From Anaerolineaceae bacterium (GTDB lineage: Bacteria; Chloroflexota; Anaerolineae; Anaerolineales; Anaerolineaceae), in the NCBI GenBank assembly GCA_029975475.1, contig JARKPB010000010.1, positions 62,001 to 126,000 on the forward strand: a DNA stretch of 64,000 bases, read 5' to 3'. Shown one piece after another: positions 1 to 64,000 of this stretch. Positions within the stretch are counted from its first letter, which is position 1. Every line of letters begins with the position of its first letter. A program made the translations under genes and the position numbers. The notes beneath the pieces are model-generated. The model saw nothing but the letters and a program-made list of their open reading frames with translations. It made no database searches and was not told the DNA's origin.

Positions 1-1
1 T

Positions 2-349
2 GTGGCCGGGATCTATCAGGCCGCCGACCTCTATATTCACGCCGCCAGGGCGGACACGTACCCGACGACCATCCTGGAAGCCCAGGCCTGCGGTCTGCCG
101 GTCGTCGCCACCGCAGTGGGCGGCATTCCTGAACAGGTTATAGAGGGGGTGAACGGCTTTCTCACCCCGCCAGCGGACCCGGCGGCGATGGCCGACAGGA
201 TCCAAACTTTAGCCAGGGACGAGCAGATGCGGGATCATTTCAGCCAGGAGGCGCTGGCCTTTGCCAGAAAACATCACGACCAGCAGCGCATGATCGCTGA
301 ATACCTGGCGTATTACCGGGAAATCCTGGGTGACTATCACCAAGCCTAA
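2..349 (+). CDS. Glycosyltransferase family 4, C-terminal part (5' end outside window)
   Basis: The frame is open from the first base, so this is the C-terminal ~115 residues of a longer protein. The segment around [20 protein letters not shown] followed by GGIPE is the nucleotide-sugar binding region of the GT-B fold (Glycos_transf_1), including the E-x7-type glutamate in TTILEA. The family moves a sugar from a nucleotide donor to a glycan or lipid acceptor at the cytoplasmic membrane face. The next gene, 17 bp downstream, is a Wzt-like polysaccharide exporter ATPase, so this enzyme probably builds a surface glycan. Acceptor and sugar cannot be told. Confidence 0.88.
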
Positions 350-366
350 AACCAGAAAGCACGGAA

Positions 367-1617
367 ATGCCTGACCTAGCCATTCAAGTTCAGAACCTCA
401 GCAAACGCTACCGCCTCGGCGCCGCCCAGGCGCGCTACCAGACCCTGCGCGAGAGCCTTATCCGCGCCGCGCGCTCCTTCGGCCGCCGGGATCCCTCCCC
501 GGAAACCATTATCTGGGCGCTCAAAGACGTCTCCTTCGAGGTCCGCCAGGGCGAAGCCGTCGGCATCATCGGCCGCAACGGCGCCGGTAAGTCTACCCTG
601 CTCAAAATCCTCTCGCGCATCACCAAACCCACCTCCGGACGCGCCTTGATCCACGGTCGGGTCGGCTCGCTCCTCGAAGTCGGCACCGGCTTTCACCCCG
701 AACTCACCGGCCGCGAGAACATCTACCTCAACGGCGCGATCCTCGGTATGCGCCGCGCCGAGATCGAGCGCAAGTTCGACGAGATCGTGGCGTTCTCTGA
801 AATCGAAAAGTTCCTCGATACCCCGGTCAAGTTCTACTCTTCCGGCATGTACGTGCGCCTGGCTTTCGCCGTGGCCGCTCACCTGGAACCCGAAATCCTG
901 GTGGTGGATGAAGTCCTGGCGGTCGGCGACGCTCAGTTTCAGAAAAAATGCCTGGGCAAGATGGACGAGGTCAGCAAGGGCGGGCGCACCGTGCTCTTTG
1001 TCAGCCATAATATGGGGGCGGTGAAGTCCCTGTGCGCCAGCGCCATCCTGCTCGATCAGGGACAAATCGCGCGCATCGGCGGGGTAGATGCGGTCATCAG
1101 CCAGTATCTGAACAGCAGCGACGGGGCGGAATACCCGGCCCTGAGCTTTGAGGATCAGCCCGCGCTGCCGCTGCAGTTGACCCGCGTGGCGGTGGTAGAT
1201 GAGCAGGGGCTGCCAGCGCGCATGTTTTCGTACGCCGAACCGCTGCGCCTGGAAATTGGCTACCGCGTCCACCGCCCGATCCCGCAGGCTTACATCGCCC
1301 TGCACATTCACGACAGCGATCTGAACACGCTCTTGTTTTCGCGCGATTTTGAGTACAAACCGGAACTGCTCGACCGCCGCGAAGCGGGTGATTACGCTTA
1401 CACGGTGGTTATTCCCGAAAAAGTGTTCGCGCCTGGCCTCTACCGCATCAGCGTGCACGCCACGCTGACCTACGGCGGGGTGGTTCACCGCGCCGACCAC
1501 GCCTGCCCGTTTGAAATCATTGACACCGGCAGTCAGTGGGCAAAAATGGGCTTTCCCTGGCAGGGCAAACTTTCCGTGCCGGTCACCTGGCTGGAGAAGC
1601 CTGAAGAAGGCCGGTAG
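367..1617 (+). CDS. ABC transporter ATP-binding protein, Wzt-like polysaccharide export
   Basis: 416 residues. The N-terminal ~245 residues are an ABC ATPase: Walker A GRNGAGKST (69-77), the degenerate signature YSSGM (157-161) typical of polysaccharide/teichoic-acid exporters, and Walker B ILVVDEVLAVGD (177-188). Residues ~255-416 form an extra beta-rich domain as in Wzt proteins, where it binds the finished glycan chain end. The protein would power export of an O-antigen-like or cell-wall glycan. The Wzm permease partner is not in the window and may lie upstream. The next gene starts on the base after this stop codon, so the two are co-transcribed. A 422-residue antisense frame here is a shadow. 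Confidence 0.9.
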   Translation: MPDLAIQVQNLSKRYRLGAAQARYQTLRESLIRAARSFGRRDPSPETIIWALKDVSFEVRQGEAVGIIGRNGAGKSTLLKILSRITKPTSGRALIHGRVGSLLEVGTGFHPELTGRENIYLNGAILGMRRAEIERKFDEIVAFSEIEKFLDTPVKFYSSGMYVRLAFAVAAHLEPEILVVDEVLAVGDAQFQKKCLGKMDEVSKGGRTVLFVSHNMGAVKSLCASAILLDQGQIARIGGVDAVISQYLNSSDGAEYPALSFEDQPALPLQLTRVAVVDEQGLPARMFSYAEPLRLEIGYRVHRPIPQAYIALHIHDSDLNTLLFSRDFEYKPELLDRREAGDYAYTVVIPEKVFAPGLYRISVHATLTYGGVVHRADHACPFEIIDTGSQWAKMGFPWQGKLSVPVTWLEKPEEGR

Positions 1618-2532
1618 ATGCGTAAGCTTCGTGGGTTGTATCAAAAAATCTTTCCAAAGCGCTTTCGCGAAGTGTTCGCCGCGCTGCGCTTCTCATTCTG
1701 GCAGAGCTGCTGGTATCCCCCCACCCTGGTTCGCACGCTGGGCGAGGCGGATTTGCGGGAGATGGCCCGGCGCCTGCGGTCGCTCAAAGATCAGTACCGC
1801 GGGCAGCGCTGCTTTATCATGGGCAACGGACCCAGCCTGAACCGCATGGACCTCTCGCTGCTGGCCGGCGAGCACGTCTGGGCTTCTAACCGTGCGTATC
1901 TGCTTTTCGACCGCATCTCCTGGCGGCCCGATTTTTACATCGCCGTGGACCGGCGGGTTGTGCCGGACAACGCGGAAGAATTAAACCGGCTGGCAGAAGC
2001 GCTGCCCGCCACGCGCTTCTTTTACCCGTCGCATTACCGCCTGGCGAATATCCTGCAGGCGCGGCCAAATGTGTACTGGTACTACGAGACCTGGCAGGAT
2101 CCCCGCCGTCTGCCGGACGGTATGTTTTCGCTGGATGCCGCGCGTCAGGTGCGCAGCGTCAGCACGGTCTCCATCGCGGCCCTTCAGCTGGCGGTTTACT
2201 TTGGGTTCGACCCGATTTACCTGATCGGATGCGACACCAGTTACACAATACCAGCCAACGTGAAGTTTGAAGATGAAGACAAGAAAATGATCGTTTCACA
2301 GGCAAATGACGACCCCAACCACTTTACGCCCGCTTATTTCGGCGCGGGGAAAAAATGGCACGACCCGAATGTGAAAGCGATGATTTTTCATTATGAACAG
2401 GCTGAGCGCGCGCTGCGCCCGCTGGGCACCCGGGTGTATAACGCCACCGCGGGCGGCAATCTGGAGGTCTTTGAGCGGGTTGAGTTTGAGTCGCTCTTCC
2501 CTCCGAGAGCGTCAACCCAAGAGAGAGGCTGA
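1618..2532 (+). CDS. DUF115 / MptE-like family protein
   Basis: 304 residues, start codon directly abutting the stop of the exporter ATPase. The segment RCFIMGNGPSLNRMDL (about 64-79) with GNGPSLN is the phosphate-binding motif of DUF115 proteins related to archaeal 6-hydroxymethylpterin pyrophosphokinase MptE. A later stretch, YFGFDPIYLIGCD, is the second conserved block. In bacteria this family occurs mainly in glycan and flagellin-glycosylation clusters, and the linkage to a Wzt-like ATPase and a GT4 enzyme suggests a role in surface glycan transfer. The pterin activity itself should not be assumed. Confidence 0.75.
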   Translation: MRKLRGLYQKIFPKRFREVFAALRFSFWQSCWYPPTLVRTLGEADLREMARRLRSLKDQYRGQRCFIMGNGPSLNRMDLSLLAGEHVWASNRAYLLFDRISWRPDFYIAVDRRVVPDNAEELNRLAEALPATRFFYPSHYRLANILQARPNVYWYYETWQDPRRLPDGMFSLDAARQVRSVSTVSIAALQLAVYFGFDPIYLIGCDTSYTIPANVKFEDEDKKMIVSQANDDPNHFTPAYFGAGKKWHDPNVKAMIFHYEQAERALRPLGTRVYNATAGGNLEVFERVEFESLFPPRASTQERG

Positions 2533-2618
2533 CCAGGCTTCTCCTGACAGTGCAGCCCTCTCTCCAAGGGAACTTTAAAATGTGGTTTAGCCAGCCAGGT
2601 CCTACCTAAAAGCCGCCT

Positions 2619-3869
2619 TTAGCGTTCCGGGGTGATTAAGCGGACAGCCCGTTCATAGAAGAGATAATCCCAGGCCCAGTTGATCAGCACCACCAGCCGG
2701 TTGCGAAAACCGACCAGCTGCATCAGGTGCACCACCAGCCAGACCGCCCAGGCCAAGAATCCGTGGAATTTCAGACGCCCGATCTGCGCCACCGCCTGAT
2801 TGCGGCCGATGGTGGCCAGCGAACCCGGGTCGCGGTAGACAAAGGCGGCCGTCTCCGCGCCGGAAAGACGCGCGAGGGCGTTTTCAGCCGCCAGGGTCCC
2901 CTGCTGCATCGCCACCGGCGCGACCATCGGCAGCGGGGTTCCGCCGCCATTTTCCAGATAGGCGGCGTCGCCAATCACAAAGACCCGCGGATCGTCCGGC
3001 AGGCTGAGGTCAGGGTTGACGCGCACGCGGTTCTGGCTGCCTTGAAGACCGCCGAGCGAATCCACCACCTCGGCTGAGCGGACGCCGGCGGCCCAGATCA
3101 AGGTATGCGCCGGGATGGGTTGAGCGTCCTTTAAGAACACCCGCGAACCGTCAAAGCCCTCAACAAAAGCCCCCAACCGCACTTCCACGCCCTTCTCCGT
3201 TAAGGCCTGCTCAGCCCGGGCGCTTAGTTCAGGGTCCAGATGGTTTAAAATGCGCCGGGTGCCCTCCAGCAGGATGACCCGAACCCCGGCTTTCAACTCG
3301 CGGTAATCGCTTTTCAAGAGCATACGGGTCAATTCGGCGACCGCCCCGGCGGTTTCCACGCCGCTCGGGCCGCCGCCGGCGACCACAAAAGTCAACAGCG
3401 CCTGACAGGCGGCCTCATCCGTCTCCTGCAGCGCGGCTTCAAACATGCACAGGAGATGATTGCGGATGGTCTCGGCGTCCTGCAGGCTTTTTAATCCCAG
3501 CGCGTTGCGGGCGACAGAATCCAGCCCGAAGAAGTTGGACTGGCTGCCGACCGCCAGGATCAGCGCGTCGTAGGGTATTTCGCCCTGGTCGGTGATCAAG
3601 CGCCGGCCGTGCCGGTCAACCCGCTGGACCTCAGCCATGCGGAAGGTGAGGTTCTTTTGACGGCGCAGGATGGCGCGCACCGGGTAGGCGATTTCGTCCG
3701 GGGCGATCCCGGCGGTGGCCACCTGATAGAGCAGCGGTTGAAAGAGATGAAAGTTATTGCGGTCGATTAAGGTGACGCGCACGGGTTTGCCCGCCAGCGC
3801 GCGCGCCGCCCGCAGTCCGCCAAAACCCGCGCCCACGATGACTATATGACCGGTTGGTTGCTCAGGCAT
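2619..3869 (-). CDS. Type II NADH dehydrogenase-like FAD oxidoreductase
   Basis: 416 residues from the ATG at 3869, chosen over an upstream in-frame start because AGGAGA lies just before it. Two Rossmann folds are visible: VGAGFGG (12-18) for FAD and VVAGGGPSGVETAG for NAD(P)H. The C-terminal ~45 residues hold hydrophobic/amphipathic segments (WAVWLVVHLMQLVGF and the tract ending in WDYLFYERAVR), the membrane anchor of non-proton-pumping NDH-2 enzymes that pass electrons from NADH to quinone. It stands alone as a single-gene unit, convergent with the glycan cluster. A Rex-like operator overlaps its predicted transcription start. Related flavoproteins (sulfide:quinone reductase) are less likely given the C-terminus. 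Confidence 0.85.
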   Translation of the reverse strand: MPEQPTGHIVIVGAGFGGLRAARALAGKPVRVTLIDRNNFHLFQPLLYQVATAGIAPDEIAYPVRAILRRQKNLTFRMAEVQRVDRHGRRLITDQGEIPYDALILAVGSQSNFFGLDSVARNALGLKSLQDAETIRNHLLCMFEAALQETDEAACQALLTFVVAGGGPSGVETAGAVAELTRMLLKSDYRELKAGVRVILLEGTRRILNHLDPELSARAEQALTEKGVEVRLGAFVEGFDGSRVFLKDAQPIPAHTLIWAAGVRSAEVVDSLGGLQGSQNRVRVNPDLSLPDDPRVFVIGDAAYLENGGGTPLPMVAPVAMQQGTLAAENALARLSGAETAAFVYRDPGSLATIGRNQAVAQIGRLKFHGFLAWAVWLVVHLMQLVGFRNRLVVLINWAWDYLFYERAVRLITPER

Positions 3870-3896
3870 CTGAATCTCCTTTGATTCAGGTAAGGT

Positions 3897-3914
3897 TTGT
3901 GAAATAAAACACAA
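3897..3914 (-). promoter_or_regulatory. Rex-like redox operator upstream of NDH-2
   Basis: TTGTGAAATAAAACACAA matches the Rex consensus TTGTGAA-N4-TTCACAA at 12 of 14 defined positions. It covers about +1 to +17 of the predicted transcript of the NADH dehydrogenase gene, where a bound repressor would block transcription. Rex senses NADH/NAD+ and is known to control NADH dehydrogenase genes in other bacteria. No rex gene is in this window, so the link is inferred. Confidence 0.55.
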
Positions 3915-3919
3915 AAGTA

Positions 3920-3947
3920 ATTATAACCATTTTTATCCGATTTACAA
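3920..3947 (-). promoter_or_regulatory. Sigma-70-type promoter of the NDH-2 gene
   Basis: On the minus strand: -35 TTGTAA (3942-3947), 16-bp spacer, -10 TATAAT (3920-3925), giving a start near 3913 and a leader of about 45 nt with an AGGAGA ribosome site. Confidence 0.6.
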
Positions 3948-4079
3948 TCCATTGAAGATGGCTGTACAATCCCGATCTGGCACTCTGGCTATTGCCAAAC
4001 GGGCAATCTGGTCAGTCTGCCAGAGCAAGAAACCGGGTATGCTCGAAACACGCACAAAGTTCAATGGAAAGGAACAGCC

Positions 4080-4109
4080 TTGACAGGGATTTATATACAA
4101 TGATACAAT
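4080..4109 (+). promoter_or_regulatory. Sigma-70-type promoter of the ABC exporter operon
   Basis: Perfect -35 TTGACA (4080-4085), 18-bp spacer, -10 TACAAT (4104-4109) preceded by TGA (extended -10). The predicted start near 4116 is about 27 nt before the first gene of the operon. Confidence 0.65.
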
Positions 4110-4142
4110 TACACAATAATACAATTGAACCGGGAGGGTTCT

Positions 4143-4349
4143 ATGCAAACCTTTAACGATGTGGTTGAGTACATCCCCTATATTCTGCCGATCGCCCTCA
4201 TCCAGTTTGGCCTGATGATCTACGCCATCCTCGATCTGGCGAAACGCGAGCGCACCAAAGGACCCAAATGGCTTTGGGCGCTGGTGATCCTTTTTGGCCA
4301 GTTGATTGGCCCGATCGTGTACCTGTTGATCGGGCGGGAGGAAGCATGA
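4143..4349 (+). CDS. Small membrane protein, PLDc_N (phospholipase D N-terminal) domain
   Basis: 68 residues from the ATG at 4143, preceded by GGGAGG. A TTG 18 nt upstream is in frame but has no ribosome site. Two membrane spans are visible (about 12-31 and 44-65), separated by the basic stretch KRERTKGPKW; the pattern LIGPIVYLLIGR at the end is typical of the PLDNc domain that also occurs as a stand-alone protein. Its stop overlaps the start of the ABC ATPase gene (ATGA), so it is the first gene of a three-gene operon. Such proteins often precede ABC-2 exporters. Probably an accessory subunit; function unknown. Confidence 0.8.
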   Translation: MQTFNDVVEYIPYILPIALIQFGLMIYAILDLAKRERTKGPKWLWALVILFGQLIGPIVYLLIGREEA

Positions 4350-5284
4350 GCGCTATACGAATTGAAGACCTGCGCAAACAGTACGGGGCGGTGAAAGCGC
4401 TGGACGGGCTGACTCTGACGGTTCAGGAAAAACAGGTCTTTGGTTTTCTGGGCCCGAACGGCGCCGGGAAAACCACCACCATCCGCCTCCTGACGGGCAT
4501 GTCGCGCCCGACCGGCGGTTCAGCCTGGGTCGCCGGAGAAGAGATCGCCCACCGCCGCGAGGTTACCCGGAAAATTGGTTATCTGCCGGAAGAACCGGCG
4601 TTTTACAACTGGATGACCCCGCAGGAATTCCTTGATCACGTTGGGCGCATCTTTGGCATGGGCGGGACAGAGCGCGGCAAACGCGTCAACGAACTGCTCG
4701 AACAGGTCGGCCTGGCGCAGGTGCGCAAGCGCCGCATCGGCGGCTTTTCGCGCGGCATGCGCCAGCGGCTCGGGCTGGCACAGGCGCTGCTGAACCGCCC
4801 GGAAGTGCTGTTTCTGGATGAACCCGCCAGCGCGCTGGATCCAATCGGGCGGAAGGATGTGCTTGATTTGATCGAGACGCTGCGCGGCAGCTGCACGGTC
4901 TTCATGTCCACGCACATCCTCGCGGATGTGGAACGGGTCTGCGACACGGTCGGGATCATCAACCGCGGGCGGCTGATCACCGAGGCGCCCAAGGAAGAAC
5001 TGTTAAACCGCTACACCCTGCCCGCTTTTGAAGTGGAGGCGCACCCTGAAAGTCAGGATGCCTTCAGCGCCTGGCAGCAAAGCGCCGCCAGCCTGCCTTT
5101 TGTGGCATCCATCACGCCGCAGAACGGACTGCGCGCGCGCGTGGTGGTGAATGACGTTCGCACCGCCCGCCGGGAGCTGCCCAAACACCTCGCCGCTGCC
5201 AGCATCAGCCTGCAGCGCTATGAGGTGGTCACCCCCTCGCTTGAAGATGTTTTTGTCCGCTTGATCAATGGAGGCGCCGTATGA
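4346..5284 (+). CDS. ABC-2 type transporter, ATP-binding protein
   Basis: 312 residues from the ATG at 4346 (overlapping the previous stop; GGGAGGAAGC before it). Walker A GPNGAGKTT (36-44), signature FSRGMRQRLGLAQ and Walker B VLFLDEPASALDP are intact. The C-terminal ~85 residues form the usual regulatory extension. It energises the permease encoded next (stop and start overlap by 4 nt). The set resembles ABC-2 exporters for drugs, lipids or peptides, or Nod-factor/gliding type systems. No substrate can be assigned. Confidence 0.9.
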   Translation: MSAIRIEDLRKQYGAVKALDGLTLTVQEKQVFGFLGPNGAGKTTTIRLLTGMSRPTGGSAWVAGEEIAHRREVTRKIGYLPEEPAFYNWMTPQEFLDHVGRIFGMGGTERGKRVNELLEQVGLAQVRKRRIGGFSRGMRQRLGLAQALLNRPEVLFLDEPASALDPIGRKDVLDLIETLRGSCTVFMSTHILADVERVCDTVGIINRGRLITEAPKEELLNRYTLPAFEVEAHPESQDAFSAWQQSAASLPFVASITPQNGLRARVVVNDVRTARRELPKHLAAASISLQRYEVVTPSLEDVFVRLINGGAV

Positions 5285-6042
5285 GCCTGTTTGTCTCTTT
5301 ACGCAAAGAAATTCTCCAGCAATGGCGCACCGCGCGCCTGCTGATTGCCGCGGCTGTATTAATTGTGTTTGGTATGTCTTCTCCGCTGCTGGCAAAGTTT
5401 ACGCCGCAGATTCTGCAAAGTGTGCCAGGTGCTGAGGAAATCGGCGCGCTGATCCCTACCCCGACCATCATGGACGCGGTCGGGCAGTATGTAAAAAACA
5501 CCGCGCAATTTGGCGTGATTCTGGCGTTCCTGCTCACCATGGGCGCGATCGCCGTGGAGAAAGAAAAAGGCACGGCGTTGATGATGCTGGTTAAACCGCT
5601 GCCTCGCTCGGCTTTTGTGATTTCCAAATTCCTGGCGACTGCCTTTACCTTCACGATCAGCGTCGCTGTGGCCGGTCTTGGCGCGTATTATTACACCAGC
5701 CTGCTCTTTGAAACGCCGGCTGCCCTGCCCTGGCTGTTGATGAACCTGCTGCTGCTGGCGAATATCTTCTTTTACATCGCCCTGACTCTGTTCTACAGCG
5801 CTTTGATGCGCTCGCAGGCGGCGGCGCTCGGTCTGGCTTTTGGCTCAATGCTGGTGATGAACCTGCTCAGCATCAGCAAAAAGATCGCCGTTCTGCTGCC
5901 CGACAGCCTGCTGCAGTGGGGCGCTCAGACCGCGTTGAGGCTGCCCGGCAATCCCAACTGGACCGGCCTGGGCGTGACCCTCTGCCTGACCGTGGTGCTG
6001 GTCAGCGGCGCCTGGCTGGTATTCCGCAAGCAGGAACTTTAA
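5281..6042 (+). CDS. ABC-2 type transporter permease
   Basis: 253 residues with about six membrane spans (roughly 20-40, 70-92, 115-137, 145-170, 180-200 and 228-248) and the EKEKGTALMMLVKPLPRSAF region after span 2, which is the conserved coupling segment of ABC-2 permeases. Last gene of the operon with the ATPase and PLDc_N protein; it overlaps the ATPase stop codon. A single such permease would act as a homodimer. Confidence 0.87.
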   Translation: MSLFVSLRKEILQQWRTARLLIAAAVLIVFGMSSPLLAKFTPQILQSVPGAEEIGALIPTPTIMDAVGQYVKNTAQFGVILAFLLTMGAIAVEKEKGTALMMLVKPLPRSAFVISKFLATAFTFTISVAVAGLGAYYYTSLLFETPAALPWLLMNLLLLANIFFYIALTLFYSALMRSQAAALGLAFGSMLVMNLLSISKKIAVLLPDSLLQWGAQTALRLPGNPNWTGLGVTLCLTVVLVSGAWLVFRKQEL

Positions 6043-6064
6043 GCCGGTTTTTCCCAGAAAACAA

Positions 6065-6091
6065 AGCCCCCGCCGGGTACTGGCGGGGGCT
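6065..6091. terminator. Bidirectional terminator between convergent units
   Basis: Perfect 10-bp stem AGCCCCCGCC / GGCGGGGGCT with a 7-nt loop. On the minus strand it is followed by TTTGTTTTC, so it is a good intrinsic terminator for the helicase gene; on the plus strand it follows the ABC permease stop by 22 nt but has only a weak T tract. Confidence 0.75.
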
Positions 6092-6099
6092 GATTGATA

Positions 6100-8334
6100 T
6101 TACTGAATGATTTCCAGGTTGGCCAGGGAAGCTACCAGGCGTTTAAAGCCGACCGAGTCAAAAAAAACATCCACGGTCTCATCGCCGTCTATGATGCGGC
6201 TGTCAACCACCAGGCCCTCACCCCACACCGGATGGCGCACGCGGTAATTGGGCTGATAACGCGGTTGAACAACCGGGCCAGCCTGTTGGGAAGGCGGTTT
6301 TGCCTGCCCCGTTCCGGCTGCCCAGGTAACGTCCTGAGGTGCATAGCCCCCAATCGAGTAAGCGCCGAACCCACGGCTGGTGTAGCTGGTGCGGCGCTGA
6401 CCGCTGTGCTTCAGCAGCCAGGCTGGAATATCCTCCACAAATCGGGAGGGCAGGCTGTCTTCATAAGAACCGTATGAACTGCGCCGCAGGGAGCGGACCA
6501 GGTACAGTCGGTCTTTGGCGCGGGTCAAGCCGACATAAAACAGACGGCGCTCTTCAGCCATCTCCTCCGGGTCATCGCGCGAACGGCTGTGCGGCAGGAT
6601 GCCTTCGTCCAGTCCGATGATAAAGACCTGGGCAAACTCCAGCCCTTTGGCCGCGTGCAGCGTCAGCAGGGTCGGGGCTTCCTGATTTTCCGGGACTGTG
6701 TCTTGATCGGAAACAAGGGCGATGTTTTCGAGAAAAGCCGCCAGCCCGCGGTTTTCATACTCATAAGCGATCCGCCGAAGCTCCTGCACGTTATCCCAGC
6801 GGTCCTGGCCCTCCTCGGATTCATCCATGATGTACTCGCGGTAAGCAATTTCATCCAGGATGCGGTCAAACAGGATCGGCAGGGGAATATTCTCAGCGGC
6901 GCTGGACCAGCCCGCCAGCTGCGCCCCGAAATCCGCGAGCATCGCCGCGCCGCGCCCGCGAAAAGCGGCCCAGAAAGGCGATTCCTCGCCCAGGGTACCC
7001 AGGCTGAGCAACACCTGGCCAGGGCTGGTGCGGTTCTGCGCGGCAACCGCGCGCAGCCCATCCAGCGTACGATCGCCGATGCCGCGCGGCGGCACGCCAA
7101 TGGCGCGCAGCAGGCTCAACTCATCGTCCGGGTTTAATGCCAGGCGCAGATAGGCAATCAAATCTTTTACTTCGCGCCGCCCGTAAAAACGCTGCGCGCC
7201 GACCAACCGGTAGGGCTGACCGCTGCGCAAAAACGCCTCTTCCAGCAGGCGGGATTGAGCATTGGTGCGGTACATCACGGCAAAATCGCCGGGTTTCGCC
7301 TTTCCGCTGGCCACCATGGAAACAATCGTGTCGACCACATACTGCGCCTCGGCGCGGTCGTCCACGGCTTCGTGGAATTGGATCGGCTCTCCGGCGCCGC
7401 GTTCGGAAAACAGGGCTTTTCTGGTGCGGTCGCGGTTTTTATCAATCACCGCGCGGGCGGCGTCCAGCACGGTCTGGGTGGAGCGGTAGTTTTGCTCCAG
7501 CAGAATTTTCACGCAGCCGGGATAATCCTGCTCAAAACGCAGCACATTGCGGAAATCCGCCCCGCGCCAGCGGTAGATGGATTGGTCTTCATCTCCCACC
7601 ACGAACAGATTTTTATTTTCAGATGAAAGCAAGCGCACCAGTTCATACTGAGCCGTGTTGGTATCCTGAAATTCGTCTACCAGAACATGCTGGAAACGCC
7701 GGGAATAATGGCGCCGAAGGACATCATTCGCCTGCAGCAGCCGTACGCTCAGCAGGAGCAAGTCGTCAAAGTCGACGGCGTTGTTTTCTCTTAATAGCTC
7801 CTGATACCGCAGGTAAGCGCGGCGGACGATCTGATCCCGGTAGTTGCTGCTCGGGTAATCCTGCGGGTCGATGAGCTCATTTTTTGCCGTCGAAATCGCG
7901 GCGTGGACTGACGACGGTTTGACCGTCTTGTCGTTGATATTCATCTCTTTCAGGATGCGCTTGATCAGGCTTTCCTGGTCATCGCTGTCGAGGATGATGA
8001 AATTTGACTTGATCGGCAGGTGATCGCGGGCTTCCCGCCGCAGCAGGCGCGCGCACATGGCGTGAAAAGTGCCCATCCAGATTCCATCCAGGGCCTGCTT
8101 TTGCCCGCCGAGCATCTGACTGACCCGCTCTTCCATCACGCGGGCGGCTTTGTTGGTAAAAGTAACCGCCAGCAAGCGGTCGGGGGAGATGCCGCGCGCG
8201 CCGACCAGATAGGCAATCCGCAGGGTTAGCACGCGAGTCTTGCCGGAGCCCGGCCCAGCCAGGACCAGCACCGGCCCGTCCGGCGCGGTTACAGCCTGGT
8301 GCTGGGCGCTGTTGAGGCGGGTGAGGTCGACCAA
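6100..8334 (-). CDS. pcrA: ATP-dependent 3'-5' DNA helicase, PcrA/UvrD
   Basis: 744 residues, the full length of a PcrA/UvrD superfamily 1A helicase. Motif I LAGPGSGKTRVL, motif II LVDEFQDTN, motif III GDEDQSIYRWRGA, motif IV YRSTQTVLDAA, motif V LTLHAAKGLEF and motif VI EERRLFYVGLTRAKDRL are all present. The C-terminal ~50 residues, with VRHPVWGEGLVV, match the tudor-like domain that docks PcrA to RNA polymerase. It acts in nucleotide excision repair, mismatch repair and clearing of protein roadblocks. The start is a TTG that immediately follows the stop of the methyltransferase gene, with GGAAGGAGC as ribosome site, so the two genes are translationally coupled. Confidence 0.95.
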   Translation of the reverse strand: MVDLTRLNSAQHQAVTAPDGPVLVLAGPGSGKTRVLTLRIAYLVGARGISPDRLLAVTFTNKAARVMEERVSQMLGGQKQALDGIWMGTFHAMCARLLRREARDHLPIKSNFIILDSDDQESLIKRILKEMNINDKTVKPSSVHAAISTAKNELIDPQDYPSSNYRDQIVRRAYLRYQELLRENNAVDFDDLLLLSVRLLQANDVLRRHYSRRFQHVLVDEFQDTNTAQYELVRLLSSENKNLFVVGDEDQSIYRWRGADFRNVLRFEQDYPGCVKILLEQNYRSTQTVLDAARAVIDKNRDRTRKALFSERGAGEPIQFHEAVDDRAEAQYVVDTIVSMVASGKAKPGDFAVMYRTNAQSRLLEEAFLRSGQPYRLVGAQRFYGRREVKDLIAYLRLALNPDDELSLLRAIGVPPRGIGDRTLDGLRAVAAQNRTSPGQVLLSLGTLGEESPFWAAFRGRGAAMLADFGAQLAGWSSAAENIPLPILFDRILDEIAYREYIMDESEEGQDRWDNVQELRRIAYEYENRGLAAFLENIALVSDQDTVPENQEAPTLLTLHAAKGLEFAQVFIIGLDEGILPHSRSRDDPEEMAEERRLFYVGLTRAKDRLYLVRSLRRSSYGSYEDSLPSRFVEDIPAWLLKHSGQRRTSYTSRGFGAYSIGGYAPQDVTWAAGTGQAKPPSQQAGPVVQPRYQPNYRVRHPVWGEGLVVDSRIIDGDETVDVFFDSVGFKRLVASLANLEIIQ

Positions 8335-9225
8335 TCAGGCTCCTTCCTGTTTGAGGCGAAAATCGTAAATGCCGTCTTGAACCGGGTATTCGCGGCCGCA
8401 GGCGCAGCGCAGCAGCGGTGGGGTATCCTCCAGGGCTTTTCCGCAATCCGGGCAGGCAAAAAATCCGCCGGTATATTGCGGCCCTTTGTCCGGCAGGGCG
8501 CGCGCGCGGACAAATACGCTCGGACTGAGCTGGAACAGGCTGCCGGTCGGCTGCAACAGGCCGTCCAAACCCGCTAAAATTCGGGCGGGCAGAAGCTTTT
8601 TCAGCAGCCCGACGCGAAAATGAGAAACGGTCAGCGTGCGCTGCACCGCGAATCCGGCCAGGTTCAGCCAGGTGCGCACGGTGGCCGGGTGAAAATCAAA
8701 GTTCAGCGCAGCGAATTCAACCGGTTCCGGTGAAAACGGATTCCAGCTCTGCCGTCTCAGGGCATACCGCAGGATGGATTTAAGATTCTTTTTGTTGGCA
8801 AATTCGAGGATGAACACAGCATCTGGCGCCAGCGTGCGGCGGATGCCGTCCAATGCCCGGCGGGCATCGGCCATGTGATGCAGGGTGCGAATCATCGTCG
8901 CGCCGTCAAACAAAGCCGGGACGAAAGGCAGGCGATACACATCCGCAGCGACATACCAGTAGCGCCCGTCATCGCCCAACCGCTGGCGGGCCTGCTCCAG
9001 CTGGGTGCGCGAGTAGTCAAGCAGCACAACCTGGCGGTAACCGCGATAGCGCGGGGTATTGCGCCCCGCTCCCGCCCCCAGTTCCAACAGCCGGCCGCCT
9101 TCAGGTGGCAGCAGACGTTTCAACGCGATCGCTTCACAGGCGTCTTCATAGGCACGCCCGCCTTTTTCCCAAAAAGAGGTTTGATAATCGGAACCTTCGT
9201 AATTGCAAATTGGAGGGGTTTCCAT
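8335..9225 (-). CDS. Class I SAM methyltransferase with C-terminal zinc-ribbon-like segment
   Basis: 296 residues from the ATG at 9225 (GAAGG upstream). The frame stays open to 9474, but that extension runs through the SRP RNA gene and cannot be coding. LLELGAGAGRNT is the SAM-binding motif I; VAADVYRLPF and ATMIRTLHHMADA are the following conserved blocks of a Methyltransf_11 fold. The last ~45 residues carry FACPDCGKAL...LRCACGREYPV, a Cys-rich Trm112-like ribbon. This arrangement (methyltransferase plus zinc ribbon) occurs in enzymes modifying RNA or quinones; the substrate is not known. Co-transcribed with the helicase gene, which starts right at its stop. Confidence 0.8.
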   Translation of the reverse strand: METPPICNYEGSDYQTSFWEKGGRAYEDACEAIALKRLLPPEGGRLLELGAGAGRNTPRYRGYRQVVLLDYSRTQLEQARQRLGDDGRYWYVAADVYRLPFVPALFDGATMIRTLHHMADARRALDGIRRTLAPDAVFILEFANKKNLKSILRYALRRQSWNPFSPEPVEFAALNFDFHPATVRTWLNLAGFAVQRTLTVSHFRVGLLKKLLPARILAGLDGLLQPTGSLFQLSPSVFVRARALPDKGPQYTGGFFACPDCGKALEDTPPLLRCACGREYPVQDGIYDFRLKQEGA

Positions 9226-9253
9226 GACCTTCACGCGCCTTAAAGATAAAAAA

Positions 9254-9364
9254 GTGCGCCTGAGCAGGTTGGCCGGCGGCGCCCGGAGTGGCCTCCTTAC
9301 CGCTGCTTCCTCTCGGACCTGACGGGGTTCGAAGGATTCCGCCGCGCCGGTCCCACCCAGACGC
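9254..9364 (-). ncRNA. ffs: Signal recognition particle RNA (4.5S-type, small)
   Basis: On the minus strand the segment at 9323-9303 reads GTCAGGTCCGAGAGGAAGCAG, the universally conserved SRP helix-8 apex: the symmetric/asymmetric loop bases bound by Ffh, here closed by a GAGA (GNRA) tetraloop at 9314-9311 instead of the common GGAA. Flanking GC-rich arms pair along the whole molecule (GCGTCTGGGT near the 5' end with the CTCAGGCGC end), giving the expected rod of about 110 nt. It begins about 7 nt after a consensus promoter and ends at a T6 run (9253-9248). The RNA works with Ffh in membrane targeting. Exact ends are estimates (within a few nt). Confidence 0.92.
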
Positions 9365-9370
9365 GGCCTA

Positions 9371-9399
9371 AGGATACCGCAGGAACGGCCCGCTGTCAA
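9371..9399 (-). promoter_or_regulatory. Consensus sigma-70 promoter of the SRP RNA gene
   Basis: Minus strand: -35 TTGACA (9399-9394), exactly 17-bp spacer, -10 TATCCT (9376-9371). Transcription should start near 9364, the 5' end of the SRP RNA. Confidence 0.85.
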
Positions 9400-9421
9400 C
9401 CTGAAGCCTGCACGCGCCAGG

Positions 9422-10693
9422 TCAGTCCCTGTCCGGGGTCTCCAGAATAGATTCCAGCATGATCTGGCGGTCAACCAGGCCGAGCGGTTTGTCCTCAGCG
9501 TTGACCACCACCATCCACTTGCGCTCTTCAGACAGCATGCGCTTTAAGGCATCCACAACCAGCTCGCCCGGCTGGGCGGTCAGGGGGACCGGAGACATCA
9601 GGTCGCGGGCTGTTTCCTTACCAGCCGGGGGTTTTCCCAGACTGCGCAGCGCATCCAGAATACCGCTGCGCTTTTCCGGATTTACGCGGGCAACCACATC
9701 CGAATCACTGATCAGACCAACCGCCTTCCCGGAATCATCCACCACAATCAGGCGGTGAGATTCGGTTTTGGAGAATTTTTCGATAATAATTCCCAGCGGG
9801 TCATCCTGCCCGACCATAGGAATCTCGCTCGACATGATATCTTCCACATGCAGAACCGCGCTGGTATGTAAATGAGGAGTCGGGATCGGCTCTTCCACTT
9901 TGGCCACCTGACGGAGAATATCCAGCCTGGAAAGGATTCCGACCAGTTTCTCCTGGCTGTTGACGACGGGCAGACGTTTCAGCCCGTGCCTGATCATCTT
10001 TGAGGTGGCCGTCCCCAGCGTGTCGGTATCCAGAATAGTGATCACCGGTTGGGTCATCACATCCTGAACCTTCAGCGGGATCTGATCCAGATCCTGCAGC
10101 TGGCGGGCGACTTCGGCCGATTCCATGCGCAGCGCGACAGACAGGCGCTCCTGAATTCCAGCGCGGTTTAACAGGTCTTCATCCGTGAGGATCCCGACGA
10201 CTTTGCGCCCGGAATCCACCACCGGCGTGGCTTTGACCCGGTGGCTGAGCATCGTCATCCAGGCCGCCTGCACGGGCATTTCCGGGGAGATGGTAACCAC
10301 ATTGCGGGTCATCACTTCCGATACCAGCCGGTCAACCGGCAGCGGGTTCAGGTAGCGGTGGGTATATTTGACAATTTCGACATCCTCAATGGTGATCAGC
10401 CCTTCGCGCACCATCGGGTAAATCACGTCCAGAACCGCATTGATCTTCTCATCGCTGTCCACCGCCTCGATCACCAGCGGCAGATCGGTAGACAGCACCT
10501 CGATCCGGGTGGTGTGAATCCGGGAATGGGCGCCAAACCCAGCCAGCGCGCGGAAGATGGTGCCGCCCGCGATGCCGTGGGTTCGCAGCGCCTCCAGAAT
10601 GGCTTCATCGAGAGAAGCGCCGCGCCAGCGGTCCGCTTCGCCAACATAAACTCGCAATCGCTTTGCCTTTTTTTGTAAAGAAAGCTCAGACAT
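9422..10693 (-). CDS. DUF190 protein fused to four CBS domains
   Basis: 423 residues from the ATG at 10693, preceded by GGGAGG. Residues ~5-105 are a DUF190 domain (RVYVGEADRW, GGTIFRALAGFGAHSRIHT, LPLVIEAVDS, LITIEDVEI), a PII-like fold often found next to fluoride channels. Four CBS modules follow, beginning at VMTRNVVTI, VMTQPVITI, IMSSEIPMV and LMSPVPLTA; two Bateman pairs normally bind adenine nucleotides. The gene lies 16 bp after crcB and under the same fluoride riboswitch, so it is likely a regulator or partner of fluoride export that senses nucleotide state. Stand-alone DUF190 is the common form; the four-CBS extension is the unusual part. Confidence 0.85.
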   Translation of the reverse strand: MSELSLQKKAKRLRVYVGEADRWRGASLDEAILEALRTHGIAGGTIFRALAGFGAHSRIHTTRIEVLSTDLPLVIEAVDSDEKINAVLDVIYPMVREGLITIEDVEIVKYTHRYLNPLPVDRLVSEVMTRNVVTISPEMPVQAAWMTMLSHRVKATPVVDSGRKVVGILTDEDLLNRAGIQERLSVALRMESAEVARQLQDLDQIPLKVQDVMTQPVITILDTDTLGTATSKMIRHGLKRLPVVNSQEKLVGILSRLDILRQVAKVEEPIPTPHLHTSAVLHVEDIMSSEIPMVGQDDPLGIIIEKFSKTESHRLIVVDDSGKAVGLISDSDVVARVNPEKRSGILDALRSLGKPPAGKETARDLMSPVPLTAQPGELVVDALKRMLSEERKWMVVVNAEDKPLGLVDRQIMLESILETPDRD

Positions 10694-10709
10694 ACAGCCT
10701 CCCCTGTGA

Positions 10710-11084
10710 TTATATGGCTTTTGCCAGGTAAATACCCACACCCACCGCCAGAATTCCCAGCAGCGCGCTGCCGATCAGATTGGCAATACCCAGCGCGACC
10801 TGGCCCTTGAGGATCAGGTTAAAACTTTCGTAGGAGTAAGTAGAAAAAGTGGTATAAGCGCCCAGAAAGCCCACCGCCAGCAGCAAACGCCAGCGCGGAT
10901 CGAGCATCAGCCGTTCGGTCGCAAGGGTCAGGAAAAAACCCAGCAGCAGAGAGCCGGTGAGATTGACGATCAGGGTTCCGTAGGGAAACGCCGCGCCAAT
11001 TTTTCTGGCGGTCCATTCACTGATCCAGTATCGGGCGTTCGCGCCTAAAAGCGCTCCCAGGGAGATGAGTAAAAATTTTTCCAT
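10710..11084 (-). CDS. crcB: Fluoride channel/exporter CrcB (Fluc)
   Basis: 124 residues, the usual length. GALLGANARYWISEW, GTLIVNLTGSLLLGF and GFLGAYTTFSTYSYE are the three family signatures, with the pore-lining Asn and the Phe/Thr-Ser track; four membrane spans. The dimer conducts fluoride out of the cell. The start has only a weak ribosome site. A fluoride riboswitch with terminator sits directly upstream, and the DUF190-CBS gene follows in the same transcript. Confidence 0.95.
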   Translation of the reverse strand: MEKFLLISLGALLGANARYWISEWTARKIGAAFPYGTLIVNLTGSLLLGFFLTLATERLMLDPRWRLLLAVGFLGAYTTFSTYSYESFNLILKGQVALGIANLIGSALLGILAVGVGIYLAKAI

Positions 11085-11116
11085 AATCGATTACCAATGA
11101 GTTTCCAGAAGTTGGC

Positions 11117-11160
11117 AATAAAGAAGCCTCTGCCAAGCATTCAGCAGAACTGGCAGAGGC
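11117..11160 (-). terminator. Riboswitch-controlled terminator in the crcB leader
   Basis: Minus strand: 10-bp perfect stem GCCTCTGCCA / TGGCAGAGGC (11160-11151 with 11135-11126) followed by TTCTTTATT. The 5' arm is the same GGCCTCT segment that closes the fluoride aptamer pseudoknot, so aptamer and terminator are mutually exclusive, as expected for an ON switch. Confidence 0.8.
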
Positions 11161-11203
11161 CATCAGCACACAGGCAATTGGAACAAGCGAGCCTCATCGC
11201 TCA
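11154..11203 (-). promoter_or_regulatory. Fluoride riboswitch (crcB motif) aptamer
   Basis: Minus strand, 5' to 3': the hairpin GAGCGATGAGGCTCGC (11202-11187), then a CCAATTGCC stretch and GCTGATGGCCTCTGCC (down to 11154). This is the crcB-motif layout: GATGAGGC-type 5' stem/pseudoknot strand, AA-containing joiner, short second hairpin and CTGATGGCCTCT 3' strand. Fluoride binding should block the overlapping terminator and turn on crcB and the DUF190-CBS gene. Confidence 0.92.
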
Positions 11204-11209
11204 TTTCGA

Positions 11210-11238
11210 ATTGTAAAGGCTGAGCGAAGATCCGTCAA
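11210..11238 (-). promoter_or_regulatory. Promoter of the fluoride-response operon
   Basis: Minus strand: -35 TTGACG (11238-11233), 17-bp spacer, -10 TACAAT (11215-11210). Predicted start is near 11203, so the mRNA begins with the riboswitch itself. Confidence 0.8.
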
Positions 11239-11275
11239 GAATTGATTTCTTTCAGCCAATTGAACGCTGAGCGCA

Positions 11276-11281
11276 TATAAT
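11276..11281 (+). promoter_or_regulatory. -10 box of polX, predicted leaderless transcript
   Basis: TATAAT ends 6 nt before the ATG of polX; the start of transcription would be the start codon. No Shine-Dalgarno sequence and no good -35 are visible. Confidence 0.6.
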
Positions 11282-11287
11282 TGAGGC

Positions 11288-13012
11288 ATGACCAATGAAC
11301 AAATTGCCGCCACATTTGAGCGCATCGCCAGCCTGATGGAAATTCAGGGCGAAGTAATTTACAAGACCCTGGCATACCGCCGCGCGGCTGAAACGCTGCG
11401 CATGCTGGGAGAAGACATCGCCACGGTGCGCGCTGAAGGCCGGCTGCTTTCGCTGCCGGGCGTGGGCAAAGCCATCGCCGAGAAAATTGAAGAACTGCTG
11501 GACACCGGCAGCCTGGCTTTTTTAGAGCGCCTGGAAGAAGAAGTGCCGCCCAGCCTGTTGGAACTGCTGGAAGTGCCGGATATCGGCCCGAAAAAAGCCG
11601 CCTTATTCTGGAAGCAGGCCGGCATTACCAACCTGGTCGAATTGAGCGAAGCCGCCCGGGCGGGACGGCTGCGCGGTCTGCCCGGGATGGGGGAAAAATC
11701 CGAAGCTCGCATTCTGGCCGGAATCGAAGCCCTGGGACGGCGCTCTAAACGCCTGTCCATCCACACCGCTGACCGTATTGCCCGCCGCTGGCTCGAGACA
11801 CTGCGCGCCACGCCGGGCGTTGAGCGCATCGAAGCCGCCGGCAGCCTGCGCCGCCGGAAAAGCACGGTTGGCGACCTGGACTTTGTCGCCGCCTGCCATG
11901 AACCAGCCGCGTTGATGACCGCTTTTACCAGCCACCCGGAAGTTGAGCGCGTCCTGGGGCAGGGTGAAAACAAGTCAAGCATCGAAACCACCGGGGGGGT
12001 CAATATTCAACTCTGGGTCCAGCCGCCTGAACGTTTTGGCACACTTTTACAGTTCGTCAGCGGGTCAAAAGAACACAACGTGCGCCTGCGCGAGCTGGCG
12101 CAAAAGCAAGGGCTATCGCTTTCCGAGCGCGCCATCCAGAAAAGCGACGGCAGCGAAATGCTATTTGAAGAGGAAGCCGGGGTCTATGCCGCTCTGGGGC
12201 TGGCTTATATCCCGCCGGAGCTGAGGGAAGACCGCGGGGAGATCCAGGCCGCGCTGACTGGCCGTTTACCGCAGCTGGTTGAGCGCCGGGATATTCGCGC
12301 TGAATTTCACTGTCATTCGACCTTCAGCGACGGGTCTGCGAGCATCGAGGCGATGGCGCGAGCCGCTGTCCAGCGCGGTTTGAAAGTGCTGGCGATTACA
12401 GACCACAGCGCCGGGCTGGCTGTGGCCGGCGGTCTTTCGGTGGAACGGTTGGCCGAGCAGCGGGCTGAAATAAAGCGGGTTCAAGACCTGCTGGGCGATC
12501 AGATTCTGCTGCTGCAGGGCAGCGAGGTGGAGATCCTCTCGGACGGCAGCCTGGGTTACCCGGACGAGGTCCTGGCACAGCTGGACCTGGTGATCGCGTC
12601 GCTGCATTTCAGCCTGCGGCAGCCGCGCGAAGTGATCACAGCCCGTTTGATCGGCGCGATGCGCAACCCGCATGTGGACATCATTGGCCACCCCAGCGGG
12701 CGGCTGCTGCCGGACCGTGAAGGCGCTGACCTGGACTGGGAGGCCGTTCTGGCCGCCGCCGCGGAAACCCAGACCGCGCTGGAGATCGACGCCAACCCTT
12801 CGCGCCTGGACCTGGACGAGGTTTATGCCCGCCGCGCGGCTGAACTGGGCGTGCTGCTGGCCGTGGATACTGACGCGCACAGCCCAGACCACCTGGATTT
12901 TCTGGAGTACGGTCTGGGTGTGGCGCGCCGCGCCTGGCTGGAACCGCGGCATATCCTCAACTGCCGCGGGGATAAAGAGATTCTGGGCTGGCTGCAAGAA
13001 CGGAAAGGATAA
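11288..13012 (+). CDS. polX: Family X DNA polymerase with C-terminal PHP exonuclease domain
   Basis: 574 residues, the normal length of bacterial PolX. The N-terminal 8-kDa and helix-hairpin-helix part contains LPGVGKAIAEKIEELL and VPDIGPKKAALFW. The palm has AAGSLRRRKSTVGDLDFVAA with the GS...GDLD catalytic motif. Residues ~335-574 are a PHP domain: FHCHSTFSDGSAS, ITDHSAG, GSEVEILSDGS, IASLHFS, IIGHPSGR and VDTDAHSPD, all metal ligands present, giving 3'-5' exonuclease and AP-site processing. Works in base-excision/gap-filling repair. Divergent from the fluoride operon. Confidence 0.95.
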   Translation: MTNEQIAATFERIASLMEIQGEVIYKTLAYRRAAETLRMLGEDIATVRAEGRLLSLPGVGKAIAEKIEELLDTGSLAFLERLEEEVPPSLLELLEVPDIGPKKAALFWKQAGITNLVELSEAARAGRLRGLPGMGEKSEARILAGIEALGRRSKRLSIHTADRIARRWLETLRATPGVERIEAAGSLRRRKSTVGDLDFVAACHEPAALMTAFTSHPEVERVLGQGENKSSIETTGGVNIQLWVQPPERFGTLLQFVSGSKEHNVRLRELAQKQGLSLSERAIQKSDGSEMLFEEEAGVYAALGLAYIPPELREDRGEIQAALTGRLPQLVERRDIRAEFHCHSTFSDGSASIEAMARAAVQRGLKVLAITDHSAGLAVAGGLSVERLAEQRAEIKRVQDLLGDQILLLQGSEVEILSDGSLGYPDEVLAQLDLVIASLHFSLRQPREVITARLIGAMRNPHVDIIGHPSGRLLPDREGADLDWEAVLAAAAETQTALEIDANPSRLDLDEVYARRAAELGVLLAVDTDAHSPDHLDFLEYGLGVARRAWLEPRHILNCRGDKEILGWLQERKG

Positions 13013-13081
13013 AGGCATAAAATTATCAAGCCCGCCTTTGCGTTTCCATCCGGGCTATTCCTTTCAGAAAAGTATTACCGC

Positions 13082-15097
13082 ATGAAAATTGATAAAACGC
13101 TAAACGATCCTGTCAAAATCCCTTTAAAAAAGCACTGGCTGGAAAGCGGGCTGATTTTCTGGCTGGCGCTGCTCTCATTTGGTGTTTTTATTCCCCTGCT
13201 GGGAATTTACTCGGATGACTGGCCATTTCTGTATGTATTTTCCAAAGCCGGTTATCAGGGGGTGATTGACTTTATCGCCTGGGTGCGGCCTTTCGCCGGC
13301 TGGCTCTTCGCCATTCCCTCTGCGCTGAGCTACCGTTCCTTCTGGGCAGCGCATGTGCTGCTGCTGCTATTGCGGTTTGGCGACGCTCTCCTGTTCTACT
13401 GGATGCTGCGCGTGCTCTGGCCCCGCCACCGGGGTTCAGCTTTTTTTGCTGCCCTGGTGTTTGTGGTCTTCCCTTCATTCAAACAGCAAGCCCTGGCTGT
13501 CGAATACTTTCCGCACTTTGTGCTCTTCGGGGCTTACTTTCTCTCCATTCTCTTCATGGTCAAAGCGCTTGATGCGCAGATCAGCCTGAAAAAAGCCTGG
13601 CTGTACTGGGGGCTTTCCTGGCTGCTGACCTGGGGGATCTTCCCGCTGGAGTATTTCTTCGGTCTGGAATTGATCCGCCCGGTTTTTCTGGCCGCGGCTC
13701 TGCGCAATCACGGGCTGGGCGGAAAGCGTCTGCTTTCTCAAACGCTGCGCCGCTGGCTGCCTTACCTGGCAGTAGTGGTGTTTTTTCTGTTCTGGCGGGT
13801 ATTTATCTTCCAGTTTCCCTCGTATCAACCCGGTTTGATCGACCTGCTACGCGCGGATTTCTGGCAGGGGGTGTTAACGCTTGTGCGCCAGGTATTTTCA
13901 ACCCTTGGGCTGGTTACCTTCGGCACCTGGCTGCAGGTCTTCACCTTTCCCGCATCGCTGAAAACGCTGCTGCCCTACGCGGTGTTGACGGCGGCGGCGC
14001 TGCTGCCAACCATCTGGTTGCTGCGGCGTACCGCCGCCGAAGAGGCCCCGCCCGCTCAGCGTTTCGCGCTGGAATGGATTGGGATTGGTTTGCTGGCCAT
14101 GCTGACTGGCGGGATACCGTTTTGGGTGACTCAGTTTGAGATCAGCCTCAATTTTCCCTGGGACCGCCCAACCCTTTCGTTTTTCGTTGGCGCTGCCTTA
14201 ACCACAATTGGCCTGCTTAACCTCATCCCGCAGCGCTGGCTGCGGACAGGGCTGCTGTCGCTGCTGATCGCCCTTTCAGTCGGGCTTCACTTTCAAAACG
14301 CGCTGACCTACTACCGCGAGTGGGAATCCCTGCGCTCATTCTACTGGCAGCTGACCCGCCGCATCCCGGCGATGGAAACCGGCACGCTGCTGGTGCTGGA
14401 CGGAACGCCGTTTCATTATCACGTGGACCGTTTTATGACCCCGGTGTTGAACTGGATCTATGCTCCAGAACTGAAGACGCTCACCTATTCATATTCTCAC
14501 CTGGGCTTTTATAAATTTGAAGATACCTACCTGAAGGCCAGCGACCCGGGCCAGGTGATCACCCGCAATTACGGCACCACGCGCTTTGAAACCACGATCG
14601 CAAAATCCATTTTTTTCACCTACAACCCCCCGGATTGTCTGCACGTGGTCGACAGCGGCTCGATTTATCAATATGATTACGCGGATTTCAGTGGCGGATT
14701 CAAACGCGCGCTCTCCTGGTCTAATTTAGGGCTGATCAAAACCGGCGCCGCGCCGGTCAAGTGGCCGAATTTTCTGGGGAAAATTCCCGGAGACCCGTGG
14801 TGTCTGCTGTATCAACAGGCCGATCTGGCGCGCCAGAGACAAGACTGGGAACAGATTCTGGGACTGTATCAACAGGTGACGGGCAGCGGCCTGCAGCCGC
14901 GCAACCCGCTGGAATGGGCGCCCTATCTGGAAGCGTTGATCCGCGCCAACCGCCTGGAAGAGGCTGCCGTGCTGACCGCTGAGTTCAAGTCGGACAATGA
15001 GCGCAATGCCCTGTGCGCCTGGATGGAAAAGCTGGAAGGACTGGGGACGGATATTCGCCGGGCAGCGCTGGTGACGTCCGGCTGCCGCGCGCCGTGA
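13082..15097 (+). CDS. Multi-spanning membrane protein of unknown function
   Basis: 671 residues. About eleven to twelve membrane spans fill residues ~20-405, followed by a soluble C-terminal part of ~265 residues. The loop after span 1 carries YSDDWPF, an acidic pair in the position used by GT-C type glycosyltransferases, and the overall plan (polytopic N-terminus, extracytoplasmic C-terminus) fits that fold, but no signature is strong enough to name a family. The last ~90 residues look helical and TPR-like (LLYQQADLARQRQDWEQIL). It stands alone between polX and a pseudogene. Possibly a lipid-linked sugar transferase; unproven. Confidence 0.75.
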   Translation: MKIDKTLNDPVKIPLKKHWLESGLIFWLALLSFGVFIPLLGIYSDDWPFLYVFSKAGYQGVIDFIAWVRPFAGWLFAIPSALSYRSFWAAHVLLLLLRFGDALLFYWMLRVLWPRHRGSAFFAALVFVVFPSFKQQALAVEYFPHFVLFGAYFLSILFMVKALDAQISLKKAWLYWGLSWLLTWGIFPLEYFFGLELIRPVFLAAALRNHGLGGKRLLSQTLRRWLPYLAVVVFFLFWRVFIFQFPSYQPGLIDLLRADFWQGVLTLVRQVFSTLGLVTFGTWLQVFTFPASLKTLLPYAVLTAAALLPTIWLLRRTAAEEAPPAQRFALEWIGIGLLAMLTGGIPFWVTQFEISLNFPWDRPTLSFFVGAALTTIGLLNLIPQRWLRTGLLSLLIALSVGLHFQNALTYYREWESLRSFYWQLTRRIPAMETGTLLVLDGTPFHYHVDRFMTPVLNWIYAPELKTLTYSYSHLGFYKFEDTYLKASDPGQVITRNYGTTRFETTIAKSIFFTYNPPDCLHVVDSGSIYQYDYADFSGGFKRALSWSNLGLIKTGAAPVKWPNFLGKIPGDPWCLLYQQADLARQRQDWEQILGLYQQVTGSGLQPRNPLEWAPYLEALIRANRLEEAAVLTAEFKSDNERNALCAWMEKLEGLGTDIRRAALVTSGCRAP

Positions 15098-15131
15098 GCG
15101 GTCTTTCGACATCTGCACGGGCAAATCAGCT

Positions 15132-15610
15132 TCAAGCCTGAACGGAACGGGTCGGGACAAAGCCAGCGGCCGCCAATTGCAGCAGGGCGTTGGTTATGTT
15201 AAGTATCGCGATCGGCATGAAGTGATCGCTGCAGCAACCGCTGTTCACCGGGGGCACGGCGGCTTTGACGCTGACGGGCGTGATCAGACCGGCGATCATC
15301 AACCGGGTAACTCCGTGCGCATTCAGCGGGGCTTTCAGGTTGGTTTCCTCAAAGCTGTTAGCTCGCGTGTTTGGCACCCGCGGCTCGCCCCCTTCGGGCG
15401 GCAGCAGACCCGGGTGCTGCGCCCAATCCGCCAAACCTCCGGGCAGCAGGCTTGCGGTTGTGTTGAACGTGGATCACCGGCGCGCCAGCAGCGCGCGCCT
15501 GACAGATCAACCCGGAGAAGCGTCCCAGGAAAGGTTCTGCATTAAGGATGGATTGCCCTGGTTGAACAGGCCCGCCTGCAGATCAATCACCTGCAGGCCA
15601 GATTTTCACA
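15132..15610 (-). pseudogene. Decayed isochorismatase-family cysteine hydrolase
   Basis: Reading the minus strand across frames gives LQVIDLQAGLFNQGNPS near 15585-15535 (family pattern LLVIDVQNGLF) and, further on, ADWAQHPGLLPPEGGE, RANSFEETNLKAPLNAHGVT and LMIAGLITPVSV, a clear C-terminal half of an isochorismatase-like hydrolase. The copy is broken: a TGA follows the ATG-like start, another in-frame TGA follows SWDASPG, and a frame change separates the halves. The catalytic Cys that should sit in the GLQTEYCV-type motif is replaced (TPVSV). The final ~100 residues (15132-15434) stay open but lack the active site. Dead gene, possibly recent decay. Confidence 0.8.
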
Positions 15611-15620
15611 TTCAGCCTCG

Positions 15621-16409
15621 TCAGGACGGCTTTCGGACGCGAACAATCAAAAAGTAGGCCACCACCTGAGCATCCTGCACATTCGGGCAGGCTGCCACCG
15701 TTTCATCGTCCGGGTACGGCTCGCAGATTCGTTCAAGCACAAAACCGGTGTCAATCAAAAGGTTGAGCCAGCCGCTGAGCGTACGGGTAAAACGCGGCAC
15801 CTTGAACAACGGCAACCCGGCTTTAACCTCAGGCGGAGCGGCGCTGAAGATCCATTCTTCAACCTGCCCCTTCAGGCGCTGAAAATATCCGCCGACCTCA
15901 AAGGCATACGTACGGCCGTTTTCATCCCGCAAATTGCGGCGGTGGGGGGTATCGTAGGCCGGGTGGGTGATGGAAAATTGCAAAAAACCGCCCGGTTTCA
16001 GCACGCGGTACGCCTCCGAAATCACTTTTTCGGTCTCGGGGATGTCCATGAAGCTCATAAAGCCGGTGGCAAAATCAAAATGGGCCGATGGGAAAGGTAA
16101 TTCCACGGCGCTGGCGTGAACGTAGCGGACGCCAAACGGCCGCGCCTCTTCCTGAGCGGCAGCGTGGCGTAGAAAGAGTCCGGCCACATCCAGGCCGACC
16201 AGGCGGGCGCAGCGATCGGCGAGCAGGCGGGTGTTGTGCCCCTCGCCGCAGCCGATATCCAGGCCGGAAAGCCCGCCAAGCGGCGGAAGCATTTCGAGGA
16301 AAGCCGGCGTGTTCAGATAATCCCGGTAGGTATCATAACCGGCGCGCGAAAGTCTGGTCCAGACATCCGCGTTCTCGTTCCAGTAATGCCCGACTCGCCT
16401 GTGATCCAA
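15621..16409 (-). CDS. Class I SAM-dependent methyltransferase
   Basis: 262 residues if started at the TTG at 16409, which has GGAGGT four bases upstream; a GTG two codons earlier overlaps that ribosome site. LSGLDIGCGEGHNTRLLA is SAM motif I, VRYVHASAVELPF and FDFATGFMSFMDIPE are the acidic and post-I blocks, and YRVLKPGGFLQFSI is the conserved motif III of Methyltransf_11 enzymes. N-terminal YWNENADVWTRLSRAGYD is typical of small-molecule methyltransferases. Substrate unknown. It is followed at 31 bp by the pseudogene end and preceded by a kinase-like gene. Confidence 0.85.
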   Translation of the reverse strand: MDHRRVGHYWNENADVWTRLSRAGYDTYRDYLNTPAFLEMLPPLGGLSGLDIGCGEGHNTRLLADRCARLVGLDVAGLFLRHAAAQEEARPFGVRYVHASAVELPFPSAHFDFATGFMSFMDIPETEKVISEAYRVLKPGGFLQFSITHPAYDTPHRRNLRDENGRTYAFEVGGYFQRLKGQVEEWIFSAAPPEVKAGLPLFKVPRFTRTLSGWLNLLIDTGFVLERICEPYPDDETVAACPNVQDAQVVAYFLIVRVRKPS

Positions 16410-16441
16410 GCACACCTCCGACAGGTGGATTTTAACGCAGA

Positions 16442-16996
16442 TTAGAACCGCGCGGCGGGTGTATTCTCCAGGATGGCCTGGGCGGTCTGACCGGCATCCA
16501 GTTCGCTGCTGTCCAGCACCAGCCAGTTCTCGCTCAACTCCTGCCGGCGCAGGGCGGCGTCAATCTCGCGGATGGTATCCTGCAGCAGGCGGGTATCGAA
16601 GGCTTTGTTGGTGCGCGAGCGATTGCGTTCCTGGGCGCGGGTCAACTCCGGCAGGAGCAGGACCTTGTAGACCGGGCACCCTTCCAAAAAGGGGAGGTAA
16701 GCCTGGCGGGCGTCGTCTTCAAAGAGGACATCATCAATCGCCACGGCGAAACCGGCGCGGGCGTAGAGACGCGCCAGGCGGGCAGCGCCTTCACGCGCCA
16801 GGTTGAACTGACGGGTGGTTTCTTCGCTCCACACGGGAATCGGTTGGGCGATGCCCGACACGACCCACTCGCGCAGCTCATCCACCGGGATATGAATCCC
16901 GCGGGAGAACTTTTGCAGCAGCGCGATGGAAACGGTGCTTTTACCCGCTCCAGGAGCGCCGCTGATAATGAAGATGGGAGCCATCGTCTCGGTCAT
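16442..16996 (-). CDS. P-loop ATP-dependent kinase-like protein (AAA_33)
   Basis: 184 residues from the ATG at 16996 with GAGGAA upstream; the longer open frame to 17209 has no support. IFIISGAPGAGKSTVSIALL is a Walker A loop; VAIDDVLFEDD and the RNRSRTNKAFDTRLLQDTI segment (lid-like arginines) fit the zeta-toxin/chloramphenicol-phosphotransferase/AAA_33 group of small kinases. It probably phosphorylates a small molecule. Single gene on the minus strand with the methyltransferase downstream (32 bp after its stop). Confidence 0.75.
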   Translation of the reverse strand: MTETMAPIFIISGAPGAGKSTVSIALLQKFSRGIHIPVDELREWVVSGIAQPIPVWSEETTRQFNLAREGAARLARLYARAGFAVAIDDVLFEDDARQAYLPFLEGCPVYKVLLLPELTRAQERNRSRTNKAFDTRLLQDTIREIDAALRRQELSENWLVLDSSELDAGQTAQAILENTPAARF

Positions 16997-17318
16997 GGTG
17001 AATTCCTCGCCTTTCGGATTGTCCTCAGTATATCCGCGCAAGGCAAGGCAGGCGCTCCCCGGCGGGACGGTTCCAACCTGGCCAATGGTAGCAAGATTAT
17101 CTGACCAGTGCGGCAGGATTAAAAAAACCCTTACAGGGGCTGCGATGAAGCAGCAGCCAGCGGCTTTCCAGATGGAAGAATCGTCCGGCGCTGGAGAACA
17201 ACGCGGCATGGAACTCTTATTCAGGACTGATAACTCGCTCAGGATTAATCAACCCCGAGGAATGCCAGGGTCGCGATAAAAATGGCGAAAGGTACGGTCT
17301 GGAGCGCCTACCCGATCT
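16997..17318. other. Non-coding gap of about 320 bp
   Basis: No convincing gene in either strand. On the minus strand a short hairpin CCCTGTAAGGG (17138-17128) is followed by seven T (17127-17121); it may end the lipoprotein transcript from 17813, although the 4-bp stem is weak. The rest shows nothing recognisable. Confidence 0.4.
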
Positions 17319-17813
17319 TCAAGGCCGGATTTGAGCCAGCGCGTCCCGCGGCCATTCCAGGCAGCCTGCGAAATCGCCCAGTGCCTGCAGGATGGGTTCC
17401 GCGCCTTCGTATTCCACTCCGGGGTCAAAATCCAGGGAAAGCGTGCTGCCGTCCGCATAGGTAAGGACAATGCTGCGGGCGCCGCCGCCGTCCGGCGGGT
17501 CTTGCGGCTCGATGCGGCGCAGGGTGCGCGGGTCTACAGCGGACAGGGAAGCCAACAGACGGGCGATCTCCTCCGGCGGGGCGGTCAAAGACCACTCCCC
17601 ACCATTAACCTGGCTGTCTTCCACCCGTCCGCCGCGGGTAAAGCGCACCTCGCCAGCGCGAATGACGGTCTGCTCAACCCACTGCAATTCCGGCGGGATG
17701 CTGCCAGACTGGCGGGTGTCGCTGACCTGGATCACAGTTCGCATGGGGTCCTCCGGGACGCAGGCGGTCAGGATGAGCAGCGCGAGCATGAGCCGCAGCA
17801 AAAAACGGTTCAC
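17319..17813 (-). CDS. Putative lipoprotein
   Basis: 164 residues. Signal peptide with lipobox: LRLMLALLILTAC, Cys at residue 18, so the mature protein should be lipid-anchored outside the membrane. The remainder is a small beta-rich domain (VRFTRGGRVEDSQVNGGEW, SIVLTYADGSTLSLDF) without a family I recognise. Its start overlaps the stop of the upstream Cys-rich protein gene by 4 nt, so the two are co-translated. Confidence 0.75.
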   Translation of the reverse strand: MNRFLLRLMLALLILTACVPEDPMRTVIQVSDTRQSGSIPPELQWVEQTVIRAGEVRFTRGGRVEDSQVNGGEWSLTAPPEEIARLLASLSAVDPRTLRRIEPQDPPDGGGARSIVLTYADGSTLSLDFDPGVEYEGAEPILQALGDFAGCLEWPRDALAQIRP

Positions 17814-18217
17814 CGGCCGCTCCGCCGCAGGGCTTCCAGGCGCGCTTTGTTCTCATAGGGACGAATGAAGTGCTCGCGGTCGGCGGGCGGGATGGGGCGG
17901 CCAATGCGCCGCTGCACTTCCTCAAAAGTAACCAGCCGCTCGGCCAGGCGCTCACAGCCGTAATCCGGGCAGGCTGCGCAGGTGCTGACTCCGTTCTCGA
18001 TGGCGCACGGCCGCACCGGGCAGGCGCTGTCAATCAAGCGCGGAGCGGCGGACAGGCAGCCGTCGCACAAAATTTGCTCGGGCGCGATGCGAAAGCCGAA
18101 ATAGGCAAACCAGCCGTCGCTTAAAATAACCTGGTTTTGCGGATTGGCCTCCACGTTGGGGCGGTAGGCCAGACACAGGTCGCAGCGGTAGCCGCAGCGG
18201 GTTAAAATCGCTTCCAT
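17810..18217 (-). CDS. Cysteine-rich DUF3795-like protein
   Basis: 135 residues from the ATG at 18217 (GGAGTGGG upstream). Cys pairs are arranged as RCGYRCDLC, LCDGCLS, CPVRPCAI and CAACPDYGCERL, the spacing of DUF3795 proteins, thought to bind metal. A TACAAT -10 box lies about 40 nt upstream (minus strand, near 18256). The partner is an exported lipoprotein, which does not by itself suggest a role. Function unknown. Confidence 0.75.
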   Translation of the reverse strand: MEAILTRCGYRCDLCLAYRPNVEANPQNQVILSDGWFAYFGFRIAPEQILCDGCLSAAPRLIDSACPVRPCAIENGVSTCAACPDYGCERLAERLVTFEEVQRRIGRPIPPADREHFIRPYENKARLEALRRSGR

Positions 18218-18308
18218 TTTACCCACTCCTTTTTTCTCCACCTGGGATTATTGTAGCATTATCCTCGCTCACGGCTTACCAGATGGGGGTCTCCAATTTA
18301 ATTACTAA

Positions 18309-18331
18309 CGCCCGCTTGACTTTTGCGGGCG
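18309..18331 (-). terminator. Hairpin after the isoprenoid enzyme gene
   Basis: 7-bp stem CGCCCGC / GCGGGCG with a 9-nt loop, 40 nt after the stop of the gene at 18371. The T tract is poor (TTAGTAATT on the minus strand), so termination is only probable. Confidence 0.45.
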
Positions 18332-18370
18332 AGTTTATCGAGGATACTGCGGTAGATTAACCTGACAGGT

Positions 18371-19399
18371 TTATGCGCCATTCAGCCGCAGTTCCTTGCG
18401 GAAGTACTGCTCAAGACGCAATTCGGTAACATCCACCATGCGGTAAAGATGCCGGTCGCCCAACCCGGTCAGGATTTGCCGCGCCTCGGCAATCATTTCC
18501 TTTGAACGGTCGTAAGTGGCTTGAACCAGATGCTGCTCCCCTCGCAGCATCCTGGCGGCCGCCCGCGGTTCACCGCGCCAGTCCGTCTGCGTCATGAGGG
18601 TGAGGTAGGAATAATGACCGGCTGAGAGATCACCCTCCAGGTCCTGCCAGTCATCGATCATTTGAATGGCCGCGCCGAACAAGAGGAACACCCGCCAGTA
18701 CGAGTCAATCGTATCAGCCCGCCCCAGTTTGTCGAGGCTAAGCATAAAAGGAGCCACAGCATTGGCACCCTTGGCGCCCAATTCTTCCGGCTGATTCAGC
18801 CGGTAAGGACTGGATTGATGGCGGCAGTACTTTTCCTTGATTTCGGCGTCCAGGAATAAACGGCGCATTTTGTGCAGAATCTCCAGGTTGGCCGGGTTGA
18901 CCCCAAATACTTTCAAAGCCCGGGATTCATATTCCGCGATCAAGGCCTGGGCGGTCAACACCTCGACGGGTGAAGGTTGGTCTGAATCCACGTTCTCGTC
19001 CAAAATCCCGTAGCCAGCCACAGCAAATACCCCGGCGCGCAGCACCTCGCCAAACGAGGCAACAAGGTCGTGCAGCCCTTCGTCATCCATCCACACGACC
19101 AGGAAAGCAAAAACGGGATAGGCATCTTTGAAGTACTGGCTGCGGTTGCTCTTCCAGCGGGTGAGGTCAAAACCCAGCGGTTGGCTGAAATCCCGCAATA
19201 AATTCCGGGCTTCTGCGTCCAGCCCTTGAAAAGCCGCGAGCAGCTTAAGGTCCACCCTGAGATGCCCCCACCAATCCAGCAATGAGGTTTGTTTGGCCAG
19301 GAAGGGTGCCATGACGGCAGACCAAAATGCTTCCCGGTCTTTGTGATAAATGGAAAGCAGGGCAGGGGCAAAATTGTCAAAAGCGCTTGGAGAGGTCAT
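18371..19399 (-). CDS. Class I isoprenoid synthase-like protein
   Basis: 342 residues from the ATG at 19399, whose ribosome site GGAGGAAA overlaps an in-frame TTG at 19411. The protein is all-helical with two acidic motifs: ILDENVDSD (about residue 130) and AIQMIDDWQDLEGDLSAGHYS (about 245-265). The second resembles the second Asp-rich motif plus GD-K/H-S loop of trans-polyprenyl synthases and squalene/phytoene-type enzymes, which bind Mg-diphosphate. The first lacks a canonical DDxxD. The fold suggests an enzyme acting on prenyl diphosphates, but no carotenoid or quinone genes are nearby and the reaction cannot be named. Confidence 0.65.
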   Translation of the reverse strand: MTSPSAFDNFAPALLSIYHKDREAFWSAVMAPFLAKQTSLLDWWGHLRVDLKLLAAFQGLDAEARNLLRDFSQPLGFDLTRWKSNRSQYFKDAYPVFAFLVVWMDDEGLHDLVASFGEVLRAGVFAVAGYGILDENVDSDQPSPVEVLTAQALIAEYESRALKVFGVNPANLEILHKMRRLFLDAEIKEKYCRHQSSPYRLNQPEELGAKGANAVAPFMLSLDKLGRADTIDSYWRVFLLFGAAIQMIDDWQDLEGDLSAGHYSYLTLMTQTDWRGEPRAAARMLRGEQHLVQATYDRSKEMIAEARQILTGLGDRHLYRMVDVTELRLEQYFRKELRLNGA

Positions 19400-19429
19400 G
19401 GTTTCCTCCAATCACAACAGGATGGTTTA

Positions 19430-20152
19430 TCATACCGTGATTTTCATTTGAAGCCCGGTTTCATCAAAGACGGACTGGGATGGCAAGCGGTTGGCCTGGC
19501 CGCGTAAATTACGGCCAGCGCTCCACAACAGGGCAAAGGCATCCAACAGGTCCTCCGGCGCGCAGCCCGACCCCCTAATTTCGTTTAATGCGGCCAGCGG
19601 AGCTTCCCCAAAGGCAGTTCCCAGCAGCGACAGGCGCAACTGGCGGCCTTCCCGGCTGCGTTTGCGATACGGCAAGGGCAGACCAGCGTTCAGGTAAACA
19701 AAGCTCAATTCAGGGAAAGATTCAAAAATCCTTCCGCGCAGCCCAGGTTGGGCTTGCAAGGCGGCATCCACCTCGCGGATCTTGGGCAGGATGTTCCAGG
19801 TTTGCAGGCTGATCTTCTTGCCTTCCAACGTCTGGCGCATCCCGCAGGCTTCCGCATAGGTGCGGGCCGCCAGCAACGCCCGCGGCGGGGCGGGAAAAAC
19901 GCTGCCGCCCTTTCCGCGGCCCAGCGCGCGCCGGGCAAGCCGGTCGCATTCGCGTGCGCCGCTTTCCGGCAGACCGATGGGGATATCCACCGCAAAGAGC
20001 GCGTTCGGCAAGGCTTCCAAAGCCGCCGCAAAACTGGCAAACACGTCCCAGGTAACCGCCCCACCCTCGACCGGCTGCCAGACAGCCGCCCACCCGCCGC
20101 GGCAGCCGTCCAGACCCACCAGCAAAGATGGAGAAGCAGCGAACCTATTCAT
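19430..20152 (-). CDS. DUF429 family protein (RNase H-like fold)
   Basis: 240 residues. VGLDGCRGGWAAVW at the N-terminus, FAVDIPIGLPESGARECDRLAR, VFPAPPRALLA, LQTWNILPKIREVDA and FESFPELSF are the conserved blocks of DUF429, a family predicted to have a nuclease-type ribonuclease H fold with acidic metal ligands (Asp in GLDG and VDIP). The biological role is unknown. A TATAAT box ends 6 nt before its ATG and no Shine-Dalgarno is present, so the mRNA is probably leaderless. Confidence 0.85.
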   Translation of the reverse strand: MNRFAASPSLLVGLDGCRGGWAAVWQPVEGGAVTWDVFASFAAALEALPNALFAVDIPIGLPESGARECDRLARRALGRGKGGSVFPAPPRALLAARTYAEACGMRQTLEGKKISLQTWNILPKIREVDAALQAQPGLRGRIFESFPELSFVYLNAGLPLPYRKRSREGRQLRLSLLGTAFGEAPLAALNEIRGSGCAPEDLLDAFALLWSAGRNLRGQANRLPSQSVFDETGLQMKITV

Positions 20153-20158
20153 GCCCTG

Positions 20159-20164
20159 ATTATA
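20159..20164 (-). promoter_or_regulatory. -10 box of the DUF429 gene, predicted leaderless
   Basis: Minus-strand TATAAT, 6 nt from the start codon at 20152. The -35 region is poor. Confidence 0.55.
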
Positions 20165-20195
20165 CGGCAGGCCCTGTCCGCTTTCCCGCTAGCGA

Positions 20196-20219
20196 ACGGG
20201 CAGCCGTCTGGCTGCCCGT
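20196..20219 (-). terminator. Hairpin after the methyltransferase gene
   Basis: Perfect 10-bp stem ACGGGCAGCC / GGCTGCCCGT, 4-nt loop, 6 nt downstream of the stop at 20226. No T run follows, so it may act as a 3' stabilising hairpin or a weak terminator, just upstream of the DUF429 promoter. Confidence 0.55.
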
Positions 20220-20225
20220 GAAGGT

Positions 20226-20960
20226 TCAAGTAGTTTTTTCCAGCACCCACAGGTGCGAGAGGCCAAGCACGCGCAGGGGGGTGCGCTCCAGCGCCTGGAG
20301 CAGCCCGCGCAGCAGGCGGCCCAGGGTTGGCCAGCGGGCTATGATATTGTCATACGCGCCAAAGAGGACGGTCTTGCGCACGAGTTTCACCGGCAGCCCG
20401 GCGAACAGGCGGCGCAGGTCTCCAGCGGTATAGACCTCGACATGCGGGGCCAGGCGGTCGCGCCAGCGGCGCGGCAGCCAGTTGACCAGCGGGATGTTGC
20501 CAAAATGGTACTTGCCGCGCCAGTAGATGCCGTGGGTTTCAAAGGGATAACCGCGGTTGGGGCAGAAGAGCACCAGCCGCCCGCCGGGACGCAGCACGCG
20601 CACCATCTCGCGCACCGCGGCAGCGTCGTCCTGGACGTGTTCCAGGACCTCGTGCGAAAGCAGTAAATCAAACGAGTTGGCGGGATAGGGCAGGTTTTCA
20701 CCTGCGGCGCAGATGGTCAGCGGAGAGCCGGCGCGGGCTTCGCGGGCGCGCTCCAGTTCGATATCCAGGCCAAAGACGCGCGGGGCTTGCTGGGCGAGCT
20801 TGCCCAGGTAAGCGCCTACGCCGCAGCCGTCCACCAGTACGCGCCCCTGCAGGCGCTCGCCGGCGGCTTCCAGGATCATTTCCAGCCGGCGCTGCTGGCC
20901 AGCGCGCCAGACATAGGAGGGTTCGCCGCGCAGCGCGGCTTTGGAGGAATGGGTTGACAT
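20226..20960 (-). CDS. Class I SAM-dependent methyltransferase
   Basis: 244 residues. RVLVDGCGVGAYLGKLAQQ (SAM motif I), FGLDIELERA, ENLPYPANSFDLLLSHEVLEHV and VRVLRPGGRLVLFCPN (motif III) form a complete Methyltransf_11 domain. The C-terminal part has two hydrophobic stretches (NIPLVNWLPRRWRD; LLRGLLQALERTPLRVLG), which suggests a lipid or membrane-near substrate, for instance a glycolipid or quinone. Monocistronic by position. Confidence 0.83.
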   Translation of the reverse strand: MSTHSSKAALRGEPSYVWRAGQQRRLEMILEAAGERLQGRVLVDGCGVGAYLGKLAQQAPRVFGLDIELERAREARAGSPLTICAAGENLPYPANSFDLLLSHEVLEHVQDDAAAVREMVRVLRPGGRLVLFCPNRGYPFETHGIYWRGKYHFGNIPLVNWLPRRWRDRLAPHVEVYTAGDLRRLFAGLPVKLVRKTVLFGAYDNIIARWPTLGRLLRGLLQALERTPLRVLGLSHLWVLEKTT

Positions 20961-21027
20961 GGGACAGGATGATTTCCAGGTTACAGGAATTGGCGCCCCT
21001 TATGCTACCACAGATTGCGGCCGCCGG

Positions 21028-22713
21028 TCAGGATTCCGGGGAAAAAGGCACCCAGGCAAGAATGGTGGTCCCGCTGCCCGGCTCGGAGGTGATATCCACT
21101 TCACCGCCGGCGTTGCGCGCGCGCGTAACCATGTTGGAGAGACCGTGGCCGAGTGCCACGCGCACCTGAGCGGGCTCAAAACCGCGGCCGTCGTCGCGTA
21201 CTTCCAGTAAAGCCCGGTCGCCGGCAGCCCAGACATCCACCTCAACCTTGCGGGCGCGGGCGTGTTTGGCGATATTCGCCAGGGCTTCCTGACAGATATG
21301 AAAGAGCGCCACGGCCTGCACCTGAGGCAGTTTATCCAGTGAATCAGCGGGGCCTTTCAGGCTGGTTTCCACCAGGGTGTTGGCGTGGAACTCATTCACC
21401 AGACGCTGAATGCCGTGCATCAGGTTTTCATCCAGCAGCTGGCGCGGGCGCAAATCCAGAATATAGGCGCGAATGTCGCGGATGGTGCTGTTCAGGTCGC
21501 GGATAGCCTGTTCAATGCGCTGGTTGGCCAGGGGCGGGTCATCTTTGAGCAGCAGGCGGGCGTGCTCGAGGGTCAGGCCAACCGCGTAGATCGACTGGAT
21601 GATGCCGTCGTGCAGGTCCATGCCAATGCGTTCGCGCTCTTCCAGCACGGCGAGACGTTTTCCCTGCTGGCTGTAGCCCACATTCTCAATCGCGGTGCCA
21701 ACCCAGGCGCTGATAGCCTGCAGGAACTGCATTTCAAGCTCATCCAGCGGCTGGGGATGGCAGGTCGCCACACACAGCACGCCGTGTACCGCGTTTCTAC
21801 CCGTCAGCGGGAAGCAGGCGATTTGATGAAAACACTGGTCGTGCACCGCGGGATGAACCTGCTGGGGATCGCGCCCGTTGAGCGTGATCAGGCGCGGCTG
21901 ACCCGATTTCGCCGTCCCGCCGATGATACCTTCGCCCATGCGGTAGGTATCCTGCTGCCAGAGCTGCTCCAGCAGATCGCCGTGATGATGCGCCAGGCGC
22001 AGCGATTTTCCATCCTCAGAGCGCAGGAAGATCTCCCCCACCTCGAGGCGCAAGTAGCCCATCACCTGGGTAAGGGCTTTTTCTGTGATTTCTTCCACAT
22101 CCGTGGCAACCGCCAGGGTAGAAGCCAACTGATTGAGCAGCGCCAGGTTTTCGTTGCGGCGGGTCAAGATGCGGTCGCGCTGGATTAATTCGCGGTACAT
22201 ACGCGCGTTGCTGATCGCCACGGCAGCATACGCAGCCAGCATTTCAATCACCTTCTGGTCATCATCCGTGAAGCTGCCGCCGTCCTGCTTGTCGGTCAGG
22301 TAAATTTGTCCAAGCTGCTGATCGCCCTGGCGAATGGGCACACCCAGGAATCTGCGCATCACCGGGTGATGCTCGGGGAAACCCACGCTGCGCGGGTCGG
22401 CGTTAATCTCTTCCACTCGGATGGCCGAACGGGACCGCATCAACGCGCCAATCAAACCCAGTCCGTGCGGCGGATGGGGCATTTTCTGAACTTCTTCCGG
22501 ACTCATACCAACCGGAATAAAGCGTTCCAGGTCGCCGTTATCGCCCGTTACTCCCAGGGCAGCGTAGCGCGCGCCGACCTGCTCGCTGGCCAGGTGGGCG
22601 ATGCGCTCCAGCAGGGATTCAAGCGAAATATCCGCCACCAGCTCCAGACTGGCCTGGTGGAGGGCAAACATGCGCTGTTCCAGTTGTTCGCGGGTAAGCG
22701 CTTCTGATGGCAT
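21028..22713 (-). CDS. GAF-domain sensor histidine kinase, NarL-partner (HisKA_3) type
   Basis: 561 residues, cytoplasmic, no membrane span. Two GAF domains (about 25-175 and 190-345) precede a HisKA_3 dimerisation domain with the phosphorylated histidine H368 in RIGMDLHDGIIQSIYAVGL, then a HATPase_c domain with N-box HICQEALANIAKHARA and G1 VRDDGRGFEPAQ. Such kinases phosphorylate NarL/LuxR-type response regulators. No regulator gene is next to it, so it is an orphan here. The ligand of the GAF domains is unknown; the first resembles GAFs of the DevS/redox sensor group but I see no proof of haem binding. Confidence 0.9.
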   Translation of the reverse strand: MPSEALTREQLEQRMFALHQASLELVADISLESLLERIAHLASEQVGARYAALGVTGDNGDLERFIPVGMSPEEVQKMPHPPHGLGLIGALMRSRSAIRVEEINADPRSVGFPEHHPVMRRFLGVPIRQGDQQLGQIYLTDKQDGGSFTDDDQKVIEMLAAYAAVAISNARMYRELIQRDRILTRRNENLALLNQLASTLAVATDVEEITEKALTQVMGYLRLEVGEIFLRSEDGKSLRLAHHHGDLLEQLWQQDTYRMGEGIIGGTAKSGQPRLITLNGRDPQQVHPAVHDQCFHQIACFPLTGRNAVHGVLCVATCHPQPLDELEMQFLQAISAWVGTAIENVGYSQQGKRLAVLEERERIGMDLHDGIIQSIYAVGLTLEHARLLLKDDPPLANQRIEQAIRDLNSTIRDIRAYILDLRPRQLLDENLMHGIQRLVNEFHANTLVETSLKGPADSLDKLPQVQAVALFHICQEALANIAKHARARKVEVDVWAAGDRALLEVRDDGRGFEPAQVRVALGHGLSNMVTRARNAGGEVDITSEPGSGTTILAWVPFSPES

Positions 22714-22782
22714 ACGATCGGCTGCTCCGCAGCAATTTTACTTTAGATTATCCGATTTCGCAATTTTCCTCTGCCGGACGGT

Positions 22783-23433
22783 TCAGCGCTCCGGATAAGC
22801 AATCACCACCACACGGTGGGTATTGTTATCCGGCGGCCAGCAGGAGACCACGGTCAGACGCGGCGCGCGGGTGGGTTTGAAATATTCGAGAAATGCCAGC
22901 CGGCCGCTTTCTTCATCCAAAACCGGCAGGATATCCACTCGGTCAACGCGGTAGAAGGTATCCCCGCGCCCGGTCTGCAGGCGGATGGAATCGCCCGGTT
23001 TCAGCCGGTACAGGTTTTGAAACACCGAGGAGTCGATATTATTGTGCCCAAAGAGCAGGATGTTGCCTTCCTGGCCGGGAAGGGCGGAATCGAGCGACCA
23101 GCCCACGCTGGCGCCGGGTGAATCCCAGACCGCGGCCGCCGGGTCGAACGGGTCCGGCAGCCAGCCAACCGCGGTCACCGGAGCGAGGACCTCGATCGCC
23201 GGGATTTCAATATAGGATATCAGGCGGTCGCCAAACAGGCTGCGAGCCAGTTCCTGCGGGCCCTCCGGAGAGGAGGCCAACGGAGGAAGTTCCGCGGTAC
23301 TCAACGGCGCAGGAGACGCGGTCGCGCGCTGAACCTGTGGAGCGGGCAGGCTGGGTGAGGCCGAGGCGGGCAGGTCGGCCGGAGCGCAGGCAGCCAGCAG
23401 GCTCAGGAAAACTAACGCCAGTCGCCGGGGCAT
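22783..23433 (-). CDS. Sortase (class D/E-like transpeptidase)
   Basis: 216 residues. A short signal/anchor with lipobox-like LSLLAAC, a Pro/Ser/Ala-rich stretch (20-60), then a sortase barrel: ILLFGHNN with catalytic H130, RLTVVSCWPP with catalytic C198 and NTHRVVVIAYP with R207. Sortases cleave an LPxTG-type motif and join the protein to the cell envelope. The start codon lies 22 nt inside the end of the upstream subtilase gene, which itself ends with an LPVTG motif, pointing to an enzyme-substrate pair. If the Cys in the N-terminal segment is lipidated, this would be a lipoprotein sortase, which is uncommon. Confidence 0.87.
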   Translation of the reverse strand: MPRRLALVFLSLLAACAPADLPASASPSLPAPQVQRATASPAPLSTAELPPLASSPEGPQELARSLFGDRLISYIEIPAIEVLAPVTAVGWLPDPFDPAAAVWDSPGASVGWSLDSALPGQEGNILLFGHNNIDSSVFQNLYRLKPGDSIRLQTGRGDTFYRVDRVDILPVLDEESGRLAFLEYFKPTRAPRLTVVSCWPPDNNTHRVVVIAYPER

Positions 23434-25787
23434 ACCTGCCTGCCCTGCGCCGCGCCGGTGACCGGGAGCGCATCCGGTTGATTGGCAAACACGCCAAAGA
23501 CGGATAACTGGGCGGTCTGCGCGCTCAAACGCATCAGCGCGGGATCCAGCGCGGTGGTTAACTTTTGCCAGCGGCCGCCGTCAAAGCGGGCGATAAAGAG
23601 ATTCTCTGCCCGGCCGCCCGCGTTAAGCAGATCAGCAGGCGTGTAGTTGTAACACACTTCCACCGGCGGAGCGAGCAGGCCGCGGGGCCGCGGGTCCAGG
23701 GTGTACTGGGCATAGCGGCCCAGGTCGCGCCAGCCCGCAGGCAGGGGAGAGAAACTGGAAAGCAGGGCAATGCGCACAACCGCCGGCATACTAAGAGAAT
23801 CCGCGGCAATATTCAGGCAGAAGGGCGGCGCGGAGTGAAAGCTGCCAGCTTTGCCGGTCAGGGAAATATAGGTGCAATCGAGCTGGGTCTGGGTGGTGCC
23901 ATACGCCGAGGGCAGAAACAGCAGCGCTTCGCCGGGTTTAACCGCCCCGCGCTGGTTGTAAGACCACTGCATCCCGCTGCGCCCGTCGTCGTGCTCCACG
24001 CCAATGGAAGCCGAATCTCCGCTGGCACCGCTAAGCGTTTGATATTGAAATTTGATCAGGCCGCCCTGTTCATACAGAACCGCTTCAAAGGTCAGCTCGC
24101 TGGACGGCAAGCCGACAACTTTAAGACGGTGCCACTCGACCACGAAGCGGCGGTCAGGCGCCGCGCCAAAGGTGCGCGTATAAATCCGGCTGTATTCCGG
24201 GGTCAGCGAAGGGGTCAGGTCGTCCCAGTAAGGAGCGATCATCTGGTTGGGCTGAGCGACCGCCGGGATGAAGAAATTTTCCGCGCTGGTGCCGGTGCCG
24301 CCGAAAGTTAGATAGCCGTTGGAACTGATGGTCACCTGGGTATAGCTGACCCCGCCAAAGACGAACGGGAAGGGTAGGGAAATTGTTTTTCCCTGGTTGT
24401 TGCCGGTGATGAACTGATCAATGCCAAAGGTTTTGGCGTCTTCCCAGGCGAAACTCACCGAAGGGCAGTAGCGCGAGCTGGCCGCGGAATAATAGACCGG
24501 CGGAGGCGGCGGGGCAGGCGGTTCTTCCGGCAGGGTTTGCATGGCTTCAGGCAGGTCCAGCATGCCCCAGCCGTAATCGGGATCAAATCCCACCGCGCCT
24601 AAATCCACGGCGGTGGAAGTGAAGGCATCATACAGTTTGCGCGGGTGATCAAAGGCGCCCGGATTGTAAGCCAGCAGCAGTGCCGCCGCGCCGCTGGCGT
24701 GCGCCGCGGCCATTGAAGAGCCGTCCAGATACCCGTATTGATTGGGCAATCCGCGGTTGCTGCGGTACCAGAAATTGCCGCTGACCGGCAGCGTGGACAG
24801 GATATCCACGCCAGGCGCCATGAGATCCAGCTCAGGACCTGAAGCCGAGCCGGATAAACGGGTGTAGGTAATATCCACCGCCCCGACCGCCAGCACCCAG
24901 TCGTAGCGCGCCGGATAAACGATCGGGCCGGGGTCATTGCCCGAAGCGGCGATCACCGCCGCGCCGTGCGAATAAGCGTAGTAAGTGCTGTTTTCCAGCA
25001 GGGTGGAAGGCGAACCAGAGCCCAGGCTGAGATTGATGATATCCGCCCCCTGATCGGTTGCCCAGACGATGCCGGCGGCCACATCGGCAAAGGTTCCGCC
25101 GCAGGCGCTGCCAAGGACGCGCACCGGCAGGATGCGCGCGCGCCAGTCCATCCCGGCGATGCCGATGCCGTTGTTTCCGGTCGCGGCCGCGATCCCGGCC
25201 ACATGCGTGCCGTGCCCGCAGGTGTCCTGAGGGATGGTGTCTTTATCCACAAAATCATAGCCGGGCAGTAAACGGCCGGCGAATTCTGGATGGTTGAGGT
25301 CAATTCCCGAATCCACAATGGCGATAATCACATCCGCGTCGCCAGTGGTCAGGTCCCAGGCTGGCAGCGCGCCGACCGCCTGGGGTCCCCACTGGTTGAT
25401 CCAGCGCGGTTCTGAAAGCGGTTCGTACTGCGCCGTGACATAATAGTTCGGTTCGGCGAAGGTCACCATCGGGTTGGCGAGCAGCTGCTGGCGGTACGCC
25501 TCTTCCTGGCCCGGCGGGACGTTGATCAACAGGGTATTGAGCTGTTCAAGCAGTTCAAGCGGGGTGCTGGCAGCCTGAGCGCCTTCGGGCAGCAGTAAAA
25601 AAGAAGGGTCAAATCCTTCCGCGATGCCGACAACAATTTGCCCGGGAACATAGCTGCCGGGTCGGCCAAAAGGGCTGGAGACAGGTTCAGCCCGGGCGGT
25701 GGGAAGCCCGGTGAAGAGCAGCGCAAGCAGAAGCAGGAGAAAGCCCGCGCGGTATAGAAATCCGACAGGCGCGGCGATCCGTTTCAT
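23412..25787 (-). CDS. Secreted subtilisin-like serine protease (S8) with C-terminal LPVTG
   Basis: 791 residues from the ATG at 25787 (the open frame extends upstream, but the promoter lies there). Signal peptide about 1-33 (GFLLLLLALLFTGLPTARA). Inhibitor_I9-like propeptide region follows (PGQIVVGIAEGFD to MVTFAEPNYYV). The catalytic triad is intact: D159 in AIVDSGIDLNHPEF, H192 in CGHGTHVAGIA, S358 in LDGSSMAAAH. After a Pro-rich linker (421-430) come beta-rich domains. Residues 774-778 are LPVTG, only 13 residues before the stop, with no membrane span or basic tail after it. The overlapping downstream gene is a sortase. No Shine-Dalgarno; a TACAAT box is 6 nt upstream of the start. Confidence 0.9.
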   Translation of the reverse strand: MKRIAAPVGFLYRAGFLLLLLALLFTGLPTARAEPVSSPFGRPGSYVPGQIVVGIAEGFDPSFLLLPEGAQAASTPLELLEQLNTLLINVPPGQEEAYRQQLLANPMVTFAEPNYYVTAQYEPLSEPRWINQWGPQAVGALPAWDLTTGDADVIIAIVDSGIDLNHPEFAGRLLPGYDFVDKDTIPQDTCGHGTHVAGIAAATGNNGIGIAGMDWRARILPVRVLGSACGGTFADVAAGIVWATDQGADIINLSLGSGSPSTLLENSTYYAYSHGAAVIAASGNDPGPIVYPARYDWVLAVGAVDITYTRLSGSASGPELDLMAPGVDILSTLPVSGNFWYRSNRGLPNQYGYLDGSSMAAAHASGAAALLLAYNPGAFDHPRKLYDAFTSTAVDLGAVGFDPDYGWGMLDLPEAMQTLPEEPPAPPPPPVYYSAASSRYCPSVSFAWEDAKTFGIDQFITGNNQGKTISLPFPFVFGGVSYTQVTISSNGYLTFGGTGTSAENFFIPAVAQPNQMIAPYWDDLTPSLTPEYSRIYTRTFGAAPDRRFVVEWHRLKVVGLPSSELTFEAVLYEQGGLIKFQYQTLSGASGDSASIGVEHDDGRSGMQWSYNQRGAVKPGEALLFLPSAYGTTQTQLDCTYISLTGKAGSFHSAPPFCLNIAADSLSMPAVVRIALLSSFSPLPAGWRDLGRYAQYTLDPRPRGLLAPPVEVCYNYTPADLLNAGGRAENLFIARFDGGRWQKLTTALDPALMRLSAQTAQLSVFGVFANQPDALPVTGAAQGRQVCPGDWR

Positions 25788-25793
25788 TTTTTG

Positions 25794-25799
25794 ATTGTA
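25794..25799 (-). promoter_or_regulatory. Extended -10 box of the subtilase/sortase unit, predicted leaderless
   Basis: Minus-strand TACAAT preceded by TGT (extended -10, TGTTACAAT) and separated from the ATG at 25787 by 6 nt. The same TGTTACAAT string recurs upstream of the genes at 47037 and 62108. Confidence 0.6.
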
Positions 25800-25893
25800 A
25801 CACAGGCGAAAACCCGCCGCCTGAACGCAGACATGGTCAGAACCACAGCGCCAGCCTGTCCGCCTGGCCAGGGTCCAGCCCAAACCCTTATGG

Positions 25894-25899
25894 TATACT
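25894..25899 (+). promoter_or_regulatory. Extended -10 box of the ABC-F gene
   Basis: TATACT preceded by TGG; predicted start near 25906, about 11 nt before the ATG. A small hairpin CTGCG-AAA-CGCAG (25901-25913) occupies the short leader. Confidence 0.45.
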
Positions 25900-25916
25900 C
25901 TCTGCGAAACGCAGCC

Positions 25917-27830
25917 ATGTCCGTCCTGACCATCCACCAGCTCAGCAAATCATTTGGCGACCAGGATTTGTTTTCCGGTCTGTCAATGAGCGTCCCGCAG
26001 CGGGCCCGCATCGGGCTAGTGGGGCCTAACGGGGTCGGCAAGACCACGCTGTTACGCATCATCCTGGGTTTGGAAGAAGCGTCCAGCGGCAAGGTCCACA
26101 TCGCCCGCGGGACGCGCATCGGTTACCTGCCGCAGGAAGCCATCCTGGAAAGCGGACGAACCCTGTGGGATGAGTGCCTCACGGTTTTCGCCCCGCTGCT
26201 GGAAATGCAAGCCCGCCTGGAAGCCCTGGAAGCCGAGATGAGCGATCCGGCTCGAGCCGAGGCAGCTCTGGAGGCTTACGGAACGCTGCAGCATGAATTT
26301 GACCGTCAGGGGGGATATACCTACGAAACCCGCATCCGCATGACCCTGACCGGGCTGGGCTTTTCCCGCGAGGACGAGCGCCGCCCGATCAGCCAGCTAA
26401 GCGGCGGTCAGCGCACGCGCGCCCTGCTGGCGCGATTGCTGCTTTCCGCGCCGGACCTCTTGCTGCTGGATGAACCCACCAACCACCTGGATATCGCGGC
26501 GGTGGAATGGCTGGAAGATTATTTGAAAGACTGGCCTGGAGCCGTGATCATCGTCTCGCATGACCGGTATTTTCTCGATCAGGTGGTCAACACCATCTGG
26601 GAAATGACCCCCGCGCTGGAAGTATACAGCGGCAATTATTCGGCTTATCTGGAACAGCGCGCCCAGCGTTACCGCGAACAGCTGGAAGCCTATCAACGCC
26701 AGCAAGAATTTATTGAAAAAGAAGAGGAATACATCCGCCGGAACATCGCCGGGCAAAATACCCGCCAGGCGCAGGGACGGCGGAAACGACTGGAACGCAT
26801 GCTGGAAGAAGCGCTGATCACCCCGCCGCGGCTGCAGGCGCGCAAGATTTCCCTGCGCTTACAGCCGGTCAACCGCTCCGGCGATCTGGTGCTGCGCACC
26901 TACGGGCTTCAAGTCGGATATAAAGATGAAGGCCGCCCCCTGTTTTCTGCGCCCGACCTGATCCTGCGGCGCGGAGAATGCGTAGCCATTCTGGGACCCA
27001 ACGGGGCGGGCAAGACAACCTTTCTGAAGACTTTGCTAAACCAAATTCCACCTTTCGCCGGTGAACTGCAGCTCGGGGCGAGCTTGAAGCTGGGCTATTT
27101 TGCTCAGGCCCACGAGGGCTTGAGGCCGGACTATACGTTGATGGAAGAGATCAGCGCCGCTGAGCCAAACCTGTCCGCGGGAGAAATCCGCGCCTACCTG
27201 GCGCGTTTTCTGTTCACCAATGACGATGTGTTTAAGGAAGTGGGCATGCTTTCTGGCGGAGAACGCGCCCGCCTGGCGCTGGCTTTGCTCGGGCTGCAAG
27301 GGGCGAATCTGCTGCTGTTAGATGAACCGACCAACCACCTGGACCTGCCGGCTCAAGAAGTGCTGCAAAGTATGCTGTCTGAGTTTAACGGCACGATTCT
27401 GCTGGTCACGCACGACCGCTACCTGATTGACGCGCTGGCAAGCCAGATCTGGGAAGTGATGCCGGAACAGGGACAGCTGACCGTTTTTGAGGGTTCTTAC
27501 AGCGATTACAAAACTTTTCGCCAGGCGGCTGCCGGAAAGGCAGAGGAAAATCGCGCCCGTCCCGCCGAGCCCGACCCCGGCGACAGGAGGGTTGAGCGCA
27601 TCAGCAAAGGCAAAATGAAGAAGCGCCAGCAGCGCCTGGAAGCGCTGGAAACCCAGATTACAAAGACCGAAGAACGCTGCGCTGTCCTTGCCCGCCAGCT
27701 TGAGAATCCACCCGCCGACAGCGCTCAGGTTCACCGGCTTGGCGAAGAATACACCCGTCTGCATCAAGCTCTGGAAGCCTTGATTGAAGAATGGTCCCAC
27801 CTGAGCAAAGAAGTCGGGAACGGAGAATAA
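25917..27830 (+). CDS. ABC-F family ATPase (translation factor-like)
   Basis: 637 residues from the ATG at 25917; an upstream in-frame start has no support. Two ABC domains in one chain without membrane spans: Walker A GPNGVGKTT and GPNGAGKTT, signatures LSGGQRTRALLARLL and LSGGERARLALALL, Walker B motifs LLLLDEPTNHLD in both. The inter-domain linker (about 235-300) is a charged helical tract (EQRAQRYREQLEAYQRQQEF), and a C-terminal coiled coil (about 570-637) follows, as in Uup/YdiF-type members. ABC-F proteins bind the ribosomal E site and rescue or protect translation. Divergent from the subtilase gene. Exact subfamily uncertain. Confidence 0.9.
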   Translation: MSVLTIHQLSKSFGDQDLFSGLSMSVPQRARIGLVGPNGVGKTTLLRIILGLEEASSGKVHIARGTRIGYLPQEAILESGRTLWDECLTVFAPLLEMQARLEALEAEMSDPARAEAALEAYGTLQHEFDRQGGYTYETRIRMTLTGLGFSREDERRPISQLSGGQRTRALLARLLLSAPDLLLLDEPTNHLDIAAVEWLEDYLKDWPGAVIIVSHDRYFLDQVVNTIWEMTPALEVYSGNYSAYLEQRAQRYREQLEAYQRQQEFIEKEEEYIRRNIAGQNTRQAQGRRKRLERMLEEALITPPRLQARKISLRLQPVNRSGDLVLRTYGLQVGYKDEGRPLFSAPDLILRRGECVAILGPNGAGKTTFLKTLLNQIPPFAGELQLGASLKLGYFAQAHEGLRPDYTLMEEISAAEPNLSAGEIRAYLARFLFTNDDVFKEVGMLSGGERARLALALLGLQGANLLLLDEPTNHLDLPAQEVLQSMLSEFNGTILLVTHDRYLIDALASQIWEVMPEQGQLTVFEGSYSDYKTFRQAAAGKAEENRARPAEPDPGDRRVERISKGKMKKRQQRLEALETQITKTEERCAVLARQLENPPADSAQVHRLGEEYTRLHQALEALIEEWSHLSKEVGNGE

Positions 27831-27853
27831 CCCTTTAACTGCAGGAGATTGGT

Positions 27854-28300
27854 ATGAAGAGGCCGTTCGTTATCTGGATCCTGGTGTTCTGGCTGGTTTT
27901 TCTGGCGTTTGGCGGATTTTACGGGGGCATCTCGCTGTTGATGGATCCTTCCGGCAGGCAAATGGGCATGGATATTGTCCTGCCCATGCTGCCTGTCAGG
28001 GATTTCACCCCGGTTGGCTTGTTCCTGCTGGTCGTCATGGGGATCCTGCCGCTCTTTCTGGCGTATGCGGCTGTCGCGCGCCCTGAGTGGCAGTGGGCGC
28101 GGGTCTTTTCTTTCGGCAGCAAGAAACACTGGGCCTGGGTTGGGATCTTCATTTTTGGGATCGGGCTCATTCTCTGGCTGGTGATCCAGGGATGGCTGAT
28201 GGGCTTCCGCTGGCCAATTCAATATATCACCGCAGCCAACGCCCTGTTTATCTTGATTTTTGTGCTTTCCCCGCCAGCGCAAAAGTATCTGACGCTTTAA
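27854..28300 (+). CDS. Four-span membrane protein of unknown function
   Basis: 148 residues; GCAGGAGA ribosome site 6 nt before the ATG, 23 bp after the ABC-F stop, so likely in the same transcript. Membrane spans at about 6-30, 51-73, 92-114 and 120-141. No recognisable family motif. The start is well supported by the spacing and ribosome site. Confidence 0.7.
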   Translation: MKRPFVIWILVFWLVFLAFGGFYGGISLLMDPSGRQMGMDIVLPMLPVRDFTPVGLFLLVVMGILPLFLAYAAVARPEWQWARVFSFGSKKHWAWVGIFIFGIGLILWLVIQGWLMGFRWPIQYITAANALFILIFVLSPPAQKYLTL

Positions 28301-28355
28301 ACACCGCTCCAGAGGAGATTAAAGCTTCCTAACCTGGCAAAGCATATCCATCTGG

Positions 28356-28361
28356 TACAAT
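28356..28361 (+). promoter_or_regulatory. Extended -10 box of the C39-like gene, predicted leaderless
   Basis: TACAAT preceded by TGG, 6 nt before the ATG at 28368; no Shine-Dalgarno. Confidence 0.55.
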
Positions 28362-28367
28362 TTCCTG

Positions 28368-29660
28368 ATGCGTGTGTATCCTTCAACCTACCGCGGCTGG
28401 CGCCGCGCGCAGCGCGGATGGCGTCTGCTGCTGGTGGCCGCTGTCCTGCTCGGGCTGGTGTCAGCCGCTTTGCTGCTCTATCAAATTCCGCGCGTCCAGC
28501 GCGCGCTGGACTGGCGAATCGAGTACGCTCTAATCTATCTGGAACGGGTGTTTGATCCATTACCAGATGCGCCCACTCCGCCCGGTGGTGATACGAGCGC
28601 AGCGGTCCGCTACCCCTCTTCCACGCCGCAGCCAACCCGCACCGCGCCGCCCCCCACGCTGACCCCGCGGGCGCCTGCGACTGCGACCCCCGCGCCAACC
28701 CCCATCCCGGCCCAGGTCAGCCTGCCGTCACCGGCGTATGAGAAAGAAGATCTTAACAACTGCGGTCCGGCAACGCTCGCCATGATGCTTAAAATGTTTG
28801 GCTGGAACGGTACGCAATTCACCATTTCAGATGCCATCAAACCAATCCGGGCTGACCGCAACGTGAACATCGAAGAGCTGGTCAGTTATATCCTGCAAAA
28901 CGTGCCGCGCCTGCAGCCAGAATACCGGGTTGGCGGAAATATTGAAACCCTGAAAAAAATCCTGGCTTCCGGGATCCCGGTCATGATTGAAGGGTCGTTC
29001 ATGCTTCCCAAAAGCTTCTGGCCCAATGATGACCGCTGGGCAGGTCATTATCTGCTGTTGACCGGATACGATGATACAAAACAGGTTTTCACGGTACAAG
29101 ACTCGGAACTGGGCGCGGACCAGCAGGTGCCTTACTCCGTACTGGAAGAGGAATGGCAATCGTTCAATCACGTTTACTTTTTCCTCTTCCCTCCAGAAAA
29201 CGAGCCGGTTTACCGCAACCTGCTGGGCGAAGACTGGGACCGCGACGCCAACCGCCAGCGCACGCTGGACGCACTGGCAGCGCAGACCGCTGCCCAGCCG
29301 AAAAATGCCTTCACCTGGTTCAACCTGGGCACCAATCTGACCTACTTCAGCCGGTACGGCGAAGCCGTCCAGGCGTATGACACTGCCCGCAGCCTTGGAC
29401 TGCCGCAGCGTATGTACCGCTACCAGTTTGGCCCCTTTATGGCATACTTTCACACCGGGCGAATCGAGGAACTGCTCGCGCTGGCAAATTATGCTCTGGA
29501 AATTACTCCGAATTCTGAAGAAGCCTTGCTCTGGCGCGGATGGGCTTATTTTCGCCAGGGCAAAAGCGATTTGGCGTTGAAAGACTGGCACAAAGCCCTG
29601 GAAGCCCGGCCCGGTTACACCGACGCGCAATACGCCATCAATTTCGTTGGCGGAAATTAA
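28368..29660 (+). CDS. Membrane-anchored C39-like papain-fold peptidase with TPR repeats
   Basis: 430 residues. One N-terminal membrane span (about 19-39), Thr/Pro-rich linker (66-116), then a C39-like domain: DLNNCGPATLAMML with Cys132 as likely nucleophile, AGHYLLLTGYDD with His227, and the following VQDSELGA with a possible catalytic Asp. Residues ~280-430 hold TPR-type helices (TWFNLGTNLTYFSRYGEAVQAYDTARSLG; ALLWRGWAYFRQGKSDLALKDW). The domain order predicts a cell-surface thiol protease or amidase that binds protein partners. Its substrate is unknown. C39 domains usually process bacteriocin leaders, but here there is no ABC exporter domain. Confidence 0.83.
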   Translation: MRVYPSTYRGWRRAQRGWRLLLVAAVLLGLVSAALLLYQIPRVQRALDWRIEYALIYLERVFDPLPDAPTPPGGDTSAAVRYPSSTPQPTRTAPPPTLTPRAPATATPAPTPIPAQVSLPSPAYEKEDLNNCGPATLAMMLKMFGWNGTQFTISDAIKPIRADRNVNIEELVSYILQNVPRLQPEYRVGGNIETLKKILASGIPVMIEGSFMLPKSFWPNDDRWAGHYLLLTGYDDTKQVFTVQDSELGADQQVPYSVLEEEWQSFNHVYFFLFPPENEPVYRNLLGEDWDRDANRQRTLDALAAQTAAQPKNAFTWFNLGTNLTYFSRYGEAVQAYDTARSLGLPQRMYRYQFGPFMAYFHTGRIEELLALANYALEITPNSEEALLWRGWAYFRQGKSDLALKDWHKALEARPGYTDAQYAINFVGGN

Positions 29661-29676
29661 GCTGACACCGTACAAT
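29647..29676 (+). promoter_or_regulatory. Promoter of the small peptide / HAD hydrolase unit
   Basis: -10 TACAAT (29671-29676), 6 nt before the ATG at 29683; a possible -35 TTGGCG (29647-29652) with 18-bp spacer lies within the end of the upstream gene. Confidence 0.5.
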
Positions 29677-29682
29677 CAGCGC

Positions 29683-29787
29683 ATGAACCGCAATATCGCC
29701 CTTTCTCTACTGACCCTGTTCTTAACGTCCTGCCTGGTGCTCAGTATCCTGACCGCCGCAGCCGCTGCCCTGTTGATAGCGAGATAG
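29683..29787 (+). CDS. Small hydrophobic peptide, 34 residues
   Basis: Reads MNRNIALSLLTLFLTSCLVL and continues with a run of Ile, Leu and Ala to a terminal Ala-Arg; a TAG stop follows at 29785. It has one predicted membrane segment (5-32), with N-terminal Arg and C-terminal Arg flanks, and LTSC looks like a lipobox. A TACAAT box sits 6 nt before its ATG, the same distance as at other predicted leaderless genes here. It ends 9 nt before the HAD hydrolase start, which has an AGGAA site inside the end of this frame. Either a real membrane peptide or a leader frame coupling translation of the hydrolase gene. Confidence 0.5.
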   Translation: MNRNIALSLLTLFLTSCLVLSILTAAAAALLIAR

Positions 29788-29796
29788 GAACCTTCG

Positions 29797-30486
29797 ATGG
29801 CACTCCAGACCGAGCGCATCCGCGCCATCTGTTTTGATCTTGACGGCACCCTGGCAGATACTGATGACCTGTGGGTGGCGCGGTTTTCCCGCACCTTCCA
29901 CCCGCTGCGTTTTCTCTTTCCGCGCTCCAATCCAGCTCCAACGGCACGCCGAATGGTTATGGGGATCCATCATCCGGCCAATTTCATCCTCGAAGTTCTG
30001 GATACGCTTGGCTGGGATGATGAGATCACAGCCCTGGGACGGGCTTTGCGCCGCAAAGGCGAAGCACCAGGGGCGAAATTGAGCCTGATCGAGAACATCC
30101 CTGTGATGCTGGAGGCGCATTTCCATCATTACCCGATGGCCGTTGTATCCGCGCGAGAAGAAGAAAGCACGCTTCAGTTTCTGGAAAAACACGACCTGAA
30201 CCGCTATTTTCAGGCCGTGATCACCGCCCAGAGCTGCGAATACACCAAACCCCGGCCTGACCCGCTCTACCTGGCCGCCCGGCGGATGAACGTCCCGGCA
30301 GAAAACTGCCTGATGGTTGGCGACACCCTGGCGGATATCCGCTGCGGGCAGGCGGCCGGGGCGCAAACGGTGGGGGTACTGTGCGGGTTTGGGAACGAAA
30401 GCGATCTGCGCCGGCGCGGCGCTGATTTGATCCTCGCCAGCACGGCGCAGCTCGCCAGCACGCTGCTGGCTTCTGCCGCGTCTTAG
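29797..30486 (+). CDS. HAD superfamily hydrolase (phosphoglycolate phosphatase-like)
   Basis: 229 residues, start with AGGAA 8 nt upstream. Motif I ICFDLDGTLADTD (nucleophile Asp), motif II AVVSAREEES (Ser), motif III lysine in YTKPRPDPLYLAA and motif IV MVGDTLADIRCGQAAG are all present, with a helical cap between I and II, as in subfamily IA phosphatases (Gph/PpaX). It hydrolyses a phosphate monoester; the substrate is not evident. Likely co-transcribed with the 34-residue peptide upstream. Confidence 0.87.
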   Translation: MALQTERIRAICFDLDGTLADTDDLWVARFSRTFHPLRFLFPRSNPAPTARRMVMGIHHPANFILEVLDTLGWDDEITALGRALRRKGEAPGAKLSLIENIPVMLEAHFHHYPMAVVSAREEESTLQFLEKHDLNRYFQAVITAQSCEYTKPRPDPLYLAARRMNVPAENCLMVGDTLADIRCGQAAGAQTVGVLCGFGNESDLRRRGADLILASTAQLASTLLASAAS

Positions 30487-30520
30487 GCAGAGCCGGGGGT
30501 TATTTCTTCCAAAAAAACCT

Positions 30521-31993
30521 TCAGGGAATCGCCAGCGGCCAGCGCTCGTCGCCCGGGGTATTTGTCAGGCGCAGCAGACCGCTGCCGTTCAACTGGATGC
30601 GGTAGATTTCACGGTTGCCGTCCCGGTTGCTGATGAAGAAGATCCAGCGGCTGTCCGGCGACCAGGCTGGCATTTCTTCATCCGCGCTGCTGTTGGCGGC
30701 GCTGAGCGGCTCAGCCAGCCAGAGGGTGGCGCGGTAAAGTTCCCAGTTCCCGCTCACCATGCGAGCAAATATAATCGAAGCGCCATCCGGAGACCAGCGC
30801 GGAGAAGTCTCCGGGTCCGGATTGGAATAAACCAGTTTTTCAGGCGTCGGCAGGGCGGTTGGAGTCGCGCCGTCCGGGGTGGCGCCGGGCGGGGTGGCCG
30901 TCAGCGTCGGCAGATACAGCCCGCTTGCCGGGAGGGTCCACAAATCGCCGTCAGCGGCGTAAACCAGTATCTGACCGCTGGGTGAAAAATCGGGCAGGCT
31001 TTCGTCCTCCGGTCCGTTGGTCAGCTGGCGCAGATCGCTGCCGTTGGGACGGATGGCGAAAAGATCCCCCTGTCCGCCGCTGGCGGAGCGAAAGACGATC
31101 CACTGTCCATCCGGAGACCAGACCGCCTGGCTGTTCTCGGCGGCTGGCTGCCCGGCCAGCGAAACCAGCTGCTGCCCGTCCATGCGCAAGAGGAAAAGCT
31201 GGCGCGGAGACGAATTCCCGGCTTCAATCACCATCCAACTGCCGTCCGGGGAAAGATCCCAGCCGGTCAGATTGCCGGTAAGCGCCGATCCGGCGTAAAT
31301 CAGACGCAGCTGGCCGCCAGCGATATCCATACTGGCAATATCCATAAACCCATCGGGGGCCGGGGTTCCCTGGGTATTCACACTGGCATCGCCAGAAAAT
31401 GCCAGCCGCTGCAGGGTTGGCGTGGGCGTGGGCGTGCGGGTCTGGGTAGCCGTGGGGCTGGCGGTGGGGGTCTGAGTAACCGTCAGGGTCAGGGTGGCGG
31501 TAGCCAGGGTGGTGGTCAGGGTCGGTGTGCGCGTGACCGTGCGGGTAGGCGTTGGGGAGCGGGTGCGCGATGGCGCCAGCGTGCGCGTGGGATAGTTGAT
31601 AATAAACCAGGTCGCCGTGGGCGTCAGCGTGCGCGTGCCCCGCAGAGAAGGCGTGGCCGGGTTGAATTCGTCGGGCGAAGCGGATACCTCGCTGGTTTCT
31701 CCCTCTCCCGAAGGTGTGCCGTTTTCCGGGCGCGGGTAAGGAGCATCCGTCCCGCTTTCCGCGGGCGTCTGACTGGCCTGCGCGGAAGGGCGCGGTGTGA
31801 AGGCCGCCGGGGTCAGCAGGCCGTTCGCGCGGTCTGGAGCGGTAAACAGAGAGAGGACCAGCACCAGCAGCACAGCCGCCAGCACCACCGCAAGCGGGAT
31901 CATCACCGGGCGCCATTCGGGCCGGAACAGATTTTTTAACCAGCCGGTTAAAGCGGTCAGGGCTGCACGCAGACGTTCCAGCAAGGGATGCAT
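30521..31993 (-). CDS. Membrane-anchored PD40/TolB-type beta-propeller protein
   Basis: 490 residues. One membrane span (about 30-51), a long Ser/Thr/Pro-rich linker (about 60-195; many TPT, TRT and TLT repeats), and a beta-propeller built from PD40 repeats with the signatures SPDGSWMVIEAG, SPDGQWIVFRSA, SPSGQILVYAAD, SPDGASIIFARM and SPDSRWIFFISNRDGN. Such propellers bind proteins or glycans outside the cell. The -10 TATAAT lies 11 nt before the start codon, giving a leader of about 5 nt. Single gene, convergent with the HAD hydrolase. Confidence 0.83.
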   Translation of the reverse strand: MHPLLERLRAALTALTGWLKNLFRPEWRPVMIPLAVVLAAVLLVLVLSLFTAPDRANGLLTPAAFTPRPSAQASQTPAESGTDAPYPRPENGTPSGEGETSEVSASPDEFNPATPSLRGTRTLTPTATWFIINYPTRTLAPSRTRSPTPTRTVTRTPTLTTTLATATLTLTVTQTPTASPTATQTRTPTPTPTLQRLAFSGDASVNTQGTPAPDGFMDIASMDIAGGQLRLIYAGSALTGNLTGWDLSPDGSWMVIEAGNSSPRQLFLLRMDGQQLVSLAGQPAAENSQAVWSPDGQWIVFRSASGGQGDLFAIRPNGSDLRQLTNGPEDESLPDFSPSGQILVYAADGDLWTLPASGLYLPTLTATPPGATPDGATPTALPTPEKLVYSNPDPETSPRWSPDGASIIFARMVSGNWELYRATLWLAEPLSAANSSADEEMPAWSPDSRWIFFISNRDGNREIYRIQLNGSGLLRLTNTPGDERWPLAIP

Positions 31994-32191
31994 GATTAAA
32001 TGTGATTATAACCCAAAGGCCCGGGGGAGACCGTCTCCACGCGCCACCGCCGGCAAGTGGTATTGTCCATCGGTTCCGGTCAATCCGGCGCGCCGGACCG
32101 CGAAGCCGATACCATTACGTGTTGGATCAGCGGGGTGAAAAAACAGGAAAATTCCTGCCGGAAGGCTAATCCGGAAAGAGGGGAGCGAGAG

Positions 32192-32225
32192 AAAAAAGCC
32201 GGGGCAGTCAAACGACCCGCCCCGG
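32192..32225 (-). terminator. Intrinsic terminator of the nadE unit
   Basis: Minus strand: 7-bp stem CCGGGGC / GCCCCGG (32225-32219 with 32205-32199) followed by C and TTTTTT (32197-32192), about 40 nt after the nadE stop. The rest of the gap 31994-32264 shows nothing else. Confidence 0.75.
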
Positions 32226-32264
32226 ATAAGCGCATGTTTTAAGCCCACACCCGAGGACGGCCCG

Positions 32265-33086
32265 TCAGGTTCCCCAGTCGCGCAGGTAGAGAAAATCGTA
32301 GCCAATGGTGCGGTTTGAAAGCTTGGCAATCGGCGGCATGATGCGCTTGAACTGATTGCGCTGAATACGGCGCACCACCGCCCGGACAAAGGGCTCGGAA
32401 AAACCGGCTTCCACACATTCCGCGGGGGTGTAGCGCTGATCCACCAGAAGATATAACAGCCGGTCAACTTCGGCATAGGTGAAACCAAGCTCGCCTTCAT
32501 CGGTCTGACCAGCCCATAAATCCGCGGAGGGCGCTTTTTCCACCACCACAGACGGGATCCCCAGCGCGCGGGAGAGCTGGCGAACCTGGGTTTTATACAA
32601 ATCACCCAGCGGGTTAATCGCGCAGGCTGAATCGCCGTACAGGGTGGAATAGCCCAGCAAGATTTCCGTTTTGTTGCCGGTGCCAATCACCAGGCCGTTA
32701 AACGCGGCGGACTGGTCATATAGCACAATCATGCGGCAGCGCGCCATGATGTTGCCCCTGCGCATATCATCCATCTCTGGAAAACGCGCAATCAGGCCGT
32801 CCGCCATCTCCGTGATCGGGATGGTGAGCGACTGCACCCCCAGCGCGTCAATGATCAAACCGGCGTGCTCCAGGGAGTCGGCCGAGGATGTCTTGTAGGG
32901 CATGCGCACGGCCAGAACATTTTCAGGCCCAAGCGCTCTGGCTGCCAGGTAACAGGAAAGCGCCGAATCGATCCCGCCGGAAAGGCCGAGCACAGCCCGG
33001 TTGAAGCCCATCCGATTCAGCTCAGAACGGATAAATCCGGTCAGGATGGTGGTAGCCAGGTCGGTATTGATTTCCAGATTAATCAC
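32265..33086 (-). CDS. nadE: NAD+ synthase, ATP-pyrophosphatase subunit
   Basis: 273 residues, GTG start at 33086 with AGGAGG 5 nt upstream. LGLSGGIDSALS is the PP-loop that binds ATP; VRMPYKTSSADS, VIGTGNKTEILLGYSTLYGD and EKAPSADLWAGQTDE are the other NadE signatures. It makes NAD from deamido-NAD, ATP and ammonia. The upstream gene (17 bp away) codes for a nitrilase-family amidase, so glutamine is probably the ammonia source, and the two chains together replace the fused NAD synthetase found in most bacteria. Confidence 0.95.
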   Translation of the reverse strand: MINLEINTDLATTILTGFIRSELNRMGFNRAVLGLSGGIDSALSCYLAARALGPENVLAVRMPYKTSSADSLEHAGLIIDALGVQSLTIPITEMADGLIARFPEMDDMRRGNIMARCRMIVLYDQSAAFNGLVIGTGNKTEILLGYSTLYGDSACAINPLGDLYKTQVRQLSRALGIPSVVVEKAPSADLWAGQTDEGELGFTYAEVDRLLYLLVDQRYTPAECVEAGFSEPFVRAVVRRIQRNQFKRIMPPIAKLSNRTIGYDFLYLRDWGT

Positions 33087-33102
33087 CGCGGCCTCCTGCG
33101 TT

Positions 33103-33972
33103 TTACCGCCCGGATGAACGATTTTGACCGCTGAGGATGCGGTTCAATTCGCGCTGCACCAGAGCCGTGCGTTCGTCGCGCAGCAGCGGCAGGCGGGCGC
33201 GGGTTCGGTGCAGTTGGTTCAAGTCCATGTCGACAATCGTCAGGGCTTCTTGATGATACGGGCCGCGGGCTAAAAATTCGCCGTTCGGGTCGCAAAGGGA
33301 AGCCCCGCCCCAGAAATGCAGGCCGTCTTCATAGCCCACCCGGTTGGTATGCGCCACGAAGCAGGTGAACAGACTGGCATACGCCTGATTGATGTGCTCC
33401 ACCCAGCGCGCGGATTCCAGGTGTTCGCTGTTGTTCAGCCCGCGCCCGGGCGAAGCGGAAGAGAGCAGCAGGACATCCGCGCCATCCAGCCAGAGCAGGT
33501 AGGGCGGAGAAGCGTGCCAGAAATCCTCGCAGATTAACATGCCCATGCGCCCAAAGCGGGTATCAAACGCCTGGACGGAATCGCCCCAGGCAAAGAAGCG
33601 CCCCTCGTCAAACAACCCGTAGGTGGGCAAATACACCTTGTGATGCACATGCAGCACCTGGCCGCCGGACAGGTAAGCCGAGGAGATAAAAAATCGGTGG
33701 CGGGAATCTTCATCCACAAACCCGACCACCAGGTCAAGCTGGCGGCTGGCTTCCAGCAGGGGGGCAAACAGCGGGTCGTCCGCCGCGGGACGGTGCGCGA
33801 CGGTCGGCACCAGGTCTTGAAGGACGTAACCGGTCAGCGAGAGTTCAGGGAAAAGCAGCAAATCGACGCTTTGCTGCCGCGCCTGTTCCACCAGCGCCAG
33901 ATGCCGGGCAAGATTGGCTTCCGGGTCGCCCAGCACGGTGTTTATCTGCGCCAGTCCAAGTTTACACTTCAT
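33103..33972 (-). CDS. Nitrilase-superfamily amidase, probable glutaminase partner of NadE
   Basis: 289 residues from the ATG at 33972, with AGGTGAT before it; upstream in-frame starts are less likely. Catalytic triad visible: Glu in LLLFPELSLTGY, Lys in HHKVYLPTYG and Cys in MGMLICEDFWHAS. The ICEDFW form of the Cys motif is that of the glutamine-amide transfer domain of NAD synthetases rather than of free nitrilases. It should supply ammonia to NadE, encoded 17 bp downstream in the same transcript. Confidence 0.85.
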   Translation of the reverse strand: MKCKLGLAQINTVLGDPEANLARHLALVEQARQQSVDLLLFPELSLTGYVLQDLVPTVAHRPAADDPLFAPLLEASRQLDLVVGFVDEDSRHRFFISSAYLSGGQVLHVHHKVYLPTYGLFDEGRFFAWGDSVQAFDTRFGRMGMLICEDFWHASPPYLLWLDGADVLLLSSASPGRGLNNSEHLESARWVEHINQAYASLFTCFVAHTNRVGYEDGLHFWGGASLCDPNGEFLARGPYHQEALTIVDMDLNQLHRTRARLPLLRDERTALVQRELNRILSGQNRSSGR

Positions 33973-34058
33973 GATCATCACCTGTGTGATCAAGATAACC
34001 AGCCAGGTAAATCTATGATACCACAACCACGCCGGCGGACTGGATATCGAGACGAAAT

Positions 34059-37000
34059 CTAGACGCGGAGATGCCGCACTTTGCGCGCGGGCGGTTCGCC
34101 CAGAATATGGGTAAAAAAGCGCTCGACAATTTGCGGGTCGAGGATTTTTCCTGATTGCTCCAACATATAAGCCCGCACCTCGTCATTCGACCAGGCGGCC
34201 CGGTAGGTGCGGTCAGAGCAGAGGGCATCCCAGACATCTACCAGGGTGAAAATGCGCGCCGGAAGGGGGATATCCTCACCGGCCAGCCCGCGCGGATAAC
34301 CGCTGCCGTCCCAGTGTTCATGATGGCAGTACGGGATATCCAGCGCCGGGCGCAGGTATTCGATCGGAGAGAGCAGTTTATAAGCATAAATCGGATGATT
34401 GCGCATGATATCGCGCTCTTCCAGTGACAGCGGGCCGGTCTTAAAGAGAATGGAATCGGGAATGGCCACTTTGCCGATGTCATGCAGCAGCGCGCCGCGG
34501 CGGATGTGCGGCAACTGCTCCGGGGGTACTCCGCAAGCCTCCGCCAGCCTGAGCGTTAAATCCACCACCCGCTGAGCGTGCCCTTCCGTTTCCTGATCGC
34601 GCAATTCCAGCGCGCGCGACCAACCTTCGATGGTTGCGTCATACGCCCGCACCAGGTCCAGGTTAGACCGCTGCAGCTGTTCCAGCAGCTCCATGTTATC
34701 CATGGCGATGGCAATCTCGGTCGCGGTGGCCTGCAGAAAATCAATCCACTCATTGTTCGGGCGGAAATTCTGGTCAAAAAATAACTCCAGAACGCCTTTT
34801 ACCTGTTTTTTCGAGATTAACGGCAAGGCTTCATAGCATTGATAATCTACCAGGCTGGCCACCCAGGGGCGGTCAAAACCGTGGACATTGGCCGGCAAAT
34901 CCGGCAGGTGAAAGAAGCGGCGGTTGCGGATGATATAGCCGGAATAATCATTCTCAAGATGGATTTTCGATCCGATGGGCAGATCGCCCAGGAAGCCCCA
35001 ACCCGCCGAAAAAGCCAGTTTGCGCTCTTCTGGAATTAATTTCAACACTCCGACCGCCGCAATCACCTGTGGATGATGCACACCGGTCGCCAGAGACTCA
35101 AGGATTTTCCCCATCTCCAGATTGGCGCTGATGTCCAGGCTGATATTGCGCAGCGTAATCAACCGCTGCAGGCGCAGTTCGGTCTGGTCATGCAGGGTCG
35201 CGCGGTGCAGGGCGCTGGCGGCAATATCCGCGGCGGACATCAGCAAGCGAATATCTTCAGCCTGGTGGGCTGAGGCAGCCTCCTGTAAACTGCGGCCAAC
35301 CCAGACCACCGCAACGATTTTTTCATGAGCAAGCAGCGGGACGCCGATGACGCAGCGCAGGTGTCCGAACAGGTCGGGCTGAGAGAAAGCGCTGTCCGTC
35401 AGGACATCCGCGCTAAAATACGGCTGGCCGTTGTCCAAAATGCGCTGGGTGGCTGAGTCGCCCGCTTCAAAACGGCAGCCGAGCAGTGAAGACCATTGTC
35501 CGCTGGTTCCTTCTACAATTAATTCGCCGCTTTCCGGGTCACGGCTGACCATCATTGCCCCGCTGGCTGAAAGCAGAATCGACATTTGCTCCAGGATGAT
35601 GCGGGTCATTTCTATCCGCGTGGTCTCATTTCGCAGCGCTTTGGCCATGCGCGAGATCGCCTCTAATTCCTGTTCACGCCGGTAGCGGGCGGAAATATCC
35701 GCCACCATCGCCATCACGCCGCCAAACTTGCCCTGGTCATCAAAAACCGGTGAGGACTCAATCCGCGTGTAGACCCGGCTGCCGTTCTTGTGAAGCATGA
35801 CGACTTCATGATCCTGGCTGATCCCCTGACGGGCCTGATCAAAATTAAACCGGACGATTTCTTGAGATGCGCTGTCGAGGAAATCCAGCAGAGGCCGCCC
35901 GGAGAGTTCGGAAGGGTTATACCCGAGCATGCGAGCCATATTGTCGTTGACAAAAGTGGTCCGGCTCTGGGCATCGATCATCCATATCCCTTCTTGAACG
36001 GAGTCAAACAACCGCCGGTAGCGTTTTTCGCTTTCCATCAACGCCTGTTCGGTCTCGCGGTAATGGGTGATATCCACCAGACTGATAATCGCGCCTTCCA
36101 GGCCGTCCTCGCCGCTCATCGGCGCGCCGTTCAGGATCGCCCAGCGAATTTCTCCGGTTTCGTCATTTTGATAGCACCCGCGCAGGTCAGAGATCGGCTG
36201 ACCGGTTTCCAGAATCCAGGCCGCTGGCAGCTGGCTGAGGGCAACCGGATGATATTGATTGTCGTAAAAGTGAAACAGCGCCTGACTTTCTGGCCGATCT
36301 TTGTTCCGGTTGATCACCCGCAGGTCAAAGCCGAAAAATTCTTCGGCTTTGCGGTTCATCAAGGTCAACATGCCGCCGCGGTCAAAAACCATAATCCCGG
36401 AGGGCGTGGTTTCCATGACCCGGCGGAAAAGGTCGTGCTGGCGGCGCAATTCGCACTCGGACAGCTGATGGGCGATTTTGTTGCGCAGAGTCTGGATTCC
36501 AAAGGCCAGGTCACCCGCCAGCTGCAGCAGCACATCTTCCTGATGCGGGCTGAATTCCAGGACTTGATCCATCAAAATGCCCAGCCAGCCTAACGTCTCT
36601 TCTCCCTGGATCAGCGGGAGGAGGAGGCAATTTCCCTGCAAACCCGAACAGCCATCCGGCAGGATGTAGCGCTGGTTAAACAGGCAATCTTTTTGTGCTG
36701 ACGGCTGGGAATTTTGCGATTGATTTAATGACGGAGAGCCGGGTTTGACCTGAAGGCTTAAATCACGAACGAGATTGTCTTTGCCTTTCACCGCTGCCAG
36801 AACCTGTCCGCCAATTTCCACCCAGGCAGCAATGTATTCGCTGTTTTCAACAATCCCTCGGCAGACCCCGCGCAGCAGGTCATCTTCATTGGCCGCGCGC
36901 ACCAGAGCCTGGTTACAGCGCCCGAGGATTTGATAATTCTGGCTGACGCGGGCCAGTTCAGCCGTGCGCTCAGCCACCGCCCGCGAAAGCTGGCCGCGCT

Positions 37001-37886
37001 GGATGGAGATGAGCAGCGCTATCGCCAGGATTGGAATGAAGAACAGCAGCAGCAGCAAAGCAAAGATCAGAGTGGACCGTTTGGCTTCCTGCCCCCAACC
37101 CAAACTCGGAGCCGCGGCCAGGAACCATTCGCCAGAGTCTAGGCCAATAGTCAACCGCACCGGGTCATTGACCGGACCATCCGAGGAATTCCAAATGGTC
37201 TCTGCGTTAGTATTGGTGATGTGAATGGTAAACCCTTTGCCGGATGGATCAAGCCCGGCAGAGCGGACCAGTTCCTGTAAATTGATCACCACGTGAAGGT
37301 AACCGCATTTTTGGCCAGCCGGACAGACGGCTCTAATTAGAGAGAGCTCTGGAGGCTCATTTTGAAAACGGTACGGACTGGTTTGGACCGATCGGTCAGA
37401 AGACACGGCCTGCTGATAAAAACGATCCATCTCCGGGCTGCCAATTAAATTTTTCCAGGGGCTGTTGAGCCCTGGATAACCCATGGGGCTCGAGTTTTCG
37501 CGAATGTAGAAAATGGAGCGAACCGCGGGGTTGGCTTCCGCCAGCGACGCGGCCAGAGATTGAAAATCAATATTGGTGAGACGGTCTCCCGATTCCAGTT
37601 CAGCGGTGATGTAAGTGGCCAGATTCGCCTGCAAGACCTCAACTTCGCGGAACGCCGTTTCCAGGGATTGCTCATAAAGCGCGATTTTCTCATAGACCTG
37701 GCTGCGTTCCAGGCTGGCGCGCCACTGATAATAGTTAAACACGATCCCAAAATAAAGCGGGGTTAATACCCCCAAAGCGATCAGGAAAGGAGTCAGATAG
37801 CGCCTCATGCGCGGCAGCAAACCGCCGCCTTCGGGCGGGTTAAGGTCTGGGGGTGTTTTTCCCGGCTGTGTGCGCGAATTTGTCAT
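34059..37886 (-). CDS. Large membrane sensor with CHASE-type, GAF, PAS and HD-GYP domains
   Basis: 1275 residues. Two membrane spans (about 29-48 and 268-293) enclose an extracytoplasmic sensor of the CHASE type. Inside follow a GAF domain (~315-475), two PAS domains (~490-615 and ~625-750), two GAF domains (~770-915 and ~930-1070) and a C-terminal HD-GYP domain (~1085-1265): HDIGKVAIPDS, HPIYAYKLL and HHEHWDGSGYPRGLAGE are intact metal and GYP motifs, so it should hydrolyse c-di-GMP. A TAAAAT box 7 nt before the start predicts a leaderless mRNA. It is divergent from a diguanylate cyclase/HD-GYP pair. Ligand unknown. Confidence 0.9.
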   Translation of the reverse strand: MTNSRTQPGKTPPDLNPPEGGGLLPRMRRYLTPFLIALGVLTPLYFGIVFNYYQWRASLERSQVYEKIALYEQSLETAFREVEVLQANLATYITAELESGDRLTNIDFQSLAASLAEANPAVRSIFYIRENSSPMGYPGLNSPWKNLIGSPEMDRFYQQAVSSDRSVQTSPYRFQNEPPELSLIRAVCPAGQKCGYLHVVINLQELVRSAGLDPSGKGFTIHITNTNAETIWNSSDGPVNDPVRLTIGLDSGEWFLAAAPSLGWGQEAKRSTLIFALLLLLFFIPILAIALLISIQRGQLSRAVAERTAELARVSQNYQILGRCNQALVRAANEDDLLRGVCRGIVENSEYIAAWVEIGGQVLAAVKGKDNLVRDLSLQVKPGSPSLNQSQNSQPSAQKDCLFNQRYILPDGCSGLQGNCLLLPLIQGEETLGWLGILMDQVLEFSPHQEDVLLQLAGDLAFGIQTLRNKIAHQLSECELRRQHDLFRRVMETTPSGIMVFDRGGMLTLMNRKAEEFFGFDLRVINRNKDRPESQALFHFYDNQYHPVALSQLPAAWILETGQPISDLRGCYQNDETGEIRWAILNGAPMSGEDGLEGAIISLVDITHYRETEQALMESEKRYRRLFDSVQEGIWMIDAQSRTTFVNDNMARMLGYNPSELSGRPLLDFLDSASQEIVRFNFDQARQGISQDHEVVMLHKNGSRVYTRIESSPVFDDQGKFGGVMAMVADISARYRREQELEAISRMAKALRNETTRIEMTRIILEQMSILLSASGAMMVSRDPESGELIVEGTSGQWSSLLGCRFEAGDSATQRILDNGQPYFSADVLTDSAFSQPDLFGHLRCVIGVPLLAHEKIVAVVWVGRSLQEAASAHQAEDIRLLMSAADIAASALHRATLHDQTELRLQRLITLRNISLDISANLEMGKILESLATGVHHPQVIAAVGVLKLIPEERKLAFSAGWGFLGDLPIGSKIHLENDYSGYIIRNRRFFHLPDLPANVHGFDRPWVASLVDYQCYEALPLISKKQVKGVLELFFDQNFRPNNEWIDFLQATATEIAIAMDNMELLEQLQRSNLDLVRAYDATIEGWSRALELRDQETEGHAQRVVDLTLRLAEACGVPPEQLPHIRRGALLHDIGKVAIPDSILFKTGPLSLEERDIMRNHPIYAYKLLSPIEYLRPALDIPYCHHEHWDGSGYPRGLAGEDIPLPARIFTLVDVWDALCSDRTYRAAWSNDEVRAYMLEQSGKILDPQIVERFFTHILGEPPARKVRHLRV

Positions 37887-37893
37887 CGGCCGA

Positions 37894-37899
37894 ATTTTA
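37894..37899 (-). promoter_or_regulatory. -10 box of the CHASE/HD-GYP gene, predicted leaderless
   Basis: Minus-strand TAAAAT, 7 nt before the ATG at 37886. The AT-rich intergenic region 37887-38137 also holds a 7-bp hairpin AGGCGTT/AACGCCT (37965-37982) and a GTGCT/AGCAC hairpin near 38080. Confidence 0.45.
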
Positions 37900-38137
37900 C
37901 GGAAATTTGTTGGATCAATTTAGCAAGCCGCCGCGGGTTGACATTCACAATTTCCCACCTGCTCAGGCGTTAGAAAACGCCTTTCATAATCAATAGTATA
38001 GGCGAGAAAACGATTCATGACAATTCCCTATTTTGTCTGGACATTTATTATGGAATAAAACTTGCAATCTTGTTATGTGCTGAGCAGCACTCCTGTTTTA
38101 TGATAATATCTAATTAAAAACCAATCAGAATTCAATC

Positions 38138-39949
38138 ATGGAGAAGGTCAAACACTGGCTGAACCGGTTATTCGGGTTTTATTATCGCCAGGGTTCGTTA
38201 AAACTCAGGGGGGTGAGCTTTGCAGCCGCTACCCTGGTATTTCTCGCTGCTTATTTCCTGCTGCACGGCATCTGGGGCGAGGGCATCACCGCGCTTTCCA
38301 TCCTTCCGGCGGTTGTCGCCGGGCTGGCGTTTGGGGTAGGCGGTGGTTTTCTGGCCGGGCTCTTCCTGGCGGGGCTAAATTTGCTGCTCATTTTTGCGTT
38401 CGGCCATCAGGATCCTTACCTGTTGCTGCGCAGCGGTGGGCTGGCCGGAATAATCTCTGTCCCTCCGATCGCGGTTGTGGTCGGGCTGCTGCGCAATTTA
38501 AGCCAGACCCTGAACAATGAACTGGTCCTGCGGCGTCAGGCGGAAGAACGTTTACTGCTCAGCCAACAGGACCTGGATACCCTCTTTCACACCGTTGAAG
38601 ATATTATTGTTGTTTTTGACCGGCAGGGAATGATTTTAAAAGTAAACCGGGCAGTGGAGCGAAAACTGGGGGTAGATGCCGCTGAACTGGAAGGGAAGCA
38701 CCTTTCAGCCCTGATTCCTGAACGCGCCCAGGCGATTAACACAGTGGTGCGTAAAATCTGGGAGGAAGGGCTGGCGCATCACGATTTCAGTTTTCCAACC
38801 CGCGACGGTGCCCAAATCCCGGTAGAAACCTACCTCTCCCGCGGCAGCTGGCAGGGCAAGCCGGCGGTCTTCGCCATCAGCCGGGATATGAGCCGCCACC
38901 AGGCTTCACGCGAGGCCGAACGGGAGCAGCGCAGTCTGGCGGAAGCGCTTGCCAGCACCGCGATGGCGCTGAACAGTTCTCTGGAATTCAACCAGATTAT
39001 CGAATTGATCCTGGATAATGTCGGTCAGGTGGTGCCGCACGACGCCGCCAATATCATGCTGCAGAATGGGGTTACCACCCGGGTAATCGCGCGCCGGGGA
39101 TACCAGCAATTCGAGGTGGACGAAGAGGTGGCGCAAACCGATTACCGGCTGGAAGACCTGCCCAGTCTGTACCGCATGTCGCAGGAGAAGCAGCCGGTGA
39201 TTGTCCCGGATACGCATAATTCGACCGAGTGGCGTAAAAACCGCCGCACGCAGCACGTCCGCTCATATATCGGCGCGCCCATTATTTCACGCGGCCGGGT
39301 GATGGGCTTCATCAACCTGGAAAGCACCACCCCCAATTTTTACCACGCCGTGCATGCCGAACGGCTGCAGAGTCTGGCATCTCAGGCCGGTCTGGCGATT
39401 GAAAAATCAGAGCTGTACGACGAAATTCAAAAGCTGGCGATTACCGATGAACTCACCGGGATTCTAAACCGCCGGGGCTTGTTTGAACTCGGCCAGAGAG
39501 AGGTGGACCGGGCTGTTCGGTTTAAACATCATCTGTCAGTCATCATTTTGGACCTTGACCATTTTAAAGCCGTCAACGATCACTTTGGCCACAGCACCGG
39601 TGACGCGGTTCTGAGGGAACTGGCCAACCGCTGCCGGGAAAATATCCGCGATGTGGATATTCTGGGGCGCTACGGGGGCGAGGAATTTGTGATCCTGCTG
39701 CTGGAATGCGATCTTCGCTGCGCCGCCATCGTAGCCGAACGACTGCGGAACGCGGTGGCAGCCGCGCCCTTTACCATTGGCAGCACCCGCCTGGAAGTTA
39801 CCATCAGCCTGGGTGCTGCGCAGCTTGATCCGCGCGGAAACCAGCAGGTGGAAGCCTTGATCGATCAGGCGGACAAAGCGCTTTATATCTCTAAGGAAAC
39901 CGGCCGCAATCGCTTAACCATCGCGGCAAGTAAAGAAGAGGTGCGATGA
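38138..39949 (+). CDS. Membrane PAS-GAF diguanylate cyclase
   Basis: 603 residues. About four membrane spans (25-130) of MASE/DUF4118-like type, then PAS (~145-255; FHTVEDIIVVFDRQGMIL), GAF (~275-430; VVPHDAANIML, YIGAPIISRGRVMGFINLE) and a GGDEF domain (~440-600). The active-site sequence is GGEEF (513-517), a functional variant, and DELTGILNRRG plus LDLDHFKAVNDHFGH are the substrate motifs. No RxxD inhibitory I-site is obvious five residues before GGEEF (RENIRDVDI carries RDVD, not in the standard position). It synthesises c-di-GMP. The stop overlaps the start of the next gene by 4 nt, so cyclase and phosphodiesterase are made together. Confidence 0.9.
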   Translation: MEKVKHWLNRLFGFYYRQGSLKLRGVSFAAATLVFLAAYFLLHGIWGEGITALSILPAVVAGLAFGVGGGFLAGLFLAGLNLLLIFAFGHQDPYLLLRSGGLAGIISVPPIAVVVGLLRNLSQTLNNELVLRRQAEERLLLSQQDLDTLFHTVEDIIVVFDRQGMILKVNRAVERKLGVDAAELEGKHLSALIPERAQAINTVVRKIWEEGLAHHDFSFPTRDGAQIPVETYLSRGSWQGKPAVFAISRDMSRHQASREAEREQRSLAEALASTAMALNSSLEFNQIIELILDNVGQVVPHDAANIMLQNGVTTRVIARRGYQQFEVDEEVAQTDYRLEDLPSLYRMSQEKQPVIVPDTHNSTEWRKNRRTQHVRSYIGAPIISRGRVMGFINLESTTPNFYHAVHAERLQSLASQAGLAIEKSELYDEIQKLAITDELTGILNRRGLFELGQREVDRAVRFKHHLSVIILDLDHFKAVNDHFGHSTGDAVLRELANRCRENIRDVDILGRYGGEEFVILLLECDLRCAAIVAERLRNAVAAAPFTIGSTRLEVTISLGAAQLDPRGNQQVEALIDQADKALYISKETGRNRLTIAASKEEVR

Positions 39950-42900
39950 CCCGCCGAGATGAAGAGCCGAACGAAAAAAACCTGCTGGTCGGCGGTCTGG
40001 ACCTTGGGTTGATCGTTATTTCCAGGGAGGACGAAGTATTATATGTCAGCCCAACCGCTCAGAAACTGGTACCTTTCAAAACTGGCGACAGGGTCAAAGT
40101 TAAACAATCGGACGGGCATATTTCGCTTAACTGTCCCGGGAAGCCGATTGAAAAACCCCTGCGGCTGCAGCTGCACCGCATCGACTGGAACGGCAAGCCG
40201 GCGACTTTGATCTCGCTGCGCCAGACCGGCAGCCTGGTTGACCGGGAACTCGCCGCCAGCCAGCGCATGCTGGCCACGCTGTTTTCCAACCTGCCCGGCA
40301 TGGCTTACCGCTGTCAGAATGACCGCGATTGGACCATGACCTTCGTGAGCGATTACTGCCGGGACCTGACCGGTTACGCCCCTGAAGATCTCATCAACAA
40401 CGCGCGCGTCTCTTACGGACAGGTCATTCATCCGCAAGACCGCCAGCGGGTCTGGGATGAAGTTCAGGCAGGATTGAGAGAACACCAACCTTTTCAGTTA
40501 ACCTACCGGATCGTGACCGCTGACGGTCAGGAGCGGTATGTCTGGGAGCGCGGCCAGGGCGTCTTTGATGATTTTGGCGAGCTGGAAGGCCTGGAAGGCC
40601 TGATCCTGGACATCAGCGAAAGGGTCAAGGCAGAGGAACGGCTGCGGTTGAGCGAAGCGCGCTACCGCGCGATTGTGGAAGAAAACAGCGAGCTCATTTG
40701 CCGTTTCCTGCCGGACGGCAGCCTGACCTTTGTTAATGAAACCTTCTGCGAATATTTTGACCTGGATCGATCCCAGCTGATGGGGAGGTCTTTTGTCCCG
40801 CTGCTTCACCCCCAAGACCGCGGCGAAGCCCAGCAGACACTGGATCGTCTCGCCCCAACCATGCCCAGCCCGGTAACGCTGGACAGCCGGGTGCTGCTGC
40901 CGAACGGTGAACAGCGCTGGATAACCTGGACCATCCAGCCGATTCTGGACGATCTGCACGCCTTTCTCGAATATCAGGCCGTCGGATTGGATATAACAGA
41001 CATCAAGCAAGCGCTCGCCAGCGCCCAGGAATCCGAACGCCGGCTGCAAGATGTGCTGGCCAATATTAAACTGGCCGCCATTATCCTGGATCACCACGGG
41101 ACGCTGACGTTCTGCAACCAGCATCTGTTAGATCTGGCTGGATGGAAAGCCGACCAGGTGCTGGGTAAAAACTGGTTCGAGCAGCTGCTTCCGGCAGAAG
41201 TCAGCCAGCAGTATTACCAGATCTTCCTGCAGGCAAGCTTTAGCGGCAATTTCCCCGAACGGTATGAACACGTCATCCGTACCAGCGACGGCAGCCAGCG
41301 TTTGGTTGCGTGGAACAACACCCTGCTGCACAACAGCCAGGGCGAGATTATCGGCCTGGCCAGTATTGGCGAGGATATTACCGAACGCAAGTGGGCAGAA
41401 AAGGTCCAGGCAGCGATTTTTAAGGTCTCTCAGGCCGCCATCAGCACCGATAATCTGATGGAACTCTTCCGAGTGATCCACATGACATTGAGCGATCTGA
41501 TGTTCGCCGAGAACTTTTTTATCGCTCTATACGACCCGGTCAAAGACCTGCTTTCGTTTCCGTATTATGTCGATCAATATGACTCACCGCCCGAAAGCCA
41601 CAAACCCGGCCGCGGATTGACCGAATATGTCCTGCGAACTGGCAAGGGTTTGCTGGCTCCTCCCGAGGTATTCAACCGCCTGGTCGAGCAGGGAGAGGTT
41701 GAGTTAATCGGCGCAAATTCGGTAGACTGGCTGGGCGTGCCCCTCAAAGTTGACAACCGGGTCATCGGGGTGATGTGCCTGCAAAGTTATTCCGCCGGGG
41801 TGCGGTACCAGCGGCGCGATCTGCAGATGATGAATTTTGTCTCCAATCAGGTCGCGATGGCGATTGAAAGGCAGCGCACCAGCGACAGCCTGAACAGCAC
41901 CAGCCAGCGGTATCAGGCGGTGGTTGAAGCCTCAACCGACGCCATTTTCCTCGAAACGATTGACGGGCAAGTGCTGGATTGCAACACCGCTGCCTGCCAG
42001 ATGTACGGCTACACCCGCGATGAAATGCTCAAGCTCTGGGTTGCAGATCTGATCCCGGGCGATCTGGCCGCGCAGCTCCCGTATTTTATTGAAACCCAGC
42101 TGCAAAACGGCGGATTAATGATCGAAGCCCAGGGCCGGCGCAAGGACGGCAGTATCTTCCCGACTGAAATCAGCACGCGGGTGATTTCAATGGGACAGGA
42201 AAAACGCGTGGTTGCCTTTGTGCGCGACATCACCAGCCGCAAAGCCGCCGAGAAAGCCCTGCGCGAATCGGAAGCCCGTTTCCGCAGCGTGGCACAGACC
42301 CTCGGGGCGGGTATTTTTATCCACCGGGGGGGCAATTACCTCTACTGCAACCCGATGTGGGCGCGCATTACCGGTTACAGCGAGGAAGAGCTGCTCAGCA
42401 TGGACCAGTCGCAGATCGCGCCTGAAAACATGAGTCGGGAACACCGCAGCATGCTGGAAAATATCCTGGAAGGAGGGACTCCCCCGCCGGTGATGGAACA
42501 TCCCATTCGGCATAAGAGCGGGGAAGAGCGCTGGATCAACCTGGCCGCCACGACGATTACCTACGACGGCGAACCGGCCATCATTGGCACGGCTACCGAC
42601 ATCACCGAACAAAAACTTGCCCGCGAGCGGATGCGCTTGCAGAGCGCGGCCCTTGAAGCCGCGGCCAACGCGGTGGTGATCGCCCATCCCCGCCATGGAA
42701 TTTCTTCGGTCAATCATGCCTTTACGGAATTAACCGGTTACGAACCGGAAGAGGTGTTCGGTAAAGAAATTTCGCTGCTCAACCCTGACCCCGGCCAGCA
42801 GACCACTTTCCGCGAACTTCAGCAAACGGTTTGTTCCGGGTATGTCTGGCACGGAGAGCTGGTCGGCCGCCGCAAAGACGGCAGCCTGTTCCATGCGGAA

Positions 42901-44061
42901 TTGACCACCACACCGGTGGTCAGCGCAGGCGGAGAGGTAACCAATTTCGTTGCCATCATCCAGAACATCACCGACCGCAAGATGCGCGAGCTGGAACTGG
43001 AGACCATTGCCCAGTTAACCGCCGCGCTGCGCACCGCCGTCCGGCGAAATGAAATTGTGCCGGTGATATTGCAGGAAGTCATGCGCCAGTTCCAGGCTGC
43101 CGGGGCGAGTATAGTGTCCGTGCTGGAATCTGACCAGAGTCTATACATAGATGAAGGCGCAGGACTGTGGCAAAAACTAACCGCCCAGAAAATGGCCGCC
43201 GGGCTGGGGATTTCAAGTCAGGTGCTGGCCACCGGAAAACCGTATATCAACAACCAGGCCCGGGAAGACCAGCATTTTGCCTATCCAGAACTGCTGGAGG
43301 GTGTAAACTGTCTGGCCGGGCTGCCGCTCTTTTCTCAGGGAAGCCTGCGCGGGGTCTTAACCCTGGGGAGAGAAAAACCCTTTGAAGCCAACGACATCCG
43401 GTTGTTGACCGCCATCTGCAACATTGCGGCGGCGGCCATTCACCGCGCGGACCTCTACGACCAGACACTTCAGCAGGCCAGCGAACTGGCTCAGGCTTAC
43501 GACGCCACCATTGAAGGCTGGGCGCGCGCGCTGGAACTGCGCGACAAGGAAACCCGCGGTCACACCGCCCGGGTTACCCGCCTCACCATCCAGATGGCTG
43601 AAGCGATGGGCATCCGCGGGCGCGAACTGGATAATGTGCGCCGCGGAGTGATCCTGCACGATATTGGGAAAATGGGCGTGCCGGATTCGATCCTGCTCAA
43701 GCCAGGCGAACTGAATGACGAAGAGCAGCGCATCATGCACCGGCACCCGGAATATGCTTATGAAATGCTCTCTCCGATCCCCTATCTGCGAGATGCGCTG
43801 GATATTCCCTACTGCCATCACGAACACTGGGACGGCAGCGGCTATCCGCGCGGCCTGGCCGGGGATGAAATCCCCCTGGCGGCGCGCATCTTCTCCATCG
43901 TGGATGTCTGGGACGCGCTGACCTCTGACCGTCCCTACCGCCCGGCATGGAGCCATCAACAGGCGCTGAATTACATTCAGGAACTGGCCGGTAAGCAGTT
44001 TGATCCAAAAGTGGTGGAAGTTTTTATCAAGATTCTGGGGCGTAAAGCAGCGGGCAGATAA
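39946..44061 (+). CDS. Cytoplasmic multi-PAS/GAF protein with HD-GYP phosphodiesterase domain
   Basis: 1371 residues, no membrane span. A run of PAS domains (about 90-225, 235-345, 355-475), a GAF (~490-640), three more PAS (~655-760, 770-890, 895-1015), a GAF (~1020-1165) and a terminal HD-GYP domain (~1180-1370). The HD-GYP signatures HDIGKMGVPDS, HRHPEYAYEML and HHEHWDGSGYPRGLAGD are complete. It is the third c-di-GMP gene in a row, and its start overlaps the cyclase stop by 4 nt. The HD-GYP region is very similar in wording to that of the divergent 1275-residue protein, so the two are probably paralogues from duplication. Confidence 0.9.
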   Translation: MTRRDEEPNEKNLLVGGLDLGLIVISREDEVLYVSPTAQKLVPFKTGDRVKVKQSDGHISLNCPGKPIEKPLRLQLHRIDWNGKPATLISLRQTGSLVDRELAASQRMLATLFSNLPGMAYRCQNDRDWTMTFVSDYCRDLTGYAPEDLINNARVSYGQVIHPQDRQRVWDEVQAGLREHQPFQLTYRIVTADGQERYVWERGQGVFDDFGELEGLEGLILDISERVKAEERLRLSEARYRAIVEENSELICRFLPDGSLTFVNETFCEYFDLDRSQLMGRSFVPLLHPQDRGEAQQTLDRLAPTMPSPVTLDSRVLLPNGEQRWITWTIQPILDDLHAFLEYQAVGLDITDIKQALASAQESERRLQDVLANIKLAAIILDHHGTLTFCNQHLLDLAGWKADQVLGKNWFEQLLPAEVSQQYYQIFLQASFSGNFPERYEHVIRTSDGSQRLVAWNNTLLHNSQGEIIGLASIGEDITERKWAEKVQAAIFKVSQAAISTDNLMELFRVIHMTLSDLMFAENFFIALYDPVKDLLSFPYYVDQYDSPPESHKPGRGLTEYVLRTGKGLLAPPEVFNRLVEQGEVELIGANSVDWLGVPLKVDNRVIGVMCLQSYSAGVRYQRRDLQMMNFVSNQVAMAIERQRTSDSLNSTSQRYQAVVEASTDAIFLETIDGQVLDCNTAACQMYGYTRDEMLKLWVADLIPGDLAAQLPYFIETQLQNGGLMIEAQGRRKDGSIFPTEISTRVISMGQEKRVVAFVRDITSRKAAEKALRESEARFRSVAQTLGAGIFIHRGGNYLYCNPMWARITGYSEEELLSMDQSQIAPENMSREHRSMLENILEGGTPPPVMEHPIRHKSGEERWINLAATTITYDGEPAIIGTATDITEQKLARERMRLQSAALEAAANAVVIAHPRHGISSVNHAFTELTGYEPEEVFGKEISLLNPDPGQQTTFRELQQTVCSGYVWHGELVGRRKDGSLFHAELTTTPVVSAGGEVTNFVAIIQNITDRKMRELELETIAQLTAALRTAVRRNEIVPVILQEVMRQFQAAGASIVSVLESDQSLYIDEGAGLWQKLTAQKMAAGLGISSQVLATGKPYINNQAREDQHFAYPELLEGVNCLAGLPLFSQGSLRGVLTLGREKPFEANDIRLLTAICNIAAAAIHRADLYDQTLQQASELAQAYDATIEGWARALELRDKETRGHTARVTRLTIQMAEAMGIRGRELDNVRRGVILHDIGKMGVPDSILLKPGELNDEEQRIMHRHPEYAYEMLSPIPYLRDALDIPYCHHEHWDGSGYPRGLAGDEIPLAARIFSIVDVWDALTSDRPYRPAWSHQQALNYIQELAGKQFDPKVVEVFIKILGRKAAGR

Positions 44062-44094
44062 GGTCTGCCCATCTCTTAAGTTATTGGTTTAACG

Positions 44095-45240
44095 ATGAAA
44101 AAATTTTTGCGCCTCAATCTTCTTATCGGATTTTTGATCCTCACTGGTTTAACTGTTCGCACCGGTTTGGCGCAGCAGGAAGAATACCGCCTCTACCTTC
44201 CGCTGGTCGCCGCCGAACCCAGGCCCGCCCCCACCGCCACCCGCACGCCCGTCCCGACCCGCACGGTCACCCCCAGCCCGACACCAGTCGTGACTCCCCT
44301 GCCGCCGGAGATTTACACGACCAGTTATTACATGGATAATGTCAATCCCGGCAATTACTACAACATCGGCTGCAGTATGGGCAGCCGCGACCGCAACCTG
44401 TACGGCGCGCAGGATTCGGTGGTCATTTTCGCCCTTGGTCGACCGTACGGCGAAAACGGCAAATACGGGGTTAAGATCTATAACTACAATGTCTTTGTTT
44501 CCACTGATCAAATGATTGAGGCTTTTCAGAAATTTGGCGAAGGGTACTGGGTCTGCTCGGGCAGCGACCGTCAGAGCAAAGTCACCGTTGGGTTTGGCAC
44601 CAGCAACTGGGAACCCAGCACAGCTCCCTGGTTTAGCGTTAAAACCGGCGACACGTATTCCAATGCCTATCAACACGGTAAAGCCTGGGCGCTGATGGTC
44701 CGGCAGGTGAATGAGTGGTACGCCTCGCGCGGGTATGCCTCGCAGGTAACCGCGGTTGGCGCGATTGACATGGAGCTGAGCTGGAACAAACCCGCCCCGA
44801 GCAAAGCCTGGGTGGCCGGCTTTGACGCCAATGATCAGGGAAAATACGCCTATTACAATTTTGGAGACTGCGCCGGGTGCCCATCGAAATATTATCCGGG
44901 CTGGACGCCAAACAACGGCTGGACGCTGGACGACATTTGGTACACTTCGTGGGGCGCGCCGCCCGCCTGGCCGCTGCCGCTAATTTACGCTGAAAGCGGG
45001 ATCAACGCCTATCAATGGCAATGGGTCAGCCGCTATTCGGTGTTAACCTACGGGTCAAAGATTCTTTTCAAAGGGCCGATGACCCAGCGCCAGGCCTGCC
45101 TGCAGGTGGGCGGCTGCGCGTACATCAACAATTCGCCGATGATGGGCTGGAGTCAGCTCTGGCAGGCGCTCAACAGCGACAGCCGCACCAGTCAGACGAG
45201 CCTGCCCTGGTCAACCGACATTAAGTATTTTTACCGCTGA
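44095..45240 (+). CDS. Secreted protein of unknown family with Thr/Pro-rich linker
   Basis: 381 residues. Signal peptide about 1-27 (NLLIGFLILTGLTVRTGLAQ) and a Thr/Pro-rich spacer (41-74), followed by an aromatic-rich domain of ~300 residues with four to six Cys (NIGCSMGS, WVCSGSD, FGDCAGCPS, ACLQVGGCAY). TAVGAIDMELSWN and GINAYQWQWVSRY resemble the sheet strands of a TIM-barrel, as in DUF1906/GH25-like enzymes (an acidic pair DME at strand end), but this is a weak impression only. Weak ribosome site. The next gene is another exported protein 9 bp downstream, so the two probably work together. Confidence 0.7.
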   Translation: MKKFLRLNLLIGFLILTGLTVRTGLAQQEEYRLYLPLVAAEPRPAPTATRTPVPTRTVTPSPTPVVTPLPPEIYTTSYYMDNVNPGNYYNIGCSMGSRDRNLYGAQDSVVIFALGRPYGENGKYGVKIYNYNVFVSTDQMIEAFQKFGEGYWVCSGSDRQSKVTVGFGTSNWEPSTAPWFSVKTGDTYSNAYQHGKAWALMVRQVNEWYASRGYASQVTAVGAIDMELSWNKPAPSKAWVAGFDANDQGKYAYYNFGDCAGCPSKYYPGWTPNNGWTLDDIWYTSWGAPPAWPLPLIYAESGINAYQWQWVSRYSVLTYGSKILFKGPMTQRQACLQVGGCAYINNSPMMGWSQLWQALNSDSRTSQTSLPWSTDIKYFYR

Positions 45241-45249
45241 GAGGGCGAG

Positions 45250-45966
45250 ATGAAAAGGCGCGTCTTTTCGAAACAACTCCTGATCGGGCTTTTCGGCGCA
45301 TTACTGGTGAGCCGGGTGATTGTATTTTTTGTCTCACCGCTGCCGGTTTTTGGTCAGCCGCCTGAACCCACACCTGACTGGAACGAGCTGGCTGCCGAAG
45401 AAATTCAGCGCGACCTGGCCAACCCGTCTCTGGATATTTTCATGCACGGCAGCCTGGAAGAAAAACTGGCAGGTTTAAGCTATCAAGAAGACCTCAGCGG
45501 TCAAATCAACGCCCAAAGCCAGGGAAAGCCGGAGGATCTGTGCGCAGGGTATCCCTCTGACTCCGGGTGGGAAGAATATTCGCGGCCCATTGGAATTAAC
45601 TGGGAGCTGCCTGTGCCGTTTCGCGCCAGCGACGCGGTTATCATCAACCAGTGGCAGGACCAGTACGCCGGCTACTGGGTACACGTCTACGCCGGTGCTT
45701 CAGGCGCAGACCCGAACCAGGGGATCTTGATCGTCGAATTTGAGGGCAACCCGGAGCTGGGCGGATGGTACGCGGCGCCTGAAGCAGACGGCGCGCTCAC
45801 CATCCGCTCCGCCAACGCCGCCCGCCTGACACTCGAAAGCGCCAGCGGGGCTGTGATTTATTTTGATGTGCCATCGCTGCAATTCACCAACGACCCTGAA
45901 GCCGCACTGCCGGCGCTTGAACTGCCCGCGCGGCCAGAACCGACCCCCGGGCCGTGTGGAAATTAA
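45250..45966 (+). CDS. Secreted protein of unknown function
   Basis: 238 residues; GAGGGCGAG before the ATG. Signal peptide about 1-36 (LLIGLFGALLVSRVIVFFVS...VFGQ). The rest is acidic and aromatic with a central beta-rich part (GYWVHVYAGASGADPNQGILIVEFEG) and ends in a Pro-rich stretch. No family recognised. Placed 9 bp after the previous secreted protein gene, same operon. Its last 4 bases overlap the end of the convergent CBS gene. Confidence 0.7.
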   Translation: MKRRVFSKQLLIGLFGALLVSRVIVFFVSPLPVFGQPPEPTPDWNELAAEEIQRDLANPSLDIFMHGSLEEKLAGLSYQEDLSGQINAQSQGKPEDLCAGYPSDSGWEEYSRPIGINWELPVPFRASDAVIINQWQDQYAGYWVHVYAGASGADPNQGILIVEFEGNPELGGWYAAPEADGALTIRSANAARLTLESASGAVIYFDVPSLQFTNDPEAALPALELPARPEPTPGPCGN

Positions 45967-46397
45967 GCGCCGTTTTGATGGTCTTCCAGCTTTTTAATCA
46001 TCTCGCGCTGCCGGTAAATAATATCTTTGACCACATCGCCAATCGAGATGACGCCCAGCACGCGCCCTTCTTCAATCACCGGCAGGTAGCGGGCGCGGCA
46101 GCGCGTCATCAATTCCATACATTCTTCGATGGTCTGATCCGGATGAACGGGAGCCAGCGCGGTTTCCATGATTTCGCCGACTTTGGTTTCCTGAGAGGTC
46201 TTTCCCAGCAGGATCACCTTGCGAGCGTAATCGCGTTCAGAGATAATCCCGACGACCTGCTCCCCGCGCATTACCAGTAAGGCGCCGACATCTTTATCCG
46301 CCATCAGACGCAGGGCTTCAAACACCGTCGCCTCGGGCGAAATCTCCCAGACATCTTTTCCTTTGACTTCCAGTATGTGCCGGACCGTATGCAGCAT
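45963..46397 (-). CDS. CBS-domain pair protein
   Basis: 144 residues, GGAGGTG before the ATG. Two CBS domains: VWEISPEATVFEALRLMADKDVGALLVM and GEIMETALAPVHPDQTIEECMELMTRCRARYLPVIE. This stand-alone Bateman module binds adenine nucleotides in well-studied members and may control a partner. The context gives no partner: a secreted protein gene is convergent on one side, a cyclophilin gene upstream. Confidence 0.88.
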   Translation of the reverse strand: MLHTVRHILEVKGKDVWEISPEATVFEALRLMADKDVGALLVMRGEQVVGIISERDYARKVILLGKTSQETKVGEIMETALAPVHPDQTIEECMELMTRCRARYLPVIEEGRVLGVISIGDVVKDIIYRQREMIKKLEDHQNGA

Positions 46398-46465
46398 ACA
46401 ACACCTCCAGTTTCTAAATCATTGTAGAAAAGGCGCGGTTTCAAAGACTCTCAATTTGAATCAGC

Positions 46466-46494
46466 GCATCCCCGCCTGAGAAAGACGGGGATGC
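46466..46494 (-). terminator. Hairpin after the cyclophilin gene
   Basis: 9-bp perfect stem GCATCCCCG / CGGGGATGC (extended by CAG/CTG with one mismatch), 11-nt loop, 25 nt downstream of the cyclophilin stop. No strong T tract. Confidence 0.55.
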
Positions 46495-46518
46495 TGAATG
46501 ACAGGGTGAAAGCCCGCG

Positions 46519-47037
46519 TTAGTTTTCTTCGATTTCCACCGTCATCAATTTAACACCGGGGTACTGAGGACGTTGCGGGTCGCGCGGGGGAATGGATAGG
46601 AGCACATCCATTCCAGCGATTACCTGGCCGAAAACGGAATGTTTGTTATCCAGCCAGGCGGTGGGCACATGGGTGATAAAAAATTGAGACCCGTTGGTGT
46701 TGGGGCCGGCGTTTGCCATTGAAAGCACACCAGGTTTATCATGCTTCAGGCTGGGGTGAAACTCATCGGCAAATTTGTATCCCGGGCCGCCCATGCCGGT
46801 GCCCGTCGGGTCGCCGCCCTGAGCCATAAAATCCGAGATGACGCGGTGGAAGATGGTGTCATCGTAAAAGCCCTGACGGGCCAGAAAGACAAAGTTGTTC
46901 ACTGTCTTGGGAACTTTATCCGCGTGCAGGCGAACGACAATATCGCCTTTTTCGGTCTTGAAGGTGGCGGTGTATTGTTTTTGCGGGTCAATGCTCATCT
47001 CGGGCGGTGAAGCCCAGCGCAGGGATTGGTTGGCCAT
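46519..47037 (-). CDS. Peptidyl-prolyl cis-trans isomerase, cyclophilin type
   Basis: 172 residues; GAGGAG before the [22 protein letters not shown] holds the catalytic Arg and the conserved FMx[15 protein letters not shown] and [11 protein letters not shown] are the remaining active-site blocks. No signal peptide, so it acts in the cytoplasm on proline bonds in folding. Own promoter (TGTTACAAT) and own terminator. Confidence 0.93.
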
Positions 47038-47074
47038 GGGTTAAATCTCCTCGGGTTGGTTTGCGGTCAAATCG

Positions 47075-47102
47075 ATTGTAACATAAAGCGCCAGAATGCT
47101 AA
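47075..47102 (-). promoter_or_regulatory. Promoter of the cyclophilin gene
   Basis: Minus strand: -35 TTAGCA (47102-47097), 16-bp spacer, extended -10 TGT-TACAAT (47080-47075). The -35 box lies inside the loop of the upstream terminator hairpin. Confidence 0.55.
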
Positions 47103-47121
47103 TAAAAGGCATTCTGGCGCT
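47087..47121 (-). terminator. Terminator of the peptide-type ABC transporter operon
   Basis: 13-bp perfect stem AGCGCCAGAATGC / GCATTCTGGCGCT around a 9-nt loop, followed on the minus strand by TTTATGTT, 22 nt after the last permease gene. Confidence 0.75.
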
Positions 47122-47142
47122 CTTCCGGCAAAGACCAGAGGG

Positions 47143-48072
47143 TCAGGCGGCGCTGGAACGGCTGAGCCGCGGATCGAGCGCGTCCCGCAGGCCGTCGCCC
47201 AGCAGGTTAAAGCCCAGCACGGTGAGCATGATAAACAGGCCAGGGAAGAAGACCAGATGCGGCGCGGAGAAAATGCTGTTGCGCTCCTCGCTGAGCATCA
47301 GACCCCATTCCGGGCGCGGCGGTTCAGCCCCCAGACCGAGGAAGGACAGTGCCGCAGCGTCCAGGATGGCTGTCGCGATACCCAGGGTGCCCTGGACAAT
47401 TAAGGGGGTGATGGCGTTGGGTAGAATGCGCTTAAACAGGATATGCAGCGGTGATGCGCCCAGAGCGCGCGCGGCCTGGACATATTCCATCTCTTTGACC
47501 GACAGCACGGTGGAGCGCACCAGACGGGCAAAGCGCGGGATGGAGACAATCCCGATCGCCAGCAAGGCGTTGATCAGGCCAATGCCAAGCACGGAAACAA
47601 TCGCGATGGAAAGCAGCAGACTGGGAAAGGCCATTAACACATCCATGAAACGCATCAAGAGGTTATCCAGCCAGCCGCCTGCGAAGCCAGCCACGGCGCC
47701 AATAATCAGGCCGATCAGAATGGCGAAGAACATGGTGATGATGCCCACCTGGAGGGACAGGCGCGAACCAAACACCACCCGCGAGAAGAGATCCCGGCTG
47801 TTGCCGTCGGTGCCAAAAATGTGTTCGGGTTTATCCGCCGGGCAGCCAAGAATGTGAATGCAGGGCGGTTCGCGCCGTTTGACGTCTTTGAGCAATTCAG
47901 TGGGATCGTAGGGAGAAATCACCTCCGCAAAAATCGCCATCAAGATCAACAGTCCCAAAATCACCATGCCCGCGCGCGCCGAGCGGTGGCGCATGAGGTG
48001 GTGAAGGGCTTCCCGCGCTGGCGAACGCTGTTCGGCGTGTTTGCTGGTGTCAAGTTGTGCTGTTTTTGCCAT
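47143..48072 (-). CDS. Oligopeptide-type ABC transporter permease, DppC/OppC family
   Basis: 309 residues. Membrane spans at about 36-56 and in the C-terminal part; GRDLFSRVVFGSRLSLQVG and the EAA loop EYVQAARALGASPLHILFKRILPNAITPLIVQ are standard for the second permease of Opp/Dpp systems. The domain OppC_N is the hydrophobic start (VILGLLILMAIFAEVISPYDPT). Works with the DppB-like permease and two ATPases in the same operon. Last gene of the operon, followed by a strong terminator. Confidence 0.92.
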   Translation of the reverse strand: MAKTAQLDTSKHAEQRSPAREALHHLMRHRSARAGMVILGLLILMAIFAEVISPYDPTELLKDVKRREPPCIHILGCPADKPEHIFGTDGNSRDLFSRVVFGSRLSLQVGIITMFFAILIGLIIGAVAGFAGGWLDNLLMRFMDVLMAFPSLLLSIAIVSVLGIGLINALLAIGIVSIPRFARLVRSTVLSVKEMEYVQAARALGASPLHILFKRILPNAITPLIVQGTLGIATAILDAAALSFLGLGAEPPRPEWGLMLSEERNSIFSAPHLVFFPGLFIMLTVLGFNLLGDGLRDALDPRLSRSSAA

Positions 48073-48084
48073 GGCTGTTCACCT

Positions 48085-49161
48085 TTATTCCAGACGAATG
48101 CGCGGGTCAAGATACGCGTAAGATACATCCACCACCAGATTCACAACGACAAAGATAATGCCTACCACAATAACGAAGCCCTGAACCACAGGATAATCGC
48201 GCGCCAGGATCGCCCCGACCAGCGCCGTACCCACGCCAGGCAGCGAAAATACCGTCTCGGTCAAGACCGCGCCGGAAAGGAGCGAACCGGTCTCGATACC
48301 GATGATGGTAACGATCGGTATCATCGCGTTGCGCATGGCGTGTTTGGAGATGACCAGGCGCTCAATCAATCCTTTGGCGCGGGCGGTGCGAACGTAATCC
48401 AGGCCGAGCACTTCCAGCAGGCTGGAACGGGTCATGCGGGCGATAATGGACATCGGAATGGTACCCACCGCCACGGAGGGTAGGATCAGGTGCCAGACGG
48501 CGTCTTTAAACTTATTCCAGTCGCCGGTGATAAACGCATTGACCAGCACAGTGTTGGATAAAAATGTGACCACAAACTTCTGCAAACCCTGTAAATCGGT
48601 CAACCCCCAGTATTTCGCCAGCGGCACAAGGCTGATGCCGGAGGTAAACCGTCCCGAAGGCGGGATGTAAAACGGGGTGTCTTTGAGCAGCAGGGCGAAC
48701 ACATACGCCAGCAGCAGCCCAAGCCAGAAAACCGGCATTGAAACCCCGATATTGGCAAGGATCATGGTAATGGTATCAATAATACTGTTGCGTTTAATGG
48801 CCGAGATTACCCCCAACAATATTCCAAAGAAGGTGGAAAAGAGCATCGCTCCGAAGGTTAATTCCAGCGTGAGGGGCAGCCGTTCGGCGATCATATCCGT
48901 CACCGGGCGTCCAAAACGAAGCGAGATGCCGAAATCACCCTGGGCAACATTGACCAGATAGCGGCCAAACTGCACCATGATGTTATCGTTCAAGCCGTAC
49001 CGTTCTTTGAAGGCGTCGCATTTTTCTTTGGTGGCTTTTTCGCCCAACATAACCACACAGGGATCGCCAGGGATCAGACGCACAATGGCGAACGTAACCA
49101 GAAGGATCCCAATTACAACCGGTATCAACAGGAGCAGGCGGCGGGTAATATACTGTAGCAT
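48085..49161 (-). CDS. Oligopeptide-type ABC transporter permease, DppB/OppB family
   Basis: 358 residues from the ATG at 49161, with AAGGGACG before it; an upstream start lacks a ribosome site. First membrane span MLQYITRRLLLLIPVVIGIL is the hallmark of DppB. The EAA loop VLGLDYVRTARAKGLIERLVISKHAMRNAMIPIV is intact. A family-typical loop DLQGLQKFVVTFL precedes the core. Pairs with the DppC permease, 12 bp downstream. Confidence 0.92.
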   Translation of the reverse strand: MLQYITRRLLLLIPVVIGILLVTFAIVRLIPGDPCVVMLGEKATKEKCDAFKERYGLNDNIMVQFGRYLVNVAQGDFGISLRFGRPVTDMIAERLPLTLELTFGAMLFSTFFGILLGVISAIKRNSIIDTITMILANIGVSMPVFWLGLLLAYVFALLLKDTPFYIPPSGRFTSGISLVPLAKYWGLTDLQGLQKFVVTFLSNTVLVNAFITGDWNKFKDAVWHLILPSVAVGTIPMSIIARMTRSSLLEVLGLDYVRTARAKGLIERLVISKHAMRNAMIPIVTIIGIETGSLLSGAVLTETVFSLPGVGTALVGAILARDYPVVQGFVIVVGIIFVVVNLVVDVSYAYLDPRIRLE

Positions 49162-49249
49162 GGCGTCCCTTAGGAACTGGGCTGGATGGGGGAGGGCGGC
49201 ACAGGCCAGCCCTCCCCGCATCCGCGAGGTTTAGGACAGTTTCAACGGT

Positions 49250-50962
49250 TTACTTGGGTGCGTTCAGGAACGCGCCAAAGAAGGCGTTGAAGTATTCAAA
49301 GGTGCCAGTGCGGCCCTTGTGATTGGGGCTGGACGCATCCCAGTAGGAAGCGAAGGTGGCCACCACGTCATTGGCATCCAGGGTCGCGCCGTTGGTGAAT
49401 TTGACGTCTTTGCGCAGGGTGAAGGTCCACTCGGTGAGATCAGCGTTGGCTTCGTACTTCTCAGCCAGGTTCGGGACGACTTCGGCGCCGCCCACGCTGA
49501 AGGCCAGCAGCGGATCAAAGACCTGTTCGCAGGCGCGCAGGGTTTCGCCATCGGTCTCATCCGAGCACCACAGGGCGGCAGGCTCGCCGTTCTGCATCCA
49601 GACCAGCTGATCGGCGCCGTTGTCCATCACCGCGAAGACTTCGTTGCCCAGCGGGCTGGCATGCGCGCCAGCAACGTTGGCTTTGAAGGCGGTGGCGGAA
49701 CCGCCGTGAGCAACCGGGATCATCGGGACGTATTCTTTGATGAGCTTGTTGACTTCGTCATAGCTCTTCTGGCGGGTCGCCGGGTCGGCAACCACCGCGC
49801 CGGCATTGATCGCTTTGACCAGATCCGGGATCAGATCGCCAAATTGCTGGTTGGCCGGATTGGCAAAGTGATAATCAAAGAAGTTGGTGGCATCCGGGTA
49901 GTCCATACCCCAGCCAAGCAGGTAGAAACCTTTCTGGCCGGCGGCGGTGGCGTCAATGAAGGCGGCTGATTCCATTTCTTCCAGCTTGACATTGACGCCG
50001 ATTTCCTTCAACTGCGCCTGGATTTCAATGGCAACCTTATCCGGGGTCGGCAGGTAACCGCGAACCACATTGCGGAAAGAGAGGGTGATGGTCTGGTTGA
50101 AATCAAAGCCAGCGTCTTCCAGCATCTTGCGCGCGGCGGCTTTGTCGTAGTCGTACCATTTCACATCCGGGCTGAAACCAGGATCAAAGAAATCGGGCAC
50201 GAAGTTGATGGCAACCGACGAGCCGGCGGGATAATACTGATCCACGATGCGCTGGCGGTCAATCGCCATCGCGAAGGCTTTGCGCACTTCAACTTTGTCA
50301 AAGGGAGCAATTTTGTTGTTGAAACCAATGTAGAAGATGTTGCCCGCAGCGCGCGGATACAGCTTCAGATTGGGATCGGCTTCAATCGTGGCAAAATCTT
50401 CAGGCGCGGGGTTGTCAATGCCGTCCACCGTGCCAGACTGGAGTTCCAGCAGGCGCTGGGCGGACTGTTCGGACCAGCGGAAGATGAGGGTCTTGACCTT
50501 GGCGGGTTCACCCCAGTAATCCGGGTTGGCTTCCAGCGTAATGTGGTCGCCGCGCACCCATTCGACCACCTTGTAGGGGCCGGACCCAACCGGGTTTTCG
50601 CTGATGACGACCGAATCGCCCTGGGTCTGATCCAGATAGTCTTTATCCAGGATCGAGAAGACCGAGAAAGCGACCTTGGACGGGAAAGCGGGATCAGGCA
50701 GACACAGGGTGAATTTGACGGTGTACTGATCCACGGCTTCCACCGATTTGAAGCCCATGCCGTCACCGGCATAGGTGCAGTCGGGAGCAGCCACAACCAT
50801 GGGCTCGAAGGGAGCCGCAGGCGCTTCGGTAGCCGGGGCCTCGGTGGCCGGGGCCGGGGCTTCGGTAGCCGGGGCTGGCGCAGCGCCGCCGCCGCAGGCG
50901 GTCAGCAGCATGCTGAAGAGAACCAGCACACCGACCAGGGTAAAGAAAAAGCGTTTACTCAT
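49250..50962 (-). CDS. Circularly permuted substrate-binding lipoprotein, SBP family 5 (OppA/DppA-type)
   Basis: 570 residues. Lipobox FSMLLTAC with Cys23, then an Ala/Pro/Thr/Glu-rich linker (24-50). Residues ~51-445 match the middle and end of SBP_bac_5 proteins: SVEAVDQYTVKFTLCLPDP, NPVGSGPYKVVEW, PFDKVEVRKAFAMAIDRQRI, GWGMDYPDATNFF. Residues ~446-570 match the segment that normally begins the mature protein: DQLVWMQNGEP, DGETLRACEQVFDPLL, GGAEVVPNLAEKYE, LTEWTFTLRKDVKFTNGATL, GTFEYFNAFFGAF. So the order is swapped, with the cut near the end of the first N-lobe module. It should bind a solute outside the membrane for the DppBCDF transporter. I infer a full fold, since both parts are complete and in one frame. 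Confidence 0.85.
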   Translation of the reverse strand: MSKRFFFTLVGVLVLFSMLLTACGGGAAPAPATEAPAPATEAPATEAPAAPFEPMVVAAPDCTYAGDGMGFKSVEAVDQYTVKFTLCLPDPAFPSKVAFSVFSILDKDYLDQTQGDSVVISENPVGSGPYKVVEWVRGDHITLEANPDYWGEPAKVKTLIFRWSEQSAQRLLELQSGTVDGIDNPAPEDFATIEADPNLKLYPRAAGNIFYIGFNNKIAPFDKVEVRKAFAMAIDRQRIVDQYYPAGSSVAINFVPDFFDPGFSPDVKWYDYDKAAARKMLEDAGFDFNQTITLSFRNVVRGYLPTPDKVAIEIQAQLKEIGVNVKLEEMESAAFIDATAAGQKGFYLLGWGMDYPDATNFFDYHFANPANQQFGDLIPDLVKAINAGAVVADPATRQKSYDEVNKLIKEYVPMIPVAHGGSATAFKANVAGAHASPLGNEVFAVMDNGADQLVWMQNGEPAALWCSDETDGETLRACEQVFDPLLAFSVGGAEVVPNLAEKYEANADLTEWTFTLRKDVKFTNGATLDANDVVATFASYWDASSPNHKGRTGTFEYFNAFFGAFLNAPK

Positions 50963-51105
50963 TTGAAATCTCCTCCTTGATTTGAAACCTAACTCCTTGC
51001 GGGATCACCGCGCATCCATTTTTTCTTTCCAGCCATCACCTCCTTTTTTTGTTGATTCGACAACCCAGTAACGATCAGAAAACGGCGGTCAACCGGTAAT
51101 CTTAT

Positions 51106-52104
51106 TTACTTCCCGGCCAGCCAGCAGGCGGCCCAGTGGCCGGGCGCATGTTCAAGGAAGGGCGGTTCTTCCTGCCCGCAGCGTTCCACCGCAATTGGGC
51201 AGCGGGGATGGAAGCGGCAGCCCCTGGGCGGGTTGAGCGGGCTGGGCACGTCACCCTTCAAGATGGTGCGCTCGCGTTTTAATTCGGGGTCCGGGATGGG
51301 AATGGCTGACATCAACGCCCGGGTGTAGGGGTGCAGCGGGTGAAGGAAGAGCTCGTCGCGGGCGGCCAGCTCCACCATCTTGCCGAGGTACATCACCGCC
51401 ACGCGGTCGGAAATGTGTTCCACAACGCTCAGATTGTGGGCAATGAAGAGGTAGGTGAGTTCAAACTCTTCCTGCAGGTCTTTGAGCAGATTCAACACCT
51501 GAGATTGAATGGAGACATCCAGGGCGGAGACGGGCTCATCGCAGACGATGAATTTCGGACGCAGCGCCAGGGCGCGGGCGATGCCGATGCGCTGCCGCTG
51601 ACCGCCGGAAAATTCATGCGGATACCGGCGGGCGTGAAAATCTTCCAGCCCGACTTTATGGAGCATCTCACGCGCCAGATCGTAGCGGTCCTTCTTGTTG
51701 CCAACCTGATGGATCTGCAGCCCCTCCAGGACCGAATCGCCGATGGGCACGCGCGGATCCAGCGAAGCGTAAGGGTCTTGAAAGATAATCTGCATGTTGC
51801 GGCGGGCGGCTTTGAGGCGATCCCCTTTGAGCGCGAAGACATCTTCGCCGTTAAAAAACGCCTGGCCTGAAGTTGGTTCAATGAGCCGCAGGATGGTGCG
51901 CCCGATGGTGGTCTTTCCGCAGCCAGACTCACCCACCAGGCCAAGGGTTTCCCCGGCTTTGATAGCAAAAGAGACGTCGTCCACCGCCTGGACATGCGCC
52001 ACAACGCGCTGGAAGACTCCGGCCTTGACCGGAAAATATTTCTTCAGGTTTTTTACAACCAGCAAGTCCATTTTGCTATCCAGTGCGCCCGTCATTTGGC
52101 TCAT
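51106..52104 (-). CDS. Oligopeptide-type ABC transporter ATPase, DppF/OppF family
   Basis: 332 residues. [15 protein letters not shown] is Walker [11 protein letters not shown] is the Q-loop block, [32 protein letters not shown] gives signature and Walker B. The C-terminal extension [24 protein letters not shown] carries the Cys pattern of the oligo_HPY domain, an [Fe-S]-like Cys cluster in this family. Heterodimeric partner of the DppD-like ATPase encoded 24 bp upstream. Confidence 0.93.
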
Positions 52105-52128
52105 GCTTACCTCTTCGGATGGGATGCG

Positions 52129-53160
52129 TTAGAGTGTGACCGGCGCCCGGTGTTCTTCAGAATCCTGGTACAGCCAGCAGCGAACCGCGTGATCGGATTT
52201 CTCAATCAGATCCGGTTCAACTTCTTCGCAGATTTTTAAGCCGTATTTTTCGCGCGCCAGACAGCGCGGCGCGAAACGGCAGCCCGGGGGCAGATTGACC
52301 AGATTGGGGACGATCCCGGGGATGACTTCCAGCCGCTTGACCACCTTGCCCAGCACAGGAATGGACCCAATTAACCCCTGGGTATAAGGGTGGAGCGGTT
52401 TTTTGAACAATTCTTTGACCCCTGCCTGCTCAACCACGTGGCCGGCGTACATCACCGCCACGCGGTCCGCCATTTCGGCGATCACCCCGAGGTCGTGCGT
52501 GATCAAGATCACAGAAGTGTTCATTTGCTCGCGCAGTCCGCGCATCAAATCGAGAATCTGAGCCTGGATGGTAACATCCAGCGCGGTGGTCGGCTCATCC
52601 GCAATCAGCAGGCGCGGGCTGAGGGCCAGCGCCATGGCAATCATCACGCGCTGCGCCTGCCCGCCAGACATTTCATGCGGATACGCGTAGGCTTTTCGCT
52701 CAACATCCGGGATACCGACCTGGCGCAGCAGATCGAGCGCTTTTTGCCAGGCTTCTTTTTTCTTATAGCCCTTGTGGATCATCAACACTTCCGCCACCTG
52801 GTCGCCCACGCGGTAGACCGGGTTCAGGCTGGACTGGGGTTGTTGAAAAATCATGGAGATACGGTCGCCGCGCATCTTCACCATCTCGGCTTCGGGCAGT
52901 TTGAGCAGGTCTTTATTTTCAAACAGGATCGATCCTTCAATAATCCGGCCGGGCACCCCCACCAGGCGCATAATCGAAAGAGAGGTGACCGATTTGCCGC
53001 AGCCCGATTCACCGACCAGCCCCAGCACCTCGCCGGTGCGCACCGAGAAATCGACGCCATCCACCGCTTTGACCACCCCGTCTTCGGTGAAAAAATACGT
53101 TTTCAGGCCGCGAACCTCTAAAATGTTTTCATCCTGCGGTGAAGCGGCGGTAAGGTTCAT
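52129..53160 (-). CDS. Oligopeptide-type ABC transporter ATPase, DppD/OppD family
   Basis: 343 residues from the ATG at 53160 with GGAG before it; the open frame extends six codons further. [15 protein letters not shown] (Walker A), [17 protein letters not shown] (Q-loop), [17 protein letters not shown] (signature) and [14 protein letters not shown] (Walker B) are clear. C-terminal oligo_HPY segment [24 protein letters not shown] has the Cys pattern. First gene of the operon, divergent from the GntR-family gene. Confidence 0.93.
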
Positions 53161-53210
53161 GTACAGCTCCTGAAACAACCCATGGACTGATAAAGCGGAA
53201 TTAAGTTTTT

Positions 53211-53238
53211 ATTATGACAGTTTTTTGATGAATTACAA
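53211..53238 (-). promoter_or_regulatory. Promoter of the ABC transporter operon
   Basis: Minus strand: -35 TTGTAA (53238-53233), 16-bp spacer, -10 CATAAT (53216-53211) preceded by TGT. Predicted start near 53204, about 44 nt before dppD. Confidence 0.55.
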
Positions 53239-53254
53239 GTAGGAAAACAAAATG

Positions 53255-53267
53255 ATTGTCCGACAAT
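53255..53267. promoter_or_regulatory. FadR/GntR-type operator O1
   Basis: Perfect inverted repeat ATTGTC-C-GACAAT. Its core TTGTCCGACAA fits the FadR-subfamily consensus TNGTNNNACNA. It lies about 17 bp upstream of the transporter -35 box. Confidence 0.6.
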
Positions 53268-53364
53268 TGAATATTTTAAGGTTGGTGACTCATAGACAGG
53301 CCGGCAATCTTTAGTTTAACCCACAATTGTTTTTGCCTGTCAGAAAATGCGCGCTGAAATTTGC

Positions 53365-53392
53365 TTGCATTTCTAAAAAAGCGTGCTACGAT
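53365..53392 (+). promoter_or_regulatory. Promoter of the GntR/glycyl-radical enzyme operon
   Basis: -35 TTGCAT (53365-53370), 16-bp spacer, -10 TACGAT (53387-53392). Start near 53399. Confidence 0.55.
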
Positions 53393-53409
53393 AGAGATTA
53401 ACTGGCAGG

Positions 53410-53420
53410 TGGTATGACCA
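53410..53420. promoter_or_regulatory. FadR/GntR-type operator O2
   Basis: TGGTATGACCA is a TGGT/ACCA inverted repeat that fits TNGTNNNACNA. It sits about 10-20 nt downstream of the predicted start of the regulator gene, the position for autorepression. Confidence 0.5.
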
Positions 53421-53442
53421 GATTTCTTTTTCCGGCGGATGG

Positions 53443-54168
53443 ATGACCCCCACACTCCAGCCCTTACAAGTTCAATCCCTCAAACAGGCCTGCGTGGCGC
53501 GCCTGGAAGAATTCATCCTTTCCGGCGCGCTGCCGGCCGGCGAACGCCTGCCTTCTGAGCGCGACCTGGCCGCCAGCCTGAACATCAGCCGGCCCATTCT
53601 GCATGAGGCGCTGGTGGATCTGGCGAGTAAGGGGCTGGTCAGCATTCAGCCCAGGCGGGGGGTGTTTGTGAACGATTTCCGGGTGAACGGATCGGTGGCG
53701 ATCCTTTCATCCCTGATGTCTTACCAGGGCGGCCAGCTGGCGCCGGCCTTCATTGACAGCCTGATGGAAATGCGCCTGACGATGGAATGCGACACCGCGC
53801 GTCTGGCAGCGGAACGCCGCCGCCAGGAACACCTGGAGCGTTTGCACGCCTTGCTGGCGCGCGAAACCGCCGCCTCAATCAGCGACCCGGAAGACCTGAT
53901 TGAAACCGATTTCGCCTTCCATCTGGAGATCGCCCTGGCATCCGGCAATCAGGTTTACCCGCTGATCATCAACTCGTTTAAAAGCGTTTATACAAGCCTG
54001 ACCGGGCAGTTTTTTCACGCCTACGCCGGCACGCCTGTGCTGGTGGAAGTTTCAAAATTTCACCACCGGCTGGTTCAAGCCGTCGAAAAACAGGATAGCG
54101 CGCAGGCGGAGGCGGTCATGCGCGAGATGCTGGTTCACGGTGAAGTCCATTTGAAAGGAGCTGTCTGA
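53443..54168 (+). CDS. GntR-family (FCD, FadR subfamily) transcriptional regulator
   Basis: 241 residues. N-terminal winged helix: LPSERDLAASLNISRPILHEALVDLASKGLVSIQPRRG is a full GntR recognition region. Residues ~90-235 form an all-helical FCD ligand domain, with the metal-ligand Asp/His positions in ETDFAFHLEIALASGN and FHHRLVQAVEKQD. FCD regulators respond to carboxylates or other small organic acids. Overlaps the glycyl-radical enzyme start by one base and faces the ABC transporter operon, so it most likely controls both. Start codon at 53443 has no strong ribosome site. Confidence 0.9.
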   Translation: MTPTLQPLQVQSLKQACVARLEEFILSGALPAGERLPSERDLAASLNISRPILHEALVDLASKGLVSIQPRRGVFVNDFRVNGSVAILSSLMSYQGGQLAPAFIDSLMEMRLTMECDTARLAAERRRQEHLERLHALLARETAASISDPEDLIETDFAFHLEIALASGNQVYPLIINSFKSVYTSLTGQFFHAYAGTPVLVEVSKFHHRLVQAVEKQDSAQAEAVMREMLVHGEVHLKGAV

Positions 54169-56681
54169 TGTGCGCCCCAACCCTCGAAAAACCCAAGTAT
54201 GCGATTAAAGAGCCGCGCAATCTCTCGCCGCGCATTCAATGGCTGAGAGATTACTACTTCCAGGGTGTGAAACGGAAATGGAACAACGAGTTTACCTCCT
54301 GGACAACCGGAACGCCCTGGGACTTTCAGTTCAACGAAGCCTCTTTTTACATCGTTCCTGAGACATACGCCTTTCTGACGACCTTTACCTCTTCGTTCCG
54401 GCAGACCGCCTACCCGGTCGCGCTGCACCCGGATTTCTGGCGCTGGAGTCTGCCCGAACGGCGCGCCTGGTTTGTGCGCGAGGTGATGGTGCATTATCTG
54501 CCCAAGGAAATACTGCCGGGCGACCTGCTGGCCGGGGCGCGCTTCAATATTCTAGCCTCCTGCTGTTTAACTGAGAAAGAAGCCGCGGAATATAACCGTT
54601 TGGTGCACGGCAAAGACGGCTGCCGCGCAGCCATGCTCTGGCTGCACAATCACGGCTACGGCAACGCCGGCGCGACCAGCGGCCATCTGGTTCCCGATTA
54701 CGCGCGCGTGATTGAAAAAGGCTGGAAAGACATTTACGCGGAGCTGGAAGCGCTTTACGCGGAATTGACCGAAGATGAGAAAAAATCTGCCCGCGGCGGG
54801 CAGCTGCGCGCGATGATGACCGCCGCGACCATGCCGCGCGACCTGGCGGCGGAATACAGCCGGCTGTGCGCCAGCCTGGCAGAAACCGAAAGCGACCCGG
54901 CGCGTAAAGCCGAGCTGGAACAGATGGCTGCCAACCTGACGCGCGTTCCCTGGGAGCCGGCGGAAACCTTCTGGGAGGCGGTCCAATCCCTGTGGCTGAC
55001 CCACATGCTGGTGATGAGCGACGAGGGCTACCCGGGACCGGGCGATTCTTTCGGCCGCGTGGATCAATATCTTTACCCGGCCTGGCAGCGCTCGATCGCC
55101 GCGGGTATGGATCCGGAATTTGGCAAGGAAATCCTGAAATGCTTCTGGGTTCACGCCAATACCGCCTATGACGCCATGATCCGCACCGGCGGAAATCAGG
55201 GCATCACCGCCGGTTACGGACAGCTGATCACCCTTTCCGGCATGGGAGCGGGGGGCAAAGACCTGACCAACGACCTGACCTACGCCATCCTGGACGTGAT
55301 TGACGAGATGTCGCCCATTCTGGAACCGAAGCCCAACGTGCGCCTGCACCGCGGCAGCCCGGAAGCGCTGCTTGACCGGGTGGTGGAGATGATCGCTAAC
55401 AGCCAGGGCGCCCCGTTTTTGCTCAATTTTGACGAACGCTCGATAGCCGGGATGCTGCTTCAGGCGCGCAAAGCCGGGGTAGAAGATCTGATTCGCCCGG
55501 ACAACGTGCACGAATACGCGCCCGTGGGCTGTCTGGAAAACACCATGGTCGGCAACGACCGCTCCGGCACGGTGGACAACAATCTCAATCTGCTCAAGGC
55601 GGTTGAACTGGCGCTCACCGGCGGCTATGATCTCATCCCCTACACCGACCCGATGACCGGGATCACCGAGAAAGCGGTCCGCCACGGGCCGGATACCGGT
55701 TCAGCGGAGAGTCTGACCACCTGGGATCAGTTCTGGGAAGCTTACGCGGCGCAGACGCGCTATATCATCGGCAAAATGGTCGAAGTTTATGAAACCTCCG
55801 AAGCGGTTCGGGCGCGGTTTAACCCCACCCCTTACCTTTCCTGTCTGGTGCGCGGGTGCGCGCAAAAGGGTCTGGACGTTACCGCCGGCGGCGCGGAGCT
55901 TTCTTTCACCACCCTCGAAGCGGTCACCTACGCCACCACCGTTGATTCGCTCCTGGCGGTTAAGTACCTGGTCTATGACCGCAAGGTGTGCAGCCTGCCC
56001 GAACTGGTCCAGGCGCTGCGCGACAACTGGGTCGGTCACGAAAAACTGCAGGCGCTGGCGCTGAACAAAGCGCCCAAATACGGGCGCGATGACGATGAAG
56101 CGGACGCGCTGGCTTACCGGGTCATGGAACTGTGGACGGAGGAAACCTGGAAGCATAAAACCCGCTCCACCAACCGCCAGTTCCGCCCGGGGATGTTGAG
56201 CTGGAATTACTGGATCGCCTATTCCGATATCCTCCCGGCCAGCCCGGATGGACGCCCGAAGGGAAAATTCCTTTCCAACGCGCTCTGCCCTTCCAACGGC
56301 GCGGACATCAACGGGCCGACAGCCAACGTCAACTCGGTGGGTAAAGCCCTGGGCGGAAAAGGCGAGCCGGGCGACTGGCAGGACTACCGCAACCTGCTGC
56401 CCAACGGAGGCAGCCACACCATCACCTTTAATCCGTCCATCCTGCGCGGGGCTGAACACCGCGACCGATTTAAGGCATTTCTGCGCGGATATATTGAAAA
56501 CGGCGGCACTGCCCTGCAGGTCAACATGCTGGATGCCGAGATGCTGCGCGACGCCCAGCACCACCCTGAAAATTACCGCCATTTACTGGTGCGCGTCACC
56601 GGGTATAACGCCTACTTCACCACCATCGGCAAGGAACTGCAGGATGAGATCATCGCCCGCGAAAGCCATCAGATGAGGTGA
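54168..56681 (+). CDS. Glycyl radical enzyme (PFL-like family, substrate unknown)
   Basis: 837 residues, the normal length. The C-terminus has LLVRVTGYNAYF with the radical-bearing Gly812, and residues 452-459 (PVGCLENT) give the catalytic Cys455 and the Glu457 of the G-C-x-E motif used by dehydratases, lyases and decarboxylases; pyruvate formate-lyase has Cys-Cys instead, and benzylsuccinate synthases lack this Glu. Other family blocks: GHLVPDYARVIEKG, PFLLNFDE and FNPSILRGAEH. The gene is followed at 6 bp by its activase. Divergent transporter and FCD regulator suggest an imported organic compound as substrate. It is not clearly a CutC, HypD, glycerol or isethionate enzyme from what I can see. 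Confidence 0.88.
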   Translation: MCAPTLEKPKYAIKEPRNLSPRIQWLRDYYFQGVKRKWNNEFTSWTTGTPWDFQFNEASFYIVPETYAFLTTFTSSFRQTAYPVALHPDFWRWSLPERRAWFVREVMVHYLPKEILPGDLLAGARFNILASCCLTEKEAAEYNRLVHGKDGCRAAMLWLHNHGYGNAGATSGHLVPDYARVIEKGWKDIYAELEALYAELTEDEKKSARGGQLRAMMTAATMPRDLAAEYSRLCASLAETESDPARKAELEQMAANLTRVPWEPAETFWEAVQSLWLTHMLVMSDEGYPGPGDSFGRVDQYLYPAWQRSIAAGMDPEFGKEILKCFWVHANTAYDAMIRTGGNQGITAGYGQLITLSGMGAGGKDLTNDLTYAILDVIDEMSPILEPKPNVRLHRGSPEALLDRVVEMIANSQGAPFLLNFDERSIAGMLLQARKAGVEDLIRPDNVHEYAPVGCLENTMVGNDRSGTVDNNLNLLKAVELALTGGYDLIPYTDPMTGITEKAVRHGPDTGSAESLTTWDQFWEAYAAQTRYIIGKMVEVYETSEAVRARFNPTPYLSCLVRGCAQKGLDVTAGGAELSFTTLEAVTYATTVDSLLAVKYLVYDRKVCSLPELVQALRDNWVGHEKLQALALNKAPKYGRDDDEADALAYRVMELWTEETWKHKTRSTNRQFRPGMLSWNYWIAYSDILPASPDGRPKGKFLSNALCPSNGADINGPTANVNSVGKALGGKGEPGDWQDYRNLLPNGGSHTITFNPSILRGAEHRDRFKAFLRGYIENGGTALQVNMLDAEMLRDAQHHPENYRHLLVRVTGYNAYFTTIGKELQDEIIARESHQMR

Positions 56682-56687
56682 GTCTGG

Positions 56688-57644
56688 ATGTCCGGTATCG
56701 GCGGCACTATTCTGCATCTTCAACGCCTCTCCACCGAGGATGGGCCGGGAATCCGCACGACCGTCTTTCTGAAAGGCTGCCCGCTGCGCTGCGCCTGGTG
56801 CCACAACCCGGAAAGCATCGCCCGCTATCCGCAGGTGCACTGGATTCAAAACCGCTGTATCGGCTGCAACACCTGCCTGGAAGCCTGCCCGCGCGGGGGG
56901 CTGCGGCGCGGTGAAACCGGGTTGATCATCGACCGAGCGGTCTGCCAGGGATGCGGCAGCTGCGCTGAAGCCTGCCCGGCCGGGGCGCTGGAAGTGCTGG
57001 GACGCGCGGTGCAGGCGGACGACCTGGTGGAAGAATTGTTGAAAGACCGGGCGTATTATGAAAAATCCGGCGGCGGGGTCACCCTCTCCGGCGGAGAACC
57101 AACCCTGCAGCCCGAGTTCAGCGCCGAAGTGTTCCGCCTGCTGCGCGGCGCGGGTATATCCACCGCTCTGGATACCTGCGGCCTGTGCGGGCAGGCAACC
57201 CTGGCTGACCTGCTGCCGCGCTGCGATCTGGTTTTATACGACCTGAAATTGTTAGACAGCCGTCAGCACCGCCAGTTTACCGGCGCGGACAACCAGCGCA
57301 TTCTGGAGAATCTGACCTGGCTTTGCGGTCAGCTGGCTCGCGAAGGCGGGGCGCGCCTGTGGATCCGCACTCCGCTGATTCCCCGCGCGACTTTTTTGGA
57401 AGAAAATATTCGCGGGATCAGCGCCTGGCTGGCAGATCACACCCTCGGTCAGGTCGAACGCTGGGAACTGTGCGCCTTCAACAACCTGTGCCGCGATAAA
57501 TACGCGCGGCTGGATATGGACTGGGAATTTGCCGCGGACGGATTGATGCGCGCGGATGAACTGGCGCAGGCCGGCGAATGGGCAGCGCAGGGCGGTTTTG
57601 ACCGCGCGCGCACCTTTGTCACCGGCGCGGCGCGGATGGAATAA
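56688..57644 (+). CDS. Glycyl-radical enzyme activating protein (radical SAM)
   Basis: 318 residues. GCPLRCAWCHNPES is the CxxxCxxC motif (C31, C35, C38) that binds the SAM cluster. Two further ferredoxin-like clusters follow: CIGCNTCLEACP (57-67) and CQGCGSCAEACP (86-96), as in activases of dehydratase-type enzymes (PFL activase has none). SGGEPTLQPEFSAE and ALDTCG are later family motifs. It abstracts hydrogen from Gly812 of the enzyme encoded just before. Confidence 0.95.
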   Translation: MSGIGGTILHLQRLSTEDGPGIRTTVFLKGCPLRCAWCHNPESIARYPQVHWIQNRCIGCNTCLEACPRGGLRRGETGLIIDRAVCQGCGSCAEACPAGALEVLGRAVQADDLVEELLKDRAYYEKSGGGVTLSGGEPTLQPEFSAEVFRLLRGAGISTALDTCGLCGQATLADLLPRCDLVLYDLKLLDSRQHRQFTGADNQRILENLTWLCGQLAREGGARLWIRTPLIPRATFLEENIRGISAWLADHTLGQVERWELCAFNNLCRDKYARLDMDWEFAADGLMRADELAQAGEWAAQGGFDRARTFVTGAARME

Positions 57645-57667
57645 CTGTTAACCAGAAGGAGCGAGCC

Positions 57668-58507
57668 ATGCTGACTGAATTTTCAGAAGCCGACATTCGA
57701 TCATTTGAACCCGAACTTAAAATCGGCCTGCTGGCCACGATTAATCCGCAGGGGCTGCCGCACCTGACCCTGATTTCGAGCATCAAAGCCGGTTCGCCCA
57801 CCACCCTCACCTGGGGGCAGTTTACCGAAGGGGTCAGCAAGCAGCACGTGCGCGAGAATCCCAAAACCGGCTGGCTGGTGATGTCGCTGGCGCGCGATCT
57901 GTGGCGCGGTAAAGCGGTCTGGACTCACGCCGCGAAATCAGGGCCGGATTTCGACTGGTACAACAATATTCCCATGTTCCGCTACAACGCGTACTTTGGC
58001 ATCCACACCGTGCATTACATGGATCTGGTGGAACACACCGGCAAGGGAGCGCTGCCGATGAACCGGATCATCTTTGCCGCGGTTCGCAGCATGATTGCGC
58101 GCACGCTCTCACCGGCGCGCGGGAGCGGTCAGGTCTTTAATGCCTGGACGCGGGCTTTCTTCAGCAAACTGGACAACCTCAAGTTTCTGGCGTATGTGCA
58201 ATCCGATGGTTTTCCGCAGATCATTCCGCTGATTCAGGCGCAGGCGGACGGCGGAGACAGGCTGATCTTTTCCACCGGCGCCTACGGCGACGAACTGCGG
58301 CAGATTCCGGCTGGAACACCGGTGGCGGTACTGGGGATGGCATTAACCATGGAGGATGTGCTGGTGCGCGGCAAATTTGGGGGGCTGCGCCGCAGGGCGG
58401 GGCTGGAATGCGGGTCGGTGACGGTGAATTGGGTTTATAACCCGATGCCGCCCAAACCGCAGCAAATTTACCCGCCGCTGGAGCTGCGCGCGGTTACAGA
58501 ATTTTAG
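57668..58507 (+). CDS. PNPOx-like (pyridoxamine 5'-phosphate oxidase family) flavin-binding protein
   Basis: 279 residues; CAGAAGGAGCG before the ATG, 23 bp after the activase. KIGLLATINPQGLPHLTLIS is the split-barrel N-strand motif; a second similar half starts near residue 178 (LAYVQSDGFPQIIPLIQAQ), so the chain carries two split barrels. Most such proteins bind FMN or F420. It is the last gene of the glycyl-radical operon and may handle a product or protect the oxygen-sensitive enzyme; this is a guess from position. Confidence 0.75.
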   Translation: MLTEFSEADIRSFEPELKIGLLATINPQGLPHLTLISSIKAGSPTTLTWGQFTEGVSKQHVRENPKTGWLVMSLARDLWRGKAVWTHAAKSGPDFDWYNNIPMFRYNAYFGIHTVHYMDLVEHTGKGALPMNRIIFAAVRSMIARTLSPARGSGQVFNAWTRAFFSKLDNLKFLAYVQSDGFPQIIPLIQAQADGGDRLIFSTGAYGDELRQIPAGTPVAVLGMALTMEDVLVRGKFGGLRRRAGLECGSVTVNWVYNPMPPKPQQIYPPLELRAVTEF

Positions 58508-58516
58508 CCATCCACC

Positions 58517-58592
58517 GCGGGCGTGAAGGGAGCGCCCGCAGGCGCGCGGTGAGGGGCTGTTCTCCTGGGGCAAAGAACCTGCCCCTCACCGC
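58517..58592 (+). terminator. Double hairpin at the end of the glycyl-radical operon
   Basis: First hairpin GCGGGCG / CGCCCGC (58517-58523, 58533-58539). Second, larger: GCGGTGAGGGGC / GCCCCTCACCGC (58546-58557, 58581-58592), extended by GTTCT/AGAAC inside. T-rich stretch follows at about 58610. Likely termination zone of the operon. Confidence 0.6.
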
Positions 58593-58623
58593 AAATTTCC
58601 GGATAGCGATTTTTTTATGTTCA

Positions 58624-58632
58624 TGCTATAAT
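58624..58632 (+). promoter_or_regulatory. Extended -10 promoter of the RRM protein gene
   Basis: TGC-TATAAT, an extended -10 with perfect hexamer, start near 58639. The leader is then about 120 nt, much longer than for other genes here. Confidence 0.7.
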
Positions 58633-58635
58633 CAC

Positions 58636-58759
58636 TGCGTCGTCTGATCTCACCTCGGTTGTGGACTGCAGCTTGGTTTATGGTTCGGCCTCGACGCACG
58701 GTGGAAGATCAATTTCAATTTTTTTCGTTTGGTGAAGAACCAGGAGAGAGTAATTTCGT
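58636..58759 (+). promoter_or_regulatory. Long structured 5' leader of the RRM gene
   Basis: A 7-bp closing stem TGCGTCG / CGACGCA (58636-58642, 58692-58698) surrounds a ~50-nt domain; then a U-rich, weakly structured stretch (58712-58730, with a T7 run) leads to the ribosome site AGGAGAGAG. Such leaders in cold-shock and RNA-binding protein genes control translation, possibly by the protein itself or by temperature. Confidence 0.5.
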
Positions 58760-59044
58760 ATGAACATCTATGTTGGAAACCTGCCTTTTGCTGCATCCGA
58801 GGATGAGGTTCGCGATCTGTTCGCCACGTACGGCGAGGTAACTTCGGTTGCCATGATCAAAGACAAGCTGACCGGCAAGCCACGCGGTTTCGGGTTTGTT
58901 GAGATGGCCAATGACGGCGATGCCGCCAAGGCGATCTCTGCCCTGAACGGCAAGGACTTCAAAGGCCGCGGTCTGGTGGTTAACGAAGCCCGCCCGCGCG
59001 AAGACAAACCCCGCGCTGGCTTCGACCGCCGCCGCAGCTGGTAA
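58760..59044 (+). CDS. RNA-binding protein with one RRM domain
   Basis: 94 residues. RNP2 IYVGNL (3-8) and RNP1 KPRGFGFVEM (about 45-54) bind single-stranded RNA; the tail has Arg-rich FDRRRSW. Bacterial RRM proteins of this size (cyanobacterial Rbp type) are often cold-induced and abundant. Clear AGGAGAGAG ribosome site, strong own terminator. Confidence 0.93.
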   Translation: MNIYVGNLPFAASEDEVRDLFATYGEVTSVAMIKDKLTGKPRGFGFVEMANDGDAAKAISALNGKDFKGRGLVVNEARPREDKPRAGFDRRRSW

Positions 59045-59062
59045 TCACAGCTCAACCAACGA

Positions 59063-59094
59063 AAATCCGGAACAGCACGGTTCCGGATTTTTTT
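59063..59094 (+). terminator. Intrinsic terminator of the RRM gene
   Basis: 11-bp stem AAATCCGGAAC / GTTCCGGATTT, 6-nt loop, then TTTTA. Starts 18 nt after the stop. Confidence 0.9.
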
Positions 59095-59113
59095 ATTTCA
59101 GCCAGCAGGCGGT

Positions 59114-59145
59114 AAAAAACGGGGCGAACCAGGTGGCTCGCCCCG
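59114..59145 (-). terminator. Intrinsic terminator of the large subtilase gene
   Basis: Minus strand: CGGGGCGAGCC / GGTTCGCCCCG (59145-59135 with 59130-59120) with one mismatch and 4-nt loop, followed by TTTTTT (59119-59114). 21 nt after the stop. Confidence 0.85.
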
Positions 59146-59165
59146 ATTTGCAGTCGCAGGTCGGA

Positions 59166-62108
59166 TCACGGCAGGGGTGGGTACGGCAGGATACCGTAAG
59201 CGGCGGGCGGCCCGGGGGTGTAATCCGCGCTGCCGCAGCTGGCGCCGGCCGCTTTGGGGGCAACGGTCAGATTATTCATGGTGGCTACATACCACCAGTC
59301 GCTGGCACAGCCGTTGCCGTCTGTGGAGTAACGCGGGTCTTCCAGCTTGATGGGCGGTCTGACCACGCCCTTGTACCAGACGCGCACCACCGGGTAGGTG
59401 AAGTAGTCTGGATACCCGGCTTTGTCCAAGTGCGAGTCGAAGGCGATGTCCTCGTCGGGTTCAAACGCATCAAACGGGTTGACCGAACCGCCAAAGGACG
59501 CGCCGGAGTATGCGCGGCTGTAGTCGGTGACCAGAATGTGGTAGGTCTTACCGGCGAAGTACGGGTAGGAGCTGGTCATGCGCATGGTGATCGTGTCAAC
59601 CGGCGCGGAACCGGAAGCCAGGAAGGGGCTGCCGCCGTCCGAGTCGAGCTGGGCGTAAGGCCAGGTGCGCCCGGTCCAGGCGCTGGTGACGCTCTTGGGG
59701 TCAATCAGCGAACCGCGGCCCCAGTCGTAGACATCCGTGGAACCCGGATCGAGCACATCGGCGCTAATGGTGGGATAATGCGGCAGATAGCCCGCCCCGC
59801 CCTGCGGATCGGTCTTCAGCCAGCCAGGACCAACCACGCCGCGCACGGTTTTGTTCGCAGTTGTGTTGTTGACCGCGTCCACCGGCAGCCACAGATAGAG
59901 GTCCAGATCGGCGTAGACCTGATCAAAGGGATAATTGGTCGCGCTGGTCTCCGGCGGATGGGTCCAGTCCAGGACAACGCGGATAAAGGTGTTGGGCGGG
60001 ACGGAAACAATATTGTACGGCCCGCTGGCGGATGGTTTTTCTGCCGCTGAATCTGGCAGCGAAGCAGCCAGGGCATCCAGGTTGGTGGTTTCATACGTCT
60101 GATAACCCGAGGTATACCCGCTGCGGGTCACCTGCAAGGAGACATTGCCAGCCGCGGCGGGTAAATTAACCCCGCGGTAATAACGATCCACCGGCACATT
60201 GACCAGGATCACCCAGGGAGTCGAAGGGCTGACAACCGCGGCGTCGCGCTGGACGCCGTCCACCAGGATGCGGATGGTCGCTCCAGATAACGGCCCGCCG
60301 CTAATGGCATCCCGCGCCCCGGCCATCACCAGCATGCGCCCCATCGCGGCGGCCAGGTCCAGGTATCTGGCTTCGCTCATGTCCTGTTCAGGTCCGTAGG
60401 GATTGCCGCCATTGGTCGCATACTCGCTCAACACCGATGGATCGATCCAGTCCCCAACCATATTCAGACTGGCGTCAGGCCAGCAATACGGGGCTTTGAC
60501 GATCAGGTCTTCGTCCTCAGGAGTTGGGCTGGGTTGTTCGCCGAAGTTGTCATTGTTGTACCCTTTTTGAGGTTTGAAATTCGTCCAGTCGGCGTCTTTA
60601 ATCGGCCAGATCGCGTAGGTCAGGTCGCGTCCGGTATCCACAAACTGCTGCTTCACGGCCGCGCCGTTTGGAATGGGGTTGCTGGTGGCATTATGCAGCG
60701 ACCAGTAACGCGCCGCCGCCCCGGAGGTGAAAGCCGCGGCCATCGAGGAACCGGAGAGATAGCCGTAAGAAGCCGGCAAGCCCTCATAGTAGTTGCGGTA
60801 GAAGGGGTAAGCCGAGGGGGTGGTCGAATAGATGTCGCTGCCGGGGGCCACCAGGGTCACCGTGCGCCCGTAGTTGGTGAAGGGCGCGGCGCAGTTTTGA
60901 TCTGTGTAATCTTCGTTATCGTCGATTTCGCCGTCGCCGTCCATATCGATCCACACGCGCACCGGATTGGGATTCTGGCGCGAGGCAGCCACCGAGATGG
61001 TGGCATCGGAAATTTCGTTGTTACTGCCGCTTTCCTGCCAGCCGCCCGCCTGATTGACATAAGGATGCGCCCAGGCGGCGGGGAAACTCAACTGGCTGCT
61101 CGAGTCGTTGCCCGCGGCGGCCACAATGAGCATATTGGCATCCCGGGCGCGTTTGAGCGCGTCATAGACCACTTTCGAAGCTGTCTTGCTGGCCACGCTC
61201 AGGTTGATAATTTTAATATTGTAAGTTGCGCGCTTATCTACACAGAAATTGATGCCAGCGGCCAGTTCAAAAGCGGTGCCCCAGCCCTGCGCGTGCAGCG
61301 ATTTGACCGCCACGACCCTGCCGTTAGAAACACCGATCGGAGTGGCGGCCCCGCTGTTGGGCTTGGCGACAATGATACCGGCGACATGCGTGCCGTGGCC
61401 GTTGTCGTCATTCGGCACCGCGTCAAAATTGACAAAGTCGTACCCGTTCACCACCTTGCCGGACAGGTCTTTATTGCTGCCGTCCACCCCGGTATCCACC
61501 ACGCAGACCGCCGGGCTGGCGGCCGTGTTGTTCCAGACCACGTCGGCGTTGATCTGCTGAAAACCGGAAGATACCGGCATGTTTGAGGTGACTTCATTGG
61601 GAAAAGCGGCCGACTGCACCCAGCGGCTGCCGGATTTGACCAGACGGCGCATGGAGAGCAATTGATCGCGGGTAAAGGTAATTTTTTGGCCGGCGGGCGT
61701 AACCAGGACGTAATCACCGGCGCTGGCGCTGCCCAGGCTGCCGGTCAACTGGCCGTCCGCTTCGGGCAGCCAGAAGAGGTAGTTGGGCTGGGCGTACAAA
61801 ACCTTGCCGCTGGCGCTGATCTGGCTGGCCAGGGCGGGAACATCCGCGTTCTCATCAAAGGAGAGCAGCGCCAGGTTGTTGTAGCGCGAAACCACCTGGG
61901 CGTTGACATCCCCGGCCAAAGCGCTGGCCTGAGCGGCATAAGCCTTGCTGGTCTGGCCTTCTTTGAATACCACCAGCACCTCTCCCGGGACGTAGGGCGT
62001 CTCCCGGTCGTAATCGCTCTGCGGGGCGGCCTTCGCCACCGGCGCCTGCGGCAGCAGCGAGACGGCCAGAACAAATACAATCACAATCGACAGCCAGCGA
62101 ATTTTCAT
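59166..62108 (-). CDS. Large secreted subtilisin-like protease (S8) with EF-hand-like loop
   Basis: 980 residues; AGGAGG before the ATG. Signal peptide about 1-28 (SIVIVFVLAVSLLPQAPVAKAA). Propeptide-like PYVPGEVLVVFKEGQ to LYAQPNYLFW. Catalytic D205 (CVVDTGVDGS), H238 (DNGHGTHVAGI) and S455 (YLSGSSMAAAF) are present. Between them, residues 388-399 read DMDGDGEIDDNE, a perfect EF-hand calcium loop, unusual inside a subtilase core. The C-terminal ~470 residues form beta-rich domains. No LPxTG motif. Related in style to the subtilase at 25787 but not a simple duplicate. Convergent with the RRM gene, divergent from miaB. Confidence 0.92.
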   Translation of the reverse strand: MKIRWLSIVIVFVLAVSLLPQAPVAKAAPQSDYDRETPYVPGEVLVVFKEGQTSKAYAAQASALAGDVNAQVVSRYNNLALLSFDENADVPALASQISASGKVLYAQPNYLFWLPEADGQLTGSLGSASAGDYVLVTPAGQKITFTRDQLLSMRRLVKSGSRWVQSAAFPNEVTSNMPVSSGFQQINADVVWNNTAASPAVCVVDTGVDGSNKDLSGKVVNGYDFVNFDAVPNDDNGHGTHVAGIIVAKPNSGAATPIGVSNGRVVAVKSLHAQGWGTAFELAAGINFCVDKRATYNIKIINLSVASKTASKVVYDALKRARDANMLIVAAAGNDSSSQLSFPAAWAHPYVNQAGGWQESGSNNEISDATISVAASRQNPNPVRVWIDMDGDGEIDDNEDYTDQNCAAPFTNYGRTVTLVAPGSDIYSTTPSAYPFYRNYYEGLPASYGYLSGSSMAAAFTSGAAARYWSLHNATSNPIPNGAAVKQQFVDTGRDLTYAIWPIKDADWTNFKPQKGYNNDNFGEQPSPTPEDEDLIVKAPYCWPDASLNMVGDWIDPSVLSEYATNGGNPYGPEQDMSEARYLDLAAAMGRMLVMAGARDAISGGPLSGATIRILVDGVQRDAAVVSPSTPWVILVNVPVDRYYRGVNLPAAAGNVSLQVTRSGYTSGYQTYETTNLDALAASLPDSAAEKPSASGPYNIVSVPPNTFIRVVLDWTHPPETSATNYPFDQVYADLDLYLWLPVDAVNNTTANKTVRGVVGPGWLKTDPQGGAGYLPHYPTISADVLDPGSTDVYDWGRGSLIDPKSVTSAWTGRTWPYAQLDSDGGSPFLASGSAPVDTITMRMTSSYPYFAGKTYHILVTDYSRAYSGASFGGSVNPFDAFEPDEDIAFDSHLDKAGYPDYFTYPVVRVWYKGVVRPPIKLEDPRYSTDGNGCASDWWYVATMNNLTVAPKAAGASCGSADYTPGPPAAYGILPYPPLP

Positions 62109-62136
62109 GGATATACCTCCTGAGAAACGAACGGCC

Positions 62137-62193
62137 GGGCAGGGGTGCGGCGGAGCATACGGCCAAGGCAGGGCGTTTTAGGCACCCTGCCCC
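62137..62193 (-). repeat. 5'-terminal mRNA hairpin of the subtilase gene
   Basis: Arms 62182-62193 and 62137-62148 pair almost fully (GGGGCAGGGTGC with GCACCCCTGCCC), with a competing inner hairpin GGCAGGG/CCCTGCC (62167-62191). The outer arm starts about where transcription should start, so the mRNA would begin with this structure. It may stabilise the mRNA or be a small intergenic repeat. Confidence 0.5.
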
Positions 62194-62199
62194 TACATG

Positions 62200-62208
62200 A
62201 TTGTAACA
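62200..62208 (-). promoter_or_regulatory. Extended -10 promoter of the large subtilase gene
   Basis: Minus-strand TGT-TACAAT; start near 62193. Confidence 0.5.
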
Positions 62209-62303
62209 AATTAATACCTGTGTTTAGTTTACAAATGGTTGACAATGGATTAATCACGGCAGCCAAATTCCGATAGAAATAGGGGGATATGAAGCCGGGA
62301 ACC

Positions 62304-62312
62304 TGATATAAT
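62304..62312 (+). promoter_or_regulatory. Extended -10 box of the miaB-like gene, predicted leaderless
   Basis: TGA-TATAAT with the hexamer 7 nt before the ATG at 62320; no Shine-Dalgarno. Confidence 0.6.
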
Positions 62313-62319
62313 CGGGGCG

Positions 62320-63633
62320 ATGAAGTACCATATATGGACCGAAGGCTGTCAGATGAATGTGGCCGATTCTCAGCGGGTGGCCAGCGCCCTGGAGAAACTG
62401 GGGTACGAGCACACCGCCCGCCCGGATGAGGCTGACGTGGTCGTTTTGAACACCTGCGTGGTGCGCCAGAGCGCCGAGGACAAGGCTTACGGGCGGTTGC
62501 AGTCGCTCAAGCCGATGAAAGCCGCGCGCCCGGAGATGGTAATTAACCTCATGGGCTGCCTGGTGGGGGTTAAAGACAACCCGCGTTTGCGCCAGCGTCT
62601 GCCGTTTGTGGATGTTTTCTCCGCGCCGTCCGATCCCGCGCCGCTGATTGCTCACCTGATGCAAAAAGAGGGGCGTCAGGCCGAACTGGAAGAAACCAGC
62701 GCGCGCTACGCGCTGATGGATGAAGAGTTGACCCTGCCCGCGCGCGAACGCGGCAAACTGATCTCCGCGCACGTGCCGGTGGTGCTCGGCTGTTCGCACG
62801 CCTGTACCTACTGCATCATCCCCTACCGCCGCGGAGTCGAACGCAGCCGCCCGCCGCAGGAGATTCTGGCGGAAGCGCGCGCGCTGGCCGCCCAGGGCGT
62901 GCGCGAGATTACCCTGCTGGGGCAAATCGTCGACCGCTACGGGAAGGATGAGCCTTCGTACCCAACTCTGGCCGGGCTGCTGGAGCAGGTCAGCGCGGTG
63001 GATGGGATTGAGCGCATTCGCTTTTTGACCTCACACCCGAACTGGATGAACGATGAACTGCTCGACGCGGTCGCCGGGCTGCCCAAGGTGATGCCGCATA
63101 TCGAGGTGCCGATCCAGGCTGGCAGCGACCGCGTGCTGGAAGCGATGAAACGCGGTTACACGGCGGAAGATTACCGCCGGTTGATCGCCCGCATCCGCGC
63201 GCGCATCCCGGGCGTTTCCATCGCCACGGATATCATCGTCGGTTTTCCCGGCGAAAGCGAAGATGATTTTAACCAGACCTATCATCTGCTGGAAGAATTG
63301 AAACTGGATGTCGCCCATCTGGCGCGCTATTCTCCTCGGGAAGGCACAGTCTCCGCGCGGCGCATGACCGACGACGTGCCGGAAAGCGAAAAATGGCGGC
63401 GCTTCCGCCTGCTGGAGGAACTGCAGGAGGGAATTGCGGCGGAAATACATGCCGCCTATCTGGGCCAGACCGTCCCGGTGCTGTTTGAAGCCAAAGTTAA
63501 ACAGCGCTGGCGCGGACGCACGCCGACCAACAAACTGGTGTTCGTCGAAGCCGGACGCGATCTGCGCGGGGTTACCGCCGCGGTGAAGATCCACTGGACC
63601 GGCCCGTGGTCAATGATCGGCGAACTGGCCTGA
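62320..63633 (+). CDS. miaB: tRNA methylthiotransferase, MiaB family
   Basis: 437 residues. N-terminal UPF0004 domain with cluster ligands C10 (TEGCQMN), C46 (LNTCVVR) and C80 (LMGCLVG); radical-SAM motif GCSHACTYCIIPYRRG (C158, C162, C165); C-terminal TRAM domain from about residue 375. It adds a methylthio group to i6A37 of tRNAs that read UNN codons, in the MiaB subgroup; MtaB or RimO are less likely because of the N-terminal TEGCQMN sequence typical for MiaB. Leaderless start predicted. Confidence 0.9.
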   Translation: MKYHIWTEGCQMNVADSQRVASALEKLGYEHTARPDEADVVVLNTCVVRQSAEDKAYGRLQSLKPMKAARPEMVINLMGCLVGVKDNPRLRQRLPFVDVFSAPSDPAPLIAHLMQKEGRQAELEETSARYALMDEELTLPARERGKLISAHVPVVLGCSHACTYCIIPYRRGVERSRPPQEILAEARALAAQGVREITLLGQIVDRYGKDEPSYPTLAGLLEQVSAVDGIERIRFLTSHPNWMNDELLDAVAGLPKVMPHIEVPIQAGSDRVLEAMKRGYTAEDYRRLIARIRARIPGVSIATDIIVGFPGESEDDFNQTYHLLEELKLDVAHLARYSPREGTVSARRMTDDVPESEKWRRFRLLEELQEGIAAEIHAAYLGQTVPVLFEAKVKQRWRGRTPTNKLVFVEAGRDLRGVTAAVKIHWTGPWSMIGELA

Positions 63634-63653
63634 AGACGCTTCCCACCGGGGAG

Positions 63654-63659
63654 TATAAT
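63654..63659 (+). promoter_or_regulatory. -10 box of the M23 peptidase gene
   Basis: TATAAT, 9 nt before the ATG at 63669; leader of only about 3 nt. Confidence 0.45.
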
Positions 63660-63668
63660 CAATCAAGA

Positions 63669-64000
63669 ATGGTTAAAAAGAAGGCTTTACTGGTCTTTGT
63701 CCCTCTGGCGGCGCTGGCTGGCGGACTGATTTTCTTCTGGCTGTTCGGGCCTGCGGCGCGTACCATGCCGCGCAACCGCATGGTGATGGATTTTATCCGC
63801 CGTCCGCAAGATCACCCGGACTGGGTGATCCCGGCTGGCCAGCGCTGCGGGGATGCGCCGTTCCAGATGCCGGCGCGCGGTTTTATCGGCTATTTATGGG
63901 ATGACTCCTGGCGTCCGGGACACCGCCATCAGGGGGTGGATATCTTTGGCGGCACCCCGCCCGGCGAGACACCGGTCTTCGCGGCCTATGACGGTTACCT
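63669..64000 (+). CDS. M23-family (LytM) metallopeptidase, N-terminal part (cut by window end)
   Basis: 110 residues visible. One membrane span or uncleaved signal (about 6-27; KKKALLVFVPLAALAGGLIF), then RPGHRHQGVDIFGG, whose H-x6-type His and Asp are the zinc ligands of lysostaphin/LytM endopeptidases (HxGxDI), followed by TPVFAAYDG, the next strand of the domain. It probably cuts peptidoglycan cross-links. The remainder lies outside the window. Confidence 0.8.
   Translation, partial: MVKKKALLVFVPLAALAGGLIFFWLFGPAARTMPRNRMVMDFIRRPQDHPDWVIPAGQRCGDAPFQMPARGFIGYLWDDSWRPGHRHQGVDIFGGTPPGETPVFAAYDGY

Follow-up and report, generated by a model that had tools for sequence, protein, structure and literature searches.

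The 570 aa protein encoded at positions 49250-50962 on the reverse strand of the window, the 64,000-nucleotide stretch of Anaerolineaceae DNA analysed here, is a family-5 (DppA-type) substrate-binding lipoprotein whose chain runs in a circularly permuted order, termed CP1. The reading frame is single and intact, with the ATG at 50962 and the stop at 49250, and its match to Pfam PF00496 (SBP_bac_5) is significant (E 1.3e-86, 291.5 bits against a cut-off of 32.4). The match falls into two stretches, the better of which pairs profile positions 64-365 with residues 70-370; in a genome-wide scan, window 49853-50764 matches profile positions 59-365, and window 49316-49483, which is downstream on the reverse strand, matches positions 1-56. 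The two stretches are reversed and the canonical SBP_bac_5 chain order is not met, as the initial annotation had predicted for this alignment in proposing a circular permutation. By alignment with Escherichia coli DppA (8z1y_F), DppA residues 153-529 correspond to residues 72-443 of the protein and 28-145 to residues 450-560, and subtraction of 28 from the 8z1y_F numbering gives mature DppA numbers.

Segment A, residues 62-448 (49619-50779, reverse strand), corresponds to mature DppA ~118-507 and comes first in the chain, whereas segment B, residues 449-570 (49253-49618, reverse strand), corresponds to mature DppA ~1-117 and comes last. The join of the native C- to the native N-terminus lies at about residues 447-451 (49610-49624, reverse strand), as placed by the DppA alignment, which ends at 443 and restarts at 450, and by the model; the two termini meet almost without a gap at approximately residue 449/450, and the new ends of the protein lie between mature DppA ~117 and ~123. 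As both segments are present once, are swapped and bring the native ends together nearly gaplessly, circular permutation is the correct reading, and the earlier proposal of two single segments in swapped order with joined native ends is borne out. Its clean junction likewise stands, with the native C-terminus at about residue 449 instead of the ~445 originally given. Judged by the homology of both segments, the protein would be classed in a permuted SBP_bac_5 subfamily and not as an ordinary member.

Ahead of segment A the protein carries a signal peptide with a lipobox (50894-50962, reverse strand) in which Cys23 is the expected lipid anchor site, followed by an Ala/Pro/Glu/Thr-rich linker from the anchor Cys to the core (50780-50893, reverse strand), both recognised in the sequence; the initial annotation was accurate in describing one intact frame with signal, lipobox and linker kept. 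A simple lipobox scan is passed by 85 of 106 CP1 frames, the misses including cut frames, fused frames and real exceptions such as L019, and the linker is mostly ~30-60 residues long in unfused CP1 members.

Distribution and origin of the CP1 order

CP1 is the common order of a large group across several Chloroflexota families and not a one-off, as emerged from the search for Chloroflexota homologues that the initial annotation had suggested. At E <= 1e-60 the window protein has matches in at least 42 of 61 relatives, at least 92 of the 199 class genomes and at least 41 of 301 genomes of the phylum, counts that are lower bounds since few candidates were scored per genome (four for most genomes in the phylum survey). 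Judging by the ranges of the matches listed, the join is crossed in all 42 relatives, in 91 of the 92 class genomes (not in G086) and in 37 of the 41 phylum genomes; among the remainder G412, G477 and G391 are canonical and the match in G461 ends before the join. Sorting of frames by the order of three segments gave 106 permuted (A1-A2-B), 37 canonical, three in a third order and 22 partial frames, and with more loci and laxer limits, one truncated frame (L046) having been dropped, 117 permuted, 47 canonical and three in the third order. Removal of near-copies left 100 of the 117 permuted frames at 99% and 98 at 97%. The cut site is shared, as 99 of 100 permuted frames end no more than 14 residues after segment B and the exception extends 63 residues beyond it.

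Most permuted members come from metagenome assemblies; a complete genome, that of Leptolinea sp. HRD-7 (L019), and the isolate L. tardivitalis YMTK-2 (L020) also carry the order. The source genome of the window encodes a second permuted protein, a paralogue of 43% identity likewise with two reversed profile matches, alongside five family-5 genes whose profile match is one near-full stretch. A cluster of family-5 genes lies in the same genome at G000:C10 159592-167335, one match being interrupted by an internal TAA. The permuted order also occurs in Acidimicrobiia MAGs (L043, L044, L046, L049) and in one MAG titled Thermoanaerobacterales (L035), and for these non-Chloroflexota carriers binning errors are not excluded. 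The search beyond Chloroflexota used patterns built from the window protein and covered the best 80 of 345 places, and absence elsewhere is weakly informative.

In a 62-row tree, for which the segments were rearranged to one order, the rows thinned by identity and no more than four canonical rows that were long or odd removed beforehand, all permuted rows fall on one side of a branch (98/93), from which a single origin of the permutation is likely. A FastTree of 123 rows, computed before L172-L174 were added, agrees on one permuted side (99), and one basal fork on that side is weak (88/24). The tree is rooted by midpoint, and the canonical order is taken as ancestral because it occurs in many phyla. 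L173, followed by L172 and L056, are the canonical rows closest to the permuted side; these family-5 proteins of Chloroflexota and Rokubacteria are also the nearest canonical rows per segment, and L056 has DppB and DppC adjoining, as at the window locus. They differ from CP1 in their canonical order and in lacking a Cys motif that precedes the opening strand of segment A. The account favoured here, very probable (roughly 0.9), is that the lipid-anchored binding subunit of a DppBCDF dipeptide/oligopeptide importer was permuted to CP1 in an ancestor of the group that now occupies several Chloroflexota families. Tandem gene duplication and subsequent loss of the outer parts is the probable route, inferred only; the native termini were joined and new ends opened at DppA ~117-123, the point where signal peptide, lipobox and linker now enter the fold. 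Tandem copies of the permuted gene exist in L032, L156 and L160.

The identical order of profile matches would be expected from a chimera, made by loss of the native N-terminal part of a family-5 protein and attachment, at its C-terminus, of an N-lobe segment taken from a different binding protein, and in the available part of their report the authors working on Tp0684, a permuted binding protein of Treponema pallidum, likewise left this explanation open (PMC4990184). For the window protein it is nevertheless very improbable. Segments A and B largely share their nearest canonical relatives, with L173, L172, L056 and L062 in the top five of both, which argues against separate sources; segment A against segment B gives a Spearman coefficient of 0.60 over 25 canonical rows, the identities of the two segments correlate at 0.87 within the permuted rows, and the join coincides almost exactly with the native ends. 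An assembly or sequencing artefact at the join, which the initial annotation had named as an alternative and for which the 20-contig state of the source genome might speak, is refuted along with chance by the identical join in independent genomes, as at least 91 of the 199 class genomes cross it by the listed match ranges and the permuted order was checked directly in the complete genome L019, the isolate L020 and the single-contig genomes G010 and G027.

The CP2 order and predicted structures

Three loci of Anaerolineaceae type (L155, L045 and L048) have the segment order A2-B-A1, termed CP2, with the cut near DppA 343, which reflects a further permutation of the CP1 gene in a single Anaerolineaceae branch. 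The gene of L155 is an intact 613 aa frame with signal and lipobox, that of L045 has an in-frame TAG early on and that of L048 starts at a contig edge. The slot DppD-DppF-SBP-DppB is kept at L155 and L045, and DppB-DppC is kept at L048. The CP2 rows cluster within CP1 (100/99), and a topology that unites CP1 to the exclusion of CP2 is rejected (p-AU 1.1e-38); in the tree the second permutation is accordingly placed within the CP1 group, where it is rarer than CP1 among the sequences compared. No other gene that was already permuted is known to us to have undergone a further, nested permutation at its locus. The Cys motif that precedes the opening strand of segment A stands at the N-terminus in 87 of 98 CP1 frames by a loose pattern and in 38 of 98 by a strict one, and with both patterns alike it is internal in all three CP2 proteins and in none of 44 canonical rows. 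From its N-terminal position in CP1, its internal position in CP2 and its absence in the canonical proteins the motif is read as a scar that gives the direction from canonical through CP1 to CP2.

In the structure prediction that the initial annotation had proposed, AlphaFold2 gives a DppA-like fold for the CP1 core (pLDDT 94.2, pTM 0.89) and equally for CP2 (pLDDT 91.3, pTM 0.89). Residues 1-394 of the CP1 model align with 1dpp_A 91-507 (Z 31.6, rmsd 2.4, 384 residues) and residues 166-528 of the CP2 model with 1dpp_A 1-343 (Z 27.9, rmsd 2.3, 333 residues). The structure aligners follow sequence order, so that each model matched DppA only in part; jointly the two matches span DppA, and segment B was compared structurally only via the CP2 model. 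In the model alignment the CP2 chain ends at DppA 343, and its start is inferred from sequence to lie just beyond that residue. The two-lobed fold that defines cluster C is met by prediction only, and AlphaFold2, which knows the canonical fold, may favour it.

Ligand residues, operon and known relatives

R301 and D354, both within segment A, correspond to R383 and D436 of DppA (precursor numbers), each of the two being conserved in 48 of 49 aligned members. In E. coli these residues bind the ends of the dipeptide and then E41/R42 of the DppB scoop loop, according to the available part of the source (PMC12136057). The aligned position in the window DppB is E61/K62, a glutamate as in E. coli followed by a lysine in place of arginine. 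The catch-and-release chemistry of the permuted protein therefore appears unchanged as far as conserved residues can indicate, and from the retention of the ligand Arg and Asp it is probably an ordinary peptide receptor for DppBCDF, with ligand, import and docking all inferred: the retained fold, ligand residues and scoop-loop charges would allow peptide capture and the usual docking. Within family 5, other members carry different ligands. Against the NCBIfam DppA equivalog NF043070 the window protein scores 212.9 bits, far below the cut-off of 1005, and thus it is not filed as a DppA equivalog.

Gene partners of the DppBCDF type, a further criterion for a DppA receptor, are present at the window locus, where the reverse strand encodes in order DppD (52129-53178), DppF (51106-52104), the binding protein, DppB (48085-49221) and DppC (47143-48072), the complete Dpp-type operon that the initial annotation had recognised. 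The DppF ATPase passes NF008453 (410.7 bits, cut-off 408), the best models for the DppD ATPase are OppD/DppD with scores below their cut-offs, and both permeases are below NCBIfam cut-offs. Divergently from this operon, genes for a GntR-type regulator, a glycyl-radical enzyme and an activase occupy window 53443-57644 on the forward strand. The 837 aa enzyme is below all listed NCBIfam cut-offs (best TIGR01774, 393 of 678 bits) and the activase passes only the general TIGR02494, so no substrate is inferred for these genes. The enzyme has no match at the other loci compared for gene neighbours, and a link between it and the Dpp transporter was dropped on this ground and because no specific NCBIfam cut-off is reached. 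Further away, at window 39946-44061 on the forward strand, lies a gene for a 1371 aa protein that by eye resembles a multi-PAS/GAF HD-GYP sensor.

Two conserved pairs of cysteines are found in the permuted proteins. Cys62 and Cys87 (50702-50779, reverse strand) form a candidate disulfide at the new N-terminus; in 98 permuted frames both are present in 88, neither in six (one of which, L122, is cut at the start), Cys87 alone in four and Cys62 alone in none. The second candidate, Cys466 to Cys478 near the old N-terminus (49529-49567, reverse strand), has both cysteines in 89 of these frames, neither in seven, only Cys478 in two and only Cys466 in none. This mostly pairwise gain and loss suggests two disulfides, one of them at the new N-terminus, although the bonds themselves are inferred. 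The first pair is absent from the early-branching rows L052, L157, L163 and L164.

Natural circular permutation of binding proteins is rare. It is already known in another class from Tp0684 (TpMglB-2) of T. pallidum, a permuted glucose-binding lipoprotein of cluster B for which, with its kin, a permuted subclass 'Cluster Bc' was proposed, as given in the accessible part of PMC4990184. Like Tp0684 the CP1 protein is a naturally permuted tethered binding protein; it differs in structural class, as Tp0684 is a cluster B sugar-binding protein and CP1 a family-5 protein with a predicted DppA-like fold. The window protein does not have the cluster B (type I) fold that the subclass requires, and it works like a 'Cluster Bc' protein of the Tp0684 type without being a member. 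No second permutation or fusion was seen for Tp0684 in the portion of PMC4990184 available. With the E. coli DppA/DppABCDF system (PDB 1dpp, 8z1y; PMC12136057, available in part) it shares the family, the predicted fold, the ligand Arg/Asp and the operon partners, and it differs from DppA in its permuted chain order, in the point at which signal and linker enter the fold and in the two conserved Cys pairs. Among the open-licence PMC papers listed, judged by the openings of their abstracts, none presents a permuted binding protein of family 5 or cluster C, in agreement with the initial annotation, to which no described permuted member of the family was known.

Fused domains and the meaning of the permutation

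In 17 of 100 permuted frames the core begins beyond residue 190 of the stop-to-stop frame, and it is proposed that, in branches other than that of CP2, further modules became joined to the front of the CP1 core. Another binding-protein domain stands in front in 13 of the 17, identified with Pfam as SBP_bac_3 in 11, Peripla_BP_6 in L156 and SBP_bac_1 in L159; the other long frames include a protein kinase (L032) and a caspase plus FHA domain (L158), and in L175 and L042 Pfam found no further domain in front of the permuted core. A haem-binding domain match is also present in L117 and L114, and ahead of the core of L052 there is a weak match to LysM. L157 (2622-6041, reverse strand) joins Peripla_BP_6, SBP_bac_3 and permuted SBP_bac_5 in one chain with DppB and DppC adjoining, and at L156 (2903-10276, forward strand) a nearly identical permuted core follows one Peripla_BP_6 domain (by eye) in one gene and two such domains in the adjoining gene. 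The L032 gene (2844-5669, forward strand) encodes a Ser/Thr kinase, an apparent transmembrane stretch (by eye) and the permuted protein as outer domain and adjoins an ordinary permuted gene, and L158 (909-4166, forward strand) places a caspase-like domain, an FHA domain and the permuted core in one frame. At L163 (354-5652, reverse strand) two adjoining genes encode SBP_bac_3 fused to a canonical and to a permuted family-5 protein, respectively; the canonical neighbour has one PF00496 stretch (profile 2-366), which means that fusion does not require permutation. Nine fused loci were compared (L032, L042, L055, which is a near-copy of L118, L156, L157, L158, L159, L163 and L164); DppB and DppC lie alongside in six of them, for L032 via its second gene, and no DppB or DppC was found within the piece of locus examined at L042, L158 and L163.

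Why the permuted order has persisted is less certain than the order itself. The leading guess, held at little better than even odds, is that it is functionally neutral: the fold would tolerate the new order since its ends meet, the order would be retained as reversal is unlikely, and the fusions and Cys pairs would have come later for other reasons. The retained ligand residues and scoop-loop charges, the tolerated second permutation and the SBP_bac_3 fusion of the canonical L163 protein, which is independent of permutation, are all in keeping with this, but the wide spread of the order and the frequency of long N-terminal stretches, for which there is no matched canonical control, could indicate an advantage. 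The adaptive explanation, that an end anchored at another point of the N-lobe eases tethering or appending behind extracytoplasmic modules, is possible and the less favoured of the two. It draws on the binding-protein domains in front of most long members and the kinase or caspase-like/FHA parts of others, and the authors of the Tp0684 report raised tethering as a reason for permutation in the part that is available (PMC4990184); however, the canonical protein beside the permuted L163 gene is fused as well, and the lack of a matched canonical control limits this explanation as it does neutral retention.

A further-reaching interpretation can be suggested only tentatively. On this view the group is a serially permuted cluster C clade, which passed from canonical through CP1 to CP2 at one operon site and bears an order-recording scar; its permuted core would have served repeatedly as a plug-in ligand module attached after other binding proteins, a kinase and a caspase-like/FHA protein, and composite receptors would have become possible through the permutation itself. 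The family offers matched natural proteins in three chain orders, in which folding, secretion and transporter docking are directly testable. These proteins also probe, without engineering, how much cutting and rejoining a protein fold can bear, and they supply natural cut points for biosensor design. For the permuted peptide receptors of Chloroflexota the names N- and C-lobe and the rules for N-terminal trimming fail.
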